64,000 nt of DNA from NCBI RefSeq assembly GCF_041435015.1, contig NZ_CP107989.1:682001-746000 (forward strand). The letters run 5' to 3'. This document shows positions 1-64,000 of this stretch, one piece after another. Every line of letters begins with the position of its first letter. Position 1 is the first letter of the stretch. Source of the DNA: Streptomyces canus (GTDB taxonomy: Bacteria; Actinomycetota; Actinomycetes; Streptomycetales; Streptomycetaceae). Below the pieces are notes generated by a model. The model did no database searches. It saw nothing but the letters and a program-made list of their open reading frames with translations, and had not been told where the DNA came from. The position numbers and the translations under genes are program-made.

Positions 1-22
1 GAATGCGCCGGACGTCGAGCAT
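1..22 (-). CDS. Start of a divergent LysR-type regulator (partial)
   Basis: Only the first seven codons are in the window, reading leftward from an ATG at 22 as MLDVRRI. A GGAGG sits seven bases upstream of that ATG. The opening MLDVRR is typical of many actinobacterial LysR-type regulators, and a LysR gene divergent from a PrpF/DctA pair is a common arrangement. The family assignment rests on seven residues and on context, so it is tentative. If correct, it probably regulates the rightward isomerase and transporter genes from the shared 132-base spacer. Confidence 0.4.
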
Positions 23-154
23 CACACCACCTCCAGCGTTAACTTCACCTTAATACCCGTGCAGATTTCCGAGATTGTACTTCACGCTCCGCGCGCCCAC
101 TGTGGATCGCATCCCGCACGGAAGTGCCGTCGGGGTATCCACGAGGAGACCGTT

Positions 155-1273
155 GTGTTGCGTCTGCAGGGCGAGATGATCCGCGGAGGAACCAGCAAGT
201 GCTGGATCTTCGACCACCATGACGTGGTGGCGACCGGCGTGGACGCCGACACCCTGCTGCTGGCCGCCTACAACGCCGCCGACCCGCGCCAGATCGACGG
301 TGTCGGTGGTGCCTCCTCCACCACCTCCAAGGCGGCGATCGTCCGGACCTCGACGAAGCCGGGCATCGACGTCGAGTACGCCTTCGCGCAGGTCGGCATC
401 GGCGACGAGCGCGTGGAATGGGCCAGCAACTGCGGCAACTGCGCGACCGCCGTAGCCCTGTACGCCGTCCACAACGGCCTGGTGCCGATCACGTCGGACT
501 CCACCACGGTGCGGATGCTCAATGTCAACACCGGGGCCCGCCTCACCGGCACCATCCCCACCCCCGGGCGGACGGCCTTCGACGAGGGCACGGCCGCGGT
601 GCCCGGCACCGCCGCGCTCGGGGTTCCGGTCCTGCTCGGTTTCGAGGACCCGGCGGGCTCGACCACGGGTCGCACCCTGCCGACCGGCCACGCCGTGGAC
701 ACCCTGACCGGCCCGGCCGGCCGGATCGAGGCGTCTCTGGTCGACGCCGGAGCCCCGGCCGCGCTGTTCGAGGCCAAGGCCTTCGGCCTGCGGGGCACCG
801 AGTCCCTGGCCGAGTTCGCCGCGGCATTGCCCGCGCTCACCATGCTGCGCCGTCAGGCCGCCCTTGCCATGGGCCTGGCCCAGGAGCACGATCCTGTCAG
901 CCACGCCGTGCCGAAGGTCGGCGTCGTCGCCCGCCCCGCCGCCTACCGCACCACCGACGGCACCCCGGTCGGACCGGACGAGTACGACCTGGCCGTCCGC
1001 ATGGTCTCGATGCACGCCCCCCACCCGGCGATCGGTCTCACCTCGGCCGTCGCGCTGGCCACCGCAGCCGCTACCCCCGGCACCCTCGCCCACCGCGTCG
1101 CCCGGCAGACCGCCGACGGCACGCTGCGCCTGGGCACCCCGGCCGGTGTCATCACCGCCCGAGCCGTCCCCGCAGCGGAGGGCGCGTCCCCCACGGTGCT
1201 GCTGCACCGCGCCGCCCGCCGCATCGCCCGAGCCGAACTCCTCGTTCCCGTCCTGGAAGGACGCCCCGCATGA
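155..1273 (+). CDS. PrpF-family isomerase (2-methylaconitate / 4-oxalomesaconate type)
   Basis: The protein of 372 residues belongs to the PrpF family, whose members shift a double bond in tri- or dicarboxylic acids such as 2-methylaconitate or 4-oxalomesaconate. It opens with the family signature RGGTSKCWIF near residue 10 and carries SNCGNCATAV near residue 90, which includes the conserved cysteine region. I chose GTG 155 because GAGGAG lies six bases upstream; the frame is open further upstream but without a good binding site. The stop overlaps the start of the next gene (ATGA), so the two are translationally coupled. The neighbouring C4-dicarboxylate carrier suggests the substrate is an imported unsaturated organic acid. 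The exact substrate cannot be read from the sequence. Confidence 0.8.
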   Translation: MLRLQGEMIRGGTSKCWIFDHHDVVATGVDADTLLLAAYNAADPRQIDGVGGASSTTSKAAIVRTSTKPGIDVEYAFAQVGIGDERVEWASNCGNCATAVALYAVHNGLVPITSDSTTVRMLNVNTGARLTGTIPTPGRTAFDEGTAAVPGTAALGVPVLLGFEDPAGSTTGRTLPTGHAVDTLTGPAGRIEASLVDAGAPAALFEAKAFGLRGTESLAEFAAALPALTMLRRQAALAMGLAQEHDPVSHAVPKVGVVARPAAYRTTDGTPVGPDEYDLAVRMVSMHAPHPAIGLTSAVALATAAATPGTLAHRVARQTADGTLRLGTPAGVITARAVPAAEGASPTVLLHRAARRIARAELLVPVLEGRPA

Positions 1274-2703
1274 GCCGCAACGACGCCGCCCCGGGCACCG
1301 TCACCGCTCCACCCGGCCGCATCCACCGACTGCTGTCCCTGCTCTACGTCCAGTGCCTGATCGGTGTGCTTGCCGGGGCTGCCGTCGGCTGGCTGTGGCC
1401 GTCGTTCGGAGCCGACCTGAAGCCCTTGGGCGACGGCTTCATCGCGCTCGTACGCATGATGATCGCACCGGTCATCTTCTGTACCGTCGTCCACGGCATC
1501 GCCTCCATGGGCAACGCGCGCGCCGTCGGCCGGGTCAGCCTCAAGGCGCTGATCTACTTCGAGGTCCTGACCACCGTCGCCATGGTGATCGGCCTGGTCG
1601 TCGTCAACATCGTCCAGCCCGGCAGCGGACTGCACGTCGATCCCTCCACCCTCTCCACCGAGGGCCTGCCGCCGGAGGCGACCCAGAGCCACGAGAGTGT
1701 CGCCGCATTCGTTCTGTCCACCATTCCGGACACCCTGCCGAGCGCGCTGACCGGCCACGAGATCCTGCCGGTGCTGGTGGTCTCGGTCTTGTTCGGCTTC
1801 GGTCTGAACGCCGCCGGCGAGGCGGGTGCGGGGATCACCCAGGGCATCGAGAACCTGTCCAAGGTCCTGTTCACGCTCATCCGCTGGATCATGCGGCTGG
1901 CCCCGGTCGGCGCCTTCGGCTCCATGGCCTTCACCATCGGCAACTACGGCCTGGACACCCTGCGGCACCTCTTCTTGCTGGTCGGCTCCTTCTGGCTCAC
2001 CGCCCTGTTCTTCGTCCTGGTCGTCCTCGGGACGGTCATGCGCATCAACGGCCTGCGTCTGCTTCCCTTCCTCCGCTACATCAAGGAGGAGTTGCTGATC
2101 GTCCTCGGCACCTCGTCCAGCGAGCCGGTGCTGCCGCGCATGATGGCGAAACTGCATCACGCGGGCGCCTCCAAGCCGGTCGTGGGCATCACGCTGCCCG
2201 CCGGATACTCCTTCAACCTCGACGGCACCGCGATCTACCTGACCATGGGCTCGGTCTTCCTCGCCCAGGCCCTCGGCATCGACCTCAGCCTCACCCAGCA
2301 ACTGTCGATGCTCGCCGTCATGCTGCTCACCTCCAAGGGTGCCGCAGGCGTCACCGGCTCCGGCTTCATCGCCCTGGCCGCCACCCTCAGCGCCGTTCCG
2401 CACGTCCCCGTCGCCGCCTTGGCCCTGATCTTCGGCATCGACCGTTTCATGTCGGAGGCCCGTGCCCTGACCAGCGTCGTGGGCAACGGCGTCGCCACCC
2501 TGGCAGTGGCCAAGTGGGAGGGGCAACTCGACGAGAACCGCGCCAGGGCCGTTCTGCGTGGCGAGATCCCGTACACCTCCGCCCCCGAGAACGATCACAC
2601 CCCCGAGCCGCAGGAAGAACCGACGCCCGACGCGCACCCCGAGGAGGCCGACCCGGAGGCGGCGACCGGGGCGGGTCGTGAGCCGGTGCCCGCCGCCGGC
2701 TGA
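1270..2703 (+). CDS. dctA: C4-dicarboxylate/proton symporter, DctA family
   Basis: A 477-residue integral membrane carrier of the dicarboxylate/amino acid:cation symporter family. The family signatures are all visible: GTSSSEPVLP near residue 280 (first serine-rich re-entrant hairpin), NLDGTAIY near 316, and GIDRFMSEARA with VGNGVATLAVAKWEG near 388-420. The C-terminal roughly 50 residues are rich in Pro, Glu and Asp and look like a disordered cytoplasmic tail, longer than usual. Eight or so hydrophobic segments precede it. It probably imports succinate, fumarate, malate or an unsaturated analogue for the PrpF-like enzyme encoded just upstream, with which it shares a four-base overlap. Confidence 0.88.
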   Translation: MSRNDAAPGTVTAPPGRIHRLLSLLYVQCLIGVLAGAAVGWLWPSFGADLKPLGDGFIALVRMMIAPVIFCTVVHGIASMGNARAVGRVSLKALIYFEVLTTVAMVIGLVVVNIVQPGSGLHVDPSTLSTEGLPPEATQSHESVAAFVLSTIPDTLPSALTGHEILPVLVVSVLFGFGLNAAGEAGAGITQGIENLSKVLFTLIRWIMRLAPVGAFGSMAFTIGNYGLDTLRHLFLLVGSFWLTALFFVLVVLGTVMRINGLRLLPFLRYIKEELLIVLGTSSSEPVLPRMMAKLHHAGASKPVVGITLPAGYSFNLDGTAIYLTMGSVFLAQALGIDLSLTQQLSMLAVMLLTSKGAAGVTGSGFIALAATLSAVPHVPVAALALIFGIDRFMSEARALTSVVGNGVATLAVAKWEGQLDENRARAVLRGEIPYTSAPENDHTPEPQEEPTPDAHPEEADPEAATGAGREPVPAAG

Positions 2704-2716
2704 CACACGCCTCGCC

Positions 2717-2746
2717 GCCGGTCCGGAGCCTGAGCTCCGGACCGGC
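2717..2746 (+). terminator. Intrinsic-type terminator after the dicarboxylate carrier gene
   Basis: A perfect 13-base-pair stem (GCCGGTCCGGAGC with its complement) closes a four-base loop CTGA, 13 bases after the carrier stop codon. There is no long T tract, as is usual in high-GC actinobacteria. Confidence 0.8.
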
Positions 2747-4042
2747 CCCTTCTCGTGCTCGGGAGCACCCCACTGATGGCAACCCCCTGGAACGTCATCG
2801 TGGTCGTCGGCAGAAACGCCGGCCTCTGGGCCGCAGGGTCCGCCCGGCAGGAGGAAGCTCCGGTCCTCGTACGGGAAAGGCCTCGCCGACCTCAAGGTCC
2901 TTCTCGAACCGGCCGCACATCTCGGGCGCGGTGGGTCGCGCCGACGAGCCCCTCGGGGACGGTGGGCACATCGAGATCGACGGCCGGTACGGAGCCCTCC
3001 GGCCATCCATACGCGTCGAGGGTGAGGGCGCGCGTGGTGCCGGAGGCCGGTCGTGCCGGGCTGATCACAGGCGCGTCCGGCATCGGATCCCGCGCGGATG
3101 AGGTGCCGGACCGCTCGTCGATCCCGCTCGCCTGCGAGATGGGATGCTTGGCGGCGACCGATGTCCGGCTTGCGGTGCCGGCATCCCCGTAGGCCGTCTC
3201 CAGCACGAAGTCCTTCACGGCCCGGCCGCCCCAAGAGCCGCACAGCCGCGACGTTCGCCTTCCCCGGCGTCGGGCGGCCTGCCAGGTACAGCTCCTCGAT
3301 GTTCACTCCGAGGATCTCCTCGGCCCGTGCGCAAGCCGGGCAGGGTTCGCCGCAGAGTCCTGTCCCGCGGGTGCACCTCCCGGCGGGCGATCCGCCGGTC
3401 GATGGCCGACTTGGAACGGGTAGAGGCCTCGGAGTCCGGCGGCGTCATCCGCTTCACCAGGCCGGGACCAGGCTGGACGACCTGTGCTCGACCCGGCGCG
3501 AGGGCCGGATACGGCGAGGCCGTGACGGTCGCGATCAGACTTCCGGACGCCGATGTCGAGGCGTTCCGGGCCTGGCTCGCCGCCATCACGGCCGAGACGG
3601 CCACGTTCGAGCTCGGGATAGGGGCGTACGGGGCCGCGTGACGACCCCGATTGCCGGTGAAGCGATACGGGAAAAGCAGCTCGTGCGAGTGCTCCGCGCC
3701 TGCGGAGCCGGAACGGAATGCCGCGACCGGCCCCCTGTCGACCGCTGTCCGTGAACCCGGCTCGGCGCCGTGAAATGAGTACTACTTATTCGAAGGCGTC
3801 AGCTTCGCTGGGTAAGTGGGGCGGGCGCGCGGTAAGCAGGCCGTTCGCCGCAGCCGATCGCGCTTCCGCCTGGGTGTCTCTTCGTTGCGGTGGTGCGCAC
3901 GGCGCCGAGCCTTGATGCGTCCGCATGTCATCGATGGTGCTCCAGTGAAAAATCAGTATGTCTATCGCCTTGACTGGGGTGCCGCAATGCATCGATAAAT
4001 GCAACTCATAAGCAGACGGGGTATGGAGGAGGGACAGCACAG
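2747..4042. other. 1.3-kb gap without a convincing gene
   Basis: No frame here keeps a protein-like composition with a credible start. On the minus strand, around 3400-3230, one frame reads a cysteine-rich stretch (LCGEPCPACARAEEILG) followed by VNIEELYLAGRPTPG, and protein-like pieces continue in shifted frames down to about 2800. This could be a decayed gene that I cannot name. A 79-codon ORF at 3402-3641 on the plus strand has no recognisable family. The last 270 bases are less GC-rich and should hold the promoter of the beta-helix gene, including the operator-like site at 3774. Confidence 0.45.
3774..3789. promoter_or_regulatory. Candidate FadR-type operator before the beta-helix gene
   Basis: The sequence AATGAGTACTACTTAT contains the symmetric core T-N-AGT-N3-ACT-N-A, which fits the FadR-subfamily operator form GT-N3-AC. 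A nearly identical 16-mer (one mismatch) lies upstream of the GntR/FadR regulator gene at 21746. The shared site suggests the same regulator controls both. This is inference from sequence similarity alone. Confidence 0.5.
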
Positions 4043-6733
4043 ATGAGACCCATGCGCATCGGCGCGGGGACGGTCAAGGCGCTCGCAGCGGCAACTGTCG
4101 TCTTCGCGGCACTACTGCCCGTTCAACCCGCCTACGCGGCCACGACGAACTTCTACGTCGACCCTGTCAACGGCAGTGACGGCAACTCGGGAACCAGCAC
4201 CGGCGCGGCGTTCAAGACCATCCAGGCCGCCGAGACCGCGGTCCGAGCCGCCAACGCGAACATGACCGACGACATCGTCGTGAACCTGCGCGGAGGCACC
4301 TACCCCCTCACCGCCCCGATCAGCTTCGGCACCAGTGACTCGGGCACCAACGGCCACACGGTCGTCTACCAGGCGTACAACGGTGAGACGCCCGTGATCA
4401 CCAGTGGCAAGGCCGTCACCGGCTGGACCGCGGCTGCCAACGGGGAGTACAAGGCGTCCGTGGGCACCCTCAACTTCCGGCAGTTGTACGTCAACGGGGT
4501 CCGCGCCACCCGATCCCGCTTCCCCGACGTCGGCTCGGACTTCCAGCTGCAAAGCAGTGACCGTCCCAACAAGCTGCTGAAGGTGCTCAGTTCGCAGGTC
4601 TCCAACTGGGACCACCTCAACCAGGTCGAGATGATGCTCGAGACGTCGTGGGGCGAGAGCTTCCTGCGGCTGAAGTCGATCAGCTCCAGCAACGGCACCG
4701 CCAACGTGTCGATCCAGGACCACGAGGCAGGCATCCTCTTCCAGCGCCCCTTCCCGTGGCTCGGCGACGGCTCTCCCCTGCACTTCGAGAACGCCCACGA
4801 GTTCCTCAACGAGCCGGGCGAGTTCTACGTCGACACGGCCGCGCAGACCGTCTACTACAAACCCCGTCCCGGCGAGGACATGTCCACGGCCACCGTGCGG
4901 GCGCCGACGCTCAAGACCCTTGTCGACATCAAGGGCACGAACCTCGGCAGCCCCGTCCACGACCTGCGCTTCTCCGGGATCACCTTCACCCAGACCACCT
5001 GGATGGAGGCGACCGACAACGGCTACCTCAACGCCCAGGGCGGCAACTACAACATCTCGGCCGACAACTCCAACAACCAGTACGTCGACCGTCCGCCGGC
5101 CGGCGTCCAGGCCTCCTACGCCGACCGCCTCGCCTTCACCGGCAACACCTTCACCCAGATGGGTGCCAGCGCCCTCGACCTGCACCACGGCGTGCACGAC
5201 AGCAGCGTGACCGGCAACCTGATCCGCGACATCTCCGGCAACGGAATCATGGTCGGCAAGTTCTCCGACCCGACCGTGGAGTACCACACCGTCTACAACC
5301 CGCCCGCCTCACCGCCCGGTGAGGACGCCCGGGAGGTGGTCAAGAACGTCACCGTCAAGAACAACCTCATCACCCGGATCGGGGAGGACTACCTGGGAAC
5401 CGCGGGCATCAACGCGGGCTTCGTCAACAGCACCACCATCGACCACAACGACATCTCCGACACTCCGTGGGCCGGCATCTCGCTCGGCTGGGGCTGGCAG
5501 TCGGCGGCCAACGCCGAAGGCAACAACAGCGTCAGCTACAACCGCATCGGCAACGTGATGAACCGGCTGTGCGACTCCGCCGGTATCTACCACCTCTCGA
5601 ACGACCCGGGCACGGTCATCAACGGCAACTACGTCCACGACGCGATACGAGTGCCGTCCGCCTGCGGCAACGCCGTGCACGGCGTCTACCTGGACGAGGG
5701 GTCGGACAACATGACCCTTTCGAACAACGTGCTCTCGCGCACCGACGGCTTCATCAACCAGAACCACAACGGCTCCAACGTCACGCTCACCAACAACACG
5801 ACGTCCGGCGACTCGGTGATCAAGGCCTCCGGTCTTGAGTCCGCCTACCAGGGGCTGGCGACGAAGCTCAACCTCGCCTACAACAAGTCGGTGTCCTCCT
5901 CGTCGGTCTACGATTCCGGCACGCCGGCCGCGAACGCCGTCGACAACAACAACTCGACCGGCTGGTCGCCCACCGGAAGTGACTCCTCGGCGTGGTGGCA
6001 GGTCGACCTGGGGCAGGCCTACCAGCTGGGACAGTTCTCACTGACGACCCGCCAGAACCTGGACCAGTCCGAGACCCGCGGCAACTTCGAGATCCGGGCC
6101 TCCAACGACCCGTCCTTCGGCAGCTACACCGTCCTGGGACGTCAGACGGACACCCTGCCGCTCGCCGCGACGCTCACGAGCAACGTCGACGTCCGCCAGC
6201 AGTTCCGCTACGTGCGGGTCGCCAAGACCGACGGCGCGTACTTCTACATCACGGACTTCAGTGTGCAGCGGGCCGACGGGGCGCTGGAGGACTCGACCGG
6301 TACGCCGACCATCAGCCCGTCGACGTTCTACACGATCAAGAACGTCAACAGCAGTCAGATGATGGACGTCTACGGATGGTCCACCGCCGACGGCGGCAGC
6401 GTCGTCCAGTGGCCGAGCACCGGTGGCGCCAACCAGCAGTGGACCATCGTTCCGGTCACCGGGCAGCTCTACAAGATCGTGAACAGGAACAGCGGCAAGG
6501 CCCTCGAGATGAACTTCTCCAGCCACTGGAAGGGGACCGCGGCGCAGCAGGGAACCTACGGCGGTGGCAACAACCAGCTGTGGTACTTCGAGCCGACCAG
6601 CGGCGGATACCTCATCCGCAACTTCGAGAGCAAGCAGATCCTGCAGGTGAACAACGCCTCGACGACGAACGGAGCCGCCACCGAACAGTGGATGCCCCTG
6701 AACCAGTCCAACCAGGCTTGGACGATCCAGTGA
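4043..6733 (+). CDS. Secreted right-handed beta-helix glycosidase-like protein with CBM32 and ricin-type lectin domains
   Basis: An 896-residue exported protein. A Sec signal peptide ends near AYA-A at residues 30-33. Residues of about 36-600 form a parallel beta-helix domain resembling GH141 proteins (FYVDPVNGSDGNSGTS, NLRGGTYPL, YQAYNGETPVI and the GW near position 130), a family with known alpha-L-fucosidase and xylanase members. A discoidin-type F5/8 C domain (CBM32-like) spans roughly 610-745, and a ricin B-type lectin repeat (QxW motifs) spans roughly 758-896. GGAGG lies 13 bases before the ATG. The neighbouring deoxysugar/KDG catabolic operon suggests it removes sugars from a plant or algal glycan outside the cell. 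The GH141 assignment is tentative; the domain layout is clear. Confidence 0.75.
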   Translation: MRPMRIGAGTVKALAAATVVFAALLPVQPAYAATTNFYVDPVNGSDGNSGTSTGAAFKTIQAAETAVRAANANMTDDIVVNLRGGTYPLTAPISFGTSDSGTNGHTVVYQAYNGETPVITSGKAVTGWTAAANGEYKASVGTLNFRQLYVNGVRATRSRFPDVGSDFQLQSSDRPNKLLKVLSSQVSNWDHLNQVEMMLETSWGESFLRLKSISSSNGTANVSIQDHEAGILFQRPFPWLGDGSPLHFENAHEFLNEPGEFYVDTAAQTVYYKPRPGEDMSTATVRAPTLKTLVDIKGTNLGSPVHDLRFSGITFTQTTWMEATDNGYLNAQGGNYNISADNSNNQYVDRPPAGVQASYADRLAFTGNTFTQMGASALDLHHGVHDSSVTGNLIRDISGNGIMVGKFSDPTVEYHTVYNPPASPPGEDAREVVKNVTVKNNLITRIGEDYLGTAGINAGFVNSTTIDHNDISDTPWAGISLGWGWQSAANAEGNNSVSYNRIGNVMNRLCDSAGIYHLSNDPGTVINGNYVHDAIRVPSACGNAVHGVYLDEGSDNMTLSNNVLSRTDGFINQNHNGSNVTLTNNTTSGDSVIKASGLESAYQGLATKLNLAYNKSVSSSSVYDSGTPAANAVDNNNSTGWSPTGSDSSAWWQVDLGQAYQLGQFSLTTRQNLDQSETRGNFEIRASNDPSFGSYTVLGRQTDTLPLAATLTSNVDVRQQFRYVRVAKTDGAYFYITDFSVQRADGALEDSTGTPTISPSTFYTIKNVNSSQMMDVYGWSTADGGSVVQWPSTGGANQQWTIVPVTGQLYKIVNRNSGKALEMNFSSHWKGTAAQQGTYGGGNNQLWYFEPTSGGYLIRNFESKQILQVNNASTTNGAATEQWMPLNQSNQAWTIQ

Positions 6734-6760
6734 CAGGGTGACCGACGCAGGGCCGCAGGC

Positions 6761-6796
6761 GGTGAGGCCGGAAAGCGATCGCTTTCCGGCCTCACC
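6761..6796. terminator. Perfect 36-base palindrome, probable terminator
   Basis: Bases 6761-6796 are a perfect palindrome centred on GCGATCGC, 28 bases after the stop codon of the beta-helix gene. As RNA it would fold into a stem of about 16 base pairs with a GATC loop. Position and strength fit a transcription terminator for the upstream gene. Confidence 0.7.
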
Positions 6797-6884
6797 CATG
6801 CCCCTCAGACCGTGCACTGGGCGCCGCCGAGGGGGCGGAGGCCCTGGTCAACGACCTGGGCGCCGGCCTCAAGGCACTGCGGAA

Positions 6885-6923
6885 AGGGCCGGTGCCGGCT
6901 CGCGATTCGCCGGCACCGGCCCT
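6885..6923 (-). terminator. Terminator for the second beta-helix gene
   Basis: A perfect 15-base-pair stem (AGGGCCGGTGCCGGC and its complement) with a nine-base loop lies 82 bases beyond the leftward gene's stop codon. With the palindrome at 6761 it forms a back-to-back terminator pair between two converging genes. Confidence 0.7.
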
Positions 6924-7005
6924 CAGATCCTTCGCCTCCCCGGTCCGCAACCAGCAGCACACCGACGCGGCTGAGCGGGGAGTGCGGCCCGTGGCGCGGA
7001 GGGAA

Positions 7006-10000
7006 TCAGTCCACGTTCACCGCCTGCCACAACTGGCTGTCGGCGTTCGTGTCCGTCGTCTGCACGAGCTGAGCGCCTGCTGTCGTCGACGAGCCGGACA
7101 CCGAGAGCAGCTTGCCGCTGTTCACATTCTTGATCTTGTAGTAGCCGTTTCCGGCGGCGACCAGCGTCCAGTGCTGGTTAGCACCGTTCTTGTCGGTCCA
7201 CTGGATGACGGCCGCGCCGTCCGCGGTGGACGCTTGGTAGACGTCCAGCAGCTTGCCGCTGTTCTGGTTGATGATCTTGAAACTGCCGTCACCCACCGCA
7301 ACGAACCGCCAGTGCTGATTCTGGGCGCCGCTGTCGTTCCACTGGATGGCGTTCGCTCCGTCGGAGGTGGATCCACCTGTGATGTCGATCGCCATGCCGC
7401 TGTTCTTGTCCAGGAGCTTGTAGAACGCGTTGGTGGCGGGGAAGGAGATGCCCGCGAAGGCGTCCAGCGCACAGACGGTGTTGGAAGATGCCGCGTTCTT
7501 CGTTCCGGTGCACACGACCTTGATCGTGTGGGGACCCGCGGCGAGATCCGTCTTCTCGAACAGCGACACCTGCTTCGTCACCGTCGAGGCATAGGCGTCG
7601 ACGCCCGACTGCGCCAGGGCTCCGTCGATGTAGACGTCGACCTTGCCCATGTTCGGTTGCTTCATGCCGAGATACCGGACGCCCGAGCCGGTGAACGAGT
7701 ACTGGACGTTGTCGCCCGCCCTGTTCGTGTAGTGCTCGGATCCCTTGAAGTCCTGCGAGTCGTTCCAGGTCGACCAGCCGGAGGAGTAGGTGAGGCCGGA
7801 GTCCTTGTCGTCGACGTAGCCCCATCGCTGGCGTACGAGCGACTTGGATTCGGCGGACGCGTTCCCCTGGGCGTCCACGACGTAGAGGCGGTAGTCGCCG
7901 GCCATCGGCGGGACACTGATGGTCGTCGCGGTTCCGGCTGCCTTCGTCATGGTGGGGCCGACGGTGAACGTCGTCGTACCGGAGGGAGCCAGCCAGAGAG
8001 TCCTGGTCGCGTCACCGATGCTGCGGAGGGGGATGGACGACACGCCCTTGCCGGTGAACGTGCTCGCGGGCAGGGCGTAGTCCTGCAGGCCCAGGCTGCT
8101 CTGGGGGACGAGGTCCTTGTAGGCGTCCTCCAGACCGGAGTTCACGGCGATGGCGTACGCCTGGGACGGCCACACGCCGTCCGCGTACGCGCGCACGTCC
8201 TCGATGGTGCTGTTCGGGACGTTCTTGTCGTTGATCTTGTTGACGGTGCCGTAGGTGTGGGTGATGCTCAGGTCGTGCTGCTTGCCCCACGTGCCGGAGT
8301 TGATGGCGAAGGCGACATTCGGGTCAAGGTCGAGCACGTTGTCGTGGAAGTTGATGTAGGCGGAGCCTTCATCGGGGTGGAGTCCGTACTTGTGGCCGGC
8401 CGGAACGCCCTGGATGTAGTTGTTGCTGATCTCGGTTCCCGGCTGGCTGCCCAGGTCGTAGATGGGAGCGGAGTCGCCGAGGACCTGCATCGTGTCGACG
8501 ATCTGGTTGTAGCTGATGGTGTTGTTCTTCGCCGTGGTGGTCGGCACACCCGGCCGGATCGAGTTCGACGAACCATCGAAGTTCCACCATCCCCAGCCGA
8601 GGGTGATGCCCGCCCACGGGGACTTCTCGATCCGGTTGTGCCGCACGGACAGGGAATCGGTGAAGTACGCCGACACGGCGCTGGACCCCTGGAACAGCAC
8701 CGCGCTGTCGTAGAGGTAGTTGTCCGTGATCGAGATGTTCTTGCAGACTCCCTCGACGTTCACCGGGTACTTCTCGTGGTTGGTCGAGGTGTAGTCCCCG
8801 ATGTACACGTGCTGGGGGTGTCCCACCGTGATGGCGGATCCGGCTATGTCATTCGTGATGTTGCCGGTCAGTTGCGAGTCCGTCACGTCGTTGACCATGT
8901 TGATTCCGTCGGCGCCGGTGTGCTGCACCGTGTTGCGCTGGAGGCTGATCCCGTCGGCGTTCTCGATCTGGATGATCCCCGGCGGCAGGTCGACGTTGCG
9001 GTAGGTGTACGCGTGGAAGTTCTTCCTCGCGTACACGGTCGAGATGGCGTTGCCCTGCTGGCCCTGCCGGAAGACGGAGCCCGCGACATTGACCAGGTTC
9101 CAGTCGGAGTGCTCGACCGTGAGCCCGGAGAAGGTGATGTTCCGCGCGTGGTCGGTCGTGGAGGTGCCGGCGACCTTGATGAGGGTGGACACGTTGTTCG
9201 GCGCGAAGACCTGCGCCGATGTCATGTCCTCGGAGCTGGACTTGTAGTAGTACAGCGTGTGGTTCGTCTTGTCGAAGTAGAACTCGCCGGGCTGGTCCAG
9301 GAACTCGTACGCGTTCATGAAGGTGGGGGTGCCGCCGGCGGCGGCGAAGTTGCCGTTCGGCGGTCCCTGGGCAATGGCCGCACCCGGCTGCTGGAACAGG
9401 GCCACGCGATGGGCGCCGTCCGAGCTCGTGGTGATCTGGCGGACTCCCACGATGGACGTGGTCCAGGTCGTCGGATACCTGATTTCGACGTCGTCCTGGT
9501 TGGCGGCGACGGCGGGCAGATCGGAGAGGCTGTACTTGGCTCCGTCGCACTGCGAACCCGACTCCCAGGCCCAGGGAGCCTGGCCGGCCGTGATGGTGTA
9601 GGTCCCGTAGCATCCGGCCGAGGGGATCGTCTTGGAGGCCATCTGGGCGCGCTTGTTGTTGACGTAGAGCGCGCGGAGCTTGTTGTCGCGGTTCAGCGGG
9701 GCCTTCCAGATGTTCCCGCTGTGCTGTGTCCAGCCGGTCACCTGAACGCCGCCGTTCAGCACCGGCTTCTCGCCCTGGTAGGCGGCGTACACGACATGGT
9801 GGCCGTTCGTTCCGGAGTCGGCCGACGTGAAGTTGATGGTGCTGCTCACCGGGTAGTTGCCGCCGCGGAGAAAGACGTTGATGTCTCCGGTCATGTTGCT
9901 GTTGACCGTGCGCACGACGTCCCGTGCGTGCTGCAGGGTCTTGAACGGCGCGGTGATCGTCCCGGCGTTGGCGTCGTTACCGCCGGGGGCGACGTAGTAG

Positions 10001-10119
10001 GTCGCCTGCGTCGCGGCCGAAGCCGGGGTCGGCGTCGTGAGGGATGTCAGCAGCACCGCGGGGAGAGCCATCGCAAGCACTGCTGACAACTTGCGGATGG
10101 CGGAGGTGGCAGGTCTCAT
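7006..10119 (-). CDS. Secreted beta-helix glycosidase-like protein (GH141-like) with C-terminal lectin domain
   Basis: A 1037-residue exported protein, paralogous in its first two thirds to the converging gene at 4043. A signal peptide (hydrophobic segment 10-25, then a Pro/Ala/Ser stretch ending near residue 36) precedes a beta-helix domain with YYVAPGGNDANAGT, FLRGGNYPV and YAAYQGEKPVL-GGVQVTGW, all like GH141 family N-termini. Residues of about 765-895 form a beta-sandwich module with GSGVRYLG and VDVYIDG motifs, seen in carbohydrate-binding modules. A ricin B-type lectin domain with QHW repeats fills 898-1037. AGGAGG precedes the ATG at a normal distance. It probably acts with its paralogue on the same polymer. 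No catalytic residues are assigned. Confidence 0.75.
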   Translation of the reverse strand: MRPATSAIRKLSAVLAMALPAVLLTSLTTPTPASAATQATYYVAPGGNDANAGTITAPFKTLQHARDVVRTVNSNMTGDINVFLRGGNYPVSSTINFTSADSGTNGHHVVYAAYQGEKPVLNGGVQVTGWTQHSGNIWKAPLNRDNKLRALYVNNKRAQMASKTIPSAGCYGTYTITAGQAPWAWESGSQCDGAKYSLSDLPAVAANQDDVEIRYPTTWTTSIVGVRQITTSSDGAHRVALFQQPGAAIAQGPPNGNFAAAGGTPTFMNAYEFLDQPGEFYFDKTNHTLYYYKSSSEDMTSAQVFAPNNVSTLIKVAGTSTTDHARNITFSGLTVEHSDWNLVNVAGSVFRQGQQGNAISTVYARKNFHAYTYRNVDLPPGIIQIENADGISLQRNTVQHTGADGINMVNDVTDSQLTGNITNDIAGSAITVGHPQHVYIGDYTSTNHEKYPVNVEGVCKNISITDNYLYDSAVLFQGSSAVSAYFTDSLSVRHNRIEKSPWAGITLGWGWWNFDGSSNSIRPGVPTTTAKNNTISYNQIVDTMQVLGDSAPIYDLGSQPGTEISNNYIQGVPAGHKYGLHPDEGSAYINFHDNVLDLDPNVAFAINSGTWGKQHDLSITHTYGTVNKINDKNVPNSTIEDVRAYADGVWPSQAYAIAVNSGLEDAYKDLVPQSSLGLQDYALPASTFTGKGVSSIPLRSIGDATRTLWLAPSGTTTFTVGPTMTKAAGTATTISVPPMAGDYRLYVVDAQGNASAESKSLVRQRWGYVDDKDSGLTYSSGWSTWNDSQDFKGSEHYTNRAGDNVQYSFTGSGVRYLGMKQPNMGKVDVYIDGALAQSGVDAYASTVTKQVSLFEKTDLAAGPHTIKVVCTGTKNAASSNTVCALDAFAGISFPATNAFYKLLDKNSGMAIDITGGSTSDGANAIQWNDSGAQNQHWRFVAVGDGSFKIINQNSGKLLDVYQASTADGAAVIQWTDKNGANQHWTLVAAGNGYYKIKNVNSGKLLSVSGSSTTAGAQLVQTTDTNADSQLWQAVNVD

Positions 10120-10159
10120 CGTCTGCCCCTCCTGCTGCTTCGGACGGACGGGAAAGCGT

Positions 10160-10270
10160 TCATGCGGCGGCTCCGGGGGTGTTGTCGGTGCGGTTGACGC
10201 GAATCTTCATCGGCCTCCGGCCCTTGGGTCCCGAGGGCTCAGGAGCGTCGGTGAGCGGCACAAACTCGCG
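10160..10270 (-). pseudogene. 3' fragment of a second zinc-dependent dehydrogenase gene
   Basis: Reading leftward, this stretch encodes EFVPLTDAP and then PMKIRVNRTD-TPGAAA before a stop. It matches the C-terminus of the intact zinc dehydrogenase at 13808 (KVVPLTQAP ... VMKILVDCTDDAQGAA). The middle part, which should hold AFEAL, is scrambled. It therefore looks like the tail of a decayed paralogue downstream of the operon. The match is short, so confidence is moderate. Confidence 0.45.
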
Positions 10271-10315
10271 GGTCTGGGGCGACTTCGTTCGTCCACGGTG
10301 GCTGTGCCAGGGGGG

Positions 10316-11353
10316 TCACCCCTGTCGATCGGCGACCTCGGGCGGGCGGTCGGCCGTGCCCTGGATACCGCTGGTGGTAAGGACGTCGGGCCTGATCAGG
10401 CCTTGGCACCGGAGGTCGTCCCAGAGTGCCCGGGGTACGACGCTCCGCTGAAGGTCCACGTTCTGCGTCACTTGTGCGCGGTCACGCATGCCGAGCGTGA
10501 CATTGACGGTGCTGGGGTGGGTGGTCGGGAAGGCGATGGCGGCGGCGGGCAGGCTGGTGCCGTGCCCCTTGCAGACCTCGGCGATCGCCCGTGCGCGGGC
10601 GACCAGCTCCGACGGGGCGTCCTGGTAGTCGTACTTCATGCCTTCGGTGGGCCACTCACGAGAGAGCAAGCCGGAGTTGAAGACGCCGACCGCGACGACG
10701 CTCTTGCCCGATTCCTGTGCGGCGGGCAGGACGTCGTCCAGCGCGGACTGGTCGAGGAGTGTGTAGCGTCCGGCGAGCATGACCACGTCGGCGGCGGTCT
10801 CGCGCAGGAAGCGGGCGAGCATGGCCGATTGGTTCATGCCGGCGCCGATCGCCCCGATCACGCCCTGGTGGCGCAGCTCCGCGAGGGTGGGCATGGCCTC
10901 GTCGGCGGCCTGCTGCCAGTGGTCCTCAGGGTCGTGCAGGTAGACGATGTCCAGCCGGTCCAGGCCCGTGCGCTCCAGCGTGTCCTCGATGGAGCGGAGC
11001 ACACCGTCGCGGCTGAAGTCCCAACGCCGGCGCAGGTCGTCCCGTACGACGAAGCCCTCGGTGTCGACGCCACGTGGCTCCTCGTTGGGAACGAGTAGTC
11101 GGCCCACCTTGGAGGAGATGACGTACTCGTCGCGCGGGCGGCCTCGCAGGGCGGCGCCCAGGCGGCGCTCGGAGAGGCCGAGGCCGTAGTGCGGTGCGGT
11201 GTCGAAGTACCGGATTCCGGCCTCCCACGCCGCGTCGACGGCGCCCGCGGCGTCGCCCGCCGAGGTGGTCCGGTAGAGGTTGCCGATCACGGACGCGCCG
11301 AATCCGAGCTCGGTGAGTTCGACGGAGGTGTTGTGGATGTTCCGGCGTTGCAT
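10316..11353 (-). CDS. Aldo/keto reductase, L-fucose (aldose 1-) dehydrogenase-like
   Basis: A 345-residue AKR-superfamily enzyme with the catalytic tetrad in place: Asp51 and Tyr56 in FDTAPHYG, Lys82 in SSKVGR and His140 in VYLHDPED. The family member it most resembles is the L-fucose/D-threo-aldose 1-dehydrogenase group, which oxidises the sugar C1 to a lactone. The product would feed the lactonase-like amidohydrolase encoded in the same operon. It lies 33 bases after the sugar kinase stop and appears to be the last gene of the leftward operon. The final 20 residues extend past the usual family end. Substrate is inferred from context. Confidence 0.72.
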   Translation of the reverse strand: MQRRNIHNTSVELTELGFGASVIGNLYRTTSAGDAAGAVDAAWEAGIRYFDTAPHYGLGLSERRLGAALRGRPRDEYVISSKVGRLLVPNEEPRGVDTEGFVVRDDLRRRWDFSRDGVLRSIEDTLERTGLDRLDIVYLHDPEDHWQQAADEAMPTLAELRHQGVIGAIGAGMNQSAMLARFLRETAADVVMLAGRYTLLDQSALDDVLPAAQESGKSVVAVGVFNSGLLSREWPTEGMKYDYQDAPSELVARARAIAEVCKGHGTSLPAAAIAFPTTHPSTVNVTLGMRDRAQVTQNVDLQRSVVPRALWDDLRCQGLIRPDVLTTSGIQGTADRPPEVADRQG

Positions 11354-11386
11354 GACGTCCTCTTCGTGGATGTCGATCGGCGTGCG

Positions 11387-12424
11387 TCAGCGCCGCACGT
11401 GGGCCGCGTCGCCTGCCATGAGCGCCTCGACCTCGCCGAGCGTGGCCATGGAGACGTCGCCGGGAGTGGTCATGGTGAGCGCGCCGTGGGCGGTGCCGTA
11501 GGCCAGGGCGCGGTCCAGTGGGGTGCCGGTGAGCAGCCCGTGGATCAGGCCGGCGGCGAATCCGTCGCCGGAGCCGATGCGGTCCAGGACCTGCAGTCCC
11601 GGCATCCGAGGGCCGGTGACGAAGCCGGTCTCCGGCGACCAGGCGGCCGAGGACCAGTCGTTGATCCCGGCCGAGGGCACCTCGCGCAGCGTGGTCGCCA
11701 GCACTCTCGCCTCGGGCAGCAGGCCGGCCACCTCGGCGAGCGCGTCCGCCACCTCGTCGGCCCCGACGCGCGCCTGTCCCGGGTACGCCCCGGCCAGGCC
11801 GAGGGCGCCCACCACGACATCGGCGTGCCGGGCGAGTCGCAGGTCGACCTCGCGGGCGGCGTCGGCGCCGCCCCGGCCGGCCCAGAGGCTGGGGCGATAG
11901 TTGGGGTCGTAGGAGACGGTGACCCCGTGCCGGCGGGCCGCCGCCAGGGCCTCGTCGGCGACGTCCACCGTGGTGTCGGACAGACCGGCGAAGATGCCGC
12001 CGGTGTGGAACCAGCGCACCCCGCCGGCGAAGACGTCGTCCCAGTCGACGTCGCCTTTGCGCAGTTGAGAGGCGGCGGTGTGCGCGCGGTCGCTGACGCC
12101 CAGTGCGCCGCGGATGCCGTAGCCGCGTTCGACGAAGTTGAGGCCGTTGCGGGTGGTGCGGCCGATGCCGTCGTCGGGCACCCAGCGGATCAGCGAGGTG
12201 TCGACGCCGCCCTGGAGGATGAGGTCCTCGACGAGCCGGCCCACGGCGTTGTCGGCGAGGGCGGTCACGACGGCTGTGCGCAGGCCGAAGCAGCGGCGTA
12301 GTCCGCGGACGACGTTGTACTCGCCGCCGCCCTCCCAGACCTGGAAGGAGCGGGTGGTGCGGATGCGTCCCTCGCCCGGGTCGAAGCGCAGCATCACCTC
12401 GCCCAGGGCCACCACGTCGATCAC
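11387..12424 (-). CDS. kdgK: PfkB-family sugar kinase, 2-keto-3-deoxygluconate kinase-like
   Basis: A 345-residue ribokinase/PfkB-fold kinase. It begins with ALGEVMLRFDPGE and contains the catalytic loop GSGDGFAAG near residue 285 with its conserved aspartate. The following gene upstream is a KDPG aldolase, and the two overlap as GTGA, so phosphorylation of 2-keto-3-deoxygluconate (or galactonate) to KDPG is the natural reading. The GTG start at 12424 has AAAGGAG six bases upstream. The symbol is inferred from pairing with the aldolase rather than from specificity residues. Confidence 0.72.
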   Translation of the reverse strand: MIDVVALGEVMLRFDPGEGRIRTTRSFQVWEGGGEYNVVRGLRRCFGLRTAVVTALADNAVGRLVEDLILQGGVDTSLIRWVPDDGIGRTTRNGLNFVERGYGIRGALGVSDRAHTAASQLRKGDVDWDDVFAGGVRWFHTGGIFAGLSDTTVDVADEALAAARRHGVTVSYDPNYRPSLWAGRGGADAAREVDLRLARHADVVVGALGLAGAYPGQARVGADEVADALAEVAGLLPEARVLATTLREVPSAGINDWSSAAWSPETGFVTGPRMPGLQVLDRIGSGDGFAAGLIHGLLTGTPLDRALAYGTAHGALTMTTPGDVSMATLGEVEALMAGDAAHVRR

Positions 12425-13053
12425 GACATGCTCCTTTTCACCGCATCCGCGGTCAGCCGGCGGATCTCGTCATAGTCGCCGCGCTCCAGGTGGGCGGGGG
12501 TGGCCATCCAGCTGCCGCCGACGGCCAGGACCGCCCGGTCGGCGAGGTAGGCGGCCATCCGGGAGGCGTCGATCCCGCCGGTCGGCACGAAGCGCGTCCC
12601 GGGGAAGGGCGCCGCGAGCGCCCGCAGTGTCCGCAGGCCGCCGAGCGGCTCGGCGGGAAAGAGCTTGACGGTGTCGAGGCCGGCGCGCAGGGCGCGCATC
12701 AGCTCGGTGGCGGTGGCGATGCCCGGCACGACCGGGACCCCCAGCTCACCGCACGTCGCGACGACCTCCTCGTCGAAACCGGGCGAGACAACGAAGCGGG
12801 CCCCGGCCGCCACGGCCCGCTCCGCCTGCCCCGGGGTGAGGACCGTGCCCGCGCCGACGGCCAGGCCACCGTGGGCGGCCATCTCCTTGAGCACCCGCTC
12901 GGCGCCCGGGGTACGGAAGGTGACCTCGGCACACCGGGCGCCGCCCACCGCGAGCGCCTCGGCCAGCGGACCGGCCATCTTCGTGGACGGCACGGTCAGC
13001 ACCGGCAGGAGACGGGCCCCGCCCAGCACGGTCGCCAGGTCGGTGTCGCTCAT
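12421..13053 (-). CDS. eda: 2-dehydro-3-deoxyphosphogluconate (KDPG) aldolase family
   Basis: A 210-residue class I aldolase that splits KDPG to pyruvate and glyceraldehyde 3-phosphate. Glu43 in CAEVTFRT, the phosphate-binding loop GAGTVLTP near 68 and the Schiff-base Lys130 in TVKLFPAE are all present, as is the GGI phosphate motif near 163. Length matches the family. The ATG at 13053 overlaps the end of the SDR gene. Some relatives use 2-keto-3-deoxy-6-phosphogalactonate or non-phosphorylated deoxyacids, so substrate is open. Confidence 0.82.
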   Translation of the reverse strand: MSDTDLATVLGGARLLPVLTVPSTKMAGPLAEALAVGGARCAEVTFRTPGAERVLKEMAAHGGLAVGAGTVLTPGQAERAVAAGARFVVSPGFDEEVVATCGELGVPVVPGIATATELMRALRAGLDTVKLFPAEPLGGLRTLRALAAPFPGTRFVPTGGIDASRMAAYLADRAVLAVGGSWMATPAHLERGDYDEIRRLTADAVKRSMS

Positions 13054-13811
13054 CGGCCGAGCCAGCCGCCGTCGACGGGCAGCACGACGCCGTGGACGTA
13101 GGCGGCGGCGTCCGAGGCGAGGAACACCGCGGCACCCGCCAGGTCGTCCGCGCTGCCCCACCGTCCGGCCGGGATACGGTCCAGGATCGCCTGGCTGCGC
13201 ACCGGGTCGTCCCGCAGGGCCTGGGTGTTGTCGGTGGCGATGTAGCCCGGCGCGAGGGCGTTGACGTTCACGCCGTGCGACGCCCACTCGTTGGCCAGCG
13301 CTTTGGTCAGGCCGGCGATGCCGTGCTTGGCGGCGGTGTAGCCGGGAACGGTGATCCCGCCCTGGAAGCTGAGCAGCGATGCGGTGAAGATGACCTTCCC
13401 CCGGCCGCGGGCGACCATCACCGCGCCGAGGGCGCGGGTGAGCGCGAACTGGGCGTTGAGGTTGACCTGGAGCACCAGCTCCCAGTCGGCGTCAGTGTGT
13501 TCGGCGGCCGGCGCGCGGCGGATGGTGCCCGCGTTGTTGACCAGGATGTCCACCGGCCGCTCCCGCCCCGCGAGATCCGCGCCCAGGGCCCGTACCGCCT
13601 CGGGGTCGGCGAAGTCGGTCCGGATCGCCTCGAACGTACGCCCCGCGCCGAGGACGTCCTTCTCCACCGCACTGCCGGACTCCTCCAGCGAGGCACTGAC
13701 GCCGATGACGTCCGCGCCGGCCTCGGCGAGCGCTCGGGCCATGGCCCGGCCGATGCCGCGCCGGGCTCCGGTGACGACGGCGAGCTTCCCGGTGAGGTCG
13801 AAGGCGGTCAT
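13050..13811 (-). CDS. kduD: SDR-family KduD-like 2-keto-3-deoxygluconate 5-dehydrogenase
   Basis: A 253-residue classical short-chain dehydrogenase. It has TGARRGIG at 14-21, NNAG at 92-95 and the catalytic triad Ser145, Tyr158, Lys162. The stretch SLLSFQGGI-VPGYTA followed by GLTKALANEWA, APGYIATDNT and RIPAGRWG is characteristic of KduD, which links 2,5-diketo-3-deoxygluconate and KDG in the breakdown of unsaturated uronates. With kdgK and eda in the next two positions it forms a complete KDG exit route. No KduI isomerase is seen in the window. A role on 2-keto-3-deoxy-L-fuconate is the main alternative. Confidence 0.78.
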   Translation of the reverse strand: MTAFDLTGKLAVVTGARRGIGRAMARALAEAGADVIGVSASLEESGSAVEKDVLGAGRTFEAIRTDFADPEAVRALGADLAGRERPVDILVNNAGTIRRAPAAEHTDADWELVLQVNLNAQFALTRALGAVMVARGRGKVIFTASLLSFQGGITVPGYTAAKHGIAGLTKALANEWASHGVNVNALAPGYIATDNTQALRDDPVRSQAILDRIPAGRWGSADDLAGAAVFLASDAAAYVHGVVLPVDGGWLGR

Positions 13812-14851
13812 ACGGCGGCTCCCTGGGCGTCGTCGGTGCAGTCCACGAGGATCTTCATCACGTCACCGCCGCCCTCCAGCGCCTCGAAAGCGGCGGGTGC
13901 CTGGGTGAGCGGCACGACCTTGCTGATCAACCGCTCTGCCGGGATCGTGCCGTCCGCCACCAGCCCCACCGCCTTCTCGAAGTCGGAGCGGTCATACAAC
14001 CGCGCGCCCACCAGGGTGAGTTCGCGCCAGAAGAAGCGGTGCAGATTGACCTCGCGGGGGCGGGGGTGGATGGCCACCAGGCACAGTCGTCCGCGCACGC
14101 CGAGTACGTCGACCGCCGTGTCCACCCCGCCCGCCGCGCCCGACACCTCGAACGCGACATCCGCGCCCGCATCCCCGGTCCACTGCCGTACCAGCGCCGG
14201 CACGTCGTCGTCGGCCGGATTCCACACCGTCAGGCCCAACTCCTCGGCGAGCAGCCGACGGTGTGCGCTCAGCTCCGCCACCCGGACGTCGGCACCCGTG
14301 GCCCGTGCGACCAGTGCGATCAGGACGCCGACCGGCCCGCCGCCGACCACCACGACCTTCTCCCCCTGACGCACCCCGGCCCGGCCCACGTCATGGACGG
14401 CGACCGCCGTCGGCTCGACCAGCGCGGCCCGGTCCAGGGCCAGGCTCTCCGGCAGCCGGATCAGCGTCGAGGCGGGCACGAGCCAGCGCTGCTGCATCGC
14501 GCCCGGCGAGTCGATACCGATGAAGTCGAGGTGCTGGCAGATGTGTTGATGGCCCGCCCGGCAGGCCGGGCAGCTGTCGTCCCAGCGCAGCGGCATCACG
14601 GTCACCGCGTCACCGAGCTGCCAGCCCTCGACGTCCGGACCCACGCGTATGACGCGGCCGGACATCTCGTGCCCCAGGACGGCGGGCATGCCTACCCGGG
14701 CGTCCATGTCGCCGTGGAAGATGTGCAGATCGGTGCCGCAGATGCCGACATAGGCGGGGGCCAGCTCCACCTCCCCGGGACCGGGCGAGGGGGTCTCGGC
14801 GGGAGCCGTGTCCAGGGTACGGGCGGCCGTGTAACGGACTGCGAGTGTCAT
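13808..14851 (-). CDS. Zinc-dependent medium-chain sugar/polyol dehydrogenase
   Basis: A 347-residue MDR-superfamily enzyme. Catalytic zinc ligands are visible as Cys38 in GICGTDLH and His61-Glu62 in LGHEMSG. The structural zinc lobe reads CPACRAGHQHIC, with three cysteines rather than the usual four. The NAD(P) loop is VVGGGPVGVLIA near 170. GGAG lies nine bases upstream of the ATG. Members act on sorbitol, threonine, galactitol or sugar acids, and in this operon it most likely oxidises a sugar or sugar acid intermediate. A decayed copy of its 3' end lies at 10160. Confidence 0.78.
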   Translation of the reverse strand: MTLAVRYTAARTLDTAPAETPSPGPGEVELAPAYVGICGTDLHIFHGDMDARVGMPAVLGHEMSGRVIRVGPDVEGWQLGDAVTVMPLRWDDSCPACRAGHQHICQHLDFIGIDSPGAMQQRWLVPASTLIRLPESLALDRAALVEPTAVAVHDVGRAGVRQGEKVVVVGGGPVGVLIALVARATGADVRVAELSAHRRLLAEELGLTVWNPADDDVPALVRQWTGDAGADVAFEVSGAAGGVDTAVDVLGVRGRLCLVAIHPRPREVNLHRFFWRELTLVGARLYDRSDFEKAVGLVADGTIPAERLISKVVPLTQAPAAFEALEGGGDVMKILVDCTDDAQGAAV

Positions 14852-14890
14852 GGTGTTCTCCAGAGGTCCTTCAGCGCGAGCGCCGACGGG

Positions 14891-15769
14891 TCAGCTGCGG
14901 GCGGGAAGGCGGTAGAAGGCGGTCGCGGTGCCGGCGAGGATCGCCTGGATCTCGTTCTCGGCACAGTCGGTGAGCAGTTCGTCCACGGTGGCGGCCCAGC
15001 GGTTCCAGCCGCCGGCGAGGTTGGCGACCGGCCAGTCGGAGCCGAACATCAGCCGGTCCGGGCCGAAGGCGGTGAGCAGGGTGTCCCAGACCGGGCGGAG
15101 GTCGTCGGTCGTCCACGTCGCATGGTCGGCTTCGGTGATCAGTCCCGACAGCTTGCAGACCACCTGGGGGTGTCCGGCCAGCCGGTGCATCTGGTGTTGC
15201 CAGTCGGTCAGTTCACCCCGGGCGATGGGCGGCTTGCCCGCGTGGTCGAGGACCTGGGGCAGGTCGGGGAAGCGTTCGGCCAGGCGGATCGCCTGGCCGA
15301 GTTGGTGGCTGTGGATCAGTACGTCGTAGGACAGCCCGTGGTCCCGGACCGTAGCCAACCCCCGCTCCACATCCGGGCGTTGCAGCCAGCGCGGGTTCGA
15401 CTCGCCCTGGACGAGATGGCGCAGGGAGCGCAGGTGTGCGCCGCCCGGTCCGGCGAGCAGCTGGTCCAGCGTCTCGCCGATCGCCGGCGACGTCAGGTCC
15501 GCCCAGCCGACCACCGCCTCGATCAGCGGCTCCTGCTCCGCGAGGGCGAGAAGGTCCTCCGTCTCGGGCACGTCCGGGATGCACTGCACGACCACCGTGC
15601 TGTGCAGATGACGGCCCGCGATGGGGTGGGTCGCGGTGGAACGCAGGTCTCCGGGGGTGAAGGTGCGGCTGATCGACGCCAGGTCGGGGTCGTCGAGCCA
15701 GGGTTGCGGACGCCGGTCGAGGTCCCAGAGGTGGTGGTGCGCATCGATGAGGACAGGGGCGGGGGTCAT
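14891..15769 (-). CDS. Amidohydrolase-2 family lactonase, L-fuconolactonase-like
   Basis: A 292-residue TIM-barrel metal hydrolase. The metal-binding start DAHHHLWD, the central HLRSLRHLVQGE and LDHAGKPP, CKLSGLITEAD, and the final LMFGSDWPV motif match L-fuconolactonase and related sugar-lactonases. The enzyme would open the lactone made by a sugar C1 dehydrogenase. I chose ATG 15769 because GGAAG is seven bases upstream; a TTG four codons earlier lacks a site. It sits 37 bases after the mutarotase gene. Confidence 0.78.
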   Translation of the reverse strand: MTPAPVLIDAHHHLWDLDRRPQPWLDDPDLASISRTFTPGDLRSTATHPIAGRHLHSTVVVQCIPDVPETEDLLALAEQEPLIEAVVGWADLTSPAIGETLDQLLAGPGGAHLRSLRHLVQGESNPRWLQRPDVERGLATVRDHGLSYDVLIHSHQLGQAIRLAERFPDLPQVLDHAGKPPIARGELTDWQHQMHRLAGHPQVVCKLSGLITEADHATWTTDDLRPVWDTLLTAFGPDRLMFGSDWPVANLAGGWNRWAATVDELLTDCAENEIQAILAGTATAFYRLPARS

Positions 15770-15806
15770 GGCAGCTTCCAAGTGGGTCGGTCCGGTCGGG
15801 GCCGCG

Positions 15807-16154
15807 TCAGAGGGTGAAGTCCTCGCCGGGCGGGTCGAGGTGCCAGATCTCGGTCAGTTCCGTCCACTGGCGGGAGTCGCCCCGGTCGGGCCAGGGTTCC
15901 TGGCAGGGGTCGGTGAGCTTCCACCACTCCTGGGTCTCCGGGTCGGCTTCGAGGACGGCCATGTCGGCCTCGAAGTCGTCGCCGTGGTACTCGAAGTAGG
16001 CGAACAGCACGTCACCGCGGAGGAAGATGCCGTAGTTGCGGATCTGTGCCCGGTGCAGGGCCGCTTGGACGCCGGGCCACACAGCGGAGTGGAGTTCGAG
16101 GTACTCCTCGCGGTGTTCGGGGCGGAGCCGGATGGTCTGGGCGATGCGCTTCAT
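15807..16154 (-). CDS. L-rhamnose/L-fucose mutarotase family protein
   Basis: A 115-residue protein of the RhaM (YiiL/DUF718) family, which interconverts alpha and beta anomers of L-rhamnose or related 6-deoxysugars. It begins MKRIAQTIRLRPEHREEYLELHS and has the His22 of the LHSAVWP motif and the YFEYHGDD segment typical of the ferredoxin-like dimer. Such genes are also found in L-fucose clusters. It is 10 residues longer than the usual 104 at its C-terminus. Its ATG overlaps the stop codon of the upstream 671-residue gene. It supports a 6-deoxysugar as substrate of the operon. Confidence 0.83.
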   Translation of the reverse strand: MKRIAQTIRLRPEHREEYLELHSAVWPGVQAALHRAQIRNYGIFLRGDVLFAYFEYHGDDFEADMAVLEADPETQEWWKLTDPCQEPWPDRGDSRQWTELTEIWHLDPPGEDFTL

Positions 16155-18166
16155 GCCGTGGTCTCCTCCGTGCCCGGGGTGGGCTCGTCGGCCGGTGTGT
16201 CGAACGGGCTGCGGTAGCTGGGAGTGTTGGTGCGCAGGCCGAGCCGCAGGACGAGCCGGATGCGGGTGGACGCGGGCAGCCGGACCGTCAGGAAGGCGCT
16301 GTCGCAGACCTGCTCCGCCTCGCTGACGACGGGCTCGCTGTGGCCGTAGTCGTACATGTCACCGATCCAGCCGTCGTCCTGGCAGGTCGTGTACCGGACG
16401 GCGGTGATGGTGTGCTCGGCGAAGGCGCCCGCCTGCACGATCACCGTGCGGTCCGTCCCCGGGGAGAGGTTGACGAGTTCGACGGTGGTCGCCTCGGGGG
16501 CGATGGAGGAAACCAGCGCTGCCACGTCCGGCGGCAGGCCGGCGCGGCGGGCGTCGGCGTCGTGGTAGCGCAGCCTCGCCTGCTGCAGACCGCCCTGATA
16601 CAGCACCTGGGGACCGCCCCAGGTCAGCTGAACGAGGGCCTCGGTGGCCACCGGGTTGCACTGCTGCCACACGTGGATGTCGGCCTCGGGCACGTCCAGG
16701 TCGCGGTAACGATCGCCGCGCCGCAGCCGGTGGCGGACCTGGGCCTGGGCAGTGGCGAGGATCCGCTCGGGGTAACCGGGGTCGTCACCGGCGAGGAAGG
16801 CGAACCACGCCTTCTCGTGCCCTGCCTCCTCCTTGGACCGGAACGGCCGGACGGTCCGCCAGTCGATGCCGTCGGCCTCGCGCAGCCCCTCCAGCCGGGC
16901 GCGGTCGGCGTCGGAGGCGGTGTGGTGCCACAGGGCCACCGGCACGGGCGGTGTGGCCGGGTTGTAGTCGAACCAGCCCGCGTCGTTGTGCCGGAACGGC
17001 AGGTGCGGCGTGGGCGTGTGAATGTCAGAACCGAGCTCCACCGCCCACTTGGAGGGCAGGCTGGAGTCCGCCTCGGTGTGGGGCATCACCTTGCCGCGTT
17101 CGATCAGGGCGTCGAGCGAGGTCGCGACCATGGAGAGGTAGTCGTCGTCCCCGGTGACCGTGGCCGCCGCCAGCGCCGCCACGCAGGCCGCGTGACCGAC
17201 GCTGTGCCAGCCGTGCGGCCAGGACCAGCCGTAGTGGCCGCCGTACCAGCGTCCTTCCAGGAGGCTGCCGACGACTCCGTCCGGGCCGACGTTGTCCGGG
17301 AGGAGGCCGCCGTTCGCCTCGGTGCGCTCCCGCCACGCGCCGACGTACTCGACGATCCAGTCGCGGTAGCGCTCCTGGCCGGACAGGATCCAGGCGTTGA
17401 GGACCAGTCCCGCCGCGGCGAGGTTGACCGCGGTGTCGCCCACGCCCATCCGGTCCCGCATCTGCGCACCGAGACGGGGATCCGCGGAGAGCGGGAACGG
17501 ACCGCCGTCCGCCTCGGGGATCCACTCGAGCGGGAAGCCGTACGTCTCGGCCTCCTTCTGCAGCCAGGGATAGACGTCGCCGTCGAACACGCCGCGGCGG
17601 TCGGGGTCGCTGCCGTTGTGCGGGCGGGTGATGACGCGATGGTCGGGGTCGTAGTTGCCCTTGGCCCGGTCGACGTACAACTCGGCGAAGCGCAGGGCGC
17701 GTTCGGACCAGCGCTCGGGGGCCGCCATGCTGAGGAAGTAGAGCAGGAGCAGGCTCTCGCCCTGGTGGAACCAGTCGTAACCGCGCTCGAACTCGTCGTG
17801 CAGCATGCCCAGTTCGGTGAGCTGCCGGGTCACACCCTCCCAGTGCTTCTCACTGGCGGGCAGCAGGTCGTCGGCGCCGCCGAGGAGATAGAGCTGGGGC
17901 CAGTTGAAGAACACCTCGTAGAAGTCGTCGACACCGTCGCGGGTGGTCAGCGGGCCGGAGTAGTTCAGCCGCCCGTCGGGTCCGGTGAAGTCCTCGGCGA
18001 AGCGCCGCCAGGCGTGGTCGAGGAGGTCGAACAGGGCCCGCTGGGCCACGGCCCAGCCCGGTGGTTCGAGCAGTGGCACCCCCGCTTCGATCTCGGGTGG
18101 CGGGACCGGCTGCCCGGAGGCCGGGGCGTTCTCACCCGACGTGGGGCCGGAAGAGGTGAAGGGCAT
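16151..18166 (-). CDS. Uncharacterised 671-residue cytoplasmic protein, probable alpha/alpha-toroid glycan enzyme
   Basis: I do not recognise a named family. There is no signal peptide or membrane segment. The first roughly 480 residues are rich in aromatic and helical segments with Trp/His/Glu clusters (FNWPQLYLLGG near 85, YDWFHQGES near 130, GRWYGGHYGWSWPHGWHSVGH near 310), the pattern of alpha/alpha-barrel glycoside hydrolases, epimerases or polysaccharide lyases. The last roughly 170 residues look like a beta-sandwich. It lies between the importer permease and the mutarotase genes and overlaps the latter, so it probably acts on an imported oligosaccharide inside the cell. A GGAG is nine bases before the ATG. 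Confidence 0.6.
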   Translation of the reverse strand: MPFTSSGPTSGENAPASGQPVPPPEIEAGVPLLEPPGWAVAQRALFDLLDHAWRRFAEDFTGPDGRLNYSGPLTTRDGVDDFYEVFFNWPQLYLLGGADDLLPASEKHWEGVTRQLTELGMLHDEFERGYDWFHQGESLLLLYFLSMAAPERWSERALRFAELYVDRAKGNYDPDHRVITRPHNGSDPDRRGVFDGDVYPWLQKEAETYGFPLEWIPEADGGPFPLSADPRLGAQMRDRMGVGDTAVNLAAAGLVLNAWILSGQERYRDWIVEYVGAWRERTEANGGLLPDNVGPDGVVGSLLEGRWYGGHYGWSWPHGWHSVGHAACVAALAAATVTGDDDYLSMVATSLDALIERGKVMPHTEADSSLPSKWAVELGSDIHTPTPHLPFRHNDAGWFDYNPATPPVPVALWHHTASDADRARLEGLREADGIDWRTVRPFRSKEEAGHEKAWFAFLAGDDPGYPERILATAQAQVRHRLRRGDRYRDLDVPEADIHVWQQCNPVATEALVQLTWGGPQVLYQGGLQQARLRYHDADARRAGLPPDVAALVSSIAPEATTVELVNLSPGTDRTVIVQAGAFAEHTITAVRYTTCQDDGWIGDMYDYGHSEPVVSEAEQVCDSAFLTVRLPASTRIRLVLRLGLRTNTPSYRSPFDTPADEPTPGTEETTA

Positions 18167-18227
18167 GGGATGGTTCTCCGTTCGGGGTGGCGGGGTGCGC
18201 GCGCCGGGGACGACGGGTGGTCGGGAC

Positions 18228-19205
18228 CTACTCCTTGGTGGCGCCCGCGAGCATCCCGCTGACCAGGAAGCGCTGGGCGAACAGGAAGACGATCAGCACC
18301 GGTGTGATGGCCAGCAGCGTGGCCAGCGCCAGCTGTGGACGCTCGATGGCAAGGGTGCCGACGGCGGGATTGAAGGACGGCACGTTGCTGAGCAGGCTTC
18401 CGACGCCCACCTGGATCGGCATCTGGTCGCTCTCGGGGAGCATCACGTACGGCAGGAAGTAATTGGTCCAGTTGGCGACGAAGCTGAAGAAGCCCACGAG
18501 CGCGACGACCGGTGTCGCCAGCGGCAGCGCGATGTGCCAGAAGACGCCGAACTCCGAGCAACCGTCGATCCGTGCCGCCGCCAGCAGGTCCTTCGGTACG
18601 GCGGTGGTGAAGTAGATGTACGTCAGGTACACCCCGAACGGGTAGAACGAGTAAGGCAGGATGATCGACCACATCGTGCCGATCAGGTGCGCCGCGTTGA
18701 CCTCCAGGAACAGCGGCACCACCAGCGTCGCCGTCGGCATGAGCATCACGACCAGAGTCGAGACGAGCAGAGTGTGCCGGCCGCGGAACTCGGTCATCGC
18801 CAGCGCGTACCCCGCCGGGACGGCCACGCAGAGCGTGATGACCAGCGAGATCACCGCGTAGAGCGTGGAGTTGCCGAGCCACTGCATGATGGCGTTGTCC
18901 TGGAAGGCCGTGAGGGCGTTCCAGTTGGCCTTGAAGGCGTGCCAGGAGCCGAAGGACAGTGGGCTGCCGTGGACGAGTTGCTGGTCGGTCTTGGTCGCCG
19001 CGAGGAGGAGCCACAGCACCGGCAGCACGAAGAACACCATGAACGCGGCCAGGACGAAGCCGATCAGCAGGCGGGGCGCAAGGCGACGCGGGGAAAGGGT
19101 GCGCCGTCGCTCGGTGGCCCGGTGGTGCGCTCCGCGCATCGCGCTTGGTTCCCGTTCCGTGCGTGGTGTGGTGACGTCCGGTCCGGCAGGGCTCTTAGTC
19201 GGCAT
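18228..19205 (-). CDS. ABC sugar importer permease (MalG-type)
   Basis: A 325-residue inner membrane permease of the CUT1 carbohydrate importer class. It has an N-terminal hydrophobic helix after a basic stretch, about six membrane segments, and the EAA loop LLAAARIDGCSEFGVFWHIALPLATP near two thirds, where the ATPase docks. The ATG 19205 overlaps the end of the partner permease by 11 bases. No ATPase gene is in the cluster; in Streptomyces such systems usually share the MsiK ATPase encoded elsewhere. Confidence 0.88.
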   Translation of the reverse strand: MPTKSPAGPDVTTPRTEREPSAMRGAHHRATERRRTLSPRRLAPRLLIGFVLAAFMVFFVLPVLWLLLAATKTDQQLVHGSPLSFGSWHAFKANWNALTAFQDNAIMQWLGNSTLYAVISLVITLCVAVPAGYALAMTEFRGRHTLLVSTLVVMLMPTATLVVPLFLEVNAAHLIGTMWSIILPYSFYPFGVYLTYIYFTTAVPKDLLAAARIDGCSEFGVFWHIALPLATPVVALVGFFSFVANWTNYFLPYVMLPESDQMPIQVGVGSLLSNVPSFNPAVGTLAIERPQLALATLLAITPVLIVFLFAQRFLVSGMLAGATKE

Positions 19206-20109
19206 CGAAGAACCCCGATCGTGCGACGAAGACCGCGGCGGCCGACACACTGACGACCAGAAGCTCCACCGAGACAGCGGCGGCGCCGTTGATGTTGTTC
19301 ATCTGGAAGGCGAAGTCGTAGGTCAGCTGGTTGAGCGAGTAGTCGCGTCCGGCGACGCCCACGCTGGCGAGGGAGAGCAACTGCGGCTCCACGAAGAGCT
19401 GGGCGCCGCCCGCGAAGGCCAGGATCACCATGTACACGATCCACTTGCGGAGCATGGGGATCTGCACCCGCCAGGCGGTCTGCCAGGCGCTCGCGCCGTC
19501 GATGCGCGCGGCTTCCATGACGTCCTGGGGGATGTTGTTCAACGCACCGTAGATGACGACGATCCAGCCGCCCGCGCCGGTCCAGAACGCGATGATCGTG
19601 AACAGCAGGGGCAGGTTGCCGGGCGCGATCACCTCGCCGAAGGTGTGGAAGCCCAGCATGCCCAGCAGTGAACTGACCGGGCTCACCGTCGGGTCGAGCA
19701 TGAACAGCCACACCAGCACGCTCGCGGCGCCGGCGAGGGCTCCGGGAATGTAGAAGAGGAAGCGCAGGGACTTGCTGATGGTGCCCGAGGCGAGACGGTG
19801 CAGCAGCAGCGCCAGGCTCACCACGAACACCACCAGGGAGACCAGCCAGAACAGGAGGTACAGCGCGACATGGCCTACGGCGTCCATGAAGCGGAAGTCC
19901 TGCGCCGTGGTGACGAAGTTGCTGAAGCCGGTGAACGTGCCCCCGGCGTCGGTGAAGGCGAAGTAGACGGCGTAACCGGTGGGCAGGATGCCGAACGCGA
20001 TCAGCAGGAGCACATAAGCGGCGACGAAGGCGACGCCGGCCCGGCTCTGCCGCGAGGTGCCGCGAGGGCGCCGGGTGGCAGAGCCGGCCGATGAGTGGGT
20101 GGCGGTCAC
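19195..20109 (-). CDS. ABC sugar importer permease (MalF-type)
   Basis: A 304-residue permease with a basic N-terminus and six membrane helices. The EAA loop DVMEAARIDGASAWQTAWRVQIPMLR is clear near residue 200. The GTG start overlaps the stop codon of the binding-protein gene (GTGA), and its own end overlaps the next permease. It should form the heterodimeric channel with that protein. Confidence 0.87.
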   Translation of the reverse strand: MTATHSSAGSATRRPRGTSRQSRAGVAFVAAYVLLLIAFGILPTGYAVYFAFTDAGGTFTGFSNFVTTAQDFRFMDAVGHVALYLLFWLVSLVVFVVSLALLLHRLASGTISKSLRFLFYIPGALAGAASVLVWLFMLDPTVSPVSSLLGMLGFHTFGEVIAPGNLPLLFTIIAFWTGAGGWIVVIYGALNNIPQDVMEAARIDGASAWQTAWRVQIPMLRKWIVYMVILAFAGGAQLFVEPQLLSLASVGVAGRDYSLNQLTYDFAFQMNNINGAAAVSVELLVVSVSAAAVFVARSGFFDAD

Positions 20110-21467
20110 TGGGAGACCTTGTATCCGTTGGACTTGGCGTACTTGGTGATGGAGTCCTGCCAGGCGGGCAGCATCGAGACGATGGACTTGCCCTGGGTCA
20201 GGCCGGGCTTGACGGTGGCGGCCCAGATCGCCTCCTGGCTGAACTGTCCCGAACCCCACTCCGGCCAGACCTGGGAGGCGGCGGCCGAGAGCGCGCTCAG
20301 GTCGCTGGCGAAGTAGCCGGCGGTCGCCTGCCCCTTCAGCCAGGCCTCGGCCGCGGGCGCGTAGGCCGGGAAGCCTGGCGCCTTCTCGCCCTGGTAGGCG
20401 TTGTCGGTGGTGACCCACTTCAGGAAGTCGGTGGCCGCCTTGACATGCGTGGAGTGCTGGGACAGCAGCCAGGTGCCGCCGCCGACATTGCCGGTGGAGG
20501 GCGAGCTGTCCCCCTGCCACTGCGGGATGGGAGCCGCCGCGATCTGCTTGGCCGGAACCTTGAGGGTGTCCCTGAAGACCGCGCCGCCGTACCAGGCGGG
20601 GCCGGGCATGAGCAGGACCTTGTCGGCCTCGTTCTTGCCGAAGTCGGTGCTGAAGACGCCGCTGATCGACATCGACTTGTTCTTGATCAGCACGTCCAGC
20701 AGCGTGGCCATCTTGGTGCAGGCCTCGCTGGTGGTGTTCACCGAGACGGACTTGGGGCCGGTGATGTGGTTGGCGCCGCACTTGCTCGCCCACAGGTAGA
20801 TCTCGGGGGTGAAGGAGTCACCGGCGTCACCCACGAGATAACCCGGGTGCTCCTTGGCCACCTTCTCACCGAGCTGCTGGTACTCCTCCCAGGTCGTGGG
20901 CACCGTGTAGCCGAACTTCTTCAGCAGTGGCGCGTTGTACCAGAGCACCGCCTGGGAGAGGTCGTTGCGCAGGCAGTAGAGGGTGCCGTCCACCGTGCAG
21001 ACGTCGTTGGCTCCCTTCGCGAACTTCCCGAGGGTCCCCTCGTCGACCAGGCCCTTGTTGAGGGGTGCGGCGAAGCCCGCGTCGACCGCCCAGCTGGCCT
21101 CGTTGTTCTGGGAGCTGAAGACGACGTCCGGCCAGCCCTTGCCGGTGCGGTTGAAGAGCTGGACCTTCGTCTGGAGGTAGTTCGAGCCGTTGGCGTCACC
21201 GTCGTAGCTGACGATGTCCAGCTTCACCTCGGGGTGCAGCTTCTGGTACAGCTTCGCGGCGTCCATACGGGTCGCGTCCACCCAGACGGTCAACGCGCCG
21301 TCCTTCTGCGGCGCCTGAGCGAAGCCGTCCTTGGTGGTCGTGCCGGCGGTGCCGCCGCCACAGGCCGTCACGGTCAGCAACACCGTGGCCGCGCACCCGG
21401 CCAGCAACGCCGCACGCTTCTTGTCAAGCGCTCTCTTCGGGCCGGACGAAGGCTTGTTGACGGTCAT
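20106..21467 (-). CDS. Sugar-binding lipoprotein of an ABC importer
   Basis: A 453-residue extracellular solute-binding protein of family 1. The lipobox LTVTAC places the lipidated cysteine at residue 36. The mature part starts with a Gly/Thr linker and contains WEEYQQLGEKVAKEHPGY and WNDS-like sugar-binding protein landmarks. I chose ATG 21467 because GGAG is six bases upstream; a GTG four codons earlier lacks a site. It is the first gene of the leftward operon, whose promoter must lie in the 371-base spacer shared with the FadR-type regulator. Confidence 0.88.
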   Translation of the reverse strand: MTVNKPSSGPKRALDKKRAALLAGCAATVLLTVTACGGGTAGTTTKDGFAQAPQKDGALTVWVDATRMDAAKLYQKLHPEVKLDIVSYDGDANGSNYLQTKVQLFNRTGKGWPDVVFSSQNNEASWAVDAGFAAPLNKGLVDEGTLGKFAKGANDVCTVDGTLYCLRNDLSQAVLWYNAPLLKKFGYTVPTTWEEYQQLGEKVAKEHPGYLVGDAGDSFTPEIYLWASKCGANHITGPKSVSVNTTSEACTKMATLLDVLIKNKSMSISGVFSTDFGKNEADKVLLMPGPAWYGGAVFRDTLKVPAKQIAAAPIPQWQGDSSPSTGNVGGGTWLLSQHSTHVKAATDFLKWVTTDNAYQGEKAPGFPAYAPAAEAWLKGQATAGYFASDLSALSAAASQVWPEWGSGQFSQEAIWAATVKPGLTQGKSIVSMLPAWQDSITKYAKSNGYKVSQ

Positions 21468-21838
21468 GAGTGACTCCACTGGGTCTGCGGGCCCCGAGCG
21501 GATCGGGGGCGGTGCGAGGACGGGCCGACGCCGGGCCGTCCCGGGCGGGCGTCGGACACTGAAGGCGGCTGTACTGCTACCGACGTGGAAGAAATTAGCC
21601 GCCTTATCGAGGGATCCGTCAAGAGTGCGTACGGCGATACTTTGATGACTTAGGGCTGATGAGTGGCCGTTATGAGCGCTTACGAATGATAAGATGGCGT
21701 TTGCACGCTTGGATATCCAGAACTACCGTCGTAGATCTTGGTCAGAATGAGTACGACTTATAGTTCACCTGCGCTACGATGCTGTCGGCGCCACAGCGAT
21801 CAGTCGCGGTCGCCGTAGTCACCCGGGAGGCAGCACAA
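21468..21838. promoter_or_regulatory. Divergent promoter region between importer operon and GntR regulator
   Basis: A 371-base spacer, less GC-rich from about 21590 on than its flanks. It should hold both divergent promoters. The candidate operator AATGAGTACGACTTAT lies at 21746-21761. Around 21670-21710 there is a second AT-richer block with GAGCGCTTAC and TAAG/CTTA half sites, which I could not resolve into a known box. Confidence 0.55.
21746..21761. promoter_or_regulatory. Candidate FadR-type operator before the regulator gene
   Basis: AATGAGTACGACTTAT, with the symmetric core T-N-AGT-N3-ACT-N-A. It lies 78 bases upstream of the regulator's start codon and differs by one base from the site at 3774. 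This suggests autoregulation and control of the beta-helix gene by one protein. Confidence 0.55.
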
Positions 21839-22636
21839 ATGGACGACACGCCAGCGATCGAAGCGGCCTTGCCGGCTCAGGTCCTTCCCGCTGCGCCTGC
21901 GGCAGTGAACGGCTCCGACGAGCGGCGCAACTACCGTCCGGGGTACGAAATCGTGGCGGAGCGGATCCTCGAGTACATCGCCGAGGAGCGGCTGGTGGCA
22001 GGTGACCGGCTTCCCACGGAGATCGACCTGGCCCAGATGCTGAACACCAGCAGGGCCGTGGTGCGGGAAGCCGTGAAGATCCTTTCGGCACTGGGTCGGG
22101 TACGGGCCCACAAGGGGAGGGGCCTCTTCGTCGCAGACGACGAAGGCATGCTCGTCACCAGCCGTTGGGGAGGCTTCTTCCGCCCCGTCGACATCGACCA
22201 CGTACTGATGCTGTTCGAGTTCCGCAGGGTCCAGGAGATGTCCGCCAGCAGTCTGGCGGCCACCCGCGCCACTCCTTCGGAACTGCGCACCATCGAGGTG
22301 GCCATGGAGCAGTGCCGGCACGGGTTCGTCCACGGCCAGGTCGACGTGTTCAATCAGGCGGACGAGGACTTCCACGCGGCCGTGTCCGCGGCCTCGCACA
22401 ACACCTTCCTCGTCAGCGCCGTGCGGGACGCACGACGCCTGCAGCGCCAGTCCAGCGCCATCGGCATCCACGACACGCTTGGCGAGAACTCCGGAGCGGC
22501 GGTCGAGGAACACGAGGCCATCTACCGGGCCATTCGCGACGGCCGGCCCGACGAGGCGGCCGAGGCCACGGCGGCACATCTCGACAGGACGCTCGAGGAC
22601 TACCGGCGGGAGATCCAGCGACGCCTGTTCGGATAG
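21839..22636 (+). CDS. GntR-family regulator, FadR subfamily
   Basis: A 265-residue repressor. An N-terminal winged helix spans about 36-100, with LPTEIDLAQMLNTSRAVVREAVKILSALGRVRAHKGRGLFV. A FCD ligand domain spans about 125-255 with the metal-binding residues in FNQADEDFHAAV and EEHEAIYRAI...AAHLDRT. FCD-type regulators of sugar-acid pathways sense intermediates such as KDG, uronates or deoxyaldonates. I chose ATG 21839 because GGGAGG is eight bases upstream; an ATG 20 codons earlier lacks a site. The first 30 residues are a low-complexity Ala/Pro tail. Confidence 0.88.
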   Translation: MDDTPAIEAALPAQVLPAAPAAVNGSDERRNYRPGYEIVAERILEYIAEERLVAGDRLPTEIDLAQMLNTSRAVVREAVKILSALGRVRAHKGRGLFVADDEGMLVTSRWGGFFRPVDIDHVLMLFEFRRVQEMSASSLAATRATPSELRTIEVAMEQCRHGFVHGQVDVFNQADEDFHAAVSAASHNTFLVSAVRDARRLQRQSSAIGIHDTLGENSGAAVEEHEAIYRAIRDGRPDEAAEATAAHLDRTLEDYRREIQRRLFG

Positions 22637-22936
22637 CGTTCAGGGTCGGAGTTCCATCAAGCGAGCTCCACCGGCAGGAACGCCCCGTGGGCAGCCGGGC
22701 CGCCCGGGCGGCCGTCGCCGACGACCGCCGGCATGCCGCTGGTGCCCGCAAAAAGGGGGACCTGTGGGTCGTCATCGGACCTGTGCGATCCGGCAGCCCG
22801 CCGTGGGCCCTCTCCCATCGCGTCCACCGCGCGATGCGCGCCTGGTTCCCCAGCGGCTACGACGCCCGGTCGGCGAGCTGCGACGGGCGGCCGCGGGAGG
22901 TCCGCCCGTCGGCGACACTGAATGAGTCACACCTGT
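22637..22936. other. 300-base spacer, nothing assigned
   Basis: I see no gene with a credible start. One plus-strand frame around 22755-22960 reads a protein-like stretch (GDLWVVIGPVRSGSPPWALSH) but has no recognised family and no start site, so it may be a remnant. Confidence 0.4.
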
Positions 22937-23152
22937 TCAGTGCTGCCGCTTGCCGTGGTAGCGCTCGGCGAGGCGGGCGAGTGCGACGGCGGCGAACAGG
23001 AGGGCGACGTCGCGCACGGCGATGTCGTAGTAGGTCTTTTCGAGCAGCGGCACGAAGAAGGCGCCATCGTGCCCGGCAACTGTCCCTTCCACTCCCTGGC
23101 CCGTGAGTACACGCAGACCGTCTTTGGAGCCGGGTGGCGACAGCGACCTCGT
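22937..23152 (-). pseudogene. Possible 3' remnant of an unidentified gene
   Basis: Reading leftward, this 71-codon open stretch has a protein-like composition and ends naturally: GLRVLTGQGVEGTVAGHDG, then FFVPLLEKTYYDIAVRD and a hydrophobic helix ALLFAAVALARLAERYHG. There is no usable start codon. It continues in the same frame directly after the stop of the flavin-type gene to its right. I do not recognise the family. It may be the tail of a lost gene. Confidence 0.35.
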
Positions 23153-23590
23153 TCACCCGGTGACGGAATAACTCAGATCCTGTGCGGTGAGTGCGTCGGG
23201 AACCAGCCGCAACCACGTCGTCCCTCTCTCCGCGGGGTCGTCGTACAGGTAGTGAACGAAGCGTGCGTCCCAGCGGGACTCGTCCGCGCCGAGGTAGCGG
23301 ATGAGCTTGCGCCGGCCCCGCGGTACGTCGAAGGGCACGAGCTCGGCCTCCCCACGAGCAATCACCTGTCGGACAAGGCCCGTTTCGATGTCGCAGACGT
23401 CGACCACGAGGGCGACCCTGGGGTTTGACCTGACGTGATCGAAGAGCTTGGCCCACGGCCCGGTCAGGACCCAGAAGGCTCCGTCCTCCCACAGAAACCA
23501 CACGGGGCGCACCGTCGGGCCATACGTCGCGATACGCGCGGTGAGCGACTGGCCGAGGAAGGACTCCACGTCGAACGCAGGAGAGGTCAC
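23153..23590 (-). CDS. Pyridoxamine 5'-phosphate oxidase-fold (FMN/F420-binding) protein
   Basis: A 145-residue split-barrel flavin-binding protein. It contains RIATYGPTVRPVWFLWEDGAFWVLTG, the typical first hairpin of the PPOX fold, then RSNPRVALVVDV and an ending of RFVHYLYDD and WLRLVP. Members bind FMN, F420 or haem and are often small reductases of unknown substrate. The start is a GTG without a strong binding site. It is unrelated to its neighbours. Confidence 0.7.
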   Translation of the reverse strand: MTSPAFDVESFLGQSLTARIATYGPTVRPVWFLWEDGAFWVLTGPWAKLFDHVRSNPRVALVVDVCDIETGLVRQVIARGEAELVPFDVPRGRRKLIRYLGADESRWDARFVHYLYDDPAERGTTWLRLVPDALTAQDLSYSVTG

Positions 23591-23859
23591 CCGTTCATTC
23601 TCTTCTCGCTGGAGTCCCTTGGAATCCGACCTTGGACCTAAGACCTCTGGTCGAGCAGGACGCCGGTCTGCTGGGTGAGCATGTCACCGCAGTCGCGGAC
23701 GAGTTGGTCAGCACATGACCTCGACGCTGGGATGCACGACAGGCACGTGGTCAACAATCCGGAATCCCGGGGGCAGGACATCGACGCCGTGGGCAAGGAG
23801 GCCACGGCCTCTATCATTCGTCTCCGAGATACGGGCAGTTGCAGAGAGGGCCGACAGTG

Positions 23860-24066
23860 ATGGTGGCAGTACGCATGGCCGCATCAGTACTCGTCACGTG
23901 GGCCGCACTGATCGTTCTCCTTCTGGCGCCCGGGCCCCTGCCGGAGCAGTGGCGCTCCTACATCTATTCGCCGGCGAGCGTCGGCCTGTGGCTGCTGGCC
24001 ATGCTCGTCGCACCCGTAGTGGTCTGCGCTGTCAAGTGGCCTTGGATCAAGTCGGGCAGCAGGTGA
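23860..24066 (+). CDS. Small two-helix membrane protein
   Basis: A 68-residue protein with two hydrophobic segments (about 4-22 and 35-57) joined by PGPLPEQWRSYIYSPASVG, ending in the basic WPWIKSGSR. GAGAGGG lies upstream of the ATG. I do not recognise a family. Its 207-base length and the spaced helices suggest a real small gene rather than chance. Confidence 0.5.
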   Translation: MVAVRMAASVLVTWAALIVLLLAPGPLPEQWRSYIYSPASVGLWLLAMLVAPVVVCAVKWPWIKSGSR

Positions 24067-24192
24067 GAGCGGTCGCGCCTGACGTCCATGGGGTTCGGAC
24101 GCTCGCCGGTCAGGAGATCGAACTCATTGCCGGCTGCCGCAGACTCCACTCGTCTGCGGAAAAGAGTTGGAGGAAGGCGACGCCCCGCTGCT

Positions 24193-24345
24193 ACGGTCCT
24201 GATGGACCGTGAAGTCGTCGTATGGAGGTGAGACCCGTGAACACAGTTACCCATGGGTGCTCCCTCAACCCGTCACGGTCCGGCGGCTGACGTTCGGTGT
24301 CGCCAGGAGCGCCTGAGATCGAGGCACTCCTGGGAGGAGACTCCG
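24193..24345 (+). promoter_or_regulatory. Candidate translational attenuator before the acetyltransferase gene
   Basis: Four segments can pair in a mutually exclusive way. Segment 1 (24255-24263, inside the leader ORF) pairs with segment 2 (24306-24314): nine pairs, including two G-U. Segment 2 (24305-24314) pairs with segment 3 (24322-24331): nine base pairs and one A-C mismatch. Segment 3 (24327-24331, CTCCT) pairs with segment 4, the AGGAG of the Shine-Dalgarno (24335-24339). A ribosome halted on segment 1 would free 2 to pair with 3 and so expose the binding site, the logic of erm leaders. A further hairpin (24193-24199 with 24204-24210) competes with a nine-base match at 24273-24281. Confidence 0.55.
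24237..24290 (+). CDS. 17-residue leader peptide ORF
   Basis: GTG 24237 is preceded by a strong GGAGGTGAG and opens a 17-codon ORF, MNTVTHGCSLNPSRSGG, ending in TGA 55 bases before the acetyltransferase start. Its codons 7-9 overlap attenuator segment 1. It is too short for a normal protein; its position, strong binding site and overlap with the pairing segments suggest that its translation, not its product, matters. Confidence 0.55.
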   Translation: MNTVTHGCSLNPSRSGG

Positions 24346-25137
24346 ATGAACACAACACCTTTCACATCTGGCCTGAGCGAGAACGCCGTGATGATCACGC
24401 GCGTCGCGGACAGGCAATGGCATGCACTGGATGACGACCTCGTGGTCGGCCGCGGGCATGCGCATCATCGACCCGACGGACGCTTGTTCGTCAGCATCGA
24501 CGCCTGGCACGACTCCATCTTCGACCGGCTCGCCGAGACGATGCTGGCGGAACTACCGGCCCCGCTGTACACCGTGGTCGACGAGGCCGACGTCGAGCTG
24601 ACGGCCGGCTGGCGACGGGCCGGCTTCACGGTCCGGCGCCGTGAGTGGGAGTACGTCGTGCCGACCGACCCGCAGGTCACGGGGCTCGAAGCCGTCACGC
24701 CGCCTGCGGGCGTGACGATCGTGCCCGCCGGTCAGGCGGACGAGGGTCTGCTGCGGGCGGTGGACCGCGCGATCCGTGACGAAGTCGAGGCGACCGTTGG
24801 GTGGCAGTCCATGCCTGCGGAGGTGATCCCCCGGCTCGAAGGCGACACCATCGTGGACCCCTCGAAGTACGCGGTGGCCGCGGCGCCCGACCGCTACCTG
24901 GGTCTGATCCGGGTGGTGAGGGTGAAGCGACCGCGCATCGGGCTGGTCGCGGTCCGGTCCGCCGAGCAGCGCCGAGGCATCGCGCGGGCTCTGCTGGCCC
25001 ACGCGCTGGGGACACTGCACCGCTCCGGCGCCGCCGCGGCCTGGACCGAGGTCCAGGAGTCCAACCACGCGACCTCGGCGCTGCTCGGGGGCATCGGCGC
25101 CCAGCCGATGAGCAGCAACCTGGAGCTGGTGCGATGA
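24346..25137 (+). CDS. GNAT-family N-acetyltransferase
   Basis: A 263-residue protein. The C-terminal half is a GNAT fold with the acetyl-CoA loop [18 protein letters not shown] near 205-222 followed by [23 protein letters not shown]. The N-terminal 120 residues resemble a second, degenerate acetyltransferase-like half. I chose ATG 24346 because GGGAGGAG lies six bases upstream. The stop overlaps the start of a second IF-1 gene. GNAT enzymes acetylate aminoglycosides, ribosomal proteins, tRNA-related or small amine substrates; the leader and the IF-1 neighbour point to a translation-linked role, but the substrate is unknown. Confidence 0.75.
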
Positions 25138-25358
25138 CGAAGCACAAGAACGTCATCGAAGTCGAGGGCAGGGTCGTCGAGTGCCTGCGCAGCGCCATGT
25201 TCACCGTGGAGCTCGAGAACGGCCACCAGGTGCTCGCGCACATCAGCGGGAAGATCCGCAAGAACTACATCAAGATCATGCTGGAAGATCGGGTGCTGGT
25301 GGAGCTCCCGCCGTACGACCTGACGCGCGGCCGGATCGTGTTCCGGTACCGGAACTAG
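25134..25358 (+). CDS. infA: Translation initiation factor IF-1 paralogue
   Basis: A 74-residue S1/OB-fold protein. It reads [39 protein letters not shown] and [15 protein letters not shown], which is a full-length IF-1. It differs from the usual actinobacterial housekeeping form at its N-terminus (MTKHKN instead of MAKKQG) and in several surface positions. The housekeeping copy normally lies in the ribosomal protein operon with rpmJ, which is not here, so this is probably a second copy. It is translationally coupled to the acetyltransferase through ATGA. Confidence 0.85.
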
Positions 25359-25388
25359 CGGCAATCGGCACCCTCCGCGACATCTGAT

Positions 25389-25427
25389 CCTTGCCCCGGT
25401 CAAAGGCTTTCCGTGACCGGGGCAAGG
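25389..25427 (+). terminator. Terminator after the IF-1 paralogue
   Basis: A perfect 14-base-pair stem, CCTTGCCCCGGTCA with its complement, closes an 11-base loop, 30 bases after the infA stop codon. It closes the acetyltransferase-infA unit. Confidence 0.8.
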
Positions 25428-25502
25428 TCATGGCTTCGGGGTGAACTGGGAAAGCTGCGTTGAAAGCGCCCGCAGCAGGCATCCCGAAAGGCCCGCAACG
25501 CC

Positions 25503-26234
25503 ATGCGCCTTACCTCTGCGACGTCGTCCGACGGCGTCTTTGAACAGCTCTTTCTCCTCGGCGACATACCTGGGGTGCTATGGACTCCACGAGGTGCCGA
25601 CCGAACCCGCCCCCTGATCGCATTGGGGCACGGCGGCGGTCAGAACAAGAAGGCCCCTGGCATCGTGGACCGCGCACGCCGTTTTGTGGCCGAATGCGGT
25701 TTCGCCGTGGTGGCAGTCGATGCCCCCAGCCACGGTGACCGGCCGGAACACAAGGAGTTCACCCGGATTGCTACCGAGTACGAGGCGCGGCTTGGCGCCG
25801 GTGAGGGACTGGCCCCGCTGATCGCCGGCTTCCAGTCGCTCGTTGTCCGCCAGATGGTGCCGGAATGGCAGACAGTCCTCGACGCGGTCCAGAAGCTCAG
25901 TCACGTTGGCAGTGGCCCCGTTGGCTACTGGGGGGTGTCACTGGGCTGCGTCCTCGGCGTCCCGCTTGTCGCCGCCGAATCCCGGATCCGAGCGGCGGTG
26001 CTGGGCCTGGCCGGTGCCGAGGTGTCAGCCGAGACCGCCGCGCGGATAACCGTCCCGGTGGAGTTCCTCGTGCAGTGGGACGATGAGCGAGTGCCACGGG
26101 CCCAGAGCCTGGCACTGTTCGACGCCTTCGCCTCAACCGAGAAGACGCTGCACGCCAACCCCGGCAAGCACGGTGAGGTCCCGGCATTCGAGATGGACAG
26201 CACGCTACGTTTCTTCGCCCGGCACCTTGGCTGA
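25503..26234 (+). CDS. Alpha/beta hydrolase, dienelactone hydrolase-like
   Basis: A 243-residue serine hydrolase. It has the oxyanion segment LGHGGGQNKK near 40, the nucleophile elbow GVSLG near 143, Asp in QWDDERVP near 190 and the catalytic His in NPGKHGEVP near 222. There is no signal peptide, so it acts in the cytoplasm. The binding site is weak (GAAAGG about 12 bases upstream). It is a stand-alone gene with no pathway partner nearby. Confidence 0.72.
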   Translation: MRLTSATSSDGVFEQLFLLGDIPGVLWTPRGADRTRPLIALGHGGGQNKKAPGIVDRARRFVAECGFAVVAVDAPSHGDRPEHKEFTRIATEYEARLGAGEGLAPLIAGFQSLVVRQMVPEWQTVLDAVQKLSHVGSGPVGYWGVSLGCVLGVPLVAAESRIRAAVLGLAGAEVSAETAARITVPVEFLVQWDDERVPRAQSLALFDAFASTEKTLHANPGKHGEVPAFEMDSTLRFFARHLG

Positions 26235-26361
26235 TACCGCCGCCTGTACGCACTGGCCCGAGTGACCGGTTCGGGCTGTCCGGCCGGTCACGTACGGAGC
26301 CAGATGGTGAGGGCTGCGGTGGTGGACGAACCGGTCGCATGAACGGACGAACCCTGATCGC

Positions 26362-26835
26362 TCAGTCCGTGACGAACGGGGTGTATCCGACGGGGACCTC
26401 GGTGACCTGCAGGTCGGCAAAGAGCAGGGTCAGCCGGTGAGCGTCGGTTTCGATGAGGACATCGTGGAAGTCGATCCCCAGGGCATGCGACCAACGGCGA
26501 GCCGCATCCGACGGCGGAAGCAGCTTTGCGCCTGGATACATCGCATGCCACTTCACGCCCCAGACGAATCCGTCGAGGTCCACGCCGGTCTCATGGTCGA
26601 TGAGTCGGTCGTCCATCGAACGTTGCCACGTCTCGGCCGGTACTGACGTATCGCATCGGGCCTCGACGCAGAATCGGAAGAGATACCGCAGGTATGACGG
26701 CTCGACCCCAGTGCCCGGAGCCGCCGTCATGTAGACGATGACCTCGTAGTCACGCATGTACGTGGTGTAACCGTGGTGCACGACGCCATGATCGAAGCTC
26801 TCGTCCAGCATCTGTTCAAGTGCTGCTGCGTCCAT
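26362..26835 (-). CDS. YxiG-like domain protein of unknown function
   Basis: A 157-residue soluble protein. DHGVVHHGYTTYMRDYEVIVYM at 16-38, YLRYLFRFCVEARCDT and DGFVWGVKWHAMYPGA resemble YxiG-like proteins, small cytoplasmic proteins sometimes found near toxin loci. No toxin is adjacent. The function is unknown. Confidence 0.55.
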   Translation of the reverse strand: MDAAALEQMLDESFDHGVVHHGYTTYMRDYEVIVYMTAAPGTGVEPSYLRYLFRFCVEARCDTSVPAETWQRSMDDRLIDHETGVDLDGFVWGVKWHAMYPGAKLLPPSDAARRWSHALGIDFHDVLIETDAHRLTLLFADLQVTEVPVGYTPFVTD

Positions 26836-26855
26836 GGCGCCGTTCTACCTCAAGC

Positions 26856-26916
26856 CCCGGACTCCCCGACAAGCAGCGACGGCTGCATGGGGAGCAGAGA
26901 TCACCGGGAGTCCGGG
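26856..26916 (-). terminator. Hairpin between the xylanase 3' end and the YxiG-like gene
   Basis: An outer 11-base-pair stem (CCCGGACTCCC and its complement) flanks an inner set of repeats, CTCCCC/GGGGAG and GCAGC/GCTGC. The element starts two bases beyond the xylanase stop codon and fits a terminator for that leftward gene. Confidence 0.6.
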
Positions 26917-26917
26917 T

Positions 26918-28228
26918 TCAGCGGATCACGAACGTCATCATGCTTCGAGCGGGGAGCGTGACGGTGAAGGAGCCGTTCGATACGGCGGTCGTCCCCTGGG
27001 ACGCGACGTTCCTGCCGGCGTCGGTCAGCCAGGACGAGACACTGGGCCCGGCGCTGTTCGCCAGGGTGAACTGCTGACTCACCGCGGCGGCCGCCTTGTT
27101 GACGGCGACGACGACCGTGGAGCCGCCGCCCCGGTACGCCGAGACGTAGACATCCGTTGCCGGCTTCGCCGTCGCCTCGACCCGCACATACCCGGGTCGG
27201 ACAAACCTGGCGAAGTGCGCCATGATGGCGCCGCGCTTGCTGATCTTGCCGTCCTCGCGCATGGGGCCGTAACTGCGCCGGATGTACCACCAGATGTAGG
27301 CCTGGAACTCGGCGTCCACCATGGCGCGATGGATGTGCTCCCCCACGTCGAGTGCCTGGGGCCAGAGGTCCGCCGAATCCGTGCTGTTGGGGTAGTAGAC
27401 CTCCGTCATCCAGAGTTCTTTGCCCGCGCCCTTCTGCTTGAAGAGGGGGTAAGGGAAGTTGGCGAACGGCGTGCCGTAAAGATGAGCCCCGATGATGTCC
27501 ACGTTGGCGAGTGCCGCCGAGTCGTTGAGGATCGGGTCCGACATGTTCCTCAGGTACTGGAAGGACTCCGGCGCGATGACCCTGGTGCCGATGGAGCCGG
27601 CGTTCTCCCGTAAGAAGCGAACCATTTCGGTGGGGGTCCACCACGTCCAGTCCTGCGCGTAATCGGGCTCGTTCTGCACGGATATGCCGTACAGATTCAC
27701 TCCGTTGTTCCGCAGGTACGTGGTGAAGTCGTTCAGGTGCTGGGCGTAGGCGCCGTACATGTCGTACCTGAGGCGTCGCGCGTTGGTCTGGCTGCCGTGG
27801 ACGAAGGTCTCGACCATGGAGGCGGGCGGATTCCACGGCGAGGCGATGACGGTGGCCCCGAGTTCGACCGCGCGCTTCGCCGTCGCCAGATCGCGGTTCC
27901 AGGCCGCCCGGTCCTCGGGTACCGGGATTCTCAGCAGGGAGAACCCGAGCCTTTCGTCTCCGGTCCCGAACGCCGTGTCCCGCTGGGCCGCTGTGAGTTC
28001 GCCGATCCAGGCTGCATGGCTCATGCCGCCGAAGCCACGGATCGTCTGCCGCGTTGCCGACGGGTCGATGACCGCCGTGGCGGCAGCCGTCACCGCCCCG
28101 GCATCAGAGGCTCTCGCTACCGACGTCGCGGCGGTGAGGACGGGCAGGGCCCCTAATGTCGCCAGGACGGTCCTGCGGCTCGTCGAGCTCTTCTCCCCGG
28201 TCAACGGCTCATTCCGATTCTGCGTCAC
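26918..28228 (-). CDS. xynC: Secreted GH30 subfamily 8 glucuronoxylanase
   Basis: A 436-residue exported endoxylanase. The N-terminus has SRRTVLATLGALPVL, a twin-arginine-type signal, ending near ARA at 38-40. The (beta/alpha)8 domain carries the acid/base Glu187 in SVQNEPDY and the nucleophile Glu276 in WMTEVYY. WTWWTP at 195 and YIWWYIRRSYGPM at 311-323 are subfamily 8 hallmarks; the arginine and tyrosine there bind the glucuronosyl side chain of glucuronoxylan. The C-terminal beta domain starts RPGYVRVEAT. There is no added binding module. The GTG start has AGGAGG four bases upstream. A CebR-type operator lies just before it. Confidence 0.88.
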   Translation of the reverse strand: MTQNRNEPLTGEKSSTSRRTVLATLGALPVLTAATSVARASDAGAVTAAATAVIDPSATRQTIRGFGGMSHAAWIGELTAAQRDTAFGTGDERLGFSLLRIPVPEDRAAWNRDLATAKRAVELGATVIASPWNPPASMVETFVHGSQTNARRLRYDMYGAYAQHLNDFTTYLRNNGVNLYGISVQNEPDYAQDWTWWTPTEMVRFLRENAGSIGTRVIAPESFQYLRNMSDPILNDSAALANVDIIGAHLYGTPFANFPYPLFKQKGAGKELWMTEVYYPNSTDSADLWPQALDVGEHIHRAMVDAEFQAYIWWYIRRSYGPMREDGKISKRGAIMAHFARFVRPGYVRVEATAKPATDVYVSAYRGGGSTVVVAVNKAAAAVSQQFTLANSAGPSVSSWLTDAGRNVASQGTTAVSNGSFTVTLPARSMMTFVIR

Positions 28229-28250
28229 GTTTCCTCCTCTGAAATGACTG

Positions 28251-28264
28251 TGGGAGCGCTCCCA
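28251..28264. promoter_or_regulatory. CebR-type LacI-family operator
   Basis: A perfect 14-base palindrome, TGGGAGCGCTCCCA, 22 bases upstream of the xylanase start. It matches the known box of CebR, the cello-oligosaccharide-responsive repressor in Streptomyces. Such placement near the promoter/leader suggests induction of this xylanase when cellulose is being degraded. No LacI regulator gene is nearby. Confidence 0.8.
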
Positions 28265-28497
28265 CCAACAGTAATGACTTCACACGTGCCGTTTTCGACG
28301 GGAGGCGCTGTGGGAATGTCGCCCAGCCAGCACTCAACGACTCGGCAAGACATCAACGCCGTTCGATATCGTGAACACCGTCCAAGTGGCGGACCTGTCG
28401 AAAGTTAACGACGCCACTCACCGCGGTCAACCCCCTCGACGCGTACGGCCACCTCGGCACCGCGCGAGTCAACCAACCGCCCCAGGACCCGCTCTCG

Positions 28498-29457
28498 TCA
28501 CCCCTCGGACGCGGAGTCGCGAGCCGCGCTTCCGGGCTGTCGCACTGCCTGGCGGGCTGCCTCACGCAGGGCGGAGACGGCCGGTGCGTTGCGGTGGTCC
28601 GGAAGCCAGGCGAGTTCGCCCGTCGAGAGACCCAGTTCCGGGCAGTCGACGTAGATGATGCCGGCGCGCGGGTACAGGCGGCGGGCCGCGGAAGGCAGGA
28701 AGGTGATCGCCCTGCCTTGGGTGACGGCGAGGACCATGGCCTCGGTGTCCCTGACGACCGGGCCGAAGCGGACCGTTGTGCCGTCCGGGCGGGGATTGAC
28801 CGTCAGGTGGTTCCACCATGACCGGGGCACTTCCGGCGGCATGTCGACGACCGCGCGATCGGCGAGATCGTCGAGCGTGAGGGTGTCCCGGCCGGCGAGC
28901 GGGTCGTCGGCGGACAGACAGACCACCCGCGTCTCGGTGGCCAGTTGCAGGGACTGGATCCCGCCGGGCAGGGGTCCGCGGAGGAAGGCGGCGTCGACCT
29001 CCCCGGTGAGCAGAGTGCTGAACATGTCGACGAAGGTCAGATTGCGGACCTCGATCTCGAGGTCCGGATGCGTTCCGCGGAGGTGGGAGAGAATGGCCTG
29101 GGCGTAGGGCATGGCCGCCTCGGCCCCGAGGCTGCCGATCCTCAGGAGCCCACGCGCCGCGCCGGCATGACGGTCGGCCGCCTGGCGCAACCGGGCCATG
29201 GCATCGACCACTGCCCCGGCCTCCTCGGCGATGGACCGGCCGACCGCGGTGAGCCGCACATTCCCGCCGCCGCGCTCGACGAGTACGACACCGAGCCGCT
29301 GTTCCAACGACCGGATCTGCTGGCTGAAGGCGGGCTGAGTGACGTAGACCCGCGCTGCCGCGCGCCCGAAGTGAAGCTCCTGCGCGAGAACGAGAAAGAG
29401 CCGGAGTTGGTGGAAGCTGGGCTCTCGTTTGGCACCGGATCCGCCACCAGGACTCAT
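28498..29457 (-). CDS. LysR-type transcriptional regulator
   Basis: A 319-residue regulator. The winged helix (residues about 13-72) reads FHQLRLFLVLAQELHFGRAAARVYVTQPAFSQQIRSLEQRLG, a strong LysR signature. A periplasmic-binding-type effector domain follows from about 95. No Shine-Dalgarno is visible before the ATG and the upstream 20 bases are AT-rich, so a leaderless transcript is possible. It is divergent from the winged-helix gene at 29621. The target is unknown. Confidence 0.85.
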   Translation of the reverse strand: MSPGGGSGAKREPSFHQLRLFLVLAQELHFGRAAARVYVTQPAFSQQIRSLEQRLGVVLVERGGGNVRLTAVGRSIAEEAGAVVDAMARLRQAADRHAGAARGLLRIGSLGAEAAMPYAQAILSHLRGTHPDLEIEVRNLTFVDMFSTLLTGEVDAAFLRGPLPGGIQSLQLATETRVVCLSADDPLAGRDTLTLDDLADRAVVDMPPEVPRSWWNHLTVNPRPDGTTVRFGPVVRDTEAMVLAVTQGRAITFLPSAARRLYPRAGIIYVDCPELGLSTGELAWLPDHRNAPAVSALREAARQAVRQPGSAARDSASEG

Positions 29458-29620
29458 AAACGAAAGTTTATCGACAAGAAGGTCATCCTCTCCCAGCTCT
29501 CGGCTTTCCCCTCCAGACCCACTACATCAGGATCTATGGGGTCGACTTGGCCGACGGCTCAGCCCCGCGGTCGACCCCTTCCCGTCTCATCCGTCCGCAC
29601 CTGCCTTCGCAAGGAGCCAC

Positions 29621-30631
29621 TTGCTTCGTATCCACTTCGGCTGGCGCGATCTGCAGAACATCCGGATCGCTCAGCAGCCCGAACCCCTGTGGGAGTTGAT
29701 GTGCGCGGTATGCCGCCTCCAGACGTCTCAGGGGCTTGTGGAGTTCGGGCACTGGCGCCGCGAGACAGGTCAGCGGCTGTCGCGGGACCGACGGGCCTCA
29801 CATGCCCTGCACACCCTGCGCACCGTCATCCCGGCCTCCGGCTACATCCCCGACTTCCTCACGCCTTCGGTCACGGGCGAGTGCCTGGAGGCGGGGCTCG
29901 ACCAACTACGGGCGACGCCCCGTGACCGATTAGCCGCAGAACTGACGCGGTTCGCCGACACGAGGCCGGTACCGGGCTGGATACGCGGCCCCCACGAACC
30001 GGCCGTCGCCTCGCTCAAACTGGTCTCCGACGCTCTACGGGCCTCGTTCCGGACACTCCTGGAACCCCACTGGCGGCACGTCCGTTCGGCGGTGGTCGAC
30101 GACGTCGCGGTCCGCACGCGCGCCGTGCTCGGCGGAGGCAGCGCCGCCCTGCTGGGGGGCCTGCGCCCCTACGCGCGCTGGAACCCGCCGTATCTGGACG
30201 TCGACTATCCCGTCGACCGGGAGCTGCGGCTGGAAGGCCGAGGCCTGACGCTCGTGCCGTCGTACTTCTGCTGGCGCAGACCCACGGCCCTTGCTGATCC
30301 CGGCCTCGATCCGGTCCTCGTCTACCCCGTCATGAAGCAGCCGCTCGACATCGCGCGAGCCGGCGAGGAACGGCTGGAACGACTGCTCGGGCGGACGAGG
30401 AGCGCGGTTCTCGTCGATGTGGCCGGTCATCGCACTCGTACGACCACCGAACTGGCGCGGGCTCTCGGGCTCGCCCCGGCCAGTGCGAGCTATCAGATAG
30501 GCGTCCTGCGCGGTGCGGGACTCGTCGTCAGCAGGCGCGACGGCAAGCACGTCGAGCACACGGCGACGCCACTGGCCCTCAACCTGCTGGCCGGCACCGG
30601 TTCGACGTTTCGAAGGGGATCGAAAACATAG
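29621..30631 (+). CDS. ArsR-like winged-helix regulator (DUF5937-type)
   Basis: A 336-residue protein. Residues 1-235 form an N-terminal domain beginning LLRIHFGWRDLQNIRIAQQPEPLWEL, seen before the DNA-binding domain in a family of Streptomyces regulators. The last 85 residues contain TTELARALGLAPASASYQIGVLRGAGLVVSRRDGKHVEH, an ArsR-type winged helix. I chose TTG 29621 because AAGGAG is four bases upstream and the protein-like sequence begins there. It has no metal-binding cysteines. Its divergent neighbour is a LysR regulator. Confidence 0.7.
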   Translation: MLRIHFGWRDLQNIRIAQQPEPLWELMCAVCRLQTSQGLVEFGHWRRETGQRLSRDRRASHALHTLRTVIPASGYIPDFLTPSVTGECLEAGLDQLRATPRDRLAAELTRFADTRPVPGWIRGPHEPAVASLKLVSDALRASFRTLLEPHWRHVRSAVVDDVAVRTRAVLGGGSAALLGGLRPYARWNPPYLDVDYPVDRELRLEGRGLTLVPSYFCWRRPTALADPGLDPVLVYPVMKQPLDIARAGEERLERLLGRTRSAVLVDVAGHRTRTTTELARALGLAPASASYQIGVLRGAGLVVSRRDGKHVEHTATPLALNLLAGTGSTFRRGSKT

Positions 30632-30689
30632 CGGCCCATGCAGGTGCGTGGCACTCTTTTTGCAACCGTTGTCGACCAGGGAGAACCAC

Positions 30690-30803
30690 ATGGGGCGTGC
30701 CGTCAAGGCTGCGCTGATCGCGCTCTTGGTGCTCGGCTGTTGCTCCGTCATCGCTACCCGGTCGGCACCACCACCCCAGAGCGTGACGATGACGGCGCCC
30801 TAG
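30690..30803 (+). CDS. Very small hydrophobic peptide
   Basis: A 37-residue ORF, with GGGAGAA before the ATG. It reads MGRAVKAALIALLVLGCC and then a Pro/Thr tail. The single hydrophobic segment could be a signal or membrane anchor, and the double cysteine might be a lipobox. It lies 41 bases before another small secreted-peptide gene, so they may be co-transcribed. I do not recognise a family. Confidence 0.4.
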   Translation: MGRAVKAALIALLVLGCCSVIATRSAPPPQSVTMTAP

Positions 30804-30843
30804 CGGGTGGGAACGAAGTCAGACACGACCAATGGGGGAAAAC

Positions 30844-31029
30844 ATGAAGCTGCACAAGCGAGCGATCACCATCGTGTTCCTGGCAGCGACCGCTCTGGGC
30901 TCTCTGGGCACACCCGCCATGGCGGCACCGATGCCGTGGGAAACCAGCAAGGTCCCAGCCGTCCCGGCCCCGGCCAACGGCCAGAACGGCACCGTCACCG
31001 TCCAGTGCGGGAGTCCCTGCTACCAGTAG
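30844..31029 (+). CDS. Small secreted peptide
   Basis: A 61-residue protein with a clean Sec signal peptide (basic MKLHKR, hydrophobic core, cleavage near AMA-A at 27). The mature 34 residues are Pro-rich and end in VTVQCGSPCYQ with two cysteines, which could form a disulphide. GGGGGAAAA precedes the ATG. I do not recognise a family. It may be a morphogenetic or peptide factor, but nothing in the sequence proves this. Confidence 0.55.
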   Translation: MKLHKRAITIVFLAATALGSLGTPAMAAPMPWETSKVPAVPAPANGQNGTVTVQCGSPCYQ

Positions 31030-31048
31030 GCGCCCCGCTGTGACGGCG

Positions 31049-31708
31049 TCACGGATGGTAGATGTCCCAGCCGGTCGAGGCCGAGGGTGACGGGCTCGGC
31101 GTCGACCGCCTCACGCCGCACTGCGTGGACCCCTGCGCCGGCAGCAACCGGTGCACACCGATCCGTGCCGTCCCGAAGCGCACGTCCGCGTCCCCGGCTG
31201 TGGCCAAGTCCCCTGTCAGCCGGGGCAGTTCCGCGCCGGCCAGGGGTGTGCCCGCGTACGCCGCGACAAGGATCCGGACGCAGGTGCCGTCCCGTCCGGT
31301 GGGAAGTCCGGCCGGGAAAGCGACGGTTCGGGTTCTGCCGCCGTCCGCGGACAGTCCGTAGCGCATGACGAACGACAGCTCCGGCCTCGTCGTCGAGGCC
31401 GTGAGGGTCCAGAACTCGACCTGTACGGCGAGAGGTTGGCACAACACACGCACATCGCCCGTACGCGGTCCGCGGACGACGACCGATGCCTGTGCGTACG
31501 ACGGGTCTGCCCCGTCGGTCGTCCCGTGGAAGGCGACCGCGGCCCGCAGCCAGGCCGCCTGTGCTCGTCCCGACCAGTCGCCCGCGTCGCGGCAGCCGCC
31601 GGTCTGCGCGCCCGCGGACGCGTTCCAGCAGCCGGTCGCGAGCAGCGCGAAGGCCGCCGCGCCCGCCGACAGCACTGCGTGGCGGAAGCGGGTCTGGGTG
31701 CTGTGCAT
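31049..31708 (-). CDS. Putative lipoprotein of unknown function
   Basis: A 219-residue exported protein. The lipobox LLATGC puts the lipidated cysteine at residue 27. The mature part has paired cysteines (CRDAGDW, VLCQP, TCVRI, QCGVRR) suggesting disulphides, and a Ser/Pro tail. GGGAG precedes the ATG. It converges on the small secreted-peptide gene. No family is recognised. Confidence 0.6.
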   Translation of the reverse strand: MHSTQTRFRHAVLSAGAAAFALLATGCWNASAGAQTGGCRDAGDWSGRAQAAWLRAAVAFHGTTDGADPSYAQASVVVRGPRTGDVRVLCQPLAVQVEFWTLTASTTRPELSFVMRYGLSADGGRTRTVAFPAGLPTGRDGTCVRILVAAYAGTPLAGAELPRLTGDLATAGDADVRFGTARIGVHRLLPAQGSTQCGVRRSTPSPSPSASTGWDIYHP

Positions 31709-32051
31709 GGTCTCCCTCGATCGGAACGGGGCGGGCCACGGACGTCACGTGGTCCGGACGGCGAGCAGCCTGCTGGTGTCCTGGCCGCGGCGGGGGCCTC
31801 GATGGCCCGCTGTGTCCGTCCCGTGATCAAAGAGGAGGCCGGAGGTACGGCGGAGGACGTGCCGTCCGTCTCGTGGCAAAGGTCCGGCAGGGCCTGCCGG
31901 AAGACGGTTTGCCGATCAGCACCCCGTTTTCCGGCGATTCGTAGCCGAATTTCCCAAACAGTTGAGTGCTTGTCGTCCGCTCTTCACGCTGTGCCTGTCA
32001 AGTGCCCGACGGCCAGGCCTCGGGTCCCAGCGCTGCAGAAGCGAGACCAGC
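31709..32051. promoter_or_regulatory. Promoter region of the aminotransferase gene
   Basis: A 343-base spacer between divergent genes. The AT-richer part (about 31915-31995) should hold the rightward promoter. CCTGTCAAGTGCCC at 31994 is shared with the region before the oxoacid dehydrogenase genes (35393, CCTGTCAAGTGTCC). No other element is assigned. Confidence 0.45.
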
Positions 32052-33098
32052 ATGGTGCGTGTCCGTGCGTCCCTGTCCCAGCTGCCCGCCTACGTCCCGG
32101 GCCGCAAACTGCCCGGCGCCGTCGTACTGGCCAGCAATGAGTCCCCGTTCGGGTTGCTTCCTGGGGTGGCCGAAGCCCTCGCGGAGGCCGCCGGCGGCGT
32201 CTCGCGGTATCCCGATCTGCACGCCGCCTCGCTGATCGAGGCTCTGGCGGCGCACCACGGGGTCGAGCCGGACCGGATCGCGGTGGGCGCCGGTTCCTCC
32301 GAGGTGTGCGGGCAGTTGCTGCACACCGTCGTGGGCCCCGGTGACGAGGTCGTCTTCGGCTGGCGTTCGTTCGAGGCGTACCCGATCCTCACCGCCGTGG
32401 CAGGCGGTACGGCGGTGCGGGTGCCCCTGCGTGACCACGCCCTCGACCTGGACGCCATGGCCGCGGCGATCACCGCGCGGACCCGGGTGGTCTTCGTGTG
32501 CAACCCCAACAACCCGACCTCCACGGCGGTCGGGGCGCGGGCCCTGACCGACTTCGCGGACCGGGTGCCGCGGGACGTGCTGATCGTCGTCGACGAGGCG
32601 TACCGGGAGTACGCCGATCCCGCCCTGGTCCCCGACGGCCTCGCCCTCCTCGGCGACCGGCCCAACGTGGCGGTGTTGCGGACCTTCTCGAAGGCGTACG
32701 GCCTGGCGGGGCTGCGGGTCGGCTACTGCGTCGCGCCGCCCGGGATCGCGGCACATGTGCGCCGGACGCAGGTGCCGTTCAGTGTCAGCGCTCTCGCCCA
32801 GCGGGCCGCCGTGGCCGCCCTCGGCGAGGGCGCAGAGGTCGCCCGGCGGGCCGCCCTCACGGTCGCCGAACGCGATCGTGTCACCGGGCGGTTGCGGGCG
32901 CTGGGCCACGACGTGCCGGACTCCCACTCCAACTTCGTGTGGCTGCCGCTCGGCGCGGACAGCGCGCCCTTCGCCGGGCACTGCGCCGACGGGAAGGTCG
33001 TGGTGCGCCCGTTCCCCGGCGAGGGCGTCCGGGTGACGATCGGGCTGCCCGAGGAGAACGACGCCCTCCTCGCGCTCGCGGCGAGCCGGCAAGGCTGA
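32052..33098 (+). CDS. HisC-like aromatic aminotransferase
   Basis: A 348-residue PLP-dependent fold-type I aminotransferase of the histidinol-phosphate/aromatic group. It has ASNESPFG near 27, VCNPNNPTS near 150, DEAYREYAD near 187 and the PLP lysine Lys214 in TFSKAYGLAGLRVGY. Histidine biosynthesis genes are absent, while the downstream genes degrade phenylacetyl-CoA, so conversion of phenylalanine to phenylpyruvate is the likely role (as in Pat-type enzymes). It is five bases before the PaaN-like gene and probably co-transcribed. Confidence 0.75.
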   Translation: MVRVRASLSQLPAYVPGRKLPGAVVLASNESPFGLLPGVAEALAEAAGGVSRYPDLHAASLIEALAAHHGVEPDRIAVGAGSSEVCGQLLHTVVGPGDEVVFGWRSFEAYPILTAVAGGTAVRVPLRDHALDLDAMAAAITARTRVVFVCNPNNPTSTAVGARALTDFADRVPRDVLIVVDEAYREYADPALVPDGLALLGDRPNVAVLRTFSKAYGLAGLRVGYCVAPPGIAAHVRRTQVPFSVSALAQRAAVAALGEGAEVARRAALTVAERDRVTGRLRALGHDVPDSHSNFVWLPLGADSAPFAGHCADGKVVVRPFPGEGVRVTIGLPEENDALLALAASRQG

Positions 33099-33103
33099 CG
33101 GCG

Positions 33104-34795
33104 ATGCGCCCCGGTCCCTACGAGCGCCATCGCGAGCTGCTGCAGAGCGTCGTTCGCGCGATCGCCGCCGGTGAGTGCCGTCGTCCCTTCACCGAGGCGA
33201 CCGGCCAGGACGCGGCGGACGCGGGCATGAGGTCGACCCGCACCGCCGGCAAGGTGTTCCGCTCACTGCTGGGGCGGCCGTTCGAGCTGGGGCAGCCCGG
33301 CGAACTCGGCCGTGTGCGCACGGAGTCGTCGCCGTACGGCCTCGCCCCGCCCATCGACTACCCGTGCTGCGATCCCGCGGAGCTGGTCGCGGCGGCCGGG
33401 CGGGCTGCGGCCGGCTGGCGGGCCGCTGGACCGCACCAGCGCGCCGGGCTCGCCGTGGAGATCCTGCGCCGGCTCAACACCCGCAGCCACGAACTGGCCC
33501 TCGCGGTGCATCACACCACCGGCCAGCCCCTCCAGGGAGCCTTCCGCGCCGCCGGGCCACGCGCTCAGGACCGCGCGCTGGAGGCGGTGGCCCAGGCCTT
33601 CGCCGAATCGGAACGCGTCCCGGCAGACCTGCACTGGAAGAGCACCGAACGGGGCGGGCAACCACTGGAGGGCACCTGCACTCTGGTGCCCCGCGGAGTG
33701 TCGCTGCTCGTGGGCTGTCCGGACTTCCCGCTCTGGAACGGGTATCCGGGCCTGTTCGCCAGCCTGGTGACCGGCAACCCGGTCGTCGTGGCTCCGCACC
33801 CGCGCTCCGTGCTGCCGCTGGCGATCACGGTGCGGGTCGCCCGGCAGGTGCTGGCGGAGGCAGGTCACTCCCCCGACCTCGTGACCCTGGCAGTGGCGGA
33901 ACCGGAACGGCAGGTGCACCGGCGTCTGGCCACGGACCCGGCGGTGCGCATCGTCGACTACACGGGCCCCGCGCGTTTCGCCGGCTGGCTGGAGCGACAC
34001 GCCCGCCAGGCCGCCGTGTTCGCCAACCGGACCGGACTGAACACCGTGGTCGTGGACTCGACCGACGACTACCGGGGCCTGGTCCGAGGTCTCGCCCTCG
34101 CCTCGTGCCGGTGCAACGGGACGGTGCGCACCACGCCGCAGAACATCCTGGTTCCGGAGCGGGGCTTCAGCACCGACGAGGGGCACAGGACGCTGCGGGA
34201 CCTCGGGGCCGATCTCGGCGACGCCGTCGACCGGCTGCTCGGCCATCCCGCCCGGGCGGCAAAAGTGTTGGGTGCGATCACCGCCGACGAGGTACGCGGC
34301 GCCCTGACGGATGCCGCGCGCTACGGCCCGGTCCTGCACGCCTCCGGCCCCGTGCCCCATCCCGAGCACCCGTACGCCGACCTGCGCAGCCCGCTGCTGG
34401 TGCGGCTGCGCGCCTCCGACGAACGCGTCTACACCCGCGAGTGGCCCGGGCCCGTCTCCTTCCTGGTGGGCACCGACTCGACCTCGCACAGTCTCACGCT
34501 CCTGCGCCGTACCGTGGCGCGGCACGGAGCGCTGTACGCCTCGGTGCACTCCACCGACCCGCTGGTGCTGGCGGCGGCCGGGACCGCGGCACTGGACGCC
34601 GGGGTGCATCTGGTGGAGAACCTGGACGACCTGCCCGCCGACCCGTCCTCGGCCCTCTCCGAACTGCCGGGTTCCGGCGTCAGCTTCGTCACCGGCCGGT
34701 TCCGCGTGGTGCGCTCCCGGCGGCACGCACCGCCGTCGGCTCCCGTCCCGGCACCGACCCGGCTCGAGGTCGACGCCGCGCTGGCCGACGTATGA
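33104..34795 (+). CDS. PaaN-like aldehyde dehydrogenase paralogue lacking catalytic residues
   Basis: A 563-residue protein collinear with the intact PaaN at 38965. The nucleophilic cysteine of the aldehyde dehydrogenase site is gone: intact PaaN has Cys343 in SGQMCTTPQ, while this copy has Arg342 in NGTVRTTPQ. The general-base position also changed, from Glu309 in TEKAGLNT to Asn308 in ANRTGLNT, and the cofactor-binding KPH has become APH. The reading frame is full length and GC pattern is normal, so it is probably expressed but not an aldehyde dehydrogenase. It may be a regulatory or assembly subunit, or have a new function. Confidence 0.75.
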   Translation: MRPGPYERHRELLQSVVRAIAAGECRRPFTEATGQDAADAGMRSTRTAGKVFRSLLGRPFELGQPGELGRVRTESSPYGLAPPIDYPCCDPAELVAAAGRAAAGWRAAGPHQRAGLAVEILRRLNTRSHELALAVHHTTGQPLQGAFRAAGPRAQDRALEAVAQAFAESERVPADLHWKSTERGGQPLEGTCTLVPRGVSLLVGCPDFPLWNGYPGLFASLVTGNPVVVAPHPRSVLPLAITVRVARQVLAEAGHSPDLVTLAVAEPERQVHRRLATDPAVRIVDYTGPARFAGWLERHARQAAVFANRTGLNTVVVDSTDDYRGLVRGLALASCRCNGTVRTTPQNILVPERGFSTDEGHRTLRDLGADLGDAVDRLLGHPARAAKVLGAITADEVRGALTDAARYGPVLHASGPVPHPEHPYADLRSPLLVRLRASDERVYTREWPGPVSFLVGTDSTSHSLTLLRRTVARHGALYASVHSTDPLVLAAAGTAALDAGVHLVENLDDLPADPSSALSELPGSGVSFVTGRFRVVRSRRHAPPSAPVPAPTRLEVDAALADV

Positions 34796-34805
34796 CGCGC
34801 GGTCC

Positions 34806-35306
34806 TCAGTGCGTCCAAGTGGCGCCGCGCCCCCGCACCTCGTCGAAGACGAGCCAGGTGCGGGTGGAGCGCACTCCGGGGATCCCCTGGATCTTCTCCA
34901 GCACCACCTGGCGCAGCACCAGGTTGTCCGGCGCACGCACGACCACCAGGACGTCGAAATCACCGGTGACGAGGGCGACGTGCTCCACGTAGGGGATCTC
35001 GCGCAGTTCCCGCGAGATGTCGCGCCAGGCGTTCTGCTCGATTCCGAGCATGACGTAGGCGCTCGTGCCCAGGCCCGCCCGCTGGGCATTGAGCTGTGCG
35101 GTGAAGCCCGTGATGACGTCCTCGGCCACGAGCCGACCGATGCGGGTGTAGGCGTTGGCCCGCGAGATGTGCACCTGCTCGGCGAGGGCGCGGACCGAGA
35201 TCCGGCCGTCCTCGAGGAGCCGGCTCAGGATCTGCCGGTCGATGTCGTCGAGCGGGACGGCAGTTCGTCCGGCCACTGCACCCGGCAGCGAGTTTTCCTC
35301 GGACAC
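34806..35306 (-). CDS. Lrp/AsnC-family regulator, BkdR-like
   Basis: A 166-residue regulator. The N-terminal helix-turn-helix (about 20-65) reads LDDIDRQILSRLLEDGRISVRALAEQVHISRANAYTRIGRL. The C-terminal RAM domain has YVEHVALVTGDFDVLVVVRA. GTG 35306 is chosen because GGAGGA is five bases upstream; an ATG six codons earlier lacks a site. It is divergent from the 2-oxoacid dehydrogenase genes, the arrangement known for BkdR, so it probably senses branched-chain or aromatic amino acids and controls them. Confidence 0.83.
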   Translation of the reverse strand: MSEENSLPGAVAGRTAVPLDDIDRQILSRLLEDGRISVRALAEQVHISRANAYTRIGRLVAEDVITGFTAQLNAQRAGLGTSAYVMLGIEQNAWRDISRELREIPYVEHVALVTGDFDVLVVVRAPDNLVLRQVVLEKIQGIPGVRSTRTWLVFDEVRGRGATWTH

Positions 35307-35426
35307 TTTGTCCTCCCAGACCATCGGGTTCGGCAGTTCATCGCCGATCCGGCCGAGCTATTGAACACATATTCATCAGTCGCCACCATTCTCCTGTCAA
35401 GTGTCCAGAGAAAGCGAGTGCCCTCC

Positions 35427-36548
35427 ATGTCCGTGAAGAGCCTCCGCCAGACGGTCCAGGGCCTCCTTCCGTCCCTGACGCCGGTGCGGTTCGTGGCCGA
35501 GGACGGCACACGGGTCGCCAGGCCGTCGGCCGACTACACCGAGCCTCCTCTCGAGGCCCTCCTCGAGGCCTGGCGGCGGATGGTCCTGGGCCGCCGGTTC
35601 GACACCCAGGCGACCGCTCTCACCAAGCAGGGCCGCCTGGCCGTCTACCCGTCCAGCCGCGGCCAGGAGGCGTGCCAGATCGGCGCCGTGCTCGCCCTGC
35701 GCCCCGATGACTGGCTGTTCCCGACCTACCGCGACTCCGTCGCCCTGGTGACCCGCGGCATCGACCCCGTCGAGGTGCTCACGCTGCTGCGCGGCGACTG
35801 GCACTGCGGCTACGACCCCGCCGTCACTCGTACCGCCCCCCAGTGCACCCCGCTGGCCACCCAGGTGCTGCACGCGACCGGCATGGCCGAGTCCCTGCGC
35901 CGCAAGGGCGAGGGCGGCGTGGCGATGGCGCTCGTCGGGGACGGGGCGACCAGCGAGGGCGACTTCCACGAGGCACTGAACTTCGCCGCCGTCTTCCGCG
36001 CCCCGGTCGTCTTCTTCGTGCAGAACAACAAGTACGCGATCTCGGTGCCGCTGGCCCGCCAGACCGCGGCGCCGGCCCTGGCGTACAAGGGCATCGGCCA
36101 CGGAGTGCGCTCCGAGCAGGTCGACGGCAACGACCTGGTCGCGGTGCTGGCGGTGCTGGCCGCGGCCGTGGAGCATGCCCGGGCGGGTCACGGTCCCGTC
36201 CTGGTCGAGGCGCACACGTACCGCATGGACGCGCACACCAACGCCGACGACGCCACCCGCTACCGGGAGGACGACGAGGTCGAGCAGTGGCGGTCCGCCG
36301 ACCCCGTCGACCGGCTGGAGACGTACCTGCGCTCGCGCGGCGCGCTCACCGACGAGGACGTGGCGGGGCTGCGGGAGGAGGCCGAGGAGCTGGCGGCGCG
36401 GGTGCGCGCCGGCATGAACGCGGACTCCGTGCTCGACCCGCTGGAGCTGTTCGACCACGTCTACGCCGAGCCGACCCCACAACTGCGCGAACAGCGAGCC
36501 CAGTTGGCGGCCGAACTCGCCGACACCACCCAGGCACAGGAGGACTGA
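35427..36548 (+). CDS. bkdA: Branched-chain-type 2-oxoacid dehydrogenase E1 alpha
   Basis: A 373-residue thiamin diphosphate-dependent subunit. The TPP motif GDGATSEGDFHEALNFAAVFRAPVVFFVQNN spans about 171-202, and THRMD-like YRMDAHTNADD with the regulatory loop follows near 265. It decarboxylates 2-oxoacids with the E1 beta subunit encoded next. In this setting phenylpyruvate is a plausible substrate besides branched-chain 2-oxoacids. The spacer to E1 beta is five bases. The spacer before it carries an AT-rich block and CCTGTCAAGTGTCC. Confidence 0.85.
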   Translation: MSVKSLRQTVQGLLPSLTPVRFVAEDGTRVARPSADYTEPPLEALLEAWRRMVLGRRFDTQATALTKQGRLAVYPSSRGQEACQIGAVLALRPDDWLFPTYRDSVALVTRGIDPVEVLTLLRGDWHCGYDPAVTRTAPQCTPLATQVLHATGMAESLRRKGEGGVAMALVGDGATSEGDFHEALNFAAVFRAPVVFFVQNNKYAISVPLARQTAAPALAYKGIGHGVRSEQVDGNDLVAVLAVLAAAVEHARAGHGPVLVEAHTYRMDAHTNADDATRYREDDEVEQWRSADPVDRLETYLRSRGALTDEDVAGLREEAEELAARVRAGMNADSVLDPLELFDHVYAEPTPQLREQRAQLAAELADTTQAQED

Positions 36549-36553
36549 CGACC

Positions 36554-37573
36554 ATGGCCAAGGTCACGATGGCGCAGGCGCTCAACACCGCCTTGCGCGA
36601 CGCGCTGCGCGAGGACGAACGGGTCCTCGTCTTCGGCGAGGACGTCGGTCCGCTCGGCGGGGTCTTCCGCATCACCGACGGGCTGACCCGCGACTTCGGC
36701 GAGCAGCGCTGCTTCGACACCCCGCTCGCGGAGGCCGGCATCGTCGGACTGGCGGTCGGCATGGCGATGGGCGGCTTCCGGCCCGTGGTGGAGATGCAGT
36801 TCGACGCGTTCGCATACCCGGCGTTCGAGCAGATCGCCTCGCACGTCGCCAAGACGCGCAACCGCACCCGCGGACGAATCGGCCTGCCGATGGTGATCCG
36901 CATCCCCTACGCCGGCGGGATCGGCGGAGTCGAACACCACTGCGACTCCAGCGAGGCCTACTACGCGCACACCCCCGGCCTCAAGGTCGCCACCCCGGCC
37001 ACGGCCGAGGACGCGTACTGGCTGCTGCGCGACGCGGTGGCGGACCCCGACCCGGTGGTATTCCTGGAGCCGAAGAAGCTGTACTGGTCGCGCGAGGACA
37101 CCGACCTTCAGACACGCGAGGCGCTGCCCTTCGGGCGGGCGGCGATCCGGCGGGCGGGGCGTGACGCCACCCTCATCGCCTACGGGCCCTCGGTCCCGGT
37201 CGCCCTGGCCGCCGCCGAGGCCGCCGCAGCGGACGGGATCGAGCTGGAGGTGGTGGACCTGCGGACCCTGGTGCCCTTCGACGACGAGACGGTCACGGAG
37301 TCGGTGCGCAGGACCGGCCGCTGCGTGGTCGTGCAGGAGGCGCAGGGCTTCGCCGGGGTCGGCGCGGAGATCGCCGCCCGGGTGCAGGAGCGCTGCTTCC
37401 ACTCCCTCGCCGCTCCCGTGCTGCGGGTGGCAGGCTTCGACATTCCGTATCCGCCGCCGAAGCTGGAGCACGCGCACCTTCCCGGCGTCGACCGGATCCT
37501 CGACGCCGTCGACCGTCTGCAGTTCGCCGACGAGCCGGACACCCGGCACCTGGTGAAGGGAGCGGTCGCATGA
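36554..37573 (+). CDS. bkdB: Branched-chain-type 2-oxoacid dehydrogenase E1 beta
   Basis: A 339-residue transketolase-like beta subunit. It begins KVTMAQALNTALRDALREDERVLVFGEDVG and has EAGIVGLAVGMAMGG, DAFAYPAFEQI and EHHCDSSEAYYAHTPGLKV, all standard for E1 beta. It completes the E1 active site at the alpha/beta interface. Its stop overlaps the E2 start codon (ATGA). Confidence 0.88.
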   Translation: MAKVTMAQALNTALRDALREDERVLVFGEDVGPLGGVFRITDGLTRDFGEQRCFDTPLAEAGIVGLAVGMAMGGFRPVVEMQFDAFAYPAFEQIASHVAKTRNRTRGRIGLPMVIRIPYAGGIGGVEHHCDSSEAYYAHTPGLKVATPATAEDAYWLLRDAVADPDPVVFLEPKKLYWSREDTDLQTREALPFGRAAIRRAGRDATLIAYGPSVPVALAAAEAAAADGIELEVVDLRTLVPFDDETVTESVRRTGRCVVVQEAQGFAGVGAEIAARVQERCFHSLAAPVLRVAGFDIPYPPPKLEHAHLPGVDRILDAVDRLQFADEPDTRHLVKGAVA

Positions 37574-38886
37574 GTGCCGCGACGCTGAACGAGCAGCAGT
37601 TCCGGCTGCCCGACCTCGGTGAGGGGCTCACCGACGCCGAGATCGTCGAGTGGAAGGTCGCCGTCGGTGACACCGTGACGATCGACCAGATCGTGGTCGA
37701 GGTGGAGACCGCCAAGGCCGCGGTCGAGGTGCCGGTGCCGTACGCGGGCACGGTGCTGCGACTGCACGCGGAGGCGGGAACGCCGCTGGGGGTGGGCGAA
37801 CCGCTGATCACCGTGGGAGCGGCGGCACCCGCGCCACCGGGGGCGGCCGTCCCGGAGCCGGCCGCCGAGCGGTACCGCGAGGAGGAACAGGCCGGTTCCG
37901 GCAACGTCCTGATCGGCTACGGCACCGGGCACGGACCCGCGCCCCGCCGGCGTCGCCGACGTACGGTCACCGCACCGGAGACGCCCGCACCCGCGCCGGT
38001 CACGGAGGCGCATGCTCCCCGCGTCATCTCGCCCCTCGTCCGTCGGCTCGCCCGGAATCACGGGATCGACCTCGCCGCGCTGGCACCTTCGGGTCCGGCC
38101 GGGGTCGTCCTGCGGCGGGATGTGGAACAGGCCGTCACCCGACAGGCACCCGCCCCGGCCGAAGCCACCGCCGTCCCGGAGCCCGTCTCCGACGGCCCCG
38201 TCCGCATCCCCCTGCGCGGCATCCGCAAGGTCGTCGCGGACAAGCTCACGCGCAGCCGCACCGAGATCCCCGACGCCACCACCTGGGTCGATGTGGACGC
38301 GACCGGCCTGCTCCAGGCCAAAAAGGCAATGGAGGCCGCCGAACCGGGGCGCCGGATCGGGCTGTTGGCCCTGTTCGCCCGTATCTGCGTGGCCGGCCTG
38401 CGCCGCTACCCCGAGCTCAACTCGACCGTCGACACCGAACACCGGGAGATCCTGCGCTACGACGAGGTGCACCTAGGGTTCGCCGCCCAGACCGACCGCG
38501 GTCTCGTCGTCCCCGTCGTCCGCGACGCCCACCGGCTCACGACGGTCCAACTGGCGGCAGAACTCGCCCGGTTGACGGAGCTGGCCCGGACCGGAAGCCT
38601 CCCGCCCGACCGGCTGACGGGGGGCACCTTCACGCTCAACAACTACGGCGTGTTCGGCGTCGACGGCTCCACACCCATCATCAACCACCCGGAGGCGGCC
38701 CTTCTCGGTGTGGGCCGCATCGTCGACAAACCCTGGGTGGTGGACGGTGAGTTGACCGTCCGCAAGGTCACACAGCTGTCGTTCAGCTTCGACCACCGGG
38801 TCTGCGACGGCGGCACCGCCGGCGGCTTCCTGCGCTTCGTGGCCGACTGCGTGGAACGCCCAGCAGTCCTGCTCGCCGACATCTGA
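37570..38886 (+). CDS. bkdC: Branched-chain-type 2-oxoacid dehydrogenase E2 (acyltransferase)
   Basis: A 438-residue dihydrolipoyl acyltransferase. A single lipoyl domain spans about 10-80 with the lipoyl lysine in EVETAKAAVEV. An Arg-rich linker follows, then a peripheral subunit-binding domain (ISPLVRRLARNHGIDLAALAPSGPAG, about 155-185) and the catalytic domain ending with FDHRVCDGG, whose His is catalytic. It would release the acyl-CoA, for example phenylacetyl-CoA. E3 (lipoamide dehydrogenase) is not in the window and is probably shared. Confidence 0.88.
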   Translation: MSAATLNEQQFRLPDLGEGLTDAEIVEWKVAVGDTVTIDQIVVEVETAKAAVEVPVPYAGTVLRLHAEAGTPLGVGEPLITVGAAAPAPPGAAVPEPAAERYREEEQAGSGNVLIGYGTGHGPAPRRRRRRTVTAPETPAPAPVTEAHAPRVISPLVRRLARNHGIDLAALAPSGPAGVVLRRDVEQAVTRQAPAPAEATAVPEPVSDGPVRIPLRGIRKVVADKLTRSRTEIPDATTWVDVDATGLLQAKKAMEAAEPGRRIGLLALFARICVAGLRRYPELNSTVDTEHREILRYDEVHLGFAAQTDRGLVVPVVRDAHRLTTVQLAAELARLTELARTGSLPPDRLTGGTFTLNNYGVFGVDGSTPIINHPEAALLGVGRIVDKPWVVDGELTVRKVTQLSFSFDHRVCDGGTAGGFLRFVADCVERPAVLLADI

Positions 38887-38935
38887 CCGACACCCTTCTT
38901 CACCGCCCTCCTGCCTGGGCCCACTCCACTCATCC

Positions 38936-38957
38936 ACCGACCGAACGTTCGGCCTGG
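38936..38957. promoter_or_regulatory. PaaR-like TetR-family operator before paaN
   Basis: The 22-mer is centred on the perfect palindrome CCGAACGTTCGG (38941-38952). It fits the known corynebacterial PaaR motif ACTNACCGNNCGNNCGGTNAGT in its core, differing at outer positions. It lies just upstream of paaN, so a TetR-type, phenylacetyl-CoA-responsive repressor probably controls the paa operon. No TetR gene is in the window. Confidence 0.6.
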
Positions 38958-38964
38958 AGCCTTC

Positions 38965-40671
38965 ATGTCATCACCCTTCTACGCCCGCCACGCTGACCTG
39001 CTCGAACAGGCCGTGGCCCGCACCACCGACCGCGGCTACTGGACGCCGTATCCGGAAGTACCCAGCGCCTCGGAGTACGGGACCGGAGCGCCTGAGTCGG
39101 GCGAGGCGGCCTTCCGTGCCCTCCTCGACCGGCCCTTCCCACTCGACGGGCACCCCACCACCGGCACCGTCCCGGCCACGGAGGTCTCGCCGTACGGCTT
39201 CCCCCTCGGCATCAGCTACCCGCATCTGGCGCCCGAGGCCGCCGTGGCAACGGCCAAGTCCGCGGCTCCGGCGTGGCGTGCGGCGAGTCCCGACGTCCGG
39301 GCCGGCGTGGCGGCCGAGATCCTGGCCCATCTCAACGCGGCGAGCTTCGAGATCGCGCACGCCGTCCAGCACACCACCGGTCAGCCCTTCGTGATGGCCT
39401 TCCAGGCGGGCGGCCCGCACGCCCAGGACCGCGGCCTCGAAGCGGTGGCGTACGCCTGGGAGGCACAGCGGCGCCACCCGGCCACGGCCCGCTGGAGCAA
39501 GCCCCGGCGGCGGGGCGGACCGCTGGTGATGGAGAAGACGTTCACTCCGGTCGGCCGTGGTGTGGCCGTGCTCATCGCCTGCAACACCTTCCCCACCTGG
39601 AACGGCTACCCGGGGTTCTTCGCCAGCCTGGTCACCGGCAACCCCGTGATCGTCAAGCCGCACCGGCGGGCCGTGCTGCCGCTGGCGATCACCGTGCGGA
39701 TCGCCCGCGATGTGCTGACGGAGGCCGGTTTCGACCCGGACGTGGTGCTGCTGGCCGCCTCGGGGCCCGAGGAGCGCACCGCTCCCGCCCTGGCCACCCA
39801 TCCCGACGTGCGGATCGTGGACTTCACCGGTTCCAGCGAGTTCGGCGACTGGCTGGAGACCAACGCCCGCCAGGCCGCGGTGCACACGGAGAAGGCGGGA
39901 CTCAACACCGTCGTGGTGGACTCCACGGACGACTACGCCGGGCTGCTGCGCAACCTCGCGTTCTCGCTTTCGCTCTACAGCGGGCAGATGTGCACCACCC
40001 CGCAGAACATCCTCGTCCCCCGCGACGGGTTCCCCACCGACCAAGGGCCGCGTACGGCCGACGAGTTCGCCGCCGATCTGGGCTCCGCGCTGGACGACCT
40101 CCTCCGCGATCCGGCCCGCGCCGTCGCCACCCTCGGCGCGATCGTGAACCCCGGAGTCCTCGCACGTCTGGAGGAGGCAGCCAGCGTGGGCCGTACCGCC
40201 CATCCCTCCCGTGCCCTGATGCACCCCGACCACCCGGACGCCGTGGTCCGCACCCCGCTGGTGGCCCGGCTCGACGCCGAGGCCGACGAGAAGACCTACA
40301 CGAGTGAGTGGTTCGGTCCGGTCTCCTTCGTCATCGCCACCGACGACACCGCGCACTCCCTGCGCGTCCTGCACGACACCGTACGGAGCCACGGCGCGCT
40401 CACCGCCTGCGTGTACGCGACCGGCGAGGACGTGCCGGCGGCGGCGCGTGCGACGGCTCTGGAGGCGGGGGTGCACCTGTCGGAGAACCTGACCGGCGAG
40501 GTGTTCCCCAACCAGTCCGCCGCCTTCAGCGACTTCCACGGCACGTCGGCCAACCCGGCGGCCAACGCGACTCTGACCGACCCTGCGTTCGTCACCGGCC
40601 GGTTCGCCGTCCTCCAGTCCCGCCGTCACGCGCCCGACCAGGAGCACGAGGAGTCCACCGATGGCCGATGA
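38965..40671 (+). CDS. paaN: Phenylacetic acid degradation aldehyde dehydrogenase PaaN
   Basis: A 568-residue aldehyde dehydrogenase of the PaaN group, used in actinobacteria for the ring-opened semialdehyde step of the phenylacetyl-CoA pathway. The active site is intact: Cys343 in SGQMCTTPQ, Glu309 in TEKAGLNTV and the cofactor site VKPHRRA. It lacks the MaoC-type hydratase domain of PaaZ. It is the first gene of the operon, and its end overlaps paaJ by 11 bases. Confidence 0.87.
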   Translation: MSSPFYARHADLLEQAVARTTDRGYWTPYPEVPSASEYGTGAPESGEAAFRALLDRPFPLDGHPTTGTVPATEVSPYGFPLGISYPHLAPEAAVATAKSAAPAWRAASPDVRAGVAAEILAHLNAASFEIAHAVQHTTGQPFVMAFQAGGPHAQDRGLEAVAYAWEAQRRHPATARWSKPRRRGGPLVMEKTFTPVGRGVAVLIACNTFPTWNGYPGFFASLVTGNPVIVKPHRRAVLPLAITVRIARDVLTEAGFDPDVVLLAASGPEERTAPALATHPDVRIVDFTGSSEFGDWLETNARQAAVHTEKAGLNTVVVDSTDDYAGLLRNLAFSLSLYSGQMCTTPQNILVPRDGFPTDQGPRTADEFAADLGSALDDLLRDPARAVATLGAIVNPGVLARLEEAASVGRTAHPSRALMHPDHPDAVVRTPLVARLDAEADEKTYTSEWFGPVSFVIATDDTAHSLRVLHDTVRSHGALTACVYATGEDVPAAARATALEAGVHLSENLTGEVFPNQSAAFSDFHGTSANPAANATLTDPAFVTGRFAVLQSRRHAPDQEHEESTDGR

Positions 40672-41842
40672 GGTCTATCTGATCGACGGGGCCCGTACCC
40701 CGCAGGGCCGTTACGGTGGGGCGCTGGCCTCCGTTCGTCCCGACGACCTGGCCGCGCTCATCGTCGGCGAGGCCGTGCGCCGCGCCGGGGCCCCGGCCGA
40801 CTCCGTGGACGAGGTGATCCTCGGCGCCGCGAACCAGGCCGGTGAGGACAACCGGGACGTCGCGCGGATGGCCGTACTGCTGGCCGGACTTCCGCACACC
40901 GTGCCCGGATACACCGTCAACCGGCTGTGCGCCTCGGGGCTTACGGCCGTGGCGTCCGCCGCGCAGTCGATACGGGCGGGCGAGGCCGATCTGGTCGTGG
41001 CCGGCGGGGTGGAGTCGATGACCCGAGCACCATGGGTGATGGCCAAGCCGGGCACACCCTGGGCACGGCCCGGCGACGTCCACGACACCTCGCTGGGCTG
41101 GCGCTTCACCAACCCGCGCTTCCCCGCGACGACGACCTTGTCGATGGGCGAGACCGCGGAGGAGGTCGCCGCCCTGGACGGCGTCAGCCGCCTGGAGGCG
41201 GACGCCTTCGCGCTGCGCAGTCACCGTCGGGCGGTGGCCGCGCGGACGGCGGGCCGCTTCGCGGCGGAGATCGTCCCGGTGCCGGTGGCGGACGGTGAGA
41301 TGACCGAGGACGAAGGGCCGCGCCCGACCACCACGTTGGAGAAGCTGAGCAGCCTGCGCACCGTCTTCCGCCCGGGCGGCATCGTCACCGCGGGCAACTC
41401 CTCGCCGCTGTCCGACGGAGCTGCCGCCCTGGTGGTGGCGAGCGGGGCGGCGGTGGAGCGCCACGGGCTGACTCCCCGGGCCCGGGTCGTCACGGCCTCC
41501 TCGGCCGGGGTCGAGCCCCACCTGATGGGACTCGGCCCGGTACCGGCCACCGCCAGGGCCCTGGAGCGGGCGGGCTGGGCGGCCGAGGACCTCGACGCGA
41601 TCGAACTCAACGAGGCCTTCGCCGCCCAGGCCCTCGCGGTCATGCACCGGCTGAAGCTCGACCCGGACCGTGTCAACGCCGACGGCGGCGCCATCGCCCT
41701 CGGCCACCCTCTGGGCTGCTCCGGCGCCCGCATCCTGCTCACCCTGCTGGGCCGACTGGAACGGGAGGGCGGCCGGCGCGGCCTGGCGACGCTCTGCGTC
41801 GGGGTCGGACAGGGCGTGGCCATGCTCGTGGAGCGCGTATGA
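40661..41842 (+). CDS. paaJ: Thiolase, 3-oxoadipyl-CoA / 3-oxo-5,6-dehydrosuberyl-CoA type
   Basis: A 393-residue acetyl-CoA acyltransferase. The nucleophile Cys is in NRLCASGLTA near 92, then GGVESMTRAPWV, NEAFAAQALAV, GGAIALGHPLGCSGAR and the second catalytic region LCVGVGQG. It cleaves the beta-ketoacyl-CoA intermediates of phenylacetate breakdown to acetyl-CoA and succinyl-CoA. It overlaps genes at both ends, so its place in the paa operon is firm. Confidence 0.87.
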   Translation: MADEVYLIDGARTPQGRYGGALASVRPDDLAALIVGEAVRRAGAPADSVDEVILGAANQAGEDNRDVARMAVLLAGLPHTVPGYTVNRLCASGLTAVASAAQSIRAGEADLVVAGGVESMTRAPWVMAKPGTPWARPGDVHDTSLGWRFTNPRFPATTTLSMGETAEEVAALDGVSRLEADAFALRSHRRAVAARTAGRFAAEIVPVPVADGEMTEDEGPRPTTTLEKLSSLRTVFRPGGIVTAGNSSPLSDGAAALVVASGAAVERHGLTPRARVVTASSAGVEPHLMGLGPVPATARALERAGWAAEDLDAIELNEAFAAQALAVMHRLKLDPDRVNADGGAIALGHPLGCSGARILLTLLGRLEREGGRRGLATLCVGVGQGVAMLVERV

Positions 41843-42600
41843 ACACGCGCGGGAGACCGTCGTACGAGACGCTGTCCGTGGAAGAACGCGCCGACCGGGT
41901 GGTCGTCACCCTGCGGCGGCCCGGCGCCCGCAACGCCATCAACGGCCGCATGATCACCGAACTGCACCGCGTGTGCGAGGAGTTGGAGCGCACGCCGAAA
42001 CTCCTCCTGCTCACCGGGCACGACGGAGTCTTCGCCGGCGGGGCCGACATCGGTGAACTGCGGCGGCGCGGCCGGGACCATGCGCTGGAGGGGATCAACA
42101 GCCGCCTGTTCGAACGGGTACGCAGGCTGCCCCTGCCCACCGTGGCCGCCGTGCCGGGCTGGGCGCTGGGCGGCGGTGCCGAGTTGGCGTACGCCTGCGA
42201 TCTCAGGATCGCCGGGACGGACGCGGTCTTCGGCAACCCCGAACCGGGCCTCGGCATCCTCGCCGCCGCCGGTGCGTGCTGGCGGCTGCGCGAGCTGGTG
42301 GGCGAGTCGGTGGCCAAGCAGGTCCTGCTCGCCGGACGCACTCTCGACGCCCCCGCGGCCCTCGCGTGCGGGCTGGTCATGGACGTCGTACCGACCGGCC
42401 GGCTGGTCCCCGAGGCGCACGCGCTGCTCGACCGGATGGCTCGCTCCTCGGCACTCGCCCTGCGGCTCACGAAGCTCGTCACCGACGCCTCGGGGGCTCA
42501 TCCCGTGGCCGACGACCTCGCCCAGGCGGTGCTCTTCGAGAGCCCGGACAAACAGGAGCGCATGACGCGCTTCCTGGAGAAGAAGGGAGGCCGGGCATGA
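41839..42600 (+). CDS. paaF: Enoyl-CoA hydratase, PaaF-like
   Basis: A 253-residue crotonase-fold enzyme. It has ARNAIN near 34, the oxyanion segment FAGGADIGELR near 62 and GWALGGGAELAYACDLRIAG near 103, with a Glu in PEPGLG near 130 that acts as general acid/base in hydratases. The likely role is hydration of 2,3-dehydroadipyl-CoA. The alternative is PaaG/PaaB-type isomerase, which fits the other crotonase gene better. Confidence 0.75.
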   Translation: MNTRGRPSYETLSVEERADRVVVTLRRPGARNAINGRMITELHRVCEELERTPKLLLLTGHDGVFAGGADIGELRRRGRDHALEGINSRLFERVRRLPLPTVAAVPGWALGGGAELAYACDLRIAGTDAVFGNPEPGLGILAAAGACWRLRELVGESVAKQVLLAGRTLDAPAALACGLVMDVVPTGRLVPEAHALLDRMARSSALALRLTKLVTDASGAHPVADDLAQAVLFESPDKQERMTRFLEKKGGRA

Positions 42601-43460
42601 CCTCGGCAGCACCACCCTCCATGGTGGGGGTCATCGGCGGCGGTCGCATGGGCGCCGGTATCGCCCAGTCCTTCGCGGCCGCCGGATCACGTGTGGTCGT
42701 GGTGGAGCGCGACGAATCCGCCGCGGCCGCGGCAATGGAGAGGGTGAGCAGGGGACTTCGGCAGGCGGCCGAGCGCGGGACGCTCGCCGGGCCGCCGGAC
42801 CTCGGAGTGCCGGACCGTGTCATCGTCGCCTCCTCGGTCGCCGAACTGCCCCACGACACCGACCTGGTCGTCGAGGCCGTCTTCGAAGACGCCGCTCTCA
42901 AGGCCGAGTTGCTCGCCGCCGCCGAGGACGTCGTGCACGACGGATGTGTGCTGGCCAGCAACACCAGCGCCCTGTCCGTCACCGAACTCGCGGCGGTGCT
43001 GCGGAGCCCGGGGCGGTTCCTGGGGATGCACTTCTTCAACCCCGTGCCCGTGTCCGCCCTCGTCGAAGTGGTCCTGGCCCCCGACACGACCGAAGCGACC
43101 CGGGCAGCGGCGGTCCGTTGGACCCACGCCCTCGGCAAACAGGACGTCGTCGTCAAGGACTCGCCCGGGTTCGCCAGCAGCCGCCTGGGCCTCGCCCTCG
43201 GTCTTGAGGCGATCCGCATGGTCGAGGAGGGCGTCGCCGACCCCGAGGCCGTCGACACGGCCATGCGCCTCGGCTACCGGCACCCGATGGGCCCGCTGCG
43301 GCTGACGGACGTGGTGGGACTCGACGTACGCCTCGCCATCGCGGAGCACCTGCACACGATGCTCGGCGAACGGTTCGCGCCGCCACGGCTGCTGCGGGAG
43401 AAGGTCGCCCGCGGTGAGCTGGGCCGCAAGACCGGTCAGGGGTTCTACCGATGGCAGTGA
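42597..43460 (+). CDS. paaH: 3-hydroxyacyl-CoA dehydrogenase
   Basis: A 287-residue single-unit dehydrogenase. The NAD loop is GVIGGGRMGAGIAQSFAAAG at 10-29. Catalytic landmarks include ASNTSALSVTELA near 120, MHFFNPVPVS near 143 with the catalytic His-Glu pair downstream, and KDSPGFASSRLG. The C-terminal helical domain ends [13 protein letters not shown]. It oxidises 3-hydroxyadipyl-CoA in the lower paa pathway. Confidence 0.85.
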   Translation: MTSAAPPSMVGVIGGGRMGAGIAQSFAAAGSRVVVVERDESAAAAAMERVSRGLRQAAERGTLAGPPDLGVPDRVIVASSVAELPHDTDLVVEAVFEDAALKAELLAAAEDVVHDGCVLASNTSALSVTELAAVLRSPGRFLGMHFFNPVPVSALVEVVLAPDTTEATRAAAVRWTHALGKQDVVVKDSPGFASSRLGLALGLEAIRMVEEGVADPEAVDTAMRLGYRHPMGPLRLTDVVGLDVRLAIAEHLHTMLGERFAPPRLLREKVARGELGRKTGQGFYRWQ

Positions 43461-44287
43461 GCGAAAGACCGCGCGCATCGAGCGAAAGCTCCGCCCCGCA
43501 CGGCGTGTCGTACGAGGTCAGCGACGCCGTGGCCGTGATCGAACTGCGCGGACGCACGAGTGGCAACGCGCTCGACGCACACCTGCGCGGCGCCCTCCTC
43601 ATGGCCGTCCGGCGGCTGACCACGGACGCCCGGCGCGAGGTGCGGGCGGCCCTGATCACCGCGCATGGCCGGCACTTCTGCGTCGGCCAGGACCTCAAGG
43701 AGCACGCCCATCTGCTGAAGACCTCGCCCGCCACCGCCTTCGCCAACATCCCCGACCACTACAACCCGCTGGTCAAGGAGCTGCACGCGCTGCCGATCCC
43801 GCTCGTCGTCGCGGTCGAGGGCTCCTGTGTCGGCGCCGGACTGGGCCTCGCGCTGTGCGCCGACGTACGTGTGGCGGCCGAGGGTGCCCGCTTCGCCACC
43901 GCGTTCGGCGGTGTCGCGCTCGCCTCGGACTCGGGCGTGGCCCGCGCCCTGTCCCGGCAGCTGGGCCCCTCCCGCACCGCCGGACTCATGCTGCTCGGCG
44001 ACGCCTTCTCCGCATGGGACGCCGAGCAGTGGGGGCTGGTACACCGCGTCGTGGCGGACGGCTCGGCCGCCGCCGAGGGCGTGGCCCTGGCCCGCGCGCT
44101 GGCCGCCGGACCCACCGCCGCGCACCGGGAGACCAAGGCGCTGCTGCGGTCGGCGGCCACCACTCCTCTGCCGGCGGCGCTGGAGCGCGAGTCCGTCGTC
44201 CAGCGGCGGCTCGGCACCACCGCCGACCACCACGAGGCCGTCACCGCCTTCCTCGAACGGCGAGGCCCGGTCTTCCGTGGCCGCTGA
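43451..44287 (+). CDS. paaG: Crotonase-fold isomerase, PaaG-like
   Basis: A 278-residue crotonase. After an 18-residue variable start it has [13 protein letters not shown] near 76 and [20 protein letters not shown] near 125. The catalytic Asp in [10 protein letters not shown] matches the aspartate of PaaG (PDSGG), which converts the ring epoxide of phenylacetyl-CoA to oxepin-CoA, rather than the glutamate of hydratases. It is followed after 28 bases by paaA. Confidence 0.75.
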
Positions 44288-44315
44288 CTGCCCGTCCCCC
44301 TTGAAAGGAGCACCC

Positions 44316-45275
44316 GTGCAAGAACCGCCCGCCTCCATGAACATGTCCGTGTTCGAGGACACCATCGCCCGTGACCAGCGCATCGAACCCCGCGACTGGA
44401 TGCCCGACGCCTACCGGGCCACGCTGGTCAGACAGATCGCCCAGCACGCCCACTCCGAGATCATCGGCATGCAGCCGGAGGGCGAGTGGATCACCCGGGC
44501 GCCCTCGCTGCGCCGCAAGGCGATCCTCTTCGCCAAGGTGCAGGACGAGGCGGGGCACGGGCTCTACCTCTACTCGGCGGCCGAGACCCTCGGCGCCGAC
44601 CGCACCGACATGACGGAGCGGCTGATCGACGGCCGCCAGAAGTACTCCTCGATCTTCAACTACCCCACCCGCACCTTCGCCGACGTCGGGGTGATCGGCT
44701 GGTTCGTGGACGGGGCGGCCATCTGCAACCAGGTCCCGCTGTGCCGCACCTCGTACGGCCCGTACGGACGCGCCATGGTCCGCGTCTGCAAGGAGGAGTC
44801 CTTCCACCAGCGGCAGGGCTACGAACTGCTGCTGACCATGATGCGCGGCACCGACGAACAGCGCGCCATGGTGCAGGACGCCGTGGACCGCTGGTGGTGG
44901 CCGTCCCTGATGATGTTCGGCCCGCCCGACGAGGACTCCCCCAACTCGGCGCGGTCCATGGCCTGGAGGATCAAGCGGCACTCCAACGACGTCCTGCGAC
45001 AGCGCTTCGTCGACATGACCGTCCCGCAGGCGCAGAAGCTGGGCGTCACCCTGCCCGACCCGGGCCTGCGGTGGAACGAGGAGCGCGGCCACCACGACTT
45101 CTCCACCCCCGACTGGGACGAGCTGAAACGGGTCGTCTCCGGTGACGGACCGTGCAACGCGGCGCGGATCGCCCGTCGCCGGGCCGCGCACGAGGAGGGG
45201 GCCTGGGTACGGCGGGCCGCCGCCGCGCACGCCGCCAAGCGCACCGCGCGGTCACGGCAAGGAGCGACGGCATGA
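44316..45275 (+). CDS. paaA: Phenylacetyl-CoA epoxidase catalytic subunit PaaA
   Basis: A 319-residue ferritin-fold diiron subunit. Iron ligands sit in [11 protein letters not shown] (about 72-82) and [13 protein letters not shown] (about 155-167), each giving Glu and His. It has [18 protein letters not shown] and [10 protein letters not shown] typical of PaaA. With PaaC it epoxidises the aromatic ring of phenylacetyl-CoA. The GTG start has AAAGGAG five bases upstream. The C-terminus carries an Arg/Ala-rich extension. Confidence 0.92.
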
Positions 45276-45568
45276 GCCCGACGAGCAAGGCCGAATGGCC
45301 GCTGTACGAGGTGTTCGTGCGCGGCAAGCGCGGGCTCAACCACGTCCACGTCGGCTCCCTGCGCGCCGCCGACGACGACATGGCCCTGCTGCACGCCCGC
45401 GATCTCTACACCCGGCGCAACGAGGGCGTGAGCATCTGGGCCGTGCGCTCGGACACCATCGCCGCCTCCGCGCCCGACGAGAAGGACCCCTTCTTCGCGC
45501 CCAGCGGCGACAAGGTCTACCGGCACCCCACCTTCTACGACATCCCCGACGACGTCCCCCACATCTAG
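45272..45568 (+). CDS. paaB: Phenylacetyl-CoA epoxidase subunit PaaB
   Basis: A 98-residue protein. [42 protein letters not shown] and a C-terminus of [13 protein letters not shown] are diagnostic of PaaB, which bridges two PaaAC dimers. Its start overlaps paaA and it is full length. Confidence 0.92.
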
Positions 45569-45598
45569 GGACCCTCCCGGAACCTTGAGGAGCAGCGC

Positions 45599-46465
45599 AT
45601 GACCGACGAGGACCTGTACGTCGACGGCGACGGCGCGCGGTGGGCATTCGGCACCGGATTCACCGACCCGCTGCACGGGATCGACCAGACGGTGCCGGAC
45701 GGAGTCGACGCGGACTACCTGGCCGCCTGCTGTCTGGCGCTCGGCGACGACGCCCTGGTGTCCGCGCAACGGCTGGCCGAATGGTGCACCCGCGCCCCGG
45801 AGTTGGAGGAGGAGCTGGCGCTGGCCAACTTCGGACTCGACCTCCTCGGCCAGGCACGTCTGCTGTACGCCAGGGCGGGCCGGGCCGACGGCACGGGCCG
45901 TGGCGAGGACGCGTACGCCTACTTCCGCGCCCCTGTGGACTTCCGCAACGTACGCATCGCCGAACTTCCGGGCGGCGACTTCGCGTTCACCGTCGCCCGC
46001 CTGCTGGTGCTGTCCGTCTGGCGGCTGGCCGTGTGCGAGGCGCTCGCCACCGCACCCGACCCGGTGCTGGCCGCGATCGCGGCCAAGAGTGTCAAGGAGC
46101 TGGCCTACCACCGCCGTTGGGCTGCGGAGTGGACGATCCGGCTCGGTGACGGCACCGACGAGTCCGCCGCCCGGATGCGGACCGCGCTGGACGAACTCGC
46201 CCCCTGGATGGACGAGTTGCTGTCGGACCGTACGGCCGCGCGCCTCGGCGCCGAGCCGGCCGCCGTAGCCGCGCGGACCCGCCTGGAGCTGTTCCACGTG
46301 CTGGCCGATGCCGGACTGAATCGCTCCGCCGACGTGCCCCCGTTCGATCCGCCGGCGTCCCCGGTCCCGGGCTCCGGCAGGAACGGACAGCACACCCCGC
46401 ACCTGGCGCCCCTCCTCGCCGAACTGCAGAGCGTCGCCCGTGCCCACCCGGACGCGTCGTGGTGA
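45599..46465 (+). CDS. paaC: Phenylacetyl-CoA epoxidase structural subunit PaaC
   Basis: A 288-residue ferritin-like protein without a metal site of its own that pairs with PaaA. It has LALGDDALVSAQRLAEWC, LANFGLDLLGQARLLYARAG, DAYAYFRAPVDFRNV and AAKSVKELAYHRRWAAEW. GAGGAG precedes the ATG. Its stop overlaps the paaD start. Confidence 0.9.
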   Translation: MTDEDLYVDGDGARWAFGTGFTDPLHGIDQTVPDGVDADYLAACCLALGDDALVSAQRLAEWCTRAPELEEELALANFGLDLLGQARLLYARAGRADGTGRGEDAYAYFRAPVDFRNVRIAELPGGDFAFTVARLLVLSVWRLAVCEALATAPDPVLAAIAAKSVKELAYHRRWAAEWTIRLGDGTDESAARMRTALDELAPWMDELLSDRTAARLGAEPAAVAARTRLELFHVLADAGLNRSADVPPFDPPASPVPGSGRNGQHTPHLAPLLAELQSVARAHPDASW

Positions 46466-46977
46466 CGGCGTCCGAGGAACGGGCGTCGCGGATCGCCGCG
46501 GAGGTCCCCGACCCCGAGCTGCCGATGCTGACGCTCGTCGACCTCGGGGTGCTGCACGGCGTCGAGGTGACGCCGGAGGGCGCCGTCGTCGTACGGCTCA
46601 CCCCGACGTACGCGGGCTGTCCCGCCATGGCCGAGATGCGCGCCGAGGTGTCGTCCCGGCTGCTGGCCGCCGGCTTCGCCGACGTGCGGGTGATCACGGT
46701 GCTCGACCCGCCGTGGACCACCGACCGGATCACGGACGAGGGCCGCCGCAAGCTGGTGGAGCATGGCATCGCGCCGCCCGGCCCCCGCAACGCGCCAGGA
46801 CCGGCAGCGACACGGGCCTGGCTGAGCCTTTCCGTCAAGCCACCCGAAGTTCCCTGCCCGCGCTGTGCCTCGGCCGACACCGAGGAGATCTCTTACTTCG
46901 CCGCCACCGCCTGCACGGCACTCCGTCGCTGCCGCACGTGCCGGGAGCCGTTCCCCCACGTCAAGGACCTGCCATGA
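46462..46977 (+). CDS. paaD: PaaD, iron-sulphur maturation protein for the epoxidase
   Basis: A 171-residue protein. The N-terminal MIP18/SufT-like domain (about 5-110) reads VPDPELPMLTLVDLGVLHGV and TPTYAGCPAM. The C-terminus has a zinc- or cluster-like site CPRCAS and CRTC, characteristic of PaaD. It is thought to help mature the PaaE cluster or the diiron centre. GTG 46462 overlaps the paaC stop; a GTG one codon earlier is possible. Confidence 0.9.
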   Translation: MTASEERASRIAAEVPDPELPMLTLVDLGVLHGVEVTPEGAVVVRLTPTYAGCPAMAEMRAEVSSRLLAAGFADVRVITVLDPPWTTDRITDEGRRKLVEHGIAPPGPRNAPGPAATRAWLSLSVKPPEVPCPRCASADTEEISYFAATACTALRRCRTCREPFPHVKDLP

Positions 46978-48077
46978 CTTCGTCCCCCGTTCGGTCCCGC
47001 CGTCGCCCCGCCTTCCACGCCCTGCGGGTGTCCGCCGTGGAACCGCTGTGCGCCGACGCGGCCGCCCTCACCTTCGACGTCCCCGACCGCCTGGCCGCCG
47101 AGTTCGCGTTCCGGCCCGGTCAGTGCCTCACCCTGCGCCGCGAGATCGACGGTCGCGACGAGCGGCGCTCGTACTCGATCTGCTCACCGTCCGGTACCGC
47201 GCCGCGGATCGGCGTCCGCGTGGTACCGGGCGGCCTGTTCTCCTCCTGGCTCGTGCACGACGTACGCCCCGGGGACACCGTGGAGATCATGGCCCCGGCC
47301 GGTGCGTTCACGCCGGATCCGACCGGTGCCGGCGGCTTCGGCCACCAGGTACTCGTCGCCGCCGGATCCGGCGTCACACCGATGCTGTCCATCGCCGCGT
47401 CCGTCCTCGCCGCGGACGAGGACGCGCGCGTCACGCTCCTGTACGGCAACCGGCGCACCGGCACCGTGATGTTCGCGGACGAGCTCGCCGACCTGAAGGA
47501 CCGGTATCCGGCCCGATTCCAGCTCGCCCACGTCCTGTCCCGCGAGCCGCGCGAGGCCGAGTTGCTCTCCGGCCGTCTCGACACGGCGCGGCTCACCGCA
47601 CTGCTGGACGCTCTCCTCGACGTCCGGGAGGTCGCCCACTGGTGGCTGTGCGGCCCGCACGGCCTGGTGCGCGACACCCGCGCGCTCCTGACCGGACTCG
47701 GCGTCCCGGCGGACCGTGTCCACCAGGAACTGTTCCACGCCGACGACGAACCCTCCGAGGCAACCGCCACCGACCGCGAGGACACCACCGACCGAGGTCC
47801 CGGGAGCGAGGTCACCGTGGTCCTCGACGGCCGGGCGACCACGTTCACCGCGCCCCGCGACCGCAGCATCCTCGACGGTGCCCAACAGGCCCGGTCCGAC
47901 CTGCCGTTCGCGTGCAAGGGCGGCGTCTGCGGAACCTGCCGGGCCCTCGTCACCGACGGCGACGCCGACTTGCGCCGCAATTACGCCCTGGAACCGGCTG
48001 AGGTCTCAGCGGGCTATGTCCTCACCTGCCAGACGTATGCCGTCTCCGAGACCCTCACCGTCGACTTCGACAGCTGA
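46974..48077 (+). CDS. paaE: Phenylacetyl-CoA epoxidase reductase PaaE
   Basis: A 367-residue flavoprotein. The FAD domain has RSYSICS near 63, the NAD domain has VAAGSGVTPMLS near 125, and the C-terminal plant-type [2Fe-2S] domain has CKGGVCGTCRAL and a fourth cysteine in VLTCQ. It passes electrons from NADPH to the PaaA diiron centre. It is the last gene of the operon; a nine-G run follows the stop codon. Confidence 0.9.
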   Translation: MTSSPVRSRRRPAFHALRVSAVEPLCADAAALTFDVPDRLAAEFAFRPGQCLTLRREIDGRDERRSYSICSPSGTAPRIGVRVVPGGLFSSWLVHDVRPGDTVEIMAPAGAFTPDPTGAGGFGHQVLVAAGSGVTPMLSIAASVLAADEDARVTLLYGNRRTGTVMFADELADLKDRYPARFQLAHVLSREPREAELLSGRLDTARLTALLDALLDVREVAHWWLCGPHGLVRDTRALLTGLGVPADRVHQELFHADDEPSEATATDREDTTDRGPGSEVTVVLDGRATTFTAPRDRSILDGAQQARSDLPFACKGGVCGTCRALVTDGDADLRRNYALEPAEVSAGYVLTCQTYAVSETLTVDFDS

Positions 48078-48105
48078 GCGTCGGGCGGGGGGGGGTGTCG
48101 GCAGC

Positions 48106-48426
48106 TCAGGCTTCGTCGGCCCGGCGGCCCATGAGAACGCGTTGCCCGGCAAGCTCCGTGGCCGCGACTGCGGGTGTGGTCCCGTGGGTCCGGGCCGTGC
48201 GGAAGACCTGCCGGAGCGTCGCGGCCATGCCGGCCAGACGCTCGGTCAGCTGTTCCTCGGATTCCCTGCGCAGTTCGACCCCGGTGGCGTGGATGACTCC
48301 TCCCGCACTGACGACCACGTCGGGCGCCCAGAGGATGCCGCGTGCGGCCAGGAGCCTGGCGGTGCCCGGTTCGTCCAGTTGGTTGTTGGCCGGGCCTGCG
48401 ACGGCGGCGCACCGCAGCAGCGGCAC
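48106..48426 (-). pseudogene. 3' fragment of a valine/leucine/phenylalanine dehydrogenase gene
   Basis: Reading leftward, 106 codons match the C-terminal part of amino acid dehydrogenases such as Vdh: CAAVAGPANNQL, ILWAPDVVVSAGGVIHA-GVELRR and the final helix. The NAD-binding and catalytic N-terminal 250 or so residues are missing, and a stop codon lies just upstream in frame. The break falls where an Lrp-type fragment begins on the other strand. Amino acid deamination would have fitted the adjacent degradation genes. Confidence 0.75.
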
Positions 48427-48428
48427 AC

Positions 48429-48542
48429 CTCCACGGCTTCCTCATGGACAAGTTCACCGCGCGCCGCGAAGTCGTCGGGTTCCGCACCTCTGTGATCTAC
48501 CAGCACACCCACAATCAGGTGCTCGAACCCCTCACACCTTGA
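48429..48542 (+). pseudogene. 3' fragment of an Lrp/AsnC-type regulator gene
   Basis: The last 37 codons read LHGFLMDKFTARREVV, then a segment with RTSVIYQHTHNQVLEPL, which resembles the C-terminus of Lrp/AsnC proteins. It has no helix-turn-helix part. It abuts the truncated dehydrogenase in the divergent orientation, as if one deletion took both 5' halves. The similarity is by eye only. Confidence 0.45.
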
Positions 48543-48700
48543 ACGCAAGGCGCCCGCCTGAACCCGTTCACCGGCCCCGAAGCTGATGATCCGTGCCGGT
48601 GGACGTGGCGGCACGCGTGTCCGGGTGCAGGAGGACGGCACCGTCCGGCCCAGGGCCGGGCCGGATGCCGACCCGTCCGCCTTGCCGGAGGCCCTGGTGT

Positions 48701-49543
48701 TCAGTGGCTGCTGAGCATGCCCTCGCGCAGGCGGGTCAGGAGACGGGTGATCAGGCGGGAGACGTGCATCTGGGAGACGCCGAGGTGTTCTGCGATCTGC
48801 GCCTGGGTGAGTTCCTCGACGAAGCGCCAGTGGATGATCTTCCGGTCGCGTTCGTCGAGTTCGGCGATCATCGGTGCGAGGGCGTGGAAGTCCTCGACGA
48901 GGCCGAGCGCCGGGTCCTGGTTGCCGATGAAGTCCGCGAGGACACTCTCGCCCTCCTCGCTGCCGCCGATCGCCGCATCCAGAGAAGCCGACTTGTAGCC
49001 GTTCGAGGCCAGTCGGGCCTCGACGATCTCCTCCTCGGGCAGGCTCATCAGCTCGGACAGTTCCCTGGTGGTCGGCGTCCGGCCCAGTCGGCTGCTCAAC
49101 TCCTCGCTCGCGCGGGCCAGTTGCACACGGGCCTCCTGCAACCGGCGAGGCACGTGCACGGCCCAGGAGGTGTCGCGGAAGAACCGCTTGATCTCCCCGA
49201 CGATGTAGGGGACGGCGAAGGAGGTGAACTCCACCTCGCGGGACAGCTCGAACCGGTCGATCGCCTTGATCAGGCCGATCATGCCGACCTGGACGATGTC
49301 CTCCATCTCGTCCTGGCCACGGCTGCGGAACCGGCCGGCCGCGTAACGGACCAGGGAGATGTTCATCTCGATCAGTGTGTTGCGCGCGTACTGGTACTCG
49401 GGCGTGCCTTCCTCCAGCACCGCGAGCTGCTCGAAGAACAGCTTCGACAACTCCCGCGCGTCCTTCGGAGCCACCTGGGACGGGTCGGTGATCTCCGGCA
49501 TGGTCACCGTCTGTCCGGCGGTCCGCACGGTCGTCGTCGCCAT
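48701..49543 (-). CDS. SigB/SigF-type RNA polymerase sigma factor
   Basis: A 280-residue group 3 sigma factor. Region 2 has MEDIVQVGMIGLIKAIDRFELSREVEFTSFAVPYIVGEIKRFFRD, region 3 has RRLQEARVQLARASEELSSRLGRTPTTRELSELM, and region 4 has ERDRKIIHWRFVEELTQAQIAEHLGVSQMHVSRLI. It belongs to the stress and differentiation group that anti-sigma factors usually control; none is adjacent here. GAGGGG precedes the ATG. Confidence 0.9.
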   Translation of the reverse strand: MATTTVRTAGQTVTMPEITDPSQVAPKDARELSKLFFEQLAVLEEGTPEYQYARNTLIEMNISLVRYAAGRFRSRGQDEMEDIVQVGMIGLIKAIDRFELSREVEFTSFAVPYIVGEIKRFFRDTSWAVHVPRRLQEARVQLARASEELSSRLGRTPTTRELSELMSLPEEEIVEARLASNGYKSASLDAAIGGSEEGESVLADFIGNQDPALGLVEDFHALAPMIAELDERDRKIIHWRFVEELTQAQIAEHLGVSQMHVSRLITRLLTRLREGMLSSH

Positions 49544-49715
49544 GATGTGCCCCTCCCACTGCGTCGGTCTCGTGTCAGCCTGCGCGCTGACCGATGATCA
49601 TCCGTCTACCCCGGCCTTGAACACGCATGCACGCGAATTTTGCCACTGCCGTGGACGGGTTCCGGCGATCGAGCCGGAACCCGTCCAGGATCCTCCGGTC
49701 CTGCCCGGATCTGGA

Positions 49716-50045
49716 AGACAGCCACTTGCTCGGCGTGGAGTGGACCATCGTGATGTCGGCGTCCGGTTCGAGTCCGGCGACGAGCGGTCCGGCCTTCGCG
49801 AACTCCTCGCCCAGCCGGGCGACTTCCGTATAGGTACGGCCGGGCTGTCCGCTGTGCGGGAGGACTCCGCCCCAGTACGTCTCGGCGCCGAAGCGCAGGG
49901 TCTGCCACTGCCAGTACTCGATCATCCCGGCGCCGCGCGCCACGTGCGCCCATGCGGCCTGGCGCCACTGGCCGTCGTAGCCGGGCCGGTTGTCCCAGGC
50001 GAAGCCGATGGCCGGGTCGCTGTTGAGGAACTGCGCGAACACCGC
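49716..50045 (-). pseudogene. Internal fragment of a GH42 beta-galactosidase gene
   Basis: Reading leftward, about 110 codons match the part of GH42 after the acid/base region: FAQFLNSDPAIGFAWDNRPG, MIEYWQWQTLRFGAETYWGG and GQPGRTYTEVARLGEE. Both the N-terminal catalytic part and the C-terminal domains are missing. A complete GH42 gene lies 1.1 kb away on the other strand, so this is a remnant of a second one. Confidence 0.75.
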
Positions 50046-50051
50046 GGCGCG

Positions 50052-50207
50052 ATCGGGTTCTTGGTCTGCTTGATGCAGCCCTACGCGACCTCCGGCACGG
50101 GCAACGTCTCCATCGACGTCGACGACACGATCTCCAAGAAGCTCGCCGTGTACTGGGGCGGGCTGGCTCAGGAGGGAGTCATCGGCGTCGAGCCGGACTT
50201 CACCGAA
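50052..50207 (+). pseudogene. Fragment of a sugar-binding protein gene
   Basis: About 50 codons read NVSIDVDDTISKKLAVYWGG and then LAQEGVIGVEPDFT, which resembles the mid-region of family 1 sugar-binding lipoproteins (a conserved pattern of SKK-V-A-YW-G-LV--G-V---P-FT). No start, signal or remainder is present. The following 120 bases hold a further protein-like minus-strand piece (AFLMHKADPEVYLTNLAGNE) that I cannot name. The stretch is a patchwork of deletion remnants. Confidence 0.5.
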
Positions 50208-50333
50208 GTGGCGCCCGCCTGCCAGAGCAGGCCGTGCCAGGCGGCTGCCTCGTTGCCGGCCAGGTTGGTCAGGTAGACCTCCGGGTCGGCCTTGTGCATG
50301 AGGAATGCCCTGAGCAGCGTGGTTCCGAACAAT

Positions 50334-50349
50334 TGAAGCGCTTCGACGC
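50334..50349. promoter_or_regulatory. LacI-type operator, copy 1
   Basis: TGAAGCGCTTCGACGC contains the palindrome GAAGCGCTTC, a typical LacI-family half-site pair. An identical 16-mer lies exactly 120 bases further right. The spacing and the low GC between them suggest a repressed promoter for the galactosidase genes. Confidence 0.65.
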
Positions 50350-50453
50350 AGCCATCGTTCCCTTGAGGGTGTCAATGTCCAGGCAATATGAAAGTTTCTT
50401 CGCGTTGCTCCTCTTGTTTAGCGAGAAACATGTCATTAACGTTCCCCGCCAGG

Positions 50454-50469
50454 TGAAGCGCTTCGACGC
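50454..50469. promoter_or_regulatory. LacI-type operator, copy 2
   Basis: TGAAGCGCTTCGACGC, identical to the copy at 50334, 32 bases before the next start codon. Two operators 120 bases apart could allow looping by a tetrameric LacI-type repressor. No such regulator gene is in the window. Confidence 0.65.
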
Positions 50470-50500
50470 GCTTCGATCCGCCGATGGGAAGCGCCGCGTC

Positions 50501-51166
50501 ATGACCAACGAGTGGAACCGGAGAGGCTTCGTCGGCACAACGGCCGCCGTGGCCGAAGCCGCTGCGATGGCCCGCTCCCTGCGGAAGGCGCTGCCCGTCC
50601 ACGCACTCCACCCGCCGACCTGGCGGAACGCACACGTCAGCGTCGGACAACTGCCCGGCTCCCAGCTCGCGGACCCGACGACCTACCTGTCCGGCGGCGA
50701 GATCAAGAAGTATCGCCACCCCGCTGCCTCCCCCACCGGCGTCCGGCGGGTCGGCGCCTGGGGCGACAAGCCGTACGGCATGCCGGACCCAGCCACCTGG
50801 TTCGCCATGGTCGGCACCGCCATCCACCGGCACGACATCCTGGAGCCCCGGGGCATCGCGCCCTACGACGTGACCTCCGCCGACGATCTCACCGACCGTC
50901 CCGGCACCACCGGCTCCGCGGTGCAGAACGAGGGAGCGATCGGACCACTGTTCAGCCTGCCGCGCAGCAGTCGACGGTCGGTGCCCGAGTACGCCTCGGT
51001 CGTCGTCCTGTGCCCGGCGCAACTGGCCGAGCAGCACACTCCCGCCCTCACCACCGCGCCGCGGAGCGAGCAGCCGGATGACGAACAGGCGCTGCCCACA
51101 TTCCTGGTGACGGTACGTCAGAGCACTGACTCCCCCAAGTCCCCTGTTCCGAAGGACCAGCCATGA
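50501..51166 (+). CDS. Uncertain ORF with twin-arginine-like start, before the beta-galactosidase gene
   Basis: A 221-codon ORF that begins MTNEWNRRGFVGTTAAVAEAAAMA, like a twin-arginine signal, but then lacks a recognisable domain. Composition after about residue 35 is irregular. It overlaps the GH42 start by four bases and follows the LacI-type operators, so it is transcribed with the galactosidases if transcribed at all. It may be a gene scarred by deletion: a signal-peptide start fused to unrelated sequence. I cannot assign a function. Confidence 0.4.
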   Translation: MTNEWNRRGFVGTTAAVAEAAAMARSLRKALPVHALHPPTWRNAHVSVGQLPGSQLADPTTYLSGGEIKKYRHPAASPTGVRRVGAWGDKPYGMPDPATWFAMVGTAIHRHDILEPRGIAPYDVTSADDLTDRPGTTGSAVQNEGAIGPLFSLPRSSRRSVPEYASVVVLCPAQLAEQHTPALTTAPRSEQPDDEQALPTFLVTVRQSTDSPKSPVPKDQP

Positions 51167-53148
51167 CCTCGCGCAGCCTCACCGACCGCCTGGGCGGACT
51201 CGCCTACGGCGGTGACTACAACCCCGAGCAGTGGGACGAAGCGGTCTGGAAGGAGGACGACGAGCTGATGCGCCGAGCCAGGGTCAACCTGGCCACCGTC
51301 GGCGTCTTCTCCTGGGCCCTGCTGGAACCGGAGGAGGGCCGCTACGACTTCGCCTGGCTGGACGCCCACCTCGACCGGCTCCACGCGAACGGGGTCGCCG
51401 TCGACCTGGCCACCCCCACCGCCTCCCCACCGCCCTGGTTCACCCTGGCCCACCCGGACGCACTGATGGTCCAGCCCGACGGCACCCGTCTCGTCCACGG
51501 CAGTCGGGACACGTACTGCCTCACCGCGCCCGCGTACCGGAACGCTGCCCGTCGGATCGCCACGGTGCTCGCCGACCGCTACGGCGACCACCCGGCCCTC
51601 GCGCTGTGGCACGTGCACAACGAGTACGCCACGCTGTGCTACTGCGACCACACGGCCGCCGCCTTCCGGGTGTGGCTCCGCGCCCGCCACGGCTCGCTGG
51701 ACGCCCTCAACGAGGCCTGGGGAACGGCCTTCTGGAGCCAGCACTACACCTCCTGGGAACAGGTACTGCCGCCGCGTGCCACGAACTGGCACAAGAACCC
51801 CGGCCAGGAGCTGGACTTCCGCCGCTTCTGGGCCGACGAGGTCACCGCCGCCTACTGCGAGCAGCGGGACGCGGTCCGCGCGTACAGCGACCGGCCGGTG
51901 ACGACCAACCTGATGCTGCCCGCGTACCAGAACATCGACCTGTGGGCCCTCGCCCGTGAACTCGACGTGGTCACCTGCGACCAGTACCCCAGTTCACCCG
52001 GCGTGGACGCCGCCGCCGACGTCGCCTTCCACGCCGACCGCGCCCGCTCGCTGGGCGGTGGCCGCCCCTGGCTGCTGATGGAGCAGGGCACCAGCACCGT
52101 GTACGACGGCGACCGGGTCCTCGCCAAGGAGCCTGGGGACATCCTGCGCCACACCCTCGGTCACATCGCGCGCGGTTCGGAGGGCGCCCTCTTCTTCCAG
52201 TGGCGGCAGTCCCGGGCCGGCGCCGAGACCTGGCACTCGGCGATGGTGCCGCACGCAGGGCCCCACAGCCGGATCTTCCGCGAGGTCACACAGACCGGAG
52301 AGGCGGTCGCCCGCCTCGGCGAGCTGGCGGGGTCGACGGTCTCCGCGCCGGTCGCCGTCCTGCACGACCCGGACGCCTGGTGGGCACTCGGCGTGGACGG
52401 CCTGCCCTCCACAGAGCTCGGCTACCACGCGGCACTCGCCCGGGCCCACCGGGCGCTGTGGGACTCAGGAGTCACGGCCGACTTCGCCCACCCCGCACAC
52501 GAGTTGAGCGGCTACCCGCTCGTCATCGCCCCGGCCCTGTTCCTGCTCTCCGACGGATCCGCCGAGAACCTGCGCCGCTACGTCGCCGGCGGCGGAACAC
52601 TCCTCGTCCAGCACGCGAGCGGCTACGTGGACGAGCGCCTCCACGCCCGCCTCGGCGGCTATCCCGCCGCTCCCCTGCGCGAGGCGCTGGGCATCCGCGT
52701 CGAGGAGTACCGGCCACTGCGGCGCGACGAGCGGATCACGTTGTCGGACGGCACGCAGGGCACCGCCTGGAGCGAGGCCCTGCACGCCGAGAGCGCCGTG
52801 ACTCTCGCCACCTACACCCACGGGATGCTCGCGGGCAGCCCGGCGGTGACCCGGAACGCCTTCGGCACCGGGCACGGGTGGTATCTCTCGACCCGCCTCG
52901 ACGACGCAGGCTACGGCGCACTGGTCGCCCGGCTGCTCGGCGAGACCGGAGTGGGCCCCGAGACGCCGGGACTGTCCCCGCACGTCGAGGCCGTCACCCG
53001 GCATGCCGCGGACGGCCGCCGCTGGCGCTTCCTGATCAACCACGGCACCGAGTCCGCACTCCTGCCCGAGCCCGCCCACGACCTGCTCACGGGCGGCACG
53101 GTCGCCGAACTGGCCGCCGGCGGCAGCGCCGTACTCCGTATCGCCTGA
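51163..53148 (+). CDS. GH42 beta-galactosidase
   Basis: A 661-residue cytoplasmic glycosidase. Domain A opens YGGDYNPEQWDEAVW at 15-29. The acid/base Glu154 is in LWHVHNEYAT and the nucleophile Glu307 in LLMEQGTS. Domain B (trimerisation) and a C-terminal beta domain follow, and length matches the family. It hydrolyses terminal beta-galactosides such as galacto-oligosaccharides. AAGGA is six bases before the ATG. Two LacI-type operators lie upstream and the alpha-galactosidase gene follows after 38 bases. Confidence 0.92.
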   Translation: MTSRSLTDRLGGLAYGGDYNPEQWDEAVWKEDDELMRRARVNLATVGVFSWALLEPEEGRYDFAWLDAHLDRLHANGVAVDLATPTASPPPWFTLAHPDALMVQPDGTRLVHGSRDTYCLTAPAYRNAARRIATVLADRYGDHPALALWHVHNEYATLCYCDHTAAAFRVWLRARHGSLDALNEAWGTAFWSQHYTSWEQVLPPRATNWHKNPGQELDFRRFWADEVTAAYCEQRDAVRAYSDRPVTTNLMLPAYQNIDLWALARELDVVTCDQYPSSPGVDAAADVAFHADRARSLGGGRPWLLMEQGTSTVYDGDRVLAKEPGDILRHTLGHIARGSEGALFFQWRQSRAGAETWHSAMVPHAGPHSRIFREVTQTGEAVARLGELAGSTVSAPVAVLHDPDAWWALGVDGLPSTELGYHAALARAHRALWDSGVTADFAHPAHELSGYPLVIAPALFLLSDGSAENLRRYVAGGGTLLVQHASGYVDERLHARLGGYPAAPLREALGIRVEEYRPLRRDERITLSDGTQGTAWSEALHAESAVTLATYTHGMLAGSPAVTRNAFGTGHGWYLSTRLDDAGYGALVARLLGETGVGPETPGLSPHVEAVTRHAADGRRWRFLINHGTESALLPEPAHDLLTGGTVAELAAGGSAVLRIA

Positions 53149-53186
53149 GCACGGCCTCCCTCCTCCCTCTCTTCGGAAAGGCAACA

Positions 53187-55325
53187 ATGACCAGCGCACC
53201 TCAGTTCGTCCGATGGGGCCACCGGGACCTGGAGGCCGAGATCGTCGTCGGTGAGGACGGCGTCGCCCGTCTCACCCGTCTCGGCCTGCCCGGCGGACTG
53301 CCTCCCGAGCGGCGGTCGTGGCCTGCGCTGCCCCTGGTGGAGGTGACGGCGGCGGGCCACGGCCGCGCCTGGTCGGGCGGGCGCCTCATCGACTCGTACA
53401 TCGGCGGGCGGCTGCGTCATCGCGCGCACCGTGCGACCCGCGACGGCGACTGGCATGTGCTCACCGTCGAACTCCACGACCCGGAGACCGGGCTGGTCGC
53501 CGAGGTGACCTACCGCTCGCCGGACGGAGTGCCCGTACTGCGCAGTGAGGTGGTCGTGCGCAACGAGGGGGCGGCCACCCTGCACCTGGAGTCCGTCTCC
53601 TCCCTCGTCGTCGGTCCCCTCGCCGACGGTCCGGAGGCCATCGACGGCGCCGACCTGCTGTGGGCCGAGAACGACTGGGTCGCCGAATGCCGTTGGCAGC
53701 GCCGGCCGATGCGGGTGACGTCGCCCGCCCTCGCCGGCCGCGTGGTCTTCGACAACGGCAAGGGCGAGTTCAGCCAGACCGGTCGGGGTGTGTGGTCGAG
53801 CTGCGGCCGGCTGCCCATGGGCGGCCTGACCGACCGTAGCCCGGGCCGCACGTGGCTGTGGCAGATCGAGCACAACGGAGGCGGCTGGCACGGGGAGTGC
53901 GGCGAGCGCGACACGCTGGCCTACCTCGCCCTGTTCGGCCCGACCGACACCCACCACGGTTGGCGGCATCCACTGGAGCCGGGCGCGGAGTTCCGCACCG
54001 TGCCCGTCGCCCTCGCGTTCAGCGACGCCGGGGGCCCGGACGAGGCTTTCGCCGCGCTCACCCGCTATCGCCGGGCCGCCCGCCGCCCGCACGCCGACCA
54101 CCTGCGGCTCCCCGTCATCTTCAACGACTACATGAACTGCCTGATGGGCGACCCCACCACCGAGAAGCTGCTGCCGCACATCGACGCGGCGGCCGACGCG
54201 GGCGCGGAGTACTTCGTCATCGACGCAGGCTGGTACGACGGCGAGGACGGCGGCTGGTGGGACAGCGTAGGAGCCTGGGAGCCGTCCGCGTCCCGGTTCC
54301 CCGGCGAGCGCGGGATCCACGAGGTGCTGGACCGCATCCGGGAGCGCGGCATGGTGCCCGGCCTGTGGCTGGAGCCGGAGGTCATCGGCGTAAGCAGTCC
54401 CATGGTCACGTCCCTTCCGGACGAGGCGTTCTTCCGCCGGGACGGCGTCCGCGTGACCGAGACCGGCCGGCACCACCTGGACCTGCGCCACCCCGCCGCC
54501 CGTACCCACCTGGACCAGGTCGTGGACCGCCTGGTCGGCGAGTGGGGCGTCGGCTACCTCAAACTCGACCACAACATCGACCCCGGCTCCGGCACCAGCG
54601 CCCACCCCGGCGAGACCCCCGGCGCCGGACTGCTCGGCCACAACCGGGCGCACCTCGACTGGCTCGACGGCATCCTCGACCGCTACCCCCACCTCGTGGT
54701 GGAGAACTGCGCCTCCGGCGGCATGCGCTGGGACCACGCCCTGCTGTCCCGGCTGCAACTGCAGTCCACCAGCGACCAGCAGAACCTCCACCTCTACGCC
54801 CCCATCGCGGCCTCCGCACCCACCGCCGCCACCCCCGAACAGGGCGCCGTATGGGCCTACCCCCAGCCGGAGGACTCCCTCGACGAGGTGGCCTTCACCA
54901 TGGCCAACGCCCTCCTCGGCCGCATCCACCTCTCCGGCCGCATTCCCGAACTCGAGCCGACGGCCCGCGCCCTGGTCCACGAGGCCGTCACCGTGTACAA
55001 GGCCATCCGGACCGACCTGGCCCAGGCCGTCCCCGCGTGGCCGCTGGGCCTGCCGGCCTGGGACGACCCGTGGCTCGCCCTGGCGCTCCACACCCCGGAC
55101 ACCACGTATCTCACGGTCTGGCGCCGGCCGGGTGCGGAGACCACCACGACCCTCCCGCTGTCTCATCTGCACGGCTGCGCGGCCAGGGTCGACGTGCTCT
55201 ATCCCGCAGCGAGCCAGGCCGTCGCCTCCTGGCACCCGGACACCGCCGACCTCGCCCTCACGCTGCCGGCGGCCCCCTCCGCGGTGCTCCTCCGCCTCGC
55301 CCACGTGGCATCGGACCCCCCGTGA
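53187..55325 (+). CDS. GH36 alpha-galactosidase
   Basis: A 712-residue cytoplasmic enzyme. The N-terminal beta-supersandwich spans about 1-300, then a TIM barrel with FNDYMNCLMGDPTTEKLLPHI and EYFVIDAGWYDGE. The nucleophile Asp461 lies in YLKLDHN, and Asp516 in ASGGMRWDHA fits the acid/base. It removes alpha-galactosyl units from oligosaccharides of the raffinose or galactomannan type. GGAAAG precedes the ATG. With GH42 it forms a galactoside-using pair. Confidence 0.9.
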   Translation: MTSAPQFVRWGHRDLEAEIVVGEDGVARLTRLGLPGGLPPERRSWPALPLVEVTAAGHGRAWSGGRLIDSYIGGRLRHRAHRATRDGDWHVLTVELHDPETGLVAEVTYRSPDGVPVLRSEVVVRNEGAATLHLESVSSLVVGPLADGPEAIDGADLLWAENDWVAECRWQRRPMRVTSPALAGRVVFDNGKGEFSQTGRGVWSSCGRLPMGGLTDRSPGRTWLWQIEHNGGGWHGECGERDTLAYLALFGPTDTHHGWRHPLEPGAEFRTVPVALAFSDAGGPDEAFAALTRYRRAARRPHADHLRLPVIFNDYMNCLMGDPTTEKLLPHIDAAADAGAEYFVIDAGWYDGEDGGWWDSVGAWEPSASRFPGERGIHEVLDRIRERGMVPGLWLEPEVIGVSSPMVTSLPDEAFFRRDGVRVTETGRHHLDLRHPAARTHLDQVVDRLVGEWGVGYLKLDHNIDPGSGTSAHPGETPGAGLLGHNRAHLDWLDGILDRYPHLVVENCASGGMRWDHALLSRLQLQSTSDQQNLHLYAPIAASAPTAATPEQGAVWAYPQPEDSLDEVAFTMANALLGRIHLSGRIPELEPTARALVHEAVTVYKAIRTDLAQAVPAWPLGLPAWDDPWLALALHTPDTTYLTVWRRPGAETTTTLPLSHLHGCAARVDVLYPAASQAVASWHPDTADLALTLPAAPSAVLLRLAHVASDPP

Positions 55326-55334
55326 TCGCGCGAG

Positions 55335-55538
55335 GTGCGCATCCTCGGCCCCGTCGGAACGCTGCGCACGGTCCCGGGATCACGGTCCGTGCCCGCCGGT
55401 CCCGACCTCCTCACCCTCGGCATCGAGGAGCCTGACGGCACCTTCATCACCTCTCTCGGCGCTCTCGACGGCCGCTGCCTGTCGACCGAGGTGGCCGGCG
55501 GCTTCACCGCACGGGTCATCGCGGCCGGCGCGTACTGA
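55335..55538 (+). pseudogene. 3' fragment of a GH43-type glycosidase gene
   Basis: 67 codons encode the C-terminal beta-sandwich end of GH43 beta-xylosidase/arabinofuranosidase enzymes: SVPAGPDLLTLGIEEPDGTF and then LDGRCLSTEVAGGFTARVIA. The 450 or so upstream residues, including the five-bladed propeller, are gone. It starts eight bases after the GH36 stop, which implies a deletion joined it there. Confidence 0.7.
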
Positions 55539-55597
55539 CTTGATCGCCCTTCCCCCCACGGGCGGAACGTCCGCTCGCCAACAGAGAAGGATCGAAG

Positions 55598-56538
55598 ATG
55601 AAGGGAACGCACTCCCCCACCGGCCGCCGCAGAAGCGGCCCCGGCCGGCTGCTCGGCCTCGTGGTGGCGCTGATCGCCACGGTCGGGCTGACCAGCACCG
55701 CCGCCTTCGCGGCACCGGCCCACAAGGACGCGTCCGCGGCACTCGGCTCCAAGGCACTCACCCCCATGAGCGCCGTGGCCGCGATGCAGCCCAGCTGGAA
55801 CCTGGGCAACAGCCTGGACGCCATCCCCGACGAGACGTCCTGGGGCAACCCCGCGGTCACCAAAACCCTGTTGGACACCATCAAGGCCCAGGGCTTCCGC
55901 AGCGTCCGCATTCCCGTCACCTGGTCGGGACACCAGTCCGCCACGGCCCCGTACACGATCGACGCGGCCTGGATGAACCGCGTCAAGCAGAAGGCCCCCG
56001 GCCGTCCCGCCTCCGCGTCGTCCCGCCCCGCACCGCCCAGGGTGGCGTACGCCGGCGCCTCGGCCCGGCAGCTACTGAAGGCCATGACCGATGTACCGGC
56101 CGCCGTCATGGACCGGCGCAACAACGTCCTTGCCTGGAACCACCTGGGTCACGCCCTGCTCGCCGGACACCTGGCGCCCGAGGCCCCCGACGGGCCCGGC
56201 GACCGCCCCAACCTGACCCGGATTCTCTTCCTGGACGAGCGGTACCGGGAGTTGTACGCGAACTGGGCCGACCAGGCCGGACTCGCCGTGGCCGCCCTGC
56301 GTCTGGTCGCCGGCCCGCCATCCCGACGACCGCTCGCCGGCCGAGTTCATCGGCCAACTCACCATGCGCAGCGATGAGTTCGCCTCTCTGTGGGCCCAGC
56401 ACCCGGTGCGCGCCTGCACCTCCGGGGTGAAGCACCTGCGTCACCCGCTGGTCGGTGCGATGGAACTCAGCTTCGAGAATCTCGTCATCCCGGGCACCTC
56501 GGGCCGGCGCATGATCGCCTACACGGCCGAGCCCGGCG
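55598..56538 (+). pseudogene. Chimeric remnant: GH5 cellulase 5' part fused to MmyB-type regulator 3' part
   Basis: Codons 1-131 encode a signal peptide (ends near AFA-A) and the start of a GH5 endoglucanase: PSWNLGNSLDAIPDETSWGNP and FRSVRIPVTWSGHQ. At about 55990, after MNRVKQ, the sequence changes to the C-terminal ligand domain of MmyB-like XRE regulators: LLKAMTDVPAAVMDRRNNVL, NLTRILFLDERYRELYANW. One extra C near 56314-56316 shifts the frame; the MmyB match then continues in the other frame (LTMRSDEFASLWAQHPVRA, FENLVIP, YTAEPG). Both parents are inactive. The joint suggests a deletion of the intervening DNA followed by drift. Confidence 0.8.
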
Positions 56539-56549
56539 ACACGATGACG

Positions 56550-56580
56550 CCGGCCCCGCTCGGACGCCGAGCGGGGCCGG
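56550..56580 (+). terminator. Terminator after the MmyB remnant
   Basis: A perfect 14-base-pair stem, CCGGCCCCGCTCGG and its complement, with a three-base loop ACG. It follows the end of MmyB similarity and probably ended the ancestral regulator transcript. Confidence 0.75.
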
Positions 56581-56844
56581 TGTTGGCGTGGACCTACCGC
56601 GCCGTAGTCACGGGAGGTGGCAGGTTGGTTGCCGAGAAGTCGTGGTCGTCAAACGCATGCGCGCTGCCGGAGGTTCCGTACGCCCCTCCCGTCCGGGCTT
56701 CTTGGTCCCCCCTGCGCGGTGTGCGAGGCGGTGGTCGCCGACCGCGATCGGCGACCACCGCTTGTTGGTGTCGGTGGCGCAGGCCTTCTGGTTCGATGAT
56801 CGCCACGTCACCACCCGCAAGGCGCCGTTCGTTGACAGTCGCGG
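56581..56844. other. Gap with one strong hairpin
   Basis: No credible gene. Bases 56729-56760 form a perfect 13-base-pair stem (CGGTGGTCGCCGA and its complement) with a six-base loop. It may be a terminator for the leftward small gene at 56845. Protein-like fragments around it (FWFDDRHVTTRKAPFVDSRG on the plus strand) have no recognised family. Confidence 0.4.
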
Positions 56845-57000
56845 TCACCAATAGTGGCGTCGGCCGGCGACGGCGTGCCCCATGGACCCCATCAGCCAGA
56901 ACACGGCGCCCACCACGGCCAGGATGATGCCGAGGGTCCACAAGATCGATATGCCGGTGAGGAAACCGACGACAAGCAGAATGATGCCGAGCGCGATCAT
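56845..57000 (-). CDS. DUF6131 small membrane protein
   Basis: A 51-residue protein with two hydrophobic helices, MIALGIILLVVGFLTGI and LWTLGIILAVVGAVFWLMG, ending GHAVAGRRHYW. This layout, with a GRRHYW end, matches the DUF6131 family of actinobacteria. AGGAGG lies six bases upstream of the ATG at 57000. The function is unknown. Confidence 0.75.
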   Translation of the reverse strand: MIALGIILLVVGFLTGISILWTLGIILAVVGAVFWLMGSMGHAVAGRRHYW

Positions 57001-57176
57001 GACGTACCTCCTGGCGTGAGCCGATGTGTTACCGCCCGAGTGCCCCGAACCGGCAACCTCACCCCACCTCGCCGAGCAAGAAGCAACTGCCGACGGGACT
57101 TTGGGCAGGAACCACCTCGCCGTACAGCTCGCCAACCTCCTGATGCACAGCACTTCCGCATCCAGACCTTGCCTGG

Positions 57177-57217
57177 CCTATCGAATGTCGATAGGTTTCC
57201 ATCGTGATTCGATGGAA
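57177..57217. promoter_or_regulatory. Two adjacent inverted repeats before the DUF2975/XRE pair
   Basis: CCTATCGA-ATG-TCGATAGG at 57177-57195 and TTCCATCG-TGATT-CGATGGAA at 57197-57217 each have perfect eight-base arms. The second runs into the ribosome binding site of the DUF2975 gene. They may be operators for the adjacent small XRE protein or an RNA structure that controls translation. Confidence 0.55.
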
Positions 57218-57226
57218 GGACAGGGC

Positions 57227-57718
57227 ATGGGAAAGCTGACCGTGGGTGCGCTGCGTGTCGTGCTCGTGGTGGTGCTCGCCGGGACCGTGTCGGTACAGGC
57301 GTTGATGGCGTGGACCTTGGTCAGCGGGAACGACCCGGAGGACGGGTCGCTCCCGCTGACCGCACTGCGCGTGATCACGATCCTGGGCATGGTGTCGGTC
57401 CAGGTCGCCGCGTTCTGCGTGGGGCGGCTGGTGACGATGGTGCGACGCGGCACCGTGTTCTCCCACGACGCCTTCCGGTACGTGGACGGCGTGATCGGCG
57501 CGATCGTGGCGGCCGCCCTCGTGTGGTTCGCGGTCACCATCGTCAATGCGCCGGGCCAGCGGGACGACCCGGGCGTCACCGTCATCATGGGCGGCATCGG
57601 CGTAGCCATCCTGGGGGTCGCGCTCATCGTGCTCGTCCTGCGGATGCTGCTCGCCCAGGCCGTCGCTCGCGACGTCGAAGCGGCGCAGATGCAGGCCGAG
57701 TTGGACGAGGTGATCTGA
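57227..57718 (+). CDS. DUF2975 four-helix membrane protein
   Basis: A 163-residue protein with four hydrophobic segments (about 8-28, 45-68, 88-108 and 122-145). RVITILGMVSVQVAAFCVGRLVTMVRRGTVFSHDAFRYVDGV is typical of DUF2975. I chose ATG 57227 because GGAAGGA lies about six bases upstream. Its TGA overlaps the ATG of a small XRE gene; this gene pair is widespread and its role is unknown. Confidence 0.78.
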   Translation: MGKLTVGALRVVLVVVLAGTVSVQALMAWTLVSGNDPEDGSLPLTALRVITILGMVSVQVAAFCVGRLVTMVRRGTVFSHDAFRYVDGVIGAIVAAALVWFAVTIVNAPGQRDDPGVTVIMGGIGVAILGVALIVLVLRMLLAQAVARDVEAAQMQAELDEVI

Positions 57719-57939
57719 TGCCGATCACCGTCGACATCGACGTGATGCTGGCCAGGCGGAAGATGTCCGTGGGCGAGCTCGCGGACCGTGTGGGGATCAC
57801 GCCCGCCAACCTGGCGGTACTCAAGAACGGCCGCGCCAAGGCGGTGCGCTTCGCGACGCTCGCCGCGCTCTGCGAGGTACTGAAATGCCAGCCGGGCGAC
57901 CTGCTGCGGTGGGAGGCCGAGGACGCCGCGAGCGGATGA
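57718..57939 (+). CDS. Small XRE-family (YozG-like) regulator
   Basis: A 73-residue helix-turn-helix protein: VMLARRKMSVGELADRVGITPANLAVLKNGRAKAVRFATLAALCEVLKCQPGDLLRW. It is little more than the DNA-binding domain, as usual for the partner of DUF2975 proteins. It overlaps that gene by one base and may bind the inverted repeats at 57177. Confidence 0.82.
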   Translation: MPITVDIDVMLARRKMSVGELADRVGITPANLAVLKNGRAKAVRFATLAALCEVLKCQPGDLLRWEAEDAASG

Positions 57940-58152
57940 CGTGCGCGAGGGTGGGCGGGGGAACACCTGACACCACCAGTCCGTGACACATCACCTGGAC
58001 CGCCTGCGCGCCCGGACGGTCCTGACGATAGTGATGGGCTGCGCCGGTTTCGTCCTGACTGCGGTCGGCGAGGCCCGTCGCGGCGCACTCGGGGCGCCCA
58101 CCCACGGGGCTGTAGTCAATGAGCAGAAACTACACCCAGGGGTGACAGCCCC

Positions 58153-59373
58153 TCAGGAGCCGGCTGATCCCGCCGGCCGAGGCTGCCGGTACGGCTTCAC
58201 CACGCGGCGGGCGATGGCGAACCGGTGGGTCTCGGACGGGCCGTCGTAGATCCGGAACGGCCGCACCTCCCGGATCAGCCGCGCCAGCGGGGCGTCCGAC
58301 GCCGAGATGCCGAGCGCCCCGCAGATCTGCACGGACCGGTCGACCACCCGGCCCACCGCCTCCGCCACGAAGACCTTGGACACCGAGGAGAACTGCGCGG
58401 CGGCCCTGGAGCCGGTGTCCAACTCCCATGCGGTACGCCAGATCAGCGCGCGGCTCGCCTCGATGTCGATCTCGGAGTCCGCGAGCATCTGCTGCACCAT
58501 GCCGAGGTCCCCCAGCAGTGAGCCGAAGGCCTCGCGGCTCCCCGCGTGTTCGAGTGCGACGTCCTGGGCGCGGCGTGCGGACCCGAGCCAGCGCATGCAG
58601 TGCGTCAGCCGGGCGGGGCCGAGGCGGACCTGGGCGTTCTCGAAGCCCCGGTCCACCTGGCCGAGCACCTGATCCTCGGCCACCACGCAGTCCTCGAACA
58701 CGATCTCGCCGTGACCGGCGAAGAAACTCTCGTCCAGGGTGTCGATGTTCCTGACGACGCGCATGCCTGGGGTGCCGGCGTCGACGAGGAACATGGTCGC
58801 GCCGCCCGGGCTGCCGGGACCGCCCTCGGTGCGCGCCATCACGATGGTGAAGTCGGCACCGGCGGCCCCGGTGATGAACCACTTGCGCCCGTCGATGCGC
58901 CAGCCGCCGGGAACCCGTACCGCCGTGGTCCGCAGCGCGCGGGGGTCGGCTCCGGCGCCCGGTGCCGGTTCGGTCATCGCGAAGCACGAACGGTACTCAC
59001 CAGCGGCCAACGGGCGCAGATAGCGCTCCTGCTGCTCCTCGGTGGCCACCTTCTCCAGCAGATGCATGTTGCCCTCGTCCGGAGCCGCGCAGTTCAGCGC
59101 CAGCGGGCCGAGCACCGAGTACCCGGCGGCCTCGAACACCACGGCCTGCCCCCGCAGGTCCAGGCCGTGTCCGCCCCACCGTTCGGGAAGGTGCGGCGCG
59201 AAGACGCCCGCCTCACGGGCGCCCTTCTGCAGGGCCTCCCGCAGCGCGTGCGGAGCGTCGTGGACGGACCCGCCGCACTCGCGCTCGGCCGGGATCACCA
59301 CGTCGCGGACGAACTCGGCGGTGGCCTCGGCGAGCCGGGCGACGGACGGATCGACATCGAACTGGATCGGCAT
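58153..59373 (-). CDS. Acyl-CoA dehydrogenase
   Basis: A 406-residue flavoenzyme. FAD/substrate signatures are CFAMTEPAPGAGADP near 133, WFITGAAGADFTIVMART near 167, ESFFAGHGEIVFEDCVV near 215 and GALGISASDAPLARLIREVRPFRIYDGPSETHR near 355-385. It forms a trans-enoyl-CoA from an acyl-CoA. I chose ATG 59373 because GGAGGA lies five bases upstream. It is divergent from an enoyl-CoA hydratase gene; the shared spacer should hold both promoters. Confidence 0.88.
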   Translation of the reverse strand: MPIQFDVDPSVARLAEATAEFVRDVVIPAERECGGSVHDAPHALREALQKGAREAGVFAPHLPERWGGHGLDLRGQAVVFEAAGYSVLGPLALNCAAPDEGNMHLLEKVATEEQQERYLRPLAAGEYRSCFAMTEPAPGAGADPRALRTTAVRVPGGWRIDGRKWFITGAAGADFTIVMARTEGGPGSPGGATMFLVDAGTPGMRVVRNIDTLDESFFAGHGEIVFEDCVVAEDQVLGQVDRGFENAQVRLGPARLTHCMRWLGSARRAQDVALEHAGSREAFGSLLGDLGMVQQMLADSEIDIEASRALIWRTAWELDTGSRAAAQFSSVSKVFVAEAVGRVVDRSVQICGALGISASDAPLARLIREVRPFRIYDGPSETHRFAIARRVVKPYRQPRPAGSAGS

Positions 59374-59592
59374 GGTTCCTCCGGCCGACGGGCGTACGGG
59401 CGCCGGTGCCCGTCGCGTCGTAGAAACTGTACAACGGGTCAAGTATCTTTCCCGAGGGGTGACAGTAATCCTCTTCTGAAGAGCCTTCATTTGTGACCAG
59501 AAGACGACCTACGGTCACCGAAACTTGAGGGCGGGCCCAGTATGTGAGCCCGATCCCCGACGAGCTGTGCCAACGATGGGAGAAGACCTCCG
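59374..59592. promoter_or_regulatory. Divergent promoter region with palindromic site
   Basis: A 219-base spacer between the acyl-CoA dehydrogenase and enoyl-CoA hydratase genes. CTCTTCTGAAGAG at 59471-59483 is a perfect inverted repeat around one base and could be an operator. The surrounding 60 bases are the least GC-rich part of the spacer. Confidence 0.45.
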
Positions 59593-60417
59593 ATGAGCAC
59601 CCAACCGGTCCGGGTCGTCCGCCACTGCGCCGGGATCGTCGAACTGCTGCTGGACGATCCCGGCCGCGGAAACGCCCTGGACCTTCCGACCGCCGAGGCG
59701 CTGCGGGACGCGGCCGCCGACATCGCCCACGACCCCGGCGGCGCGGTCCTGCTGCGGGCGGCGGGCGGGAACTTCTGCGTCGGCGGCGACCTGCGCGCCT
59801 TCGCCGGCCGGGGCACGGAAACCGGCTCCTACGTGCACGCGGTCGCGACCGCCGCCCACGCGGCCGTGCAGACCCTGCACGAGTTGCCCGTGCCGGTGGT
59901 GACCGCCGTGCGCGGCGCCGCGGCGGGTGGCGGGGTAGGGCTCGCACTGACGGGCGACATCGTGGTGGCGGCCCGGTCGGCACGCTTCCGGCTGGCCTAC
60001 ACGGCGATCGGGCTCACCCCGGACTGCGGCGCGTCCTGGGTGCTGCACCGCCTGCTGGGCCCACGACGGGCCGCGGACCTGGTCCTCACCAACCGGGTGC
60101 TGACCGGCGACGACGCCGAGGGCTGGGGCCTGGTGTCCCGGGTCGTGGAGGACGCCGAACTGGACGACACGGCCTACCGGACGGCCGCCGCCCTGGCCGC
60201 GGGAGCAGGGGTCGCGCTACGGGCCGCGAAGGCGCTGTTGCGGGCGGGGGCCGAAACGCCGCTGGAGGAGCAACTCGCCGAGGAGGCGCGCTCCATAGCC
60301 GTCCTGGCGGGCGGCACGGAGGCGCAGGCGGCGATGGAGTCCTTCCTCGCCGCCCGGTCCCGCGCCAAGGCGTCGGCCGAGCGGTCGGCAGACCCGGAGC
60401 CGCAAAGTGTTTCTTGA
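59593..60417 (+). CDS. Enoyl-CoA hydratase/isomerase family protein
   Basis: A 274-residue crotonase. It has GRGNALDLP near 25, the oxyanion loop FCVGGDLRAFAG near 60 and RGAAAGGGVGLALTGDIVVAA near 115. At the second catalytic position it has IGLTPDCGAS, an Asp as in the PaaG-type isomerase subset rather than a hydratase Glu. It may therefore be an isomerase. GAGAAGA precedes the ATG. Confidence 0.8.
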   Translation: MSTQPVRVVRHCAGIVELLLDDPGRGNALDLPTAEALRDAAADIAHDPGGAVLLRAAGGNFCVGGDLRAFAGRGTETGSYVHAVATAAHAAVQTLHELPVPVVTAVRGAAAGGGVGLALTGDIVVAARSARFRLAYTAIGLTPDCGASWVLHRLLGPRRAADLVLTNRVLTGDDAEGWGLVSRVVEDAELDDTAYRTAAALAAGAGVALRAAKALLRAGAETPLEEQLAEEARSIAVLAGGTEAQAAMESFLAARSRAKASAERSADPEPQSVS

Positions 60418-60543
60418 GTTCCTCTTCACTAACAGGGTCGCTGGAGCGTAACCTCCGGGCAACACAGATCGCAGTTCCCTGCGACCCGGCATCCGTCGCC
60501 GCGCGGCCTGAGTCCGCGCCCCCACAGGAACAAAGGTGTGGAG

Positions 60544-61176
60544 ATGCATTCTGCTGCCGCGGAGCGGACAGACACCATCGACCCGTCCCTCGCCGACGCC
60601 GTCATCGACCTCGTCCTGCGCGGCATGTGGCGCGGTACGCAGGAGTCCGTGCACCGCCCGCTGGTCGACGCCGGGCTCGCCATGGTGAAGGGCCCGATGG
60701 TGCTGCCCACCGAGTCCGCCAAGCAGGCCGCAGCGCAGATGCTGCGGATCCCGGCCGGCTCCAGGCAGGAAGCGCAGATCACCGCGGTCTACGAGGCGTT
60801 CCTTCCGGTCAACAGGAAGATCCGCGAGGTCTGCACGGCCTGGCAGTGCCGCCCCGACGGCAGCGTCAACGACCACGGCGACAGCGTCTACGACGCCGAG
60901 GTGCGCGAGCTGCTGGAGGACGTGCACGAGGCCATCCAGCCGGTGCTGCGCAGGCTGGAGCGGCTGCTCGCGGACAGCGGCCGTTATCTGACCGGTCTGG
61001 AGGAGGCTCTCGACCGGTTCGACGACGGCGACCCGCGGTGGCTGGCCTCGCCCCTGTGCGACTCGTACCACACCGTGTGGATGCGGCTGCACCAGGAACT
61101 GCTGCTGGTCCTGGGCATCAGCCGCGCCGACGACGAGGCCCGCGAGGAGCAGCTCGTCCGAGGGAGCCAGGGGTGA
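60544..61176 (+). CDS. Uncharacterised all-helical protein coupled to the PPDK-like gene
   Basis: A 210-residue soluble protein with no family I recognise. It reads as mostly helical (LADAVIDLVLRGMWRGTQES, AAAQMLRIPAGSRQEAQI, LLEDVHEAIQPVLRRLERLL) with scattered aromatic and His residues. AAAGG lies eight bases before ATG 60544; an in-frame GTG at 60538 is also possible. Its stop overlaps the GTG of the PPDK-like gene (GTGA), so the two products are made in step and may form a complex. Confidence 0.65.
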   Translation: MHSAAAERTDTIDPSLADAVIDLVLRGMWRGTQESVHRPLVDAGLAMVKGPMVLPTESAKQAAAQMLRIPAGSRQEAQITAVYEAFLPVNRKIREVCTAWQCRPDGSVNDHGDSVYDAEVRELLEDVHEAIQPVLRRLERLLADSGRYLTGLEEALDRFDDGDPRWLASPLCDSYHTVWMRLHQELLLVLGISRADDEAREEQLVRGSQG

Positions 61177-63767
61177 ACATCACCGACCACCGCCCCGGCG
61201 TCGACGCGCCGCAGCAGGCCCCCGGCCTCGCCCTGGTGCCCTACGGCCAGGGACGGACCCGCGGACTGGACGCGGACGCGCTGGGCACGCACGGCGTCGC
61301 GATGGACCGGCTGGTGGCCCTCGGGCTGACGGTGGTGCCGGGACTGACCGTGCCCGCGGGCGCCGCGGCCTCGCTGGCCGATCCCGGGACCGCCCGTGCG
61401 GCCGTCGAACTCGTCGAGCAGTTGGCCGGGCGCCGCATCGGCGACTCCGCGAGGCCGCTGCTGCTGCGGCTGTCGGCGAGCGGTCCGACGGACATCGCGG
61501 GGCTCCCGCCCGATCTCGCCTGTCTCGGAGTCACCCCCGACAGCGCCGGGGACCTGTGCTCCGTCATCGGCCGCGCGGACGCGCTGGACGAGGTCTGGGC
61601 GGCCACGGTGCGGATGATCGCCGAGTACGGCCTCGACGTACCGGCCGTGCTGCTGGACGACGCCCTCCTCGACAGCCCCGCGCCCCGCGCCCGCGTCGAG
61701 GCACTGTTCTCCCTGGTCGCTCGACATGCCGCGCGACCCTTCCCCGACGACCCGGCCGAGCAGCTCGCGCTGGCCGCCCGCGCGGTCCTCGCCCGCTGGG
61801 ACTCGCCGCGGGCCCGAAGGGCGCGCAAGGCCCAGAAGCTTCCCGCCGACCTGGACATCGCGCTGCATGTCCAGGCGCTGCGCATCGGTCCCGCCGACCG
61901 CTCCGGCTACGGCACGGCGGTCAGCCGCCACCCCGAGACCGGCCGCTTCTCTCCGCAGGGCTCGTTCTTCCGGGGCGTACGCCGCAGCGCACCGCCCCCG
62001 CACACCGGCGAACCGCTGGAGAAGCTCGCGGGCGGCACGGTGCTCCTCGAGCATGCCCTGCTCACTCTCGAACGCCACCTGCACGCGCCCGTGTCCGTCG
62101 ACTTCGAGGTGCGCGACGGCGAGCTCTCGCTGCTCGCCGCCTCGGCGCAGAGCCGCCCGCCGCTGCGCGCCTCGGTGTGCCTGGCGGTCGACCTGGTCCG
62201 TGACGGCGCCCTCGACAAGGACGCGGCGGTACGCCGGATCGGCCCCGCCCAGGTGCAGGAACTCCTGCACCCTCAGCTGAAGTTGACCGGCGACGAGGAA
62301 CTTCTGGCACGGGGTCTGCCCGCGTCCCCGGGCGCCGCGACGGGCACGGTCGCCCTGTCCGGCGAACGCGCCCTCGAACTGGCTGCCGAAGGCGCGCACG
62401 CCGTCCTGGTGATGCACGAGACCACACCGGCCGACGTCCCCGGGATGCTGGCCGCCACCGCGGTGCTGACCGGCAGCGGCGGCATCGCCTCGCACGCGGC
62501 CGTGGTGGCGCGGGGCGCCGGCAAGCCGGCGGTCTGCGGCGTCGAGGGGCTGCGGGTGGACAAGGCGGCCGGCACGGCACGGATCGGGGAGCGAGTGCTG
62601 CGCGAGGGCGACGCGGTGTCGCTCGACGGCCGTACCGGCGCGGTGTACGCCGGAACGCTCAGTGTCAGCGTCGCCGGACCGCCGCCGGCGCTGTCCACCC
62701 TGCTCGAGTGGGCGGACGACGTGCGGCGGCTAGGGGTACGGGTCAACGCCGACACCGCGGCGGAGGTGACCACGGCCGTCGCGCTGGGCGCGGAGGGGGT
62801 GGGCCTGTGCCGTACCGAGCACCAGTTCCTCGGCGACCGGCTGCCCCTGATCCGCAGTGTCATCCTGGCCGCCGACGCGGCGGCTCGCGACGATGCGCTG
62901 CTCGCCCTGGAGCACGCACAGCACGAGGACTTCAAGGCGCTGCTGGCCGCCGTCGGGGACCGCCCGGTGACCGTGCGTCTGCTGGATGCCCCCCTGCACG
63001 AGTTCCTGCCCGCTCCGGGCGAGGCCGGGGACGCGGCGGCCGAGCAGCGGGCCGCGTCCCTGCGCGAGGCCAACCCCATGCTCGGGCTGCGCGGGGTACG
63101 CCTGGCGCTGCTCCACGAGCGGCTGTACCCGGCGCAGGCGGAAGCCCTGTTCTCCGCCTGGGTGGAGGTCGCCGCCACCGGCGTCCGCCCCCAGCTGGAG
63201 GTGATGATCCCACTGGTCAGCCTGCCGGAGGAACTTCAGGCCGCCGCGGCCTTCGTGCGCGACGCCGCCGAGACGGTGGCCGCACGCACCGGGGTCCGGG
63301 TGCCGTACCGGCTCGGCACGATGATCGAGACACCGCGCGCGGCCCTGCTGGCCGGCGAACTCGCCGAGCACGCCGAGTTCTTCTCCTTCGGCACCAACGA
63401 CCTCACCCAGCTCACCTACGGGTTCTCCCGGGACGATGTGGAGCGCCAGGTGCTCGCCTCCTACCAGGAGCGCGGATTCCTCACCGCCAGCCCGTTCGCC
63501 CGGCTCGATCCGCACGGCGTCGGCGCGCTGATCGCCCTGGCCGTGGAAAAGGCCAGGAGCGTACGGCCGGACATCAAGCTCGGCGTGTGCGGTGAGCACG
63601 GCGGGGACCCCGAGTCGATCGCGTTCTGCGACGACCTCGGGCTGGACTACGTCTCCTGCTCCGCGCACCGCGTGCCGGTCGCCCGGATGGCGGCGGCACA
63701 CAGCGCGCTGCGCGAAGGCAAGAGTCGTAGCGCAAGCGGAAGCAACGAGAACGGGGCACCGGCATGA
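61173..63767 (+). CDS. Pyruvate phosphate dikinase homologue with degenerate ATP-binding half
   Basis: An 864-residue protein of PPDK length. The C-terminal half is intact: phosphohistidine loop GSGGIASHAAVVARGAGKPAVC near 433, RTEHQFL near 547, MIETPRAA near 718, FFSFGTNDLTQLTYGFSRDD near 735 and the catalytic Cys in GVCGEHGGDPES near 806. The N-terminal ATP-grasp half is degenerate: where PPDK has SMPGMMDT it reads PTDIAGLPPDLACLG, and the usual nucleotide-binding arginines and glycines are largely missing. So it may take phosphate from PEP but not use ATP normally. The context is acyl-CoA genes. Confidence 0.7.
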   Translation: MNITDHRPGVDAPQQAPGLALVPYGQGRTRGLDADALGTHGVAMDRLVALGLTVVPGLTVPAGAAASLADPGTARAAVELVEQLAGRRIGDSARPLLLRLSASGPTDIAGLPPDLACLGVTPDSAGDLCSVIGRADALDEVWAATVRMIAEYGLDVPAVLLDDALLDSPAPRARVEALFSLVARHAARPFPDDPAEQLALAARAVLARWDSPRARRARKAQKLPADLDIALHVQALRIGPADRSGYGTAVSRHPETGRFSPQGSFFRGVRRSAPPPHTGEPLEKLAGGTVLLEHALLTLERHLHAPVSVDFEVRDGELSLLAASAQSRPPLRASVCLAVDLVRDGALDKDAAVRRIGPAQVQELLHPQLKLTGDEELLARGLPASPGAATGTVALSGERALELAAEGAHAVLVMHETTPADVPGMLAATAVLTGSGGIASHAAVVARGAGKPAVCGVEGLRVDKAAGTARIGERVLREGDAVSLDGRTGAVYAGTLSVSVAGPPPALSTLLEWADDVRRLGVRVNADTAAEVTTAVALGAEGVGLCRTEHQFLGDRLPLIRSVILAADAAARDDALLALEHAQHEDFKALLAAVGDRPVTVRLLDAPLHEFLPAPGEAGDAAAEQRAASLREANPMLGLRGVRLALLHERLYPAQAEALFSAWVEVAATGVRPQLEVMIPLVSLPEELQAAAAFVRDAAETVAARTGVRVPYRLGTMIETPRAALLAGELAEHAEFFSFGTNDLTQLTYGFSRDDVERQVLASYQERGFLTASPFARLDPHGVGALIALAVEKARSVRPDIKLGVCGEHGGDPESIAFCDDLGLDYVSCSAHRVPVARMAAAHSALREGKSRSASGSNENGAPA

Positions 63768-64000
63768 CGACCACCGTGACCGGCCCCGTCGCCGGAACGA
63801 CCGAGGCCTCGGAGGCCGAACTCGAGGATCTGCGCGCGACCGTGCGGTCCGTGTGCGCGGACGCGGGCGGCATCGCCGCGGTGCGCCGGCTCGACGAGCA
63901 CGCCCCCGGCATCGACGCCGAACTCTGGGACACGCTCGGCCGGCAGGTGGGCCTCGCGGCCCTCGGACTGCCGGACGCGGTGGGAGGCATCGGCGGCCTC
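63764..64000 (+). CDS. Acyl-CoA dehydrogenase, N-terminal part (cut by window end)
   Basis: The first 79 codons are present, starting with an ATG that overlaps the PPDK-like stop (ATGA). After a short variable start they read VGLAALGLPDAVGGIGGL, the end of the N-terminal helical domain of acyl-CoA dehydrogenases. The catalytic part lies beyond the window. It appears to be the fourth gene of the rightward unit. Confidence 0.7.
   Translation, partial: MTTTVTGPVAGTTEASEAELEDLRATVRSVCADAGGIAAVRRLDEHAPGIDAELWDTLGRQVGLAALGLPDAVGGIGGL

Follow-up and report, generated by a model that had tools for sequence, protein, structure and literature searches.

Preceding a GNAT-fold acetyltransferase gene of Streptomyces canus is an RNA leader that we regard, with a probability of about one half, as a member of an undescribed actinobacterial family of translational attenuators, in which a ribosome reads an upstream open reading frame (uORF) and the downstream gene is ON when a ribosome is held at the uORF start. 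The leader lies in a stretch of 64,000 nucleotides (the window; positions are counted from its first letter) and has relatives before several unrelated genes. The most likely mechanism is that a ribosome controls how the downstream gene is translated under translation stress.

The operon, its promoter and the uORF

Downstream of the leader are two genes, the second of which encodes a paralogue of initiation factor IF-1 and begins with an ATG overlapping the GNAT stop codon (ATGA) (Table 1). The paralogue matches TIGR00008 over model positions 2-69 of 69, that is, as an infA equivalog at full length, and shares 69% identity with the other IF-1 of this 10.68-Mb genome, the surroundings of which, judged by eye, resemble a ribosomal-protein region. 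Matches to the GNAT at E ≤ 1e-3, many of them weak, occur in 112 of 297 genomes of the family. In a sample of 90 GNAT neighbourhoods (30 + 60 loci, picked for strong matches), the GNAT is followed by a co-oriented IF-1 gene in 88 places, the remaining two being 36%-identical second copies. More than one IF-1 was found in 43 of 121 family genomes searched with the paralogue (manual count), and 42 of these 43 also carry the GNAT, which is partial in G077 and split in G081, G043 being the exception. The GNAT and IF-1 operon is a unit. Among plasmid records, four have a GNAT match, of which three are from Streptomyces and cover at least 80% of the query; the phages searched for the GNAT gave no match.

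Upstream of the leader is a promoter of the WblC/WhiB7 type. The WblC-activated promoter, as given in the available portion of PMC7157823, consists of GAAAWY, 3 nt, TKGMNN, 16-19 nt and TANNNT, with transcription starting 7-8 bp downstream. The promoter in the window, GAAAAG-AGT-TGGAGG-18-TACGGT, agrees with this consensus at 12 of 13 positions, the last base of GAAAWY being unmatched, and places the predicted transcript start at 24204/24205, the first or second base of helix P1 (described below). A score of at least 11 of 13 is reached at 70 of 86 loci versus 0.5% of shuffled sequences, and at all 86 the −10 element sits 23-27 nt upstream of the uORF Shine-Dalgarno sequence (SD). Also encoded in the genome is a Wbl protein with GVWGG and an RGRP AT-hook (L316), which we take to be WblC. 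With such a promoter the mRNA should appear under translation stress, which would lend indirect backing to one part of the initial annotation, its reading of the leader as an erm-like device that responds to drugs or translation stress.

That annotation had described a 17-codon uORF, three RNA segments and the GNAT SD AGGAG, and located all of them correctly. Its scheme implies a uORF conserved at orthologous loci, and one was indeed found upstream of the GNAT gene at 86 of the 87 GNAT-IF-1 loci (L003-L089), at one of them (L045) only by a looser pattern. At the remaining locus, L022, the pattern gave no uORF and the covariance model no leader; L092 carries the leader by the covariance model with 109.4 bits. 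Since GGAGGTG and a loose form of segment 1 were part of the search pattern, the constancy of those letters is no independent evidence. A further 89 loci, 80 of which are the best 80 of 279 found and some of which duplicate earlier loci, comprise 83 with both IF-1 and the uORF (L093-L175) and six with neither (L176-L181; GNAT identity 35-54%). Across the 86 loci the uORF starts with GTG (49) or ATG (37), and its frame closes after 15-19 codons without exception, after 17 codons in 73. Frame +2 closes within 15-19 codons at only 17 loci; frame +1 closes earlier at all 86 for the trivial reason that the TGA in (A/G)TGA overlaps the start.

Table 1. Positions of promoter, uORF, RNA strands and genes within the window
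Feature	Position	Strand	Sequence or description	Basis
WblC/WhiB7-type promoter	24159-24197	+	GAAAAG 24159-24164; −35 TGGAGG 24168-24173; 18-nt spacer; −10 TACGGT 24192-24197	
P1 5' strand	24204-24212	+	GGACCGUGA; at predicted transcript 5' end, pairs with 24273-24281	alignment
uORF SD	24223-24230	+	TGGAGGTG	sequence
uORF	24237-24290	+	17 codons, GTG start, TGA stop; MNTVTHGCSLNPSRSGG	found in 86/87 loci
Segment 1	24255-24263	+	GGGTGCTCC (GGGUGCUCC); inside uORF, pairs with segment 2, or with uORF SD region in predicted free RNA	98.8% of 1:2 cells paired; uORF SD pairing in window MFE
P1 3' strand	24273-24281	+	UCACGGUCC; inside uORF	alignment, folding
P2 5' strand	24282-24287	+	GGCGGC; last two uORF sense codons	alignment
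P5 5' strand	24294-24301	+	UCGGUGUC; just past uORF stop, overlapping P2 3' strand	alignment, strand swaps, folding
P2 3' strand	24299-24304	+	GUCGCC	alignment
Segment 2	24306-24314	+	GGAGCGCCT (GGAGCGCCU); common to 1:2 and 2:3	alignment
Segment 3	24322-24331	+	AGGCACTCCT (AGGCACUCCU)	alignment
GNAT SD	24335-24339	+	AGGAG	sequence
P5 3' strand	24339-24346	+	GACUCCGA; extends to first base of GNAT start codon	alignment, folding
GNAT-fold acetyltransferase	24346-25137	+	ATG to stop, 263 aa	Pfam Acetyltransf_1, 31.8 bits (cut-off 20.7)
IF-1 paralogue	25134-25358	+	from ATG, 74 aa	infA equivalog TIGR00008, 110.1 bits (cut-off 61.15)

Alternative helices of the leader

Alignment A1 holds 86 leaders, 85 of them distinct. 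Helices 1:2 and 2:3 share segment 2 and are mutually exclusive, with 98.8% and 84.2% of their cells paired; a standard central pair in 2:3 is found in only 7 of the 85 distinct leaders. The initial annotation lacked P1, P2, which spans the uORF stop, and P5, which enters the GNAT ribosome-binding site (RBS). P1 is paired in 89.3% of cells (85 distinct leaders) and P2 in 91.8%, each with two pairs changed on both sides. P2 and P5 are mutually exclusive. By eye, the letters of P5 co-vary as a unit between loci, as UAGGUGUC/GACACCUA, UAGCUGUC/GACAGCUA, AGGCGUCG/CGACGCCU and GUGUCCUC/GGGGACAC; in the window, P5 carries a U·U mismatch.

The helices fall into set I (1:2 with P2), in which 96.0% of cells are paired as compared with 37-50% for slid registers, and set II (P1 with 2:3 and P5), in which 84.2% are paired as compared with 33-49%. 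In swap and shuffle tests, the significance of which is overstated because the loci are related, the own strands of P5 pair better than all 2,000 swapped permutations and those of P1 do so narrowly, set I has 17 double-change cells against 5.2 when shuffled (0 of 500), and set II has 69 against 35.6 (0 of 500). Numbers of double-change pairs and of pair types are not above the shuffles (429 and 116 of 500 for set II, 224 and 220 of 500 for set I). Compensatory changes, which an erm-like leader would be expected to show in its stems, were seen for 1:2 and also for P1, P2 and P5, and they support these helices without proving them.

We propose that the position of the first ribosome would decide which of two folds forms. 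In the upstream one, segment 1 would pair with segment 2, and P2 would form over the uORF stop, leaving P5 unable to hold the GNAT RBS. In the downstream fold, segment 2 would pair with segment 3, and P5 would extend into the GNAT SD and start codon. A ribosome completing the uORF would erase segment 1 and P2, so that the downstream fold would win and the gene would be OFF; a ribosome or 30S complex held at the uORF start would allow segment 1 and P2 to pair during transcription, and the gene would be ON. We infer translation of the uORF, arrest at its start as the signal and a sufficiently long lifetime of 1:2 once it has formed, and we infer likewise which of the folds is ON, a polarity with which the folding agrees in part.

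The full leader of the window is predicted to fold into P1, a pairing of the uORF SD with segment 1, P2, 2:3 and a local SD hairpin (−68.3 kcal/mol, z −3.0). Positions 24264-24348, without segment 1, fold as P5 and 2:3 (z −0.8), as do positions 24292-24348 alone (z −3.1). Folding with and without segment 1, which the initial annotation had put forward as a check, yields 2:3 in both cases. At equilibrium over the 86 leaders, 1:2 is at 0.00-0.02. In the absence of a ribosome, the equilibrium values for these full leaders are 0.93 for 2:3, 0.73 for P1, 0.43 for P5, 0.02 for P2 and about 0 for 1:2 and 3:4. With a ribosome placed at every position in turn on the full RNA, 2:3 stays at 0.89-0.93 and 3:4 at about 0; 1:2 reaches at most 0.02 and P2 0.00-0.06, and a switch through 1:2 must therefore be kinetic. 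P5 of the window is at about 0 in the full RNA without a ribosome and rises to 0.5 solely when the ribosome sits at codons 13-14. The mean accessibility of the RBS over the 86 leaders, with a footprint placed at each codon of the uORF in turn, is 0.40-0.49 and does not discriminate between positions.

The argument for kinetic control comes from RNA that extends to the end of segment 2. Here 1:2 is at 0.72 in the 86 leaders with a ribosome at codon 1 and at 0.02 without one; it is at 0.00 with the ribosome at codons 5 and 8 and at 0.48 at codon 17. In the same RNA, P2 is at 0.50 without a ribosome and at 0.00 with one at codon 17. With segment 3 added and the ribosome still at codon 1, 1:2 retains only 0.07 and 2:3 climbs to 0.85.

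Forcing the two folds gives no answer shared by all leaders. Outside the window clade (59 leaders), the openness of SD and AUG is 0.53 and 0.66 with 1:2 and P2 forced, versus 0.39 and 0.42 with 2:3 and P5 forced. The 27 leaders of the window clade show the reverse for the SD (0.34 versus 0.63), and over all 86 leaders the SD is equally open in both (0.46-0.47). The polarity of the initial annotation, in which 2:3 is the open state, is accordingly favoured within the window clade and disfavoured in the other leaders, and it is doubtful overall.

That polarity belongs to the foremost rival reading, an erm-type attenuator in which a ribosome stalled by a drug at codons 7-9 covers segment 1, and 2:3 then frees the SD from 3:4. 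We consider it unlikely, although several observations speak for it. All four segments are present in the window; with 1:2 and P2 forced, 3:4 reaches 0.50 in the window clade (0.23 in the 59 others), where forcing 2:3 and P5 leaves the SD more open; and uORF residues 3 and 5 are mostly Ala, Ser or Thr (78 and 68 of 86), a context preferred by some peptidyl-transferase inhibitors. As a conserved stem that hides the SD, however, 3:4 does not hold up: it is largely limited to the window clade, the aligned sequence elsewhere being mostly CTCCTGAAAGG-like, and is at about 0 in the full RNA. A uORF with exclusive hairpins placed to control the downstream RBS is conserved, as the initial annotation had it, but the helix that reaches the RBS is mostly P5, which encloses 2:3. 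Nor is the peptide at codons 7-9 conserved. Segment 1 lies at an offset, modulo 3, of 0 in 36 loci and of 1 in 50, so that the same RNA is read as GCSLNPS in the window clade and as WVLP in most other clades. Across the aligned loci, RNA and uORF length are kept and the peptide across segment 1 is not, which argues against peptide-specific stalling of the erm type.

Leaders before other genes

Two leader models extend the family beyond the operon. R1, with a seed of 55 leaders, matches 118 places in 53 of 61 genomes of the genus; R2, with a seed of 54 leaders of several classes, that of the window included, matches 76 places in 46 of 158 genomes of the class and in 26 of 83 sampled genera (places summed by hand). 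Over the 64-kb window R2 has one strong match, at 24222-24348 (E 3.3e-21), the next of six listed having E 0.039. The window genome contains three matches (a partial fourth, E 0.056, was disregarded): C1:706222, which is the GNAT leader; C1:872836, before a gene assigned to the NCBIfam rifampin monooxygenase equivalog (837.2 bits, cut-off 800); and C1:9266662, before a gene assigned to TIGR03704, putative protein N(5)-glutamine methyltransferase (424.6, cut-off 248.8).

Downstream genes were classified at 40 of the 118 R1 places and 46 of the 76 R2 places. They comprise 41 alpha/beta hydrolases, 26 PrmC-related methyltransferases, seven rifampin monooxygenases, five patatin-like proteins (a label assigned from sequence alone, without a database search), one GNAT and six unclassified genes, in proportions that mean little because the places were picked by hand. 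Of 30 further R1 loci, partly the same places, 28 gave 12 GNAT, 12 hydrolase and four monooxygenase genes. Leader, GNAT and IF-1 also occur together in Amycolatopsis, Actinomadura, Nocardia, Micromonospora and Planotetraspora. The initial annotation named the GNAT and a second IF-1 as the output, and this is so here, but the leader is not specific to IF-1, being shared by at least four other gene families. Rfam (4,227 models) yielded no match to the whole window at the gathering threshold or to 24100-24420 at E ≤ 1, and none, at the gathering threshold, to seven loci of other target classes. Among the open-licence papers listed in literature searches, none describes this leader in its title or the start of its abstract.

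The leaders divide by the start codon of their uORF. In a canonical branch, GNAT, monooxygenase and most fetched hydrolase uORFs begin with ATG or GTG, and promoter scores are 11 and 12 at two monooxygenase loci and 11-12 at eight of nine hydrolase loci scored. Methyltransferase uORFs never begin with ATG, GTG or TTG: at all 26 fetched loci the start is ATT (18, one of which, at L233, was read by eye), ATC (6), ATA (1) or GTT (1). At each of the 25 loci scored, frame 0 reaches a stop after 16-21 codons, and frames +1 and +2 are open as far as the gene in 17 and 19 of 25; the retained in-frame stop is the main evidence that these uORFs would be translated. Promoter scores are 7-9 in all 19 methyltransferase leaders examined and 7-8 in the six ATC hydrolase leaders examined. 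Ten hydrolase leaders have an ATC or ATT start, and three (L219, L243 and L302) have no frame-0 stop before the gene; uORFs of the hydrolase class are shorter, with 14 codons in five.

Strand swaps over 24 of the 26 methyltransferase loci (L291 and L299 were dropped by the pattern) give modest support to 1:2 (216 of 5,000 swaps as good) and P2 (62 of 5,000). Other candidate pairings in this class were rejected. Complementarity between the uORF SD and segment 1 is 30.7 versus 19.3 for shuffled letters, but 1,101 of 5,000 swaps are as good; between segment 2 and a post-SD segment it is 23.3 versus 18.5, but 1,304 of 5,000 swaps are as good. For a hairpin of segment 2 with the SD, own strands are not better than swapped ones (2,111 of 5,000 as good).

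Three other rivals are less likely still. A leader RNA that binds a ligand or protein directly, with the uORF merely a landing site for ribosomes, would fit the conservation of much of the primary sequence and the near-uniformity, by eye, of hydrolase-class leaders between families; it is improbable, given that the frame-0 uORF stop survives length changes in the GNAT and methyltransferase classes and that P1, P2 and segment 1 fall within the uORF or overlap it. Somewhat more improbable again is a specific nascent peptide that stalls the ribosome as the sensor, in the manner of ErmCL: WVLP is common in the uORFs of loci outside the window clade, and VL[PS] reappears among the other target classes, but the window clade reads this RNA in its other frame, and a similar shift is found at L225 of the methyltransferase class. 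The notion that the leader is under coding constraint only, as the N-terminal part of a GNAT starting at ATG 24253, was rejected: frame 24253-25137 is open in the window, but over the 86 loci the spacing between uORF stop and GNAT start has 14 distinct values of 50-67 nt in all three phases.

Beyond a ribosome-read attenuator that is ON with a ribosome held at the uORF start, we entertain a more specific and doubtful idea, that the family is an initiation sensor. It would read a 30S or 70S complex stuck at a start codon with a strong SD, and would link the state of initiation to a spare IF-1, a PrmC-related methyltransferase and drug-inactivating enzymes. Methyltransferase uORFs start with AUU, AUC, AUA or GUU, of a kind that IF3 rejects, and uORF initiation itself would thereby report initiation stringency. 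In the window branch, the second IF-1 would feed back on the initiation step.

Relation to known systems

Ribosome-read leaders are usually described gene by gene. Here, one recognisable leader precedes unrelated genes in 26 of 83 sampled genera and is absent from Rfam, and it may allow genes that react to impaired ribosomes to be recognised from sequence. The purpose of the second IF-1, and non-canonical uORF starts as possible sensors of initiation fidelity, can now be tested.

The translational attenuators of erm genes such as ermC have a short uORF with its own SD, competing segments and control of the downstream RBS without a terminator, and the present leader resembles them in the first two respects and, as predicted, in the third. 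It differs in that 3:4 is not conserved, no stalling peptide is conserved, P5 enters the RBS, several unrelated genes are targets and the uORFs of some classes start with AUU or AUC. Judged on its sequence, it lacks two features by which erm leaders are defined, namely a conserved 3:4 stem and a conserved specific peptide.

A uORF attenuator of wblC/whiB7 is also on record, reportedly through Lee et al. 2022. In the parts of PMC7157823 and PMC10727445 available, this attenuator is, like the present leader, actinobacterial, uORF-based and part of the same stress circuit; as described there it works via a transcription terminator, whereas no terminator-like site was found in 24100-25560. The Streptomyces ARE5 leaders tiaA and are5sc likewise contain a uORF, and in theirs a drug-stalled ribosome sits at the start codon. 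By the description in the accessible sections of PMC12421871, they are set apart by short, gene-specific uORFs (MLV and MVGDDDISG) and a terminator/antiterminator scheme.

Genes with non-canonical starts controlled by IF3 include infC, which begins with ATT in E. coli and with ATC in Streptomyces, and sigR, which begins with GTC and has a AGGAGGTG ribosome-binding site, according to the excerpted text of PMC5472188. The AUU/AUC/GUC type of start is common to these genes and the present family. In infC and sigR it is the main gene that starts so; here it is the uORF of methyltransferase and some hydrolase leaders.

Among solved structures, the tandem GNAT MAB_4324 (7q3a) is the best PDB match of the AlphaFold model of the window GNAT (mean pLDDT 85.1; E 3.1e-14). 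MAB_4324c of M. abscessus differs from the window GNAT in sequence (20% identity) but, as far as the available part of PMC10727445 describes it, is a direct WhiB7 target, and the purified protein acetylates amikacin mildly.

Start codons and reading frame of the uORF

In all 26 fetched methyltransferase loci (L213 and 25 others), the uORF of the leader begins with a non-canonical start codon, AUU, AUC, AUA or GUU, preceded by a strong Shine-Dalgarno sequence. Three hydrolase leaders (L219, L243 and L302) carry ATC at the uORF start; because frame 0, the frame set by this codon, contains no stop ahead of the gene, the uORF as such may have been lost from them.

The hydrolase gene of the window

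Following the IF-1 paralogue is an alpha/beta hydrolase gene belonging to the family that elsewhere bears its own leader copy. Compared by eye, the segment immediately upstream, GCGCCCGC..GGCATCCCGAAAGGC, resembles the 3' half of the hydrolase-family leader and looks like a relict of it, judging from the sequence; scanning the 64-kb window with R2, the covariance model of the leader, gave no leader match at this segment.

Coordinates of the hydrolase gene, the leader-like segment and the GNAT and IF-1 variants
Feature	Position	Context
alpha/beta hydrolase gene	25503-26234	next gene after the IF-1 paralogue in the window
leader-like segment	about 25460-25502	upstream of the hydrolase gene
ATC at GNAT start-codon position	L133:2501-2503	Amycolatopsis sp. 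WAC 01376
second IF-1	G043:C33:35831-36052	92% identical to the window paralogue

Variant loci and further genes behind the leader

Amycolatopsis sp. WAC 01376 carries two nearby GNAT copies, the ATC lying in the first. The genome bearing the second IF-1, G043, returned no GNAT match in the GNAT search of the family genomes.

Genome G221 contains a leader copy (L217) with an altered Shine-Dalgarno region and no evident downstream gene, which is possibly decaying. Behind a weak leader match at L249 (E 3.2e-4; promoter score 12 of 13) is a 308-aa protein with no match in Pfam or NCBIfam. Proteins that we label patatin-like, an assignment of our own, lie behind the leader at L282, L284, L285, L292 and L293, where the uORF starts with ATG or GTG.
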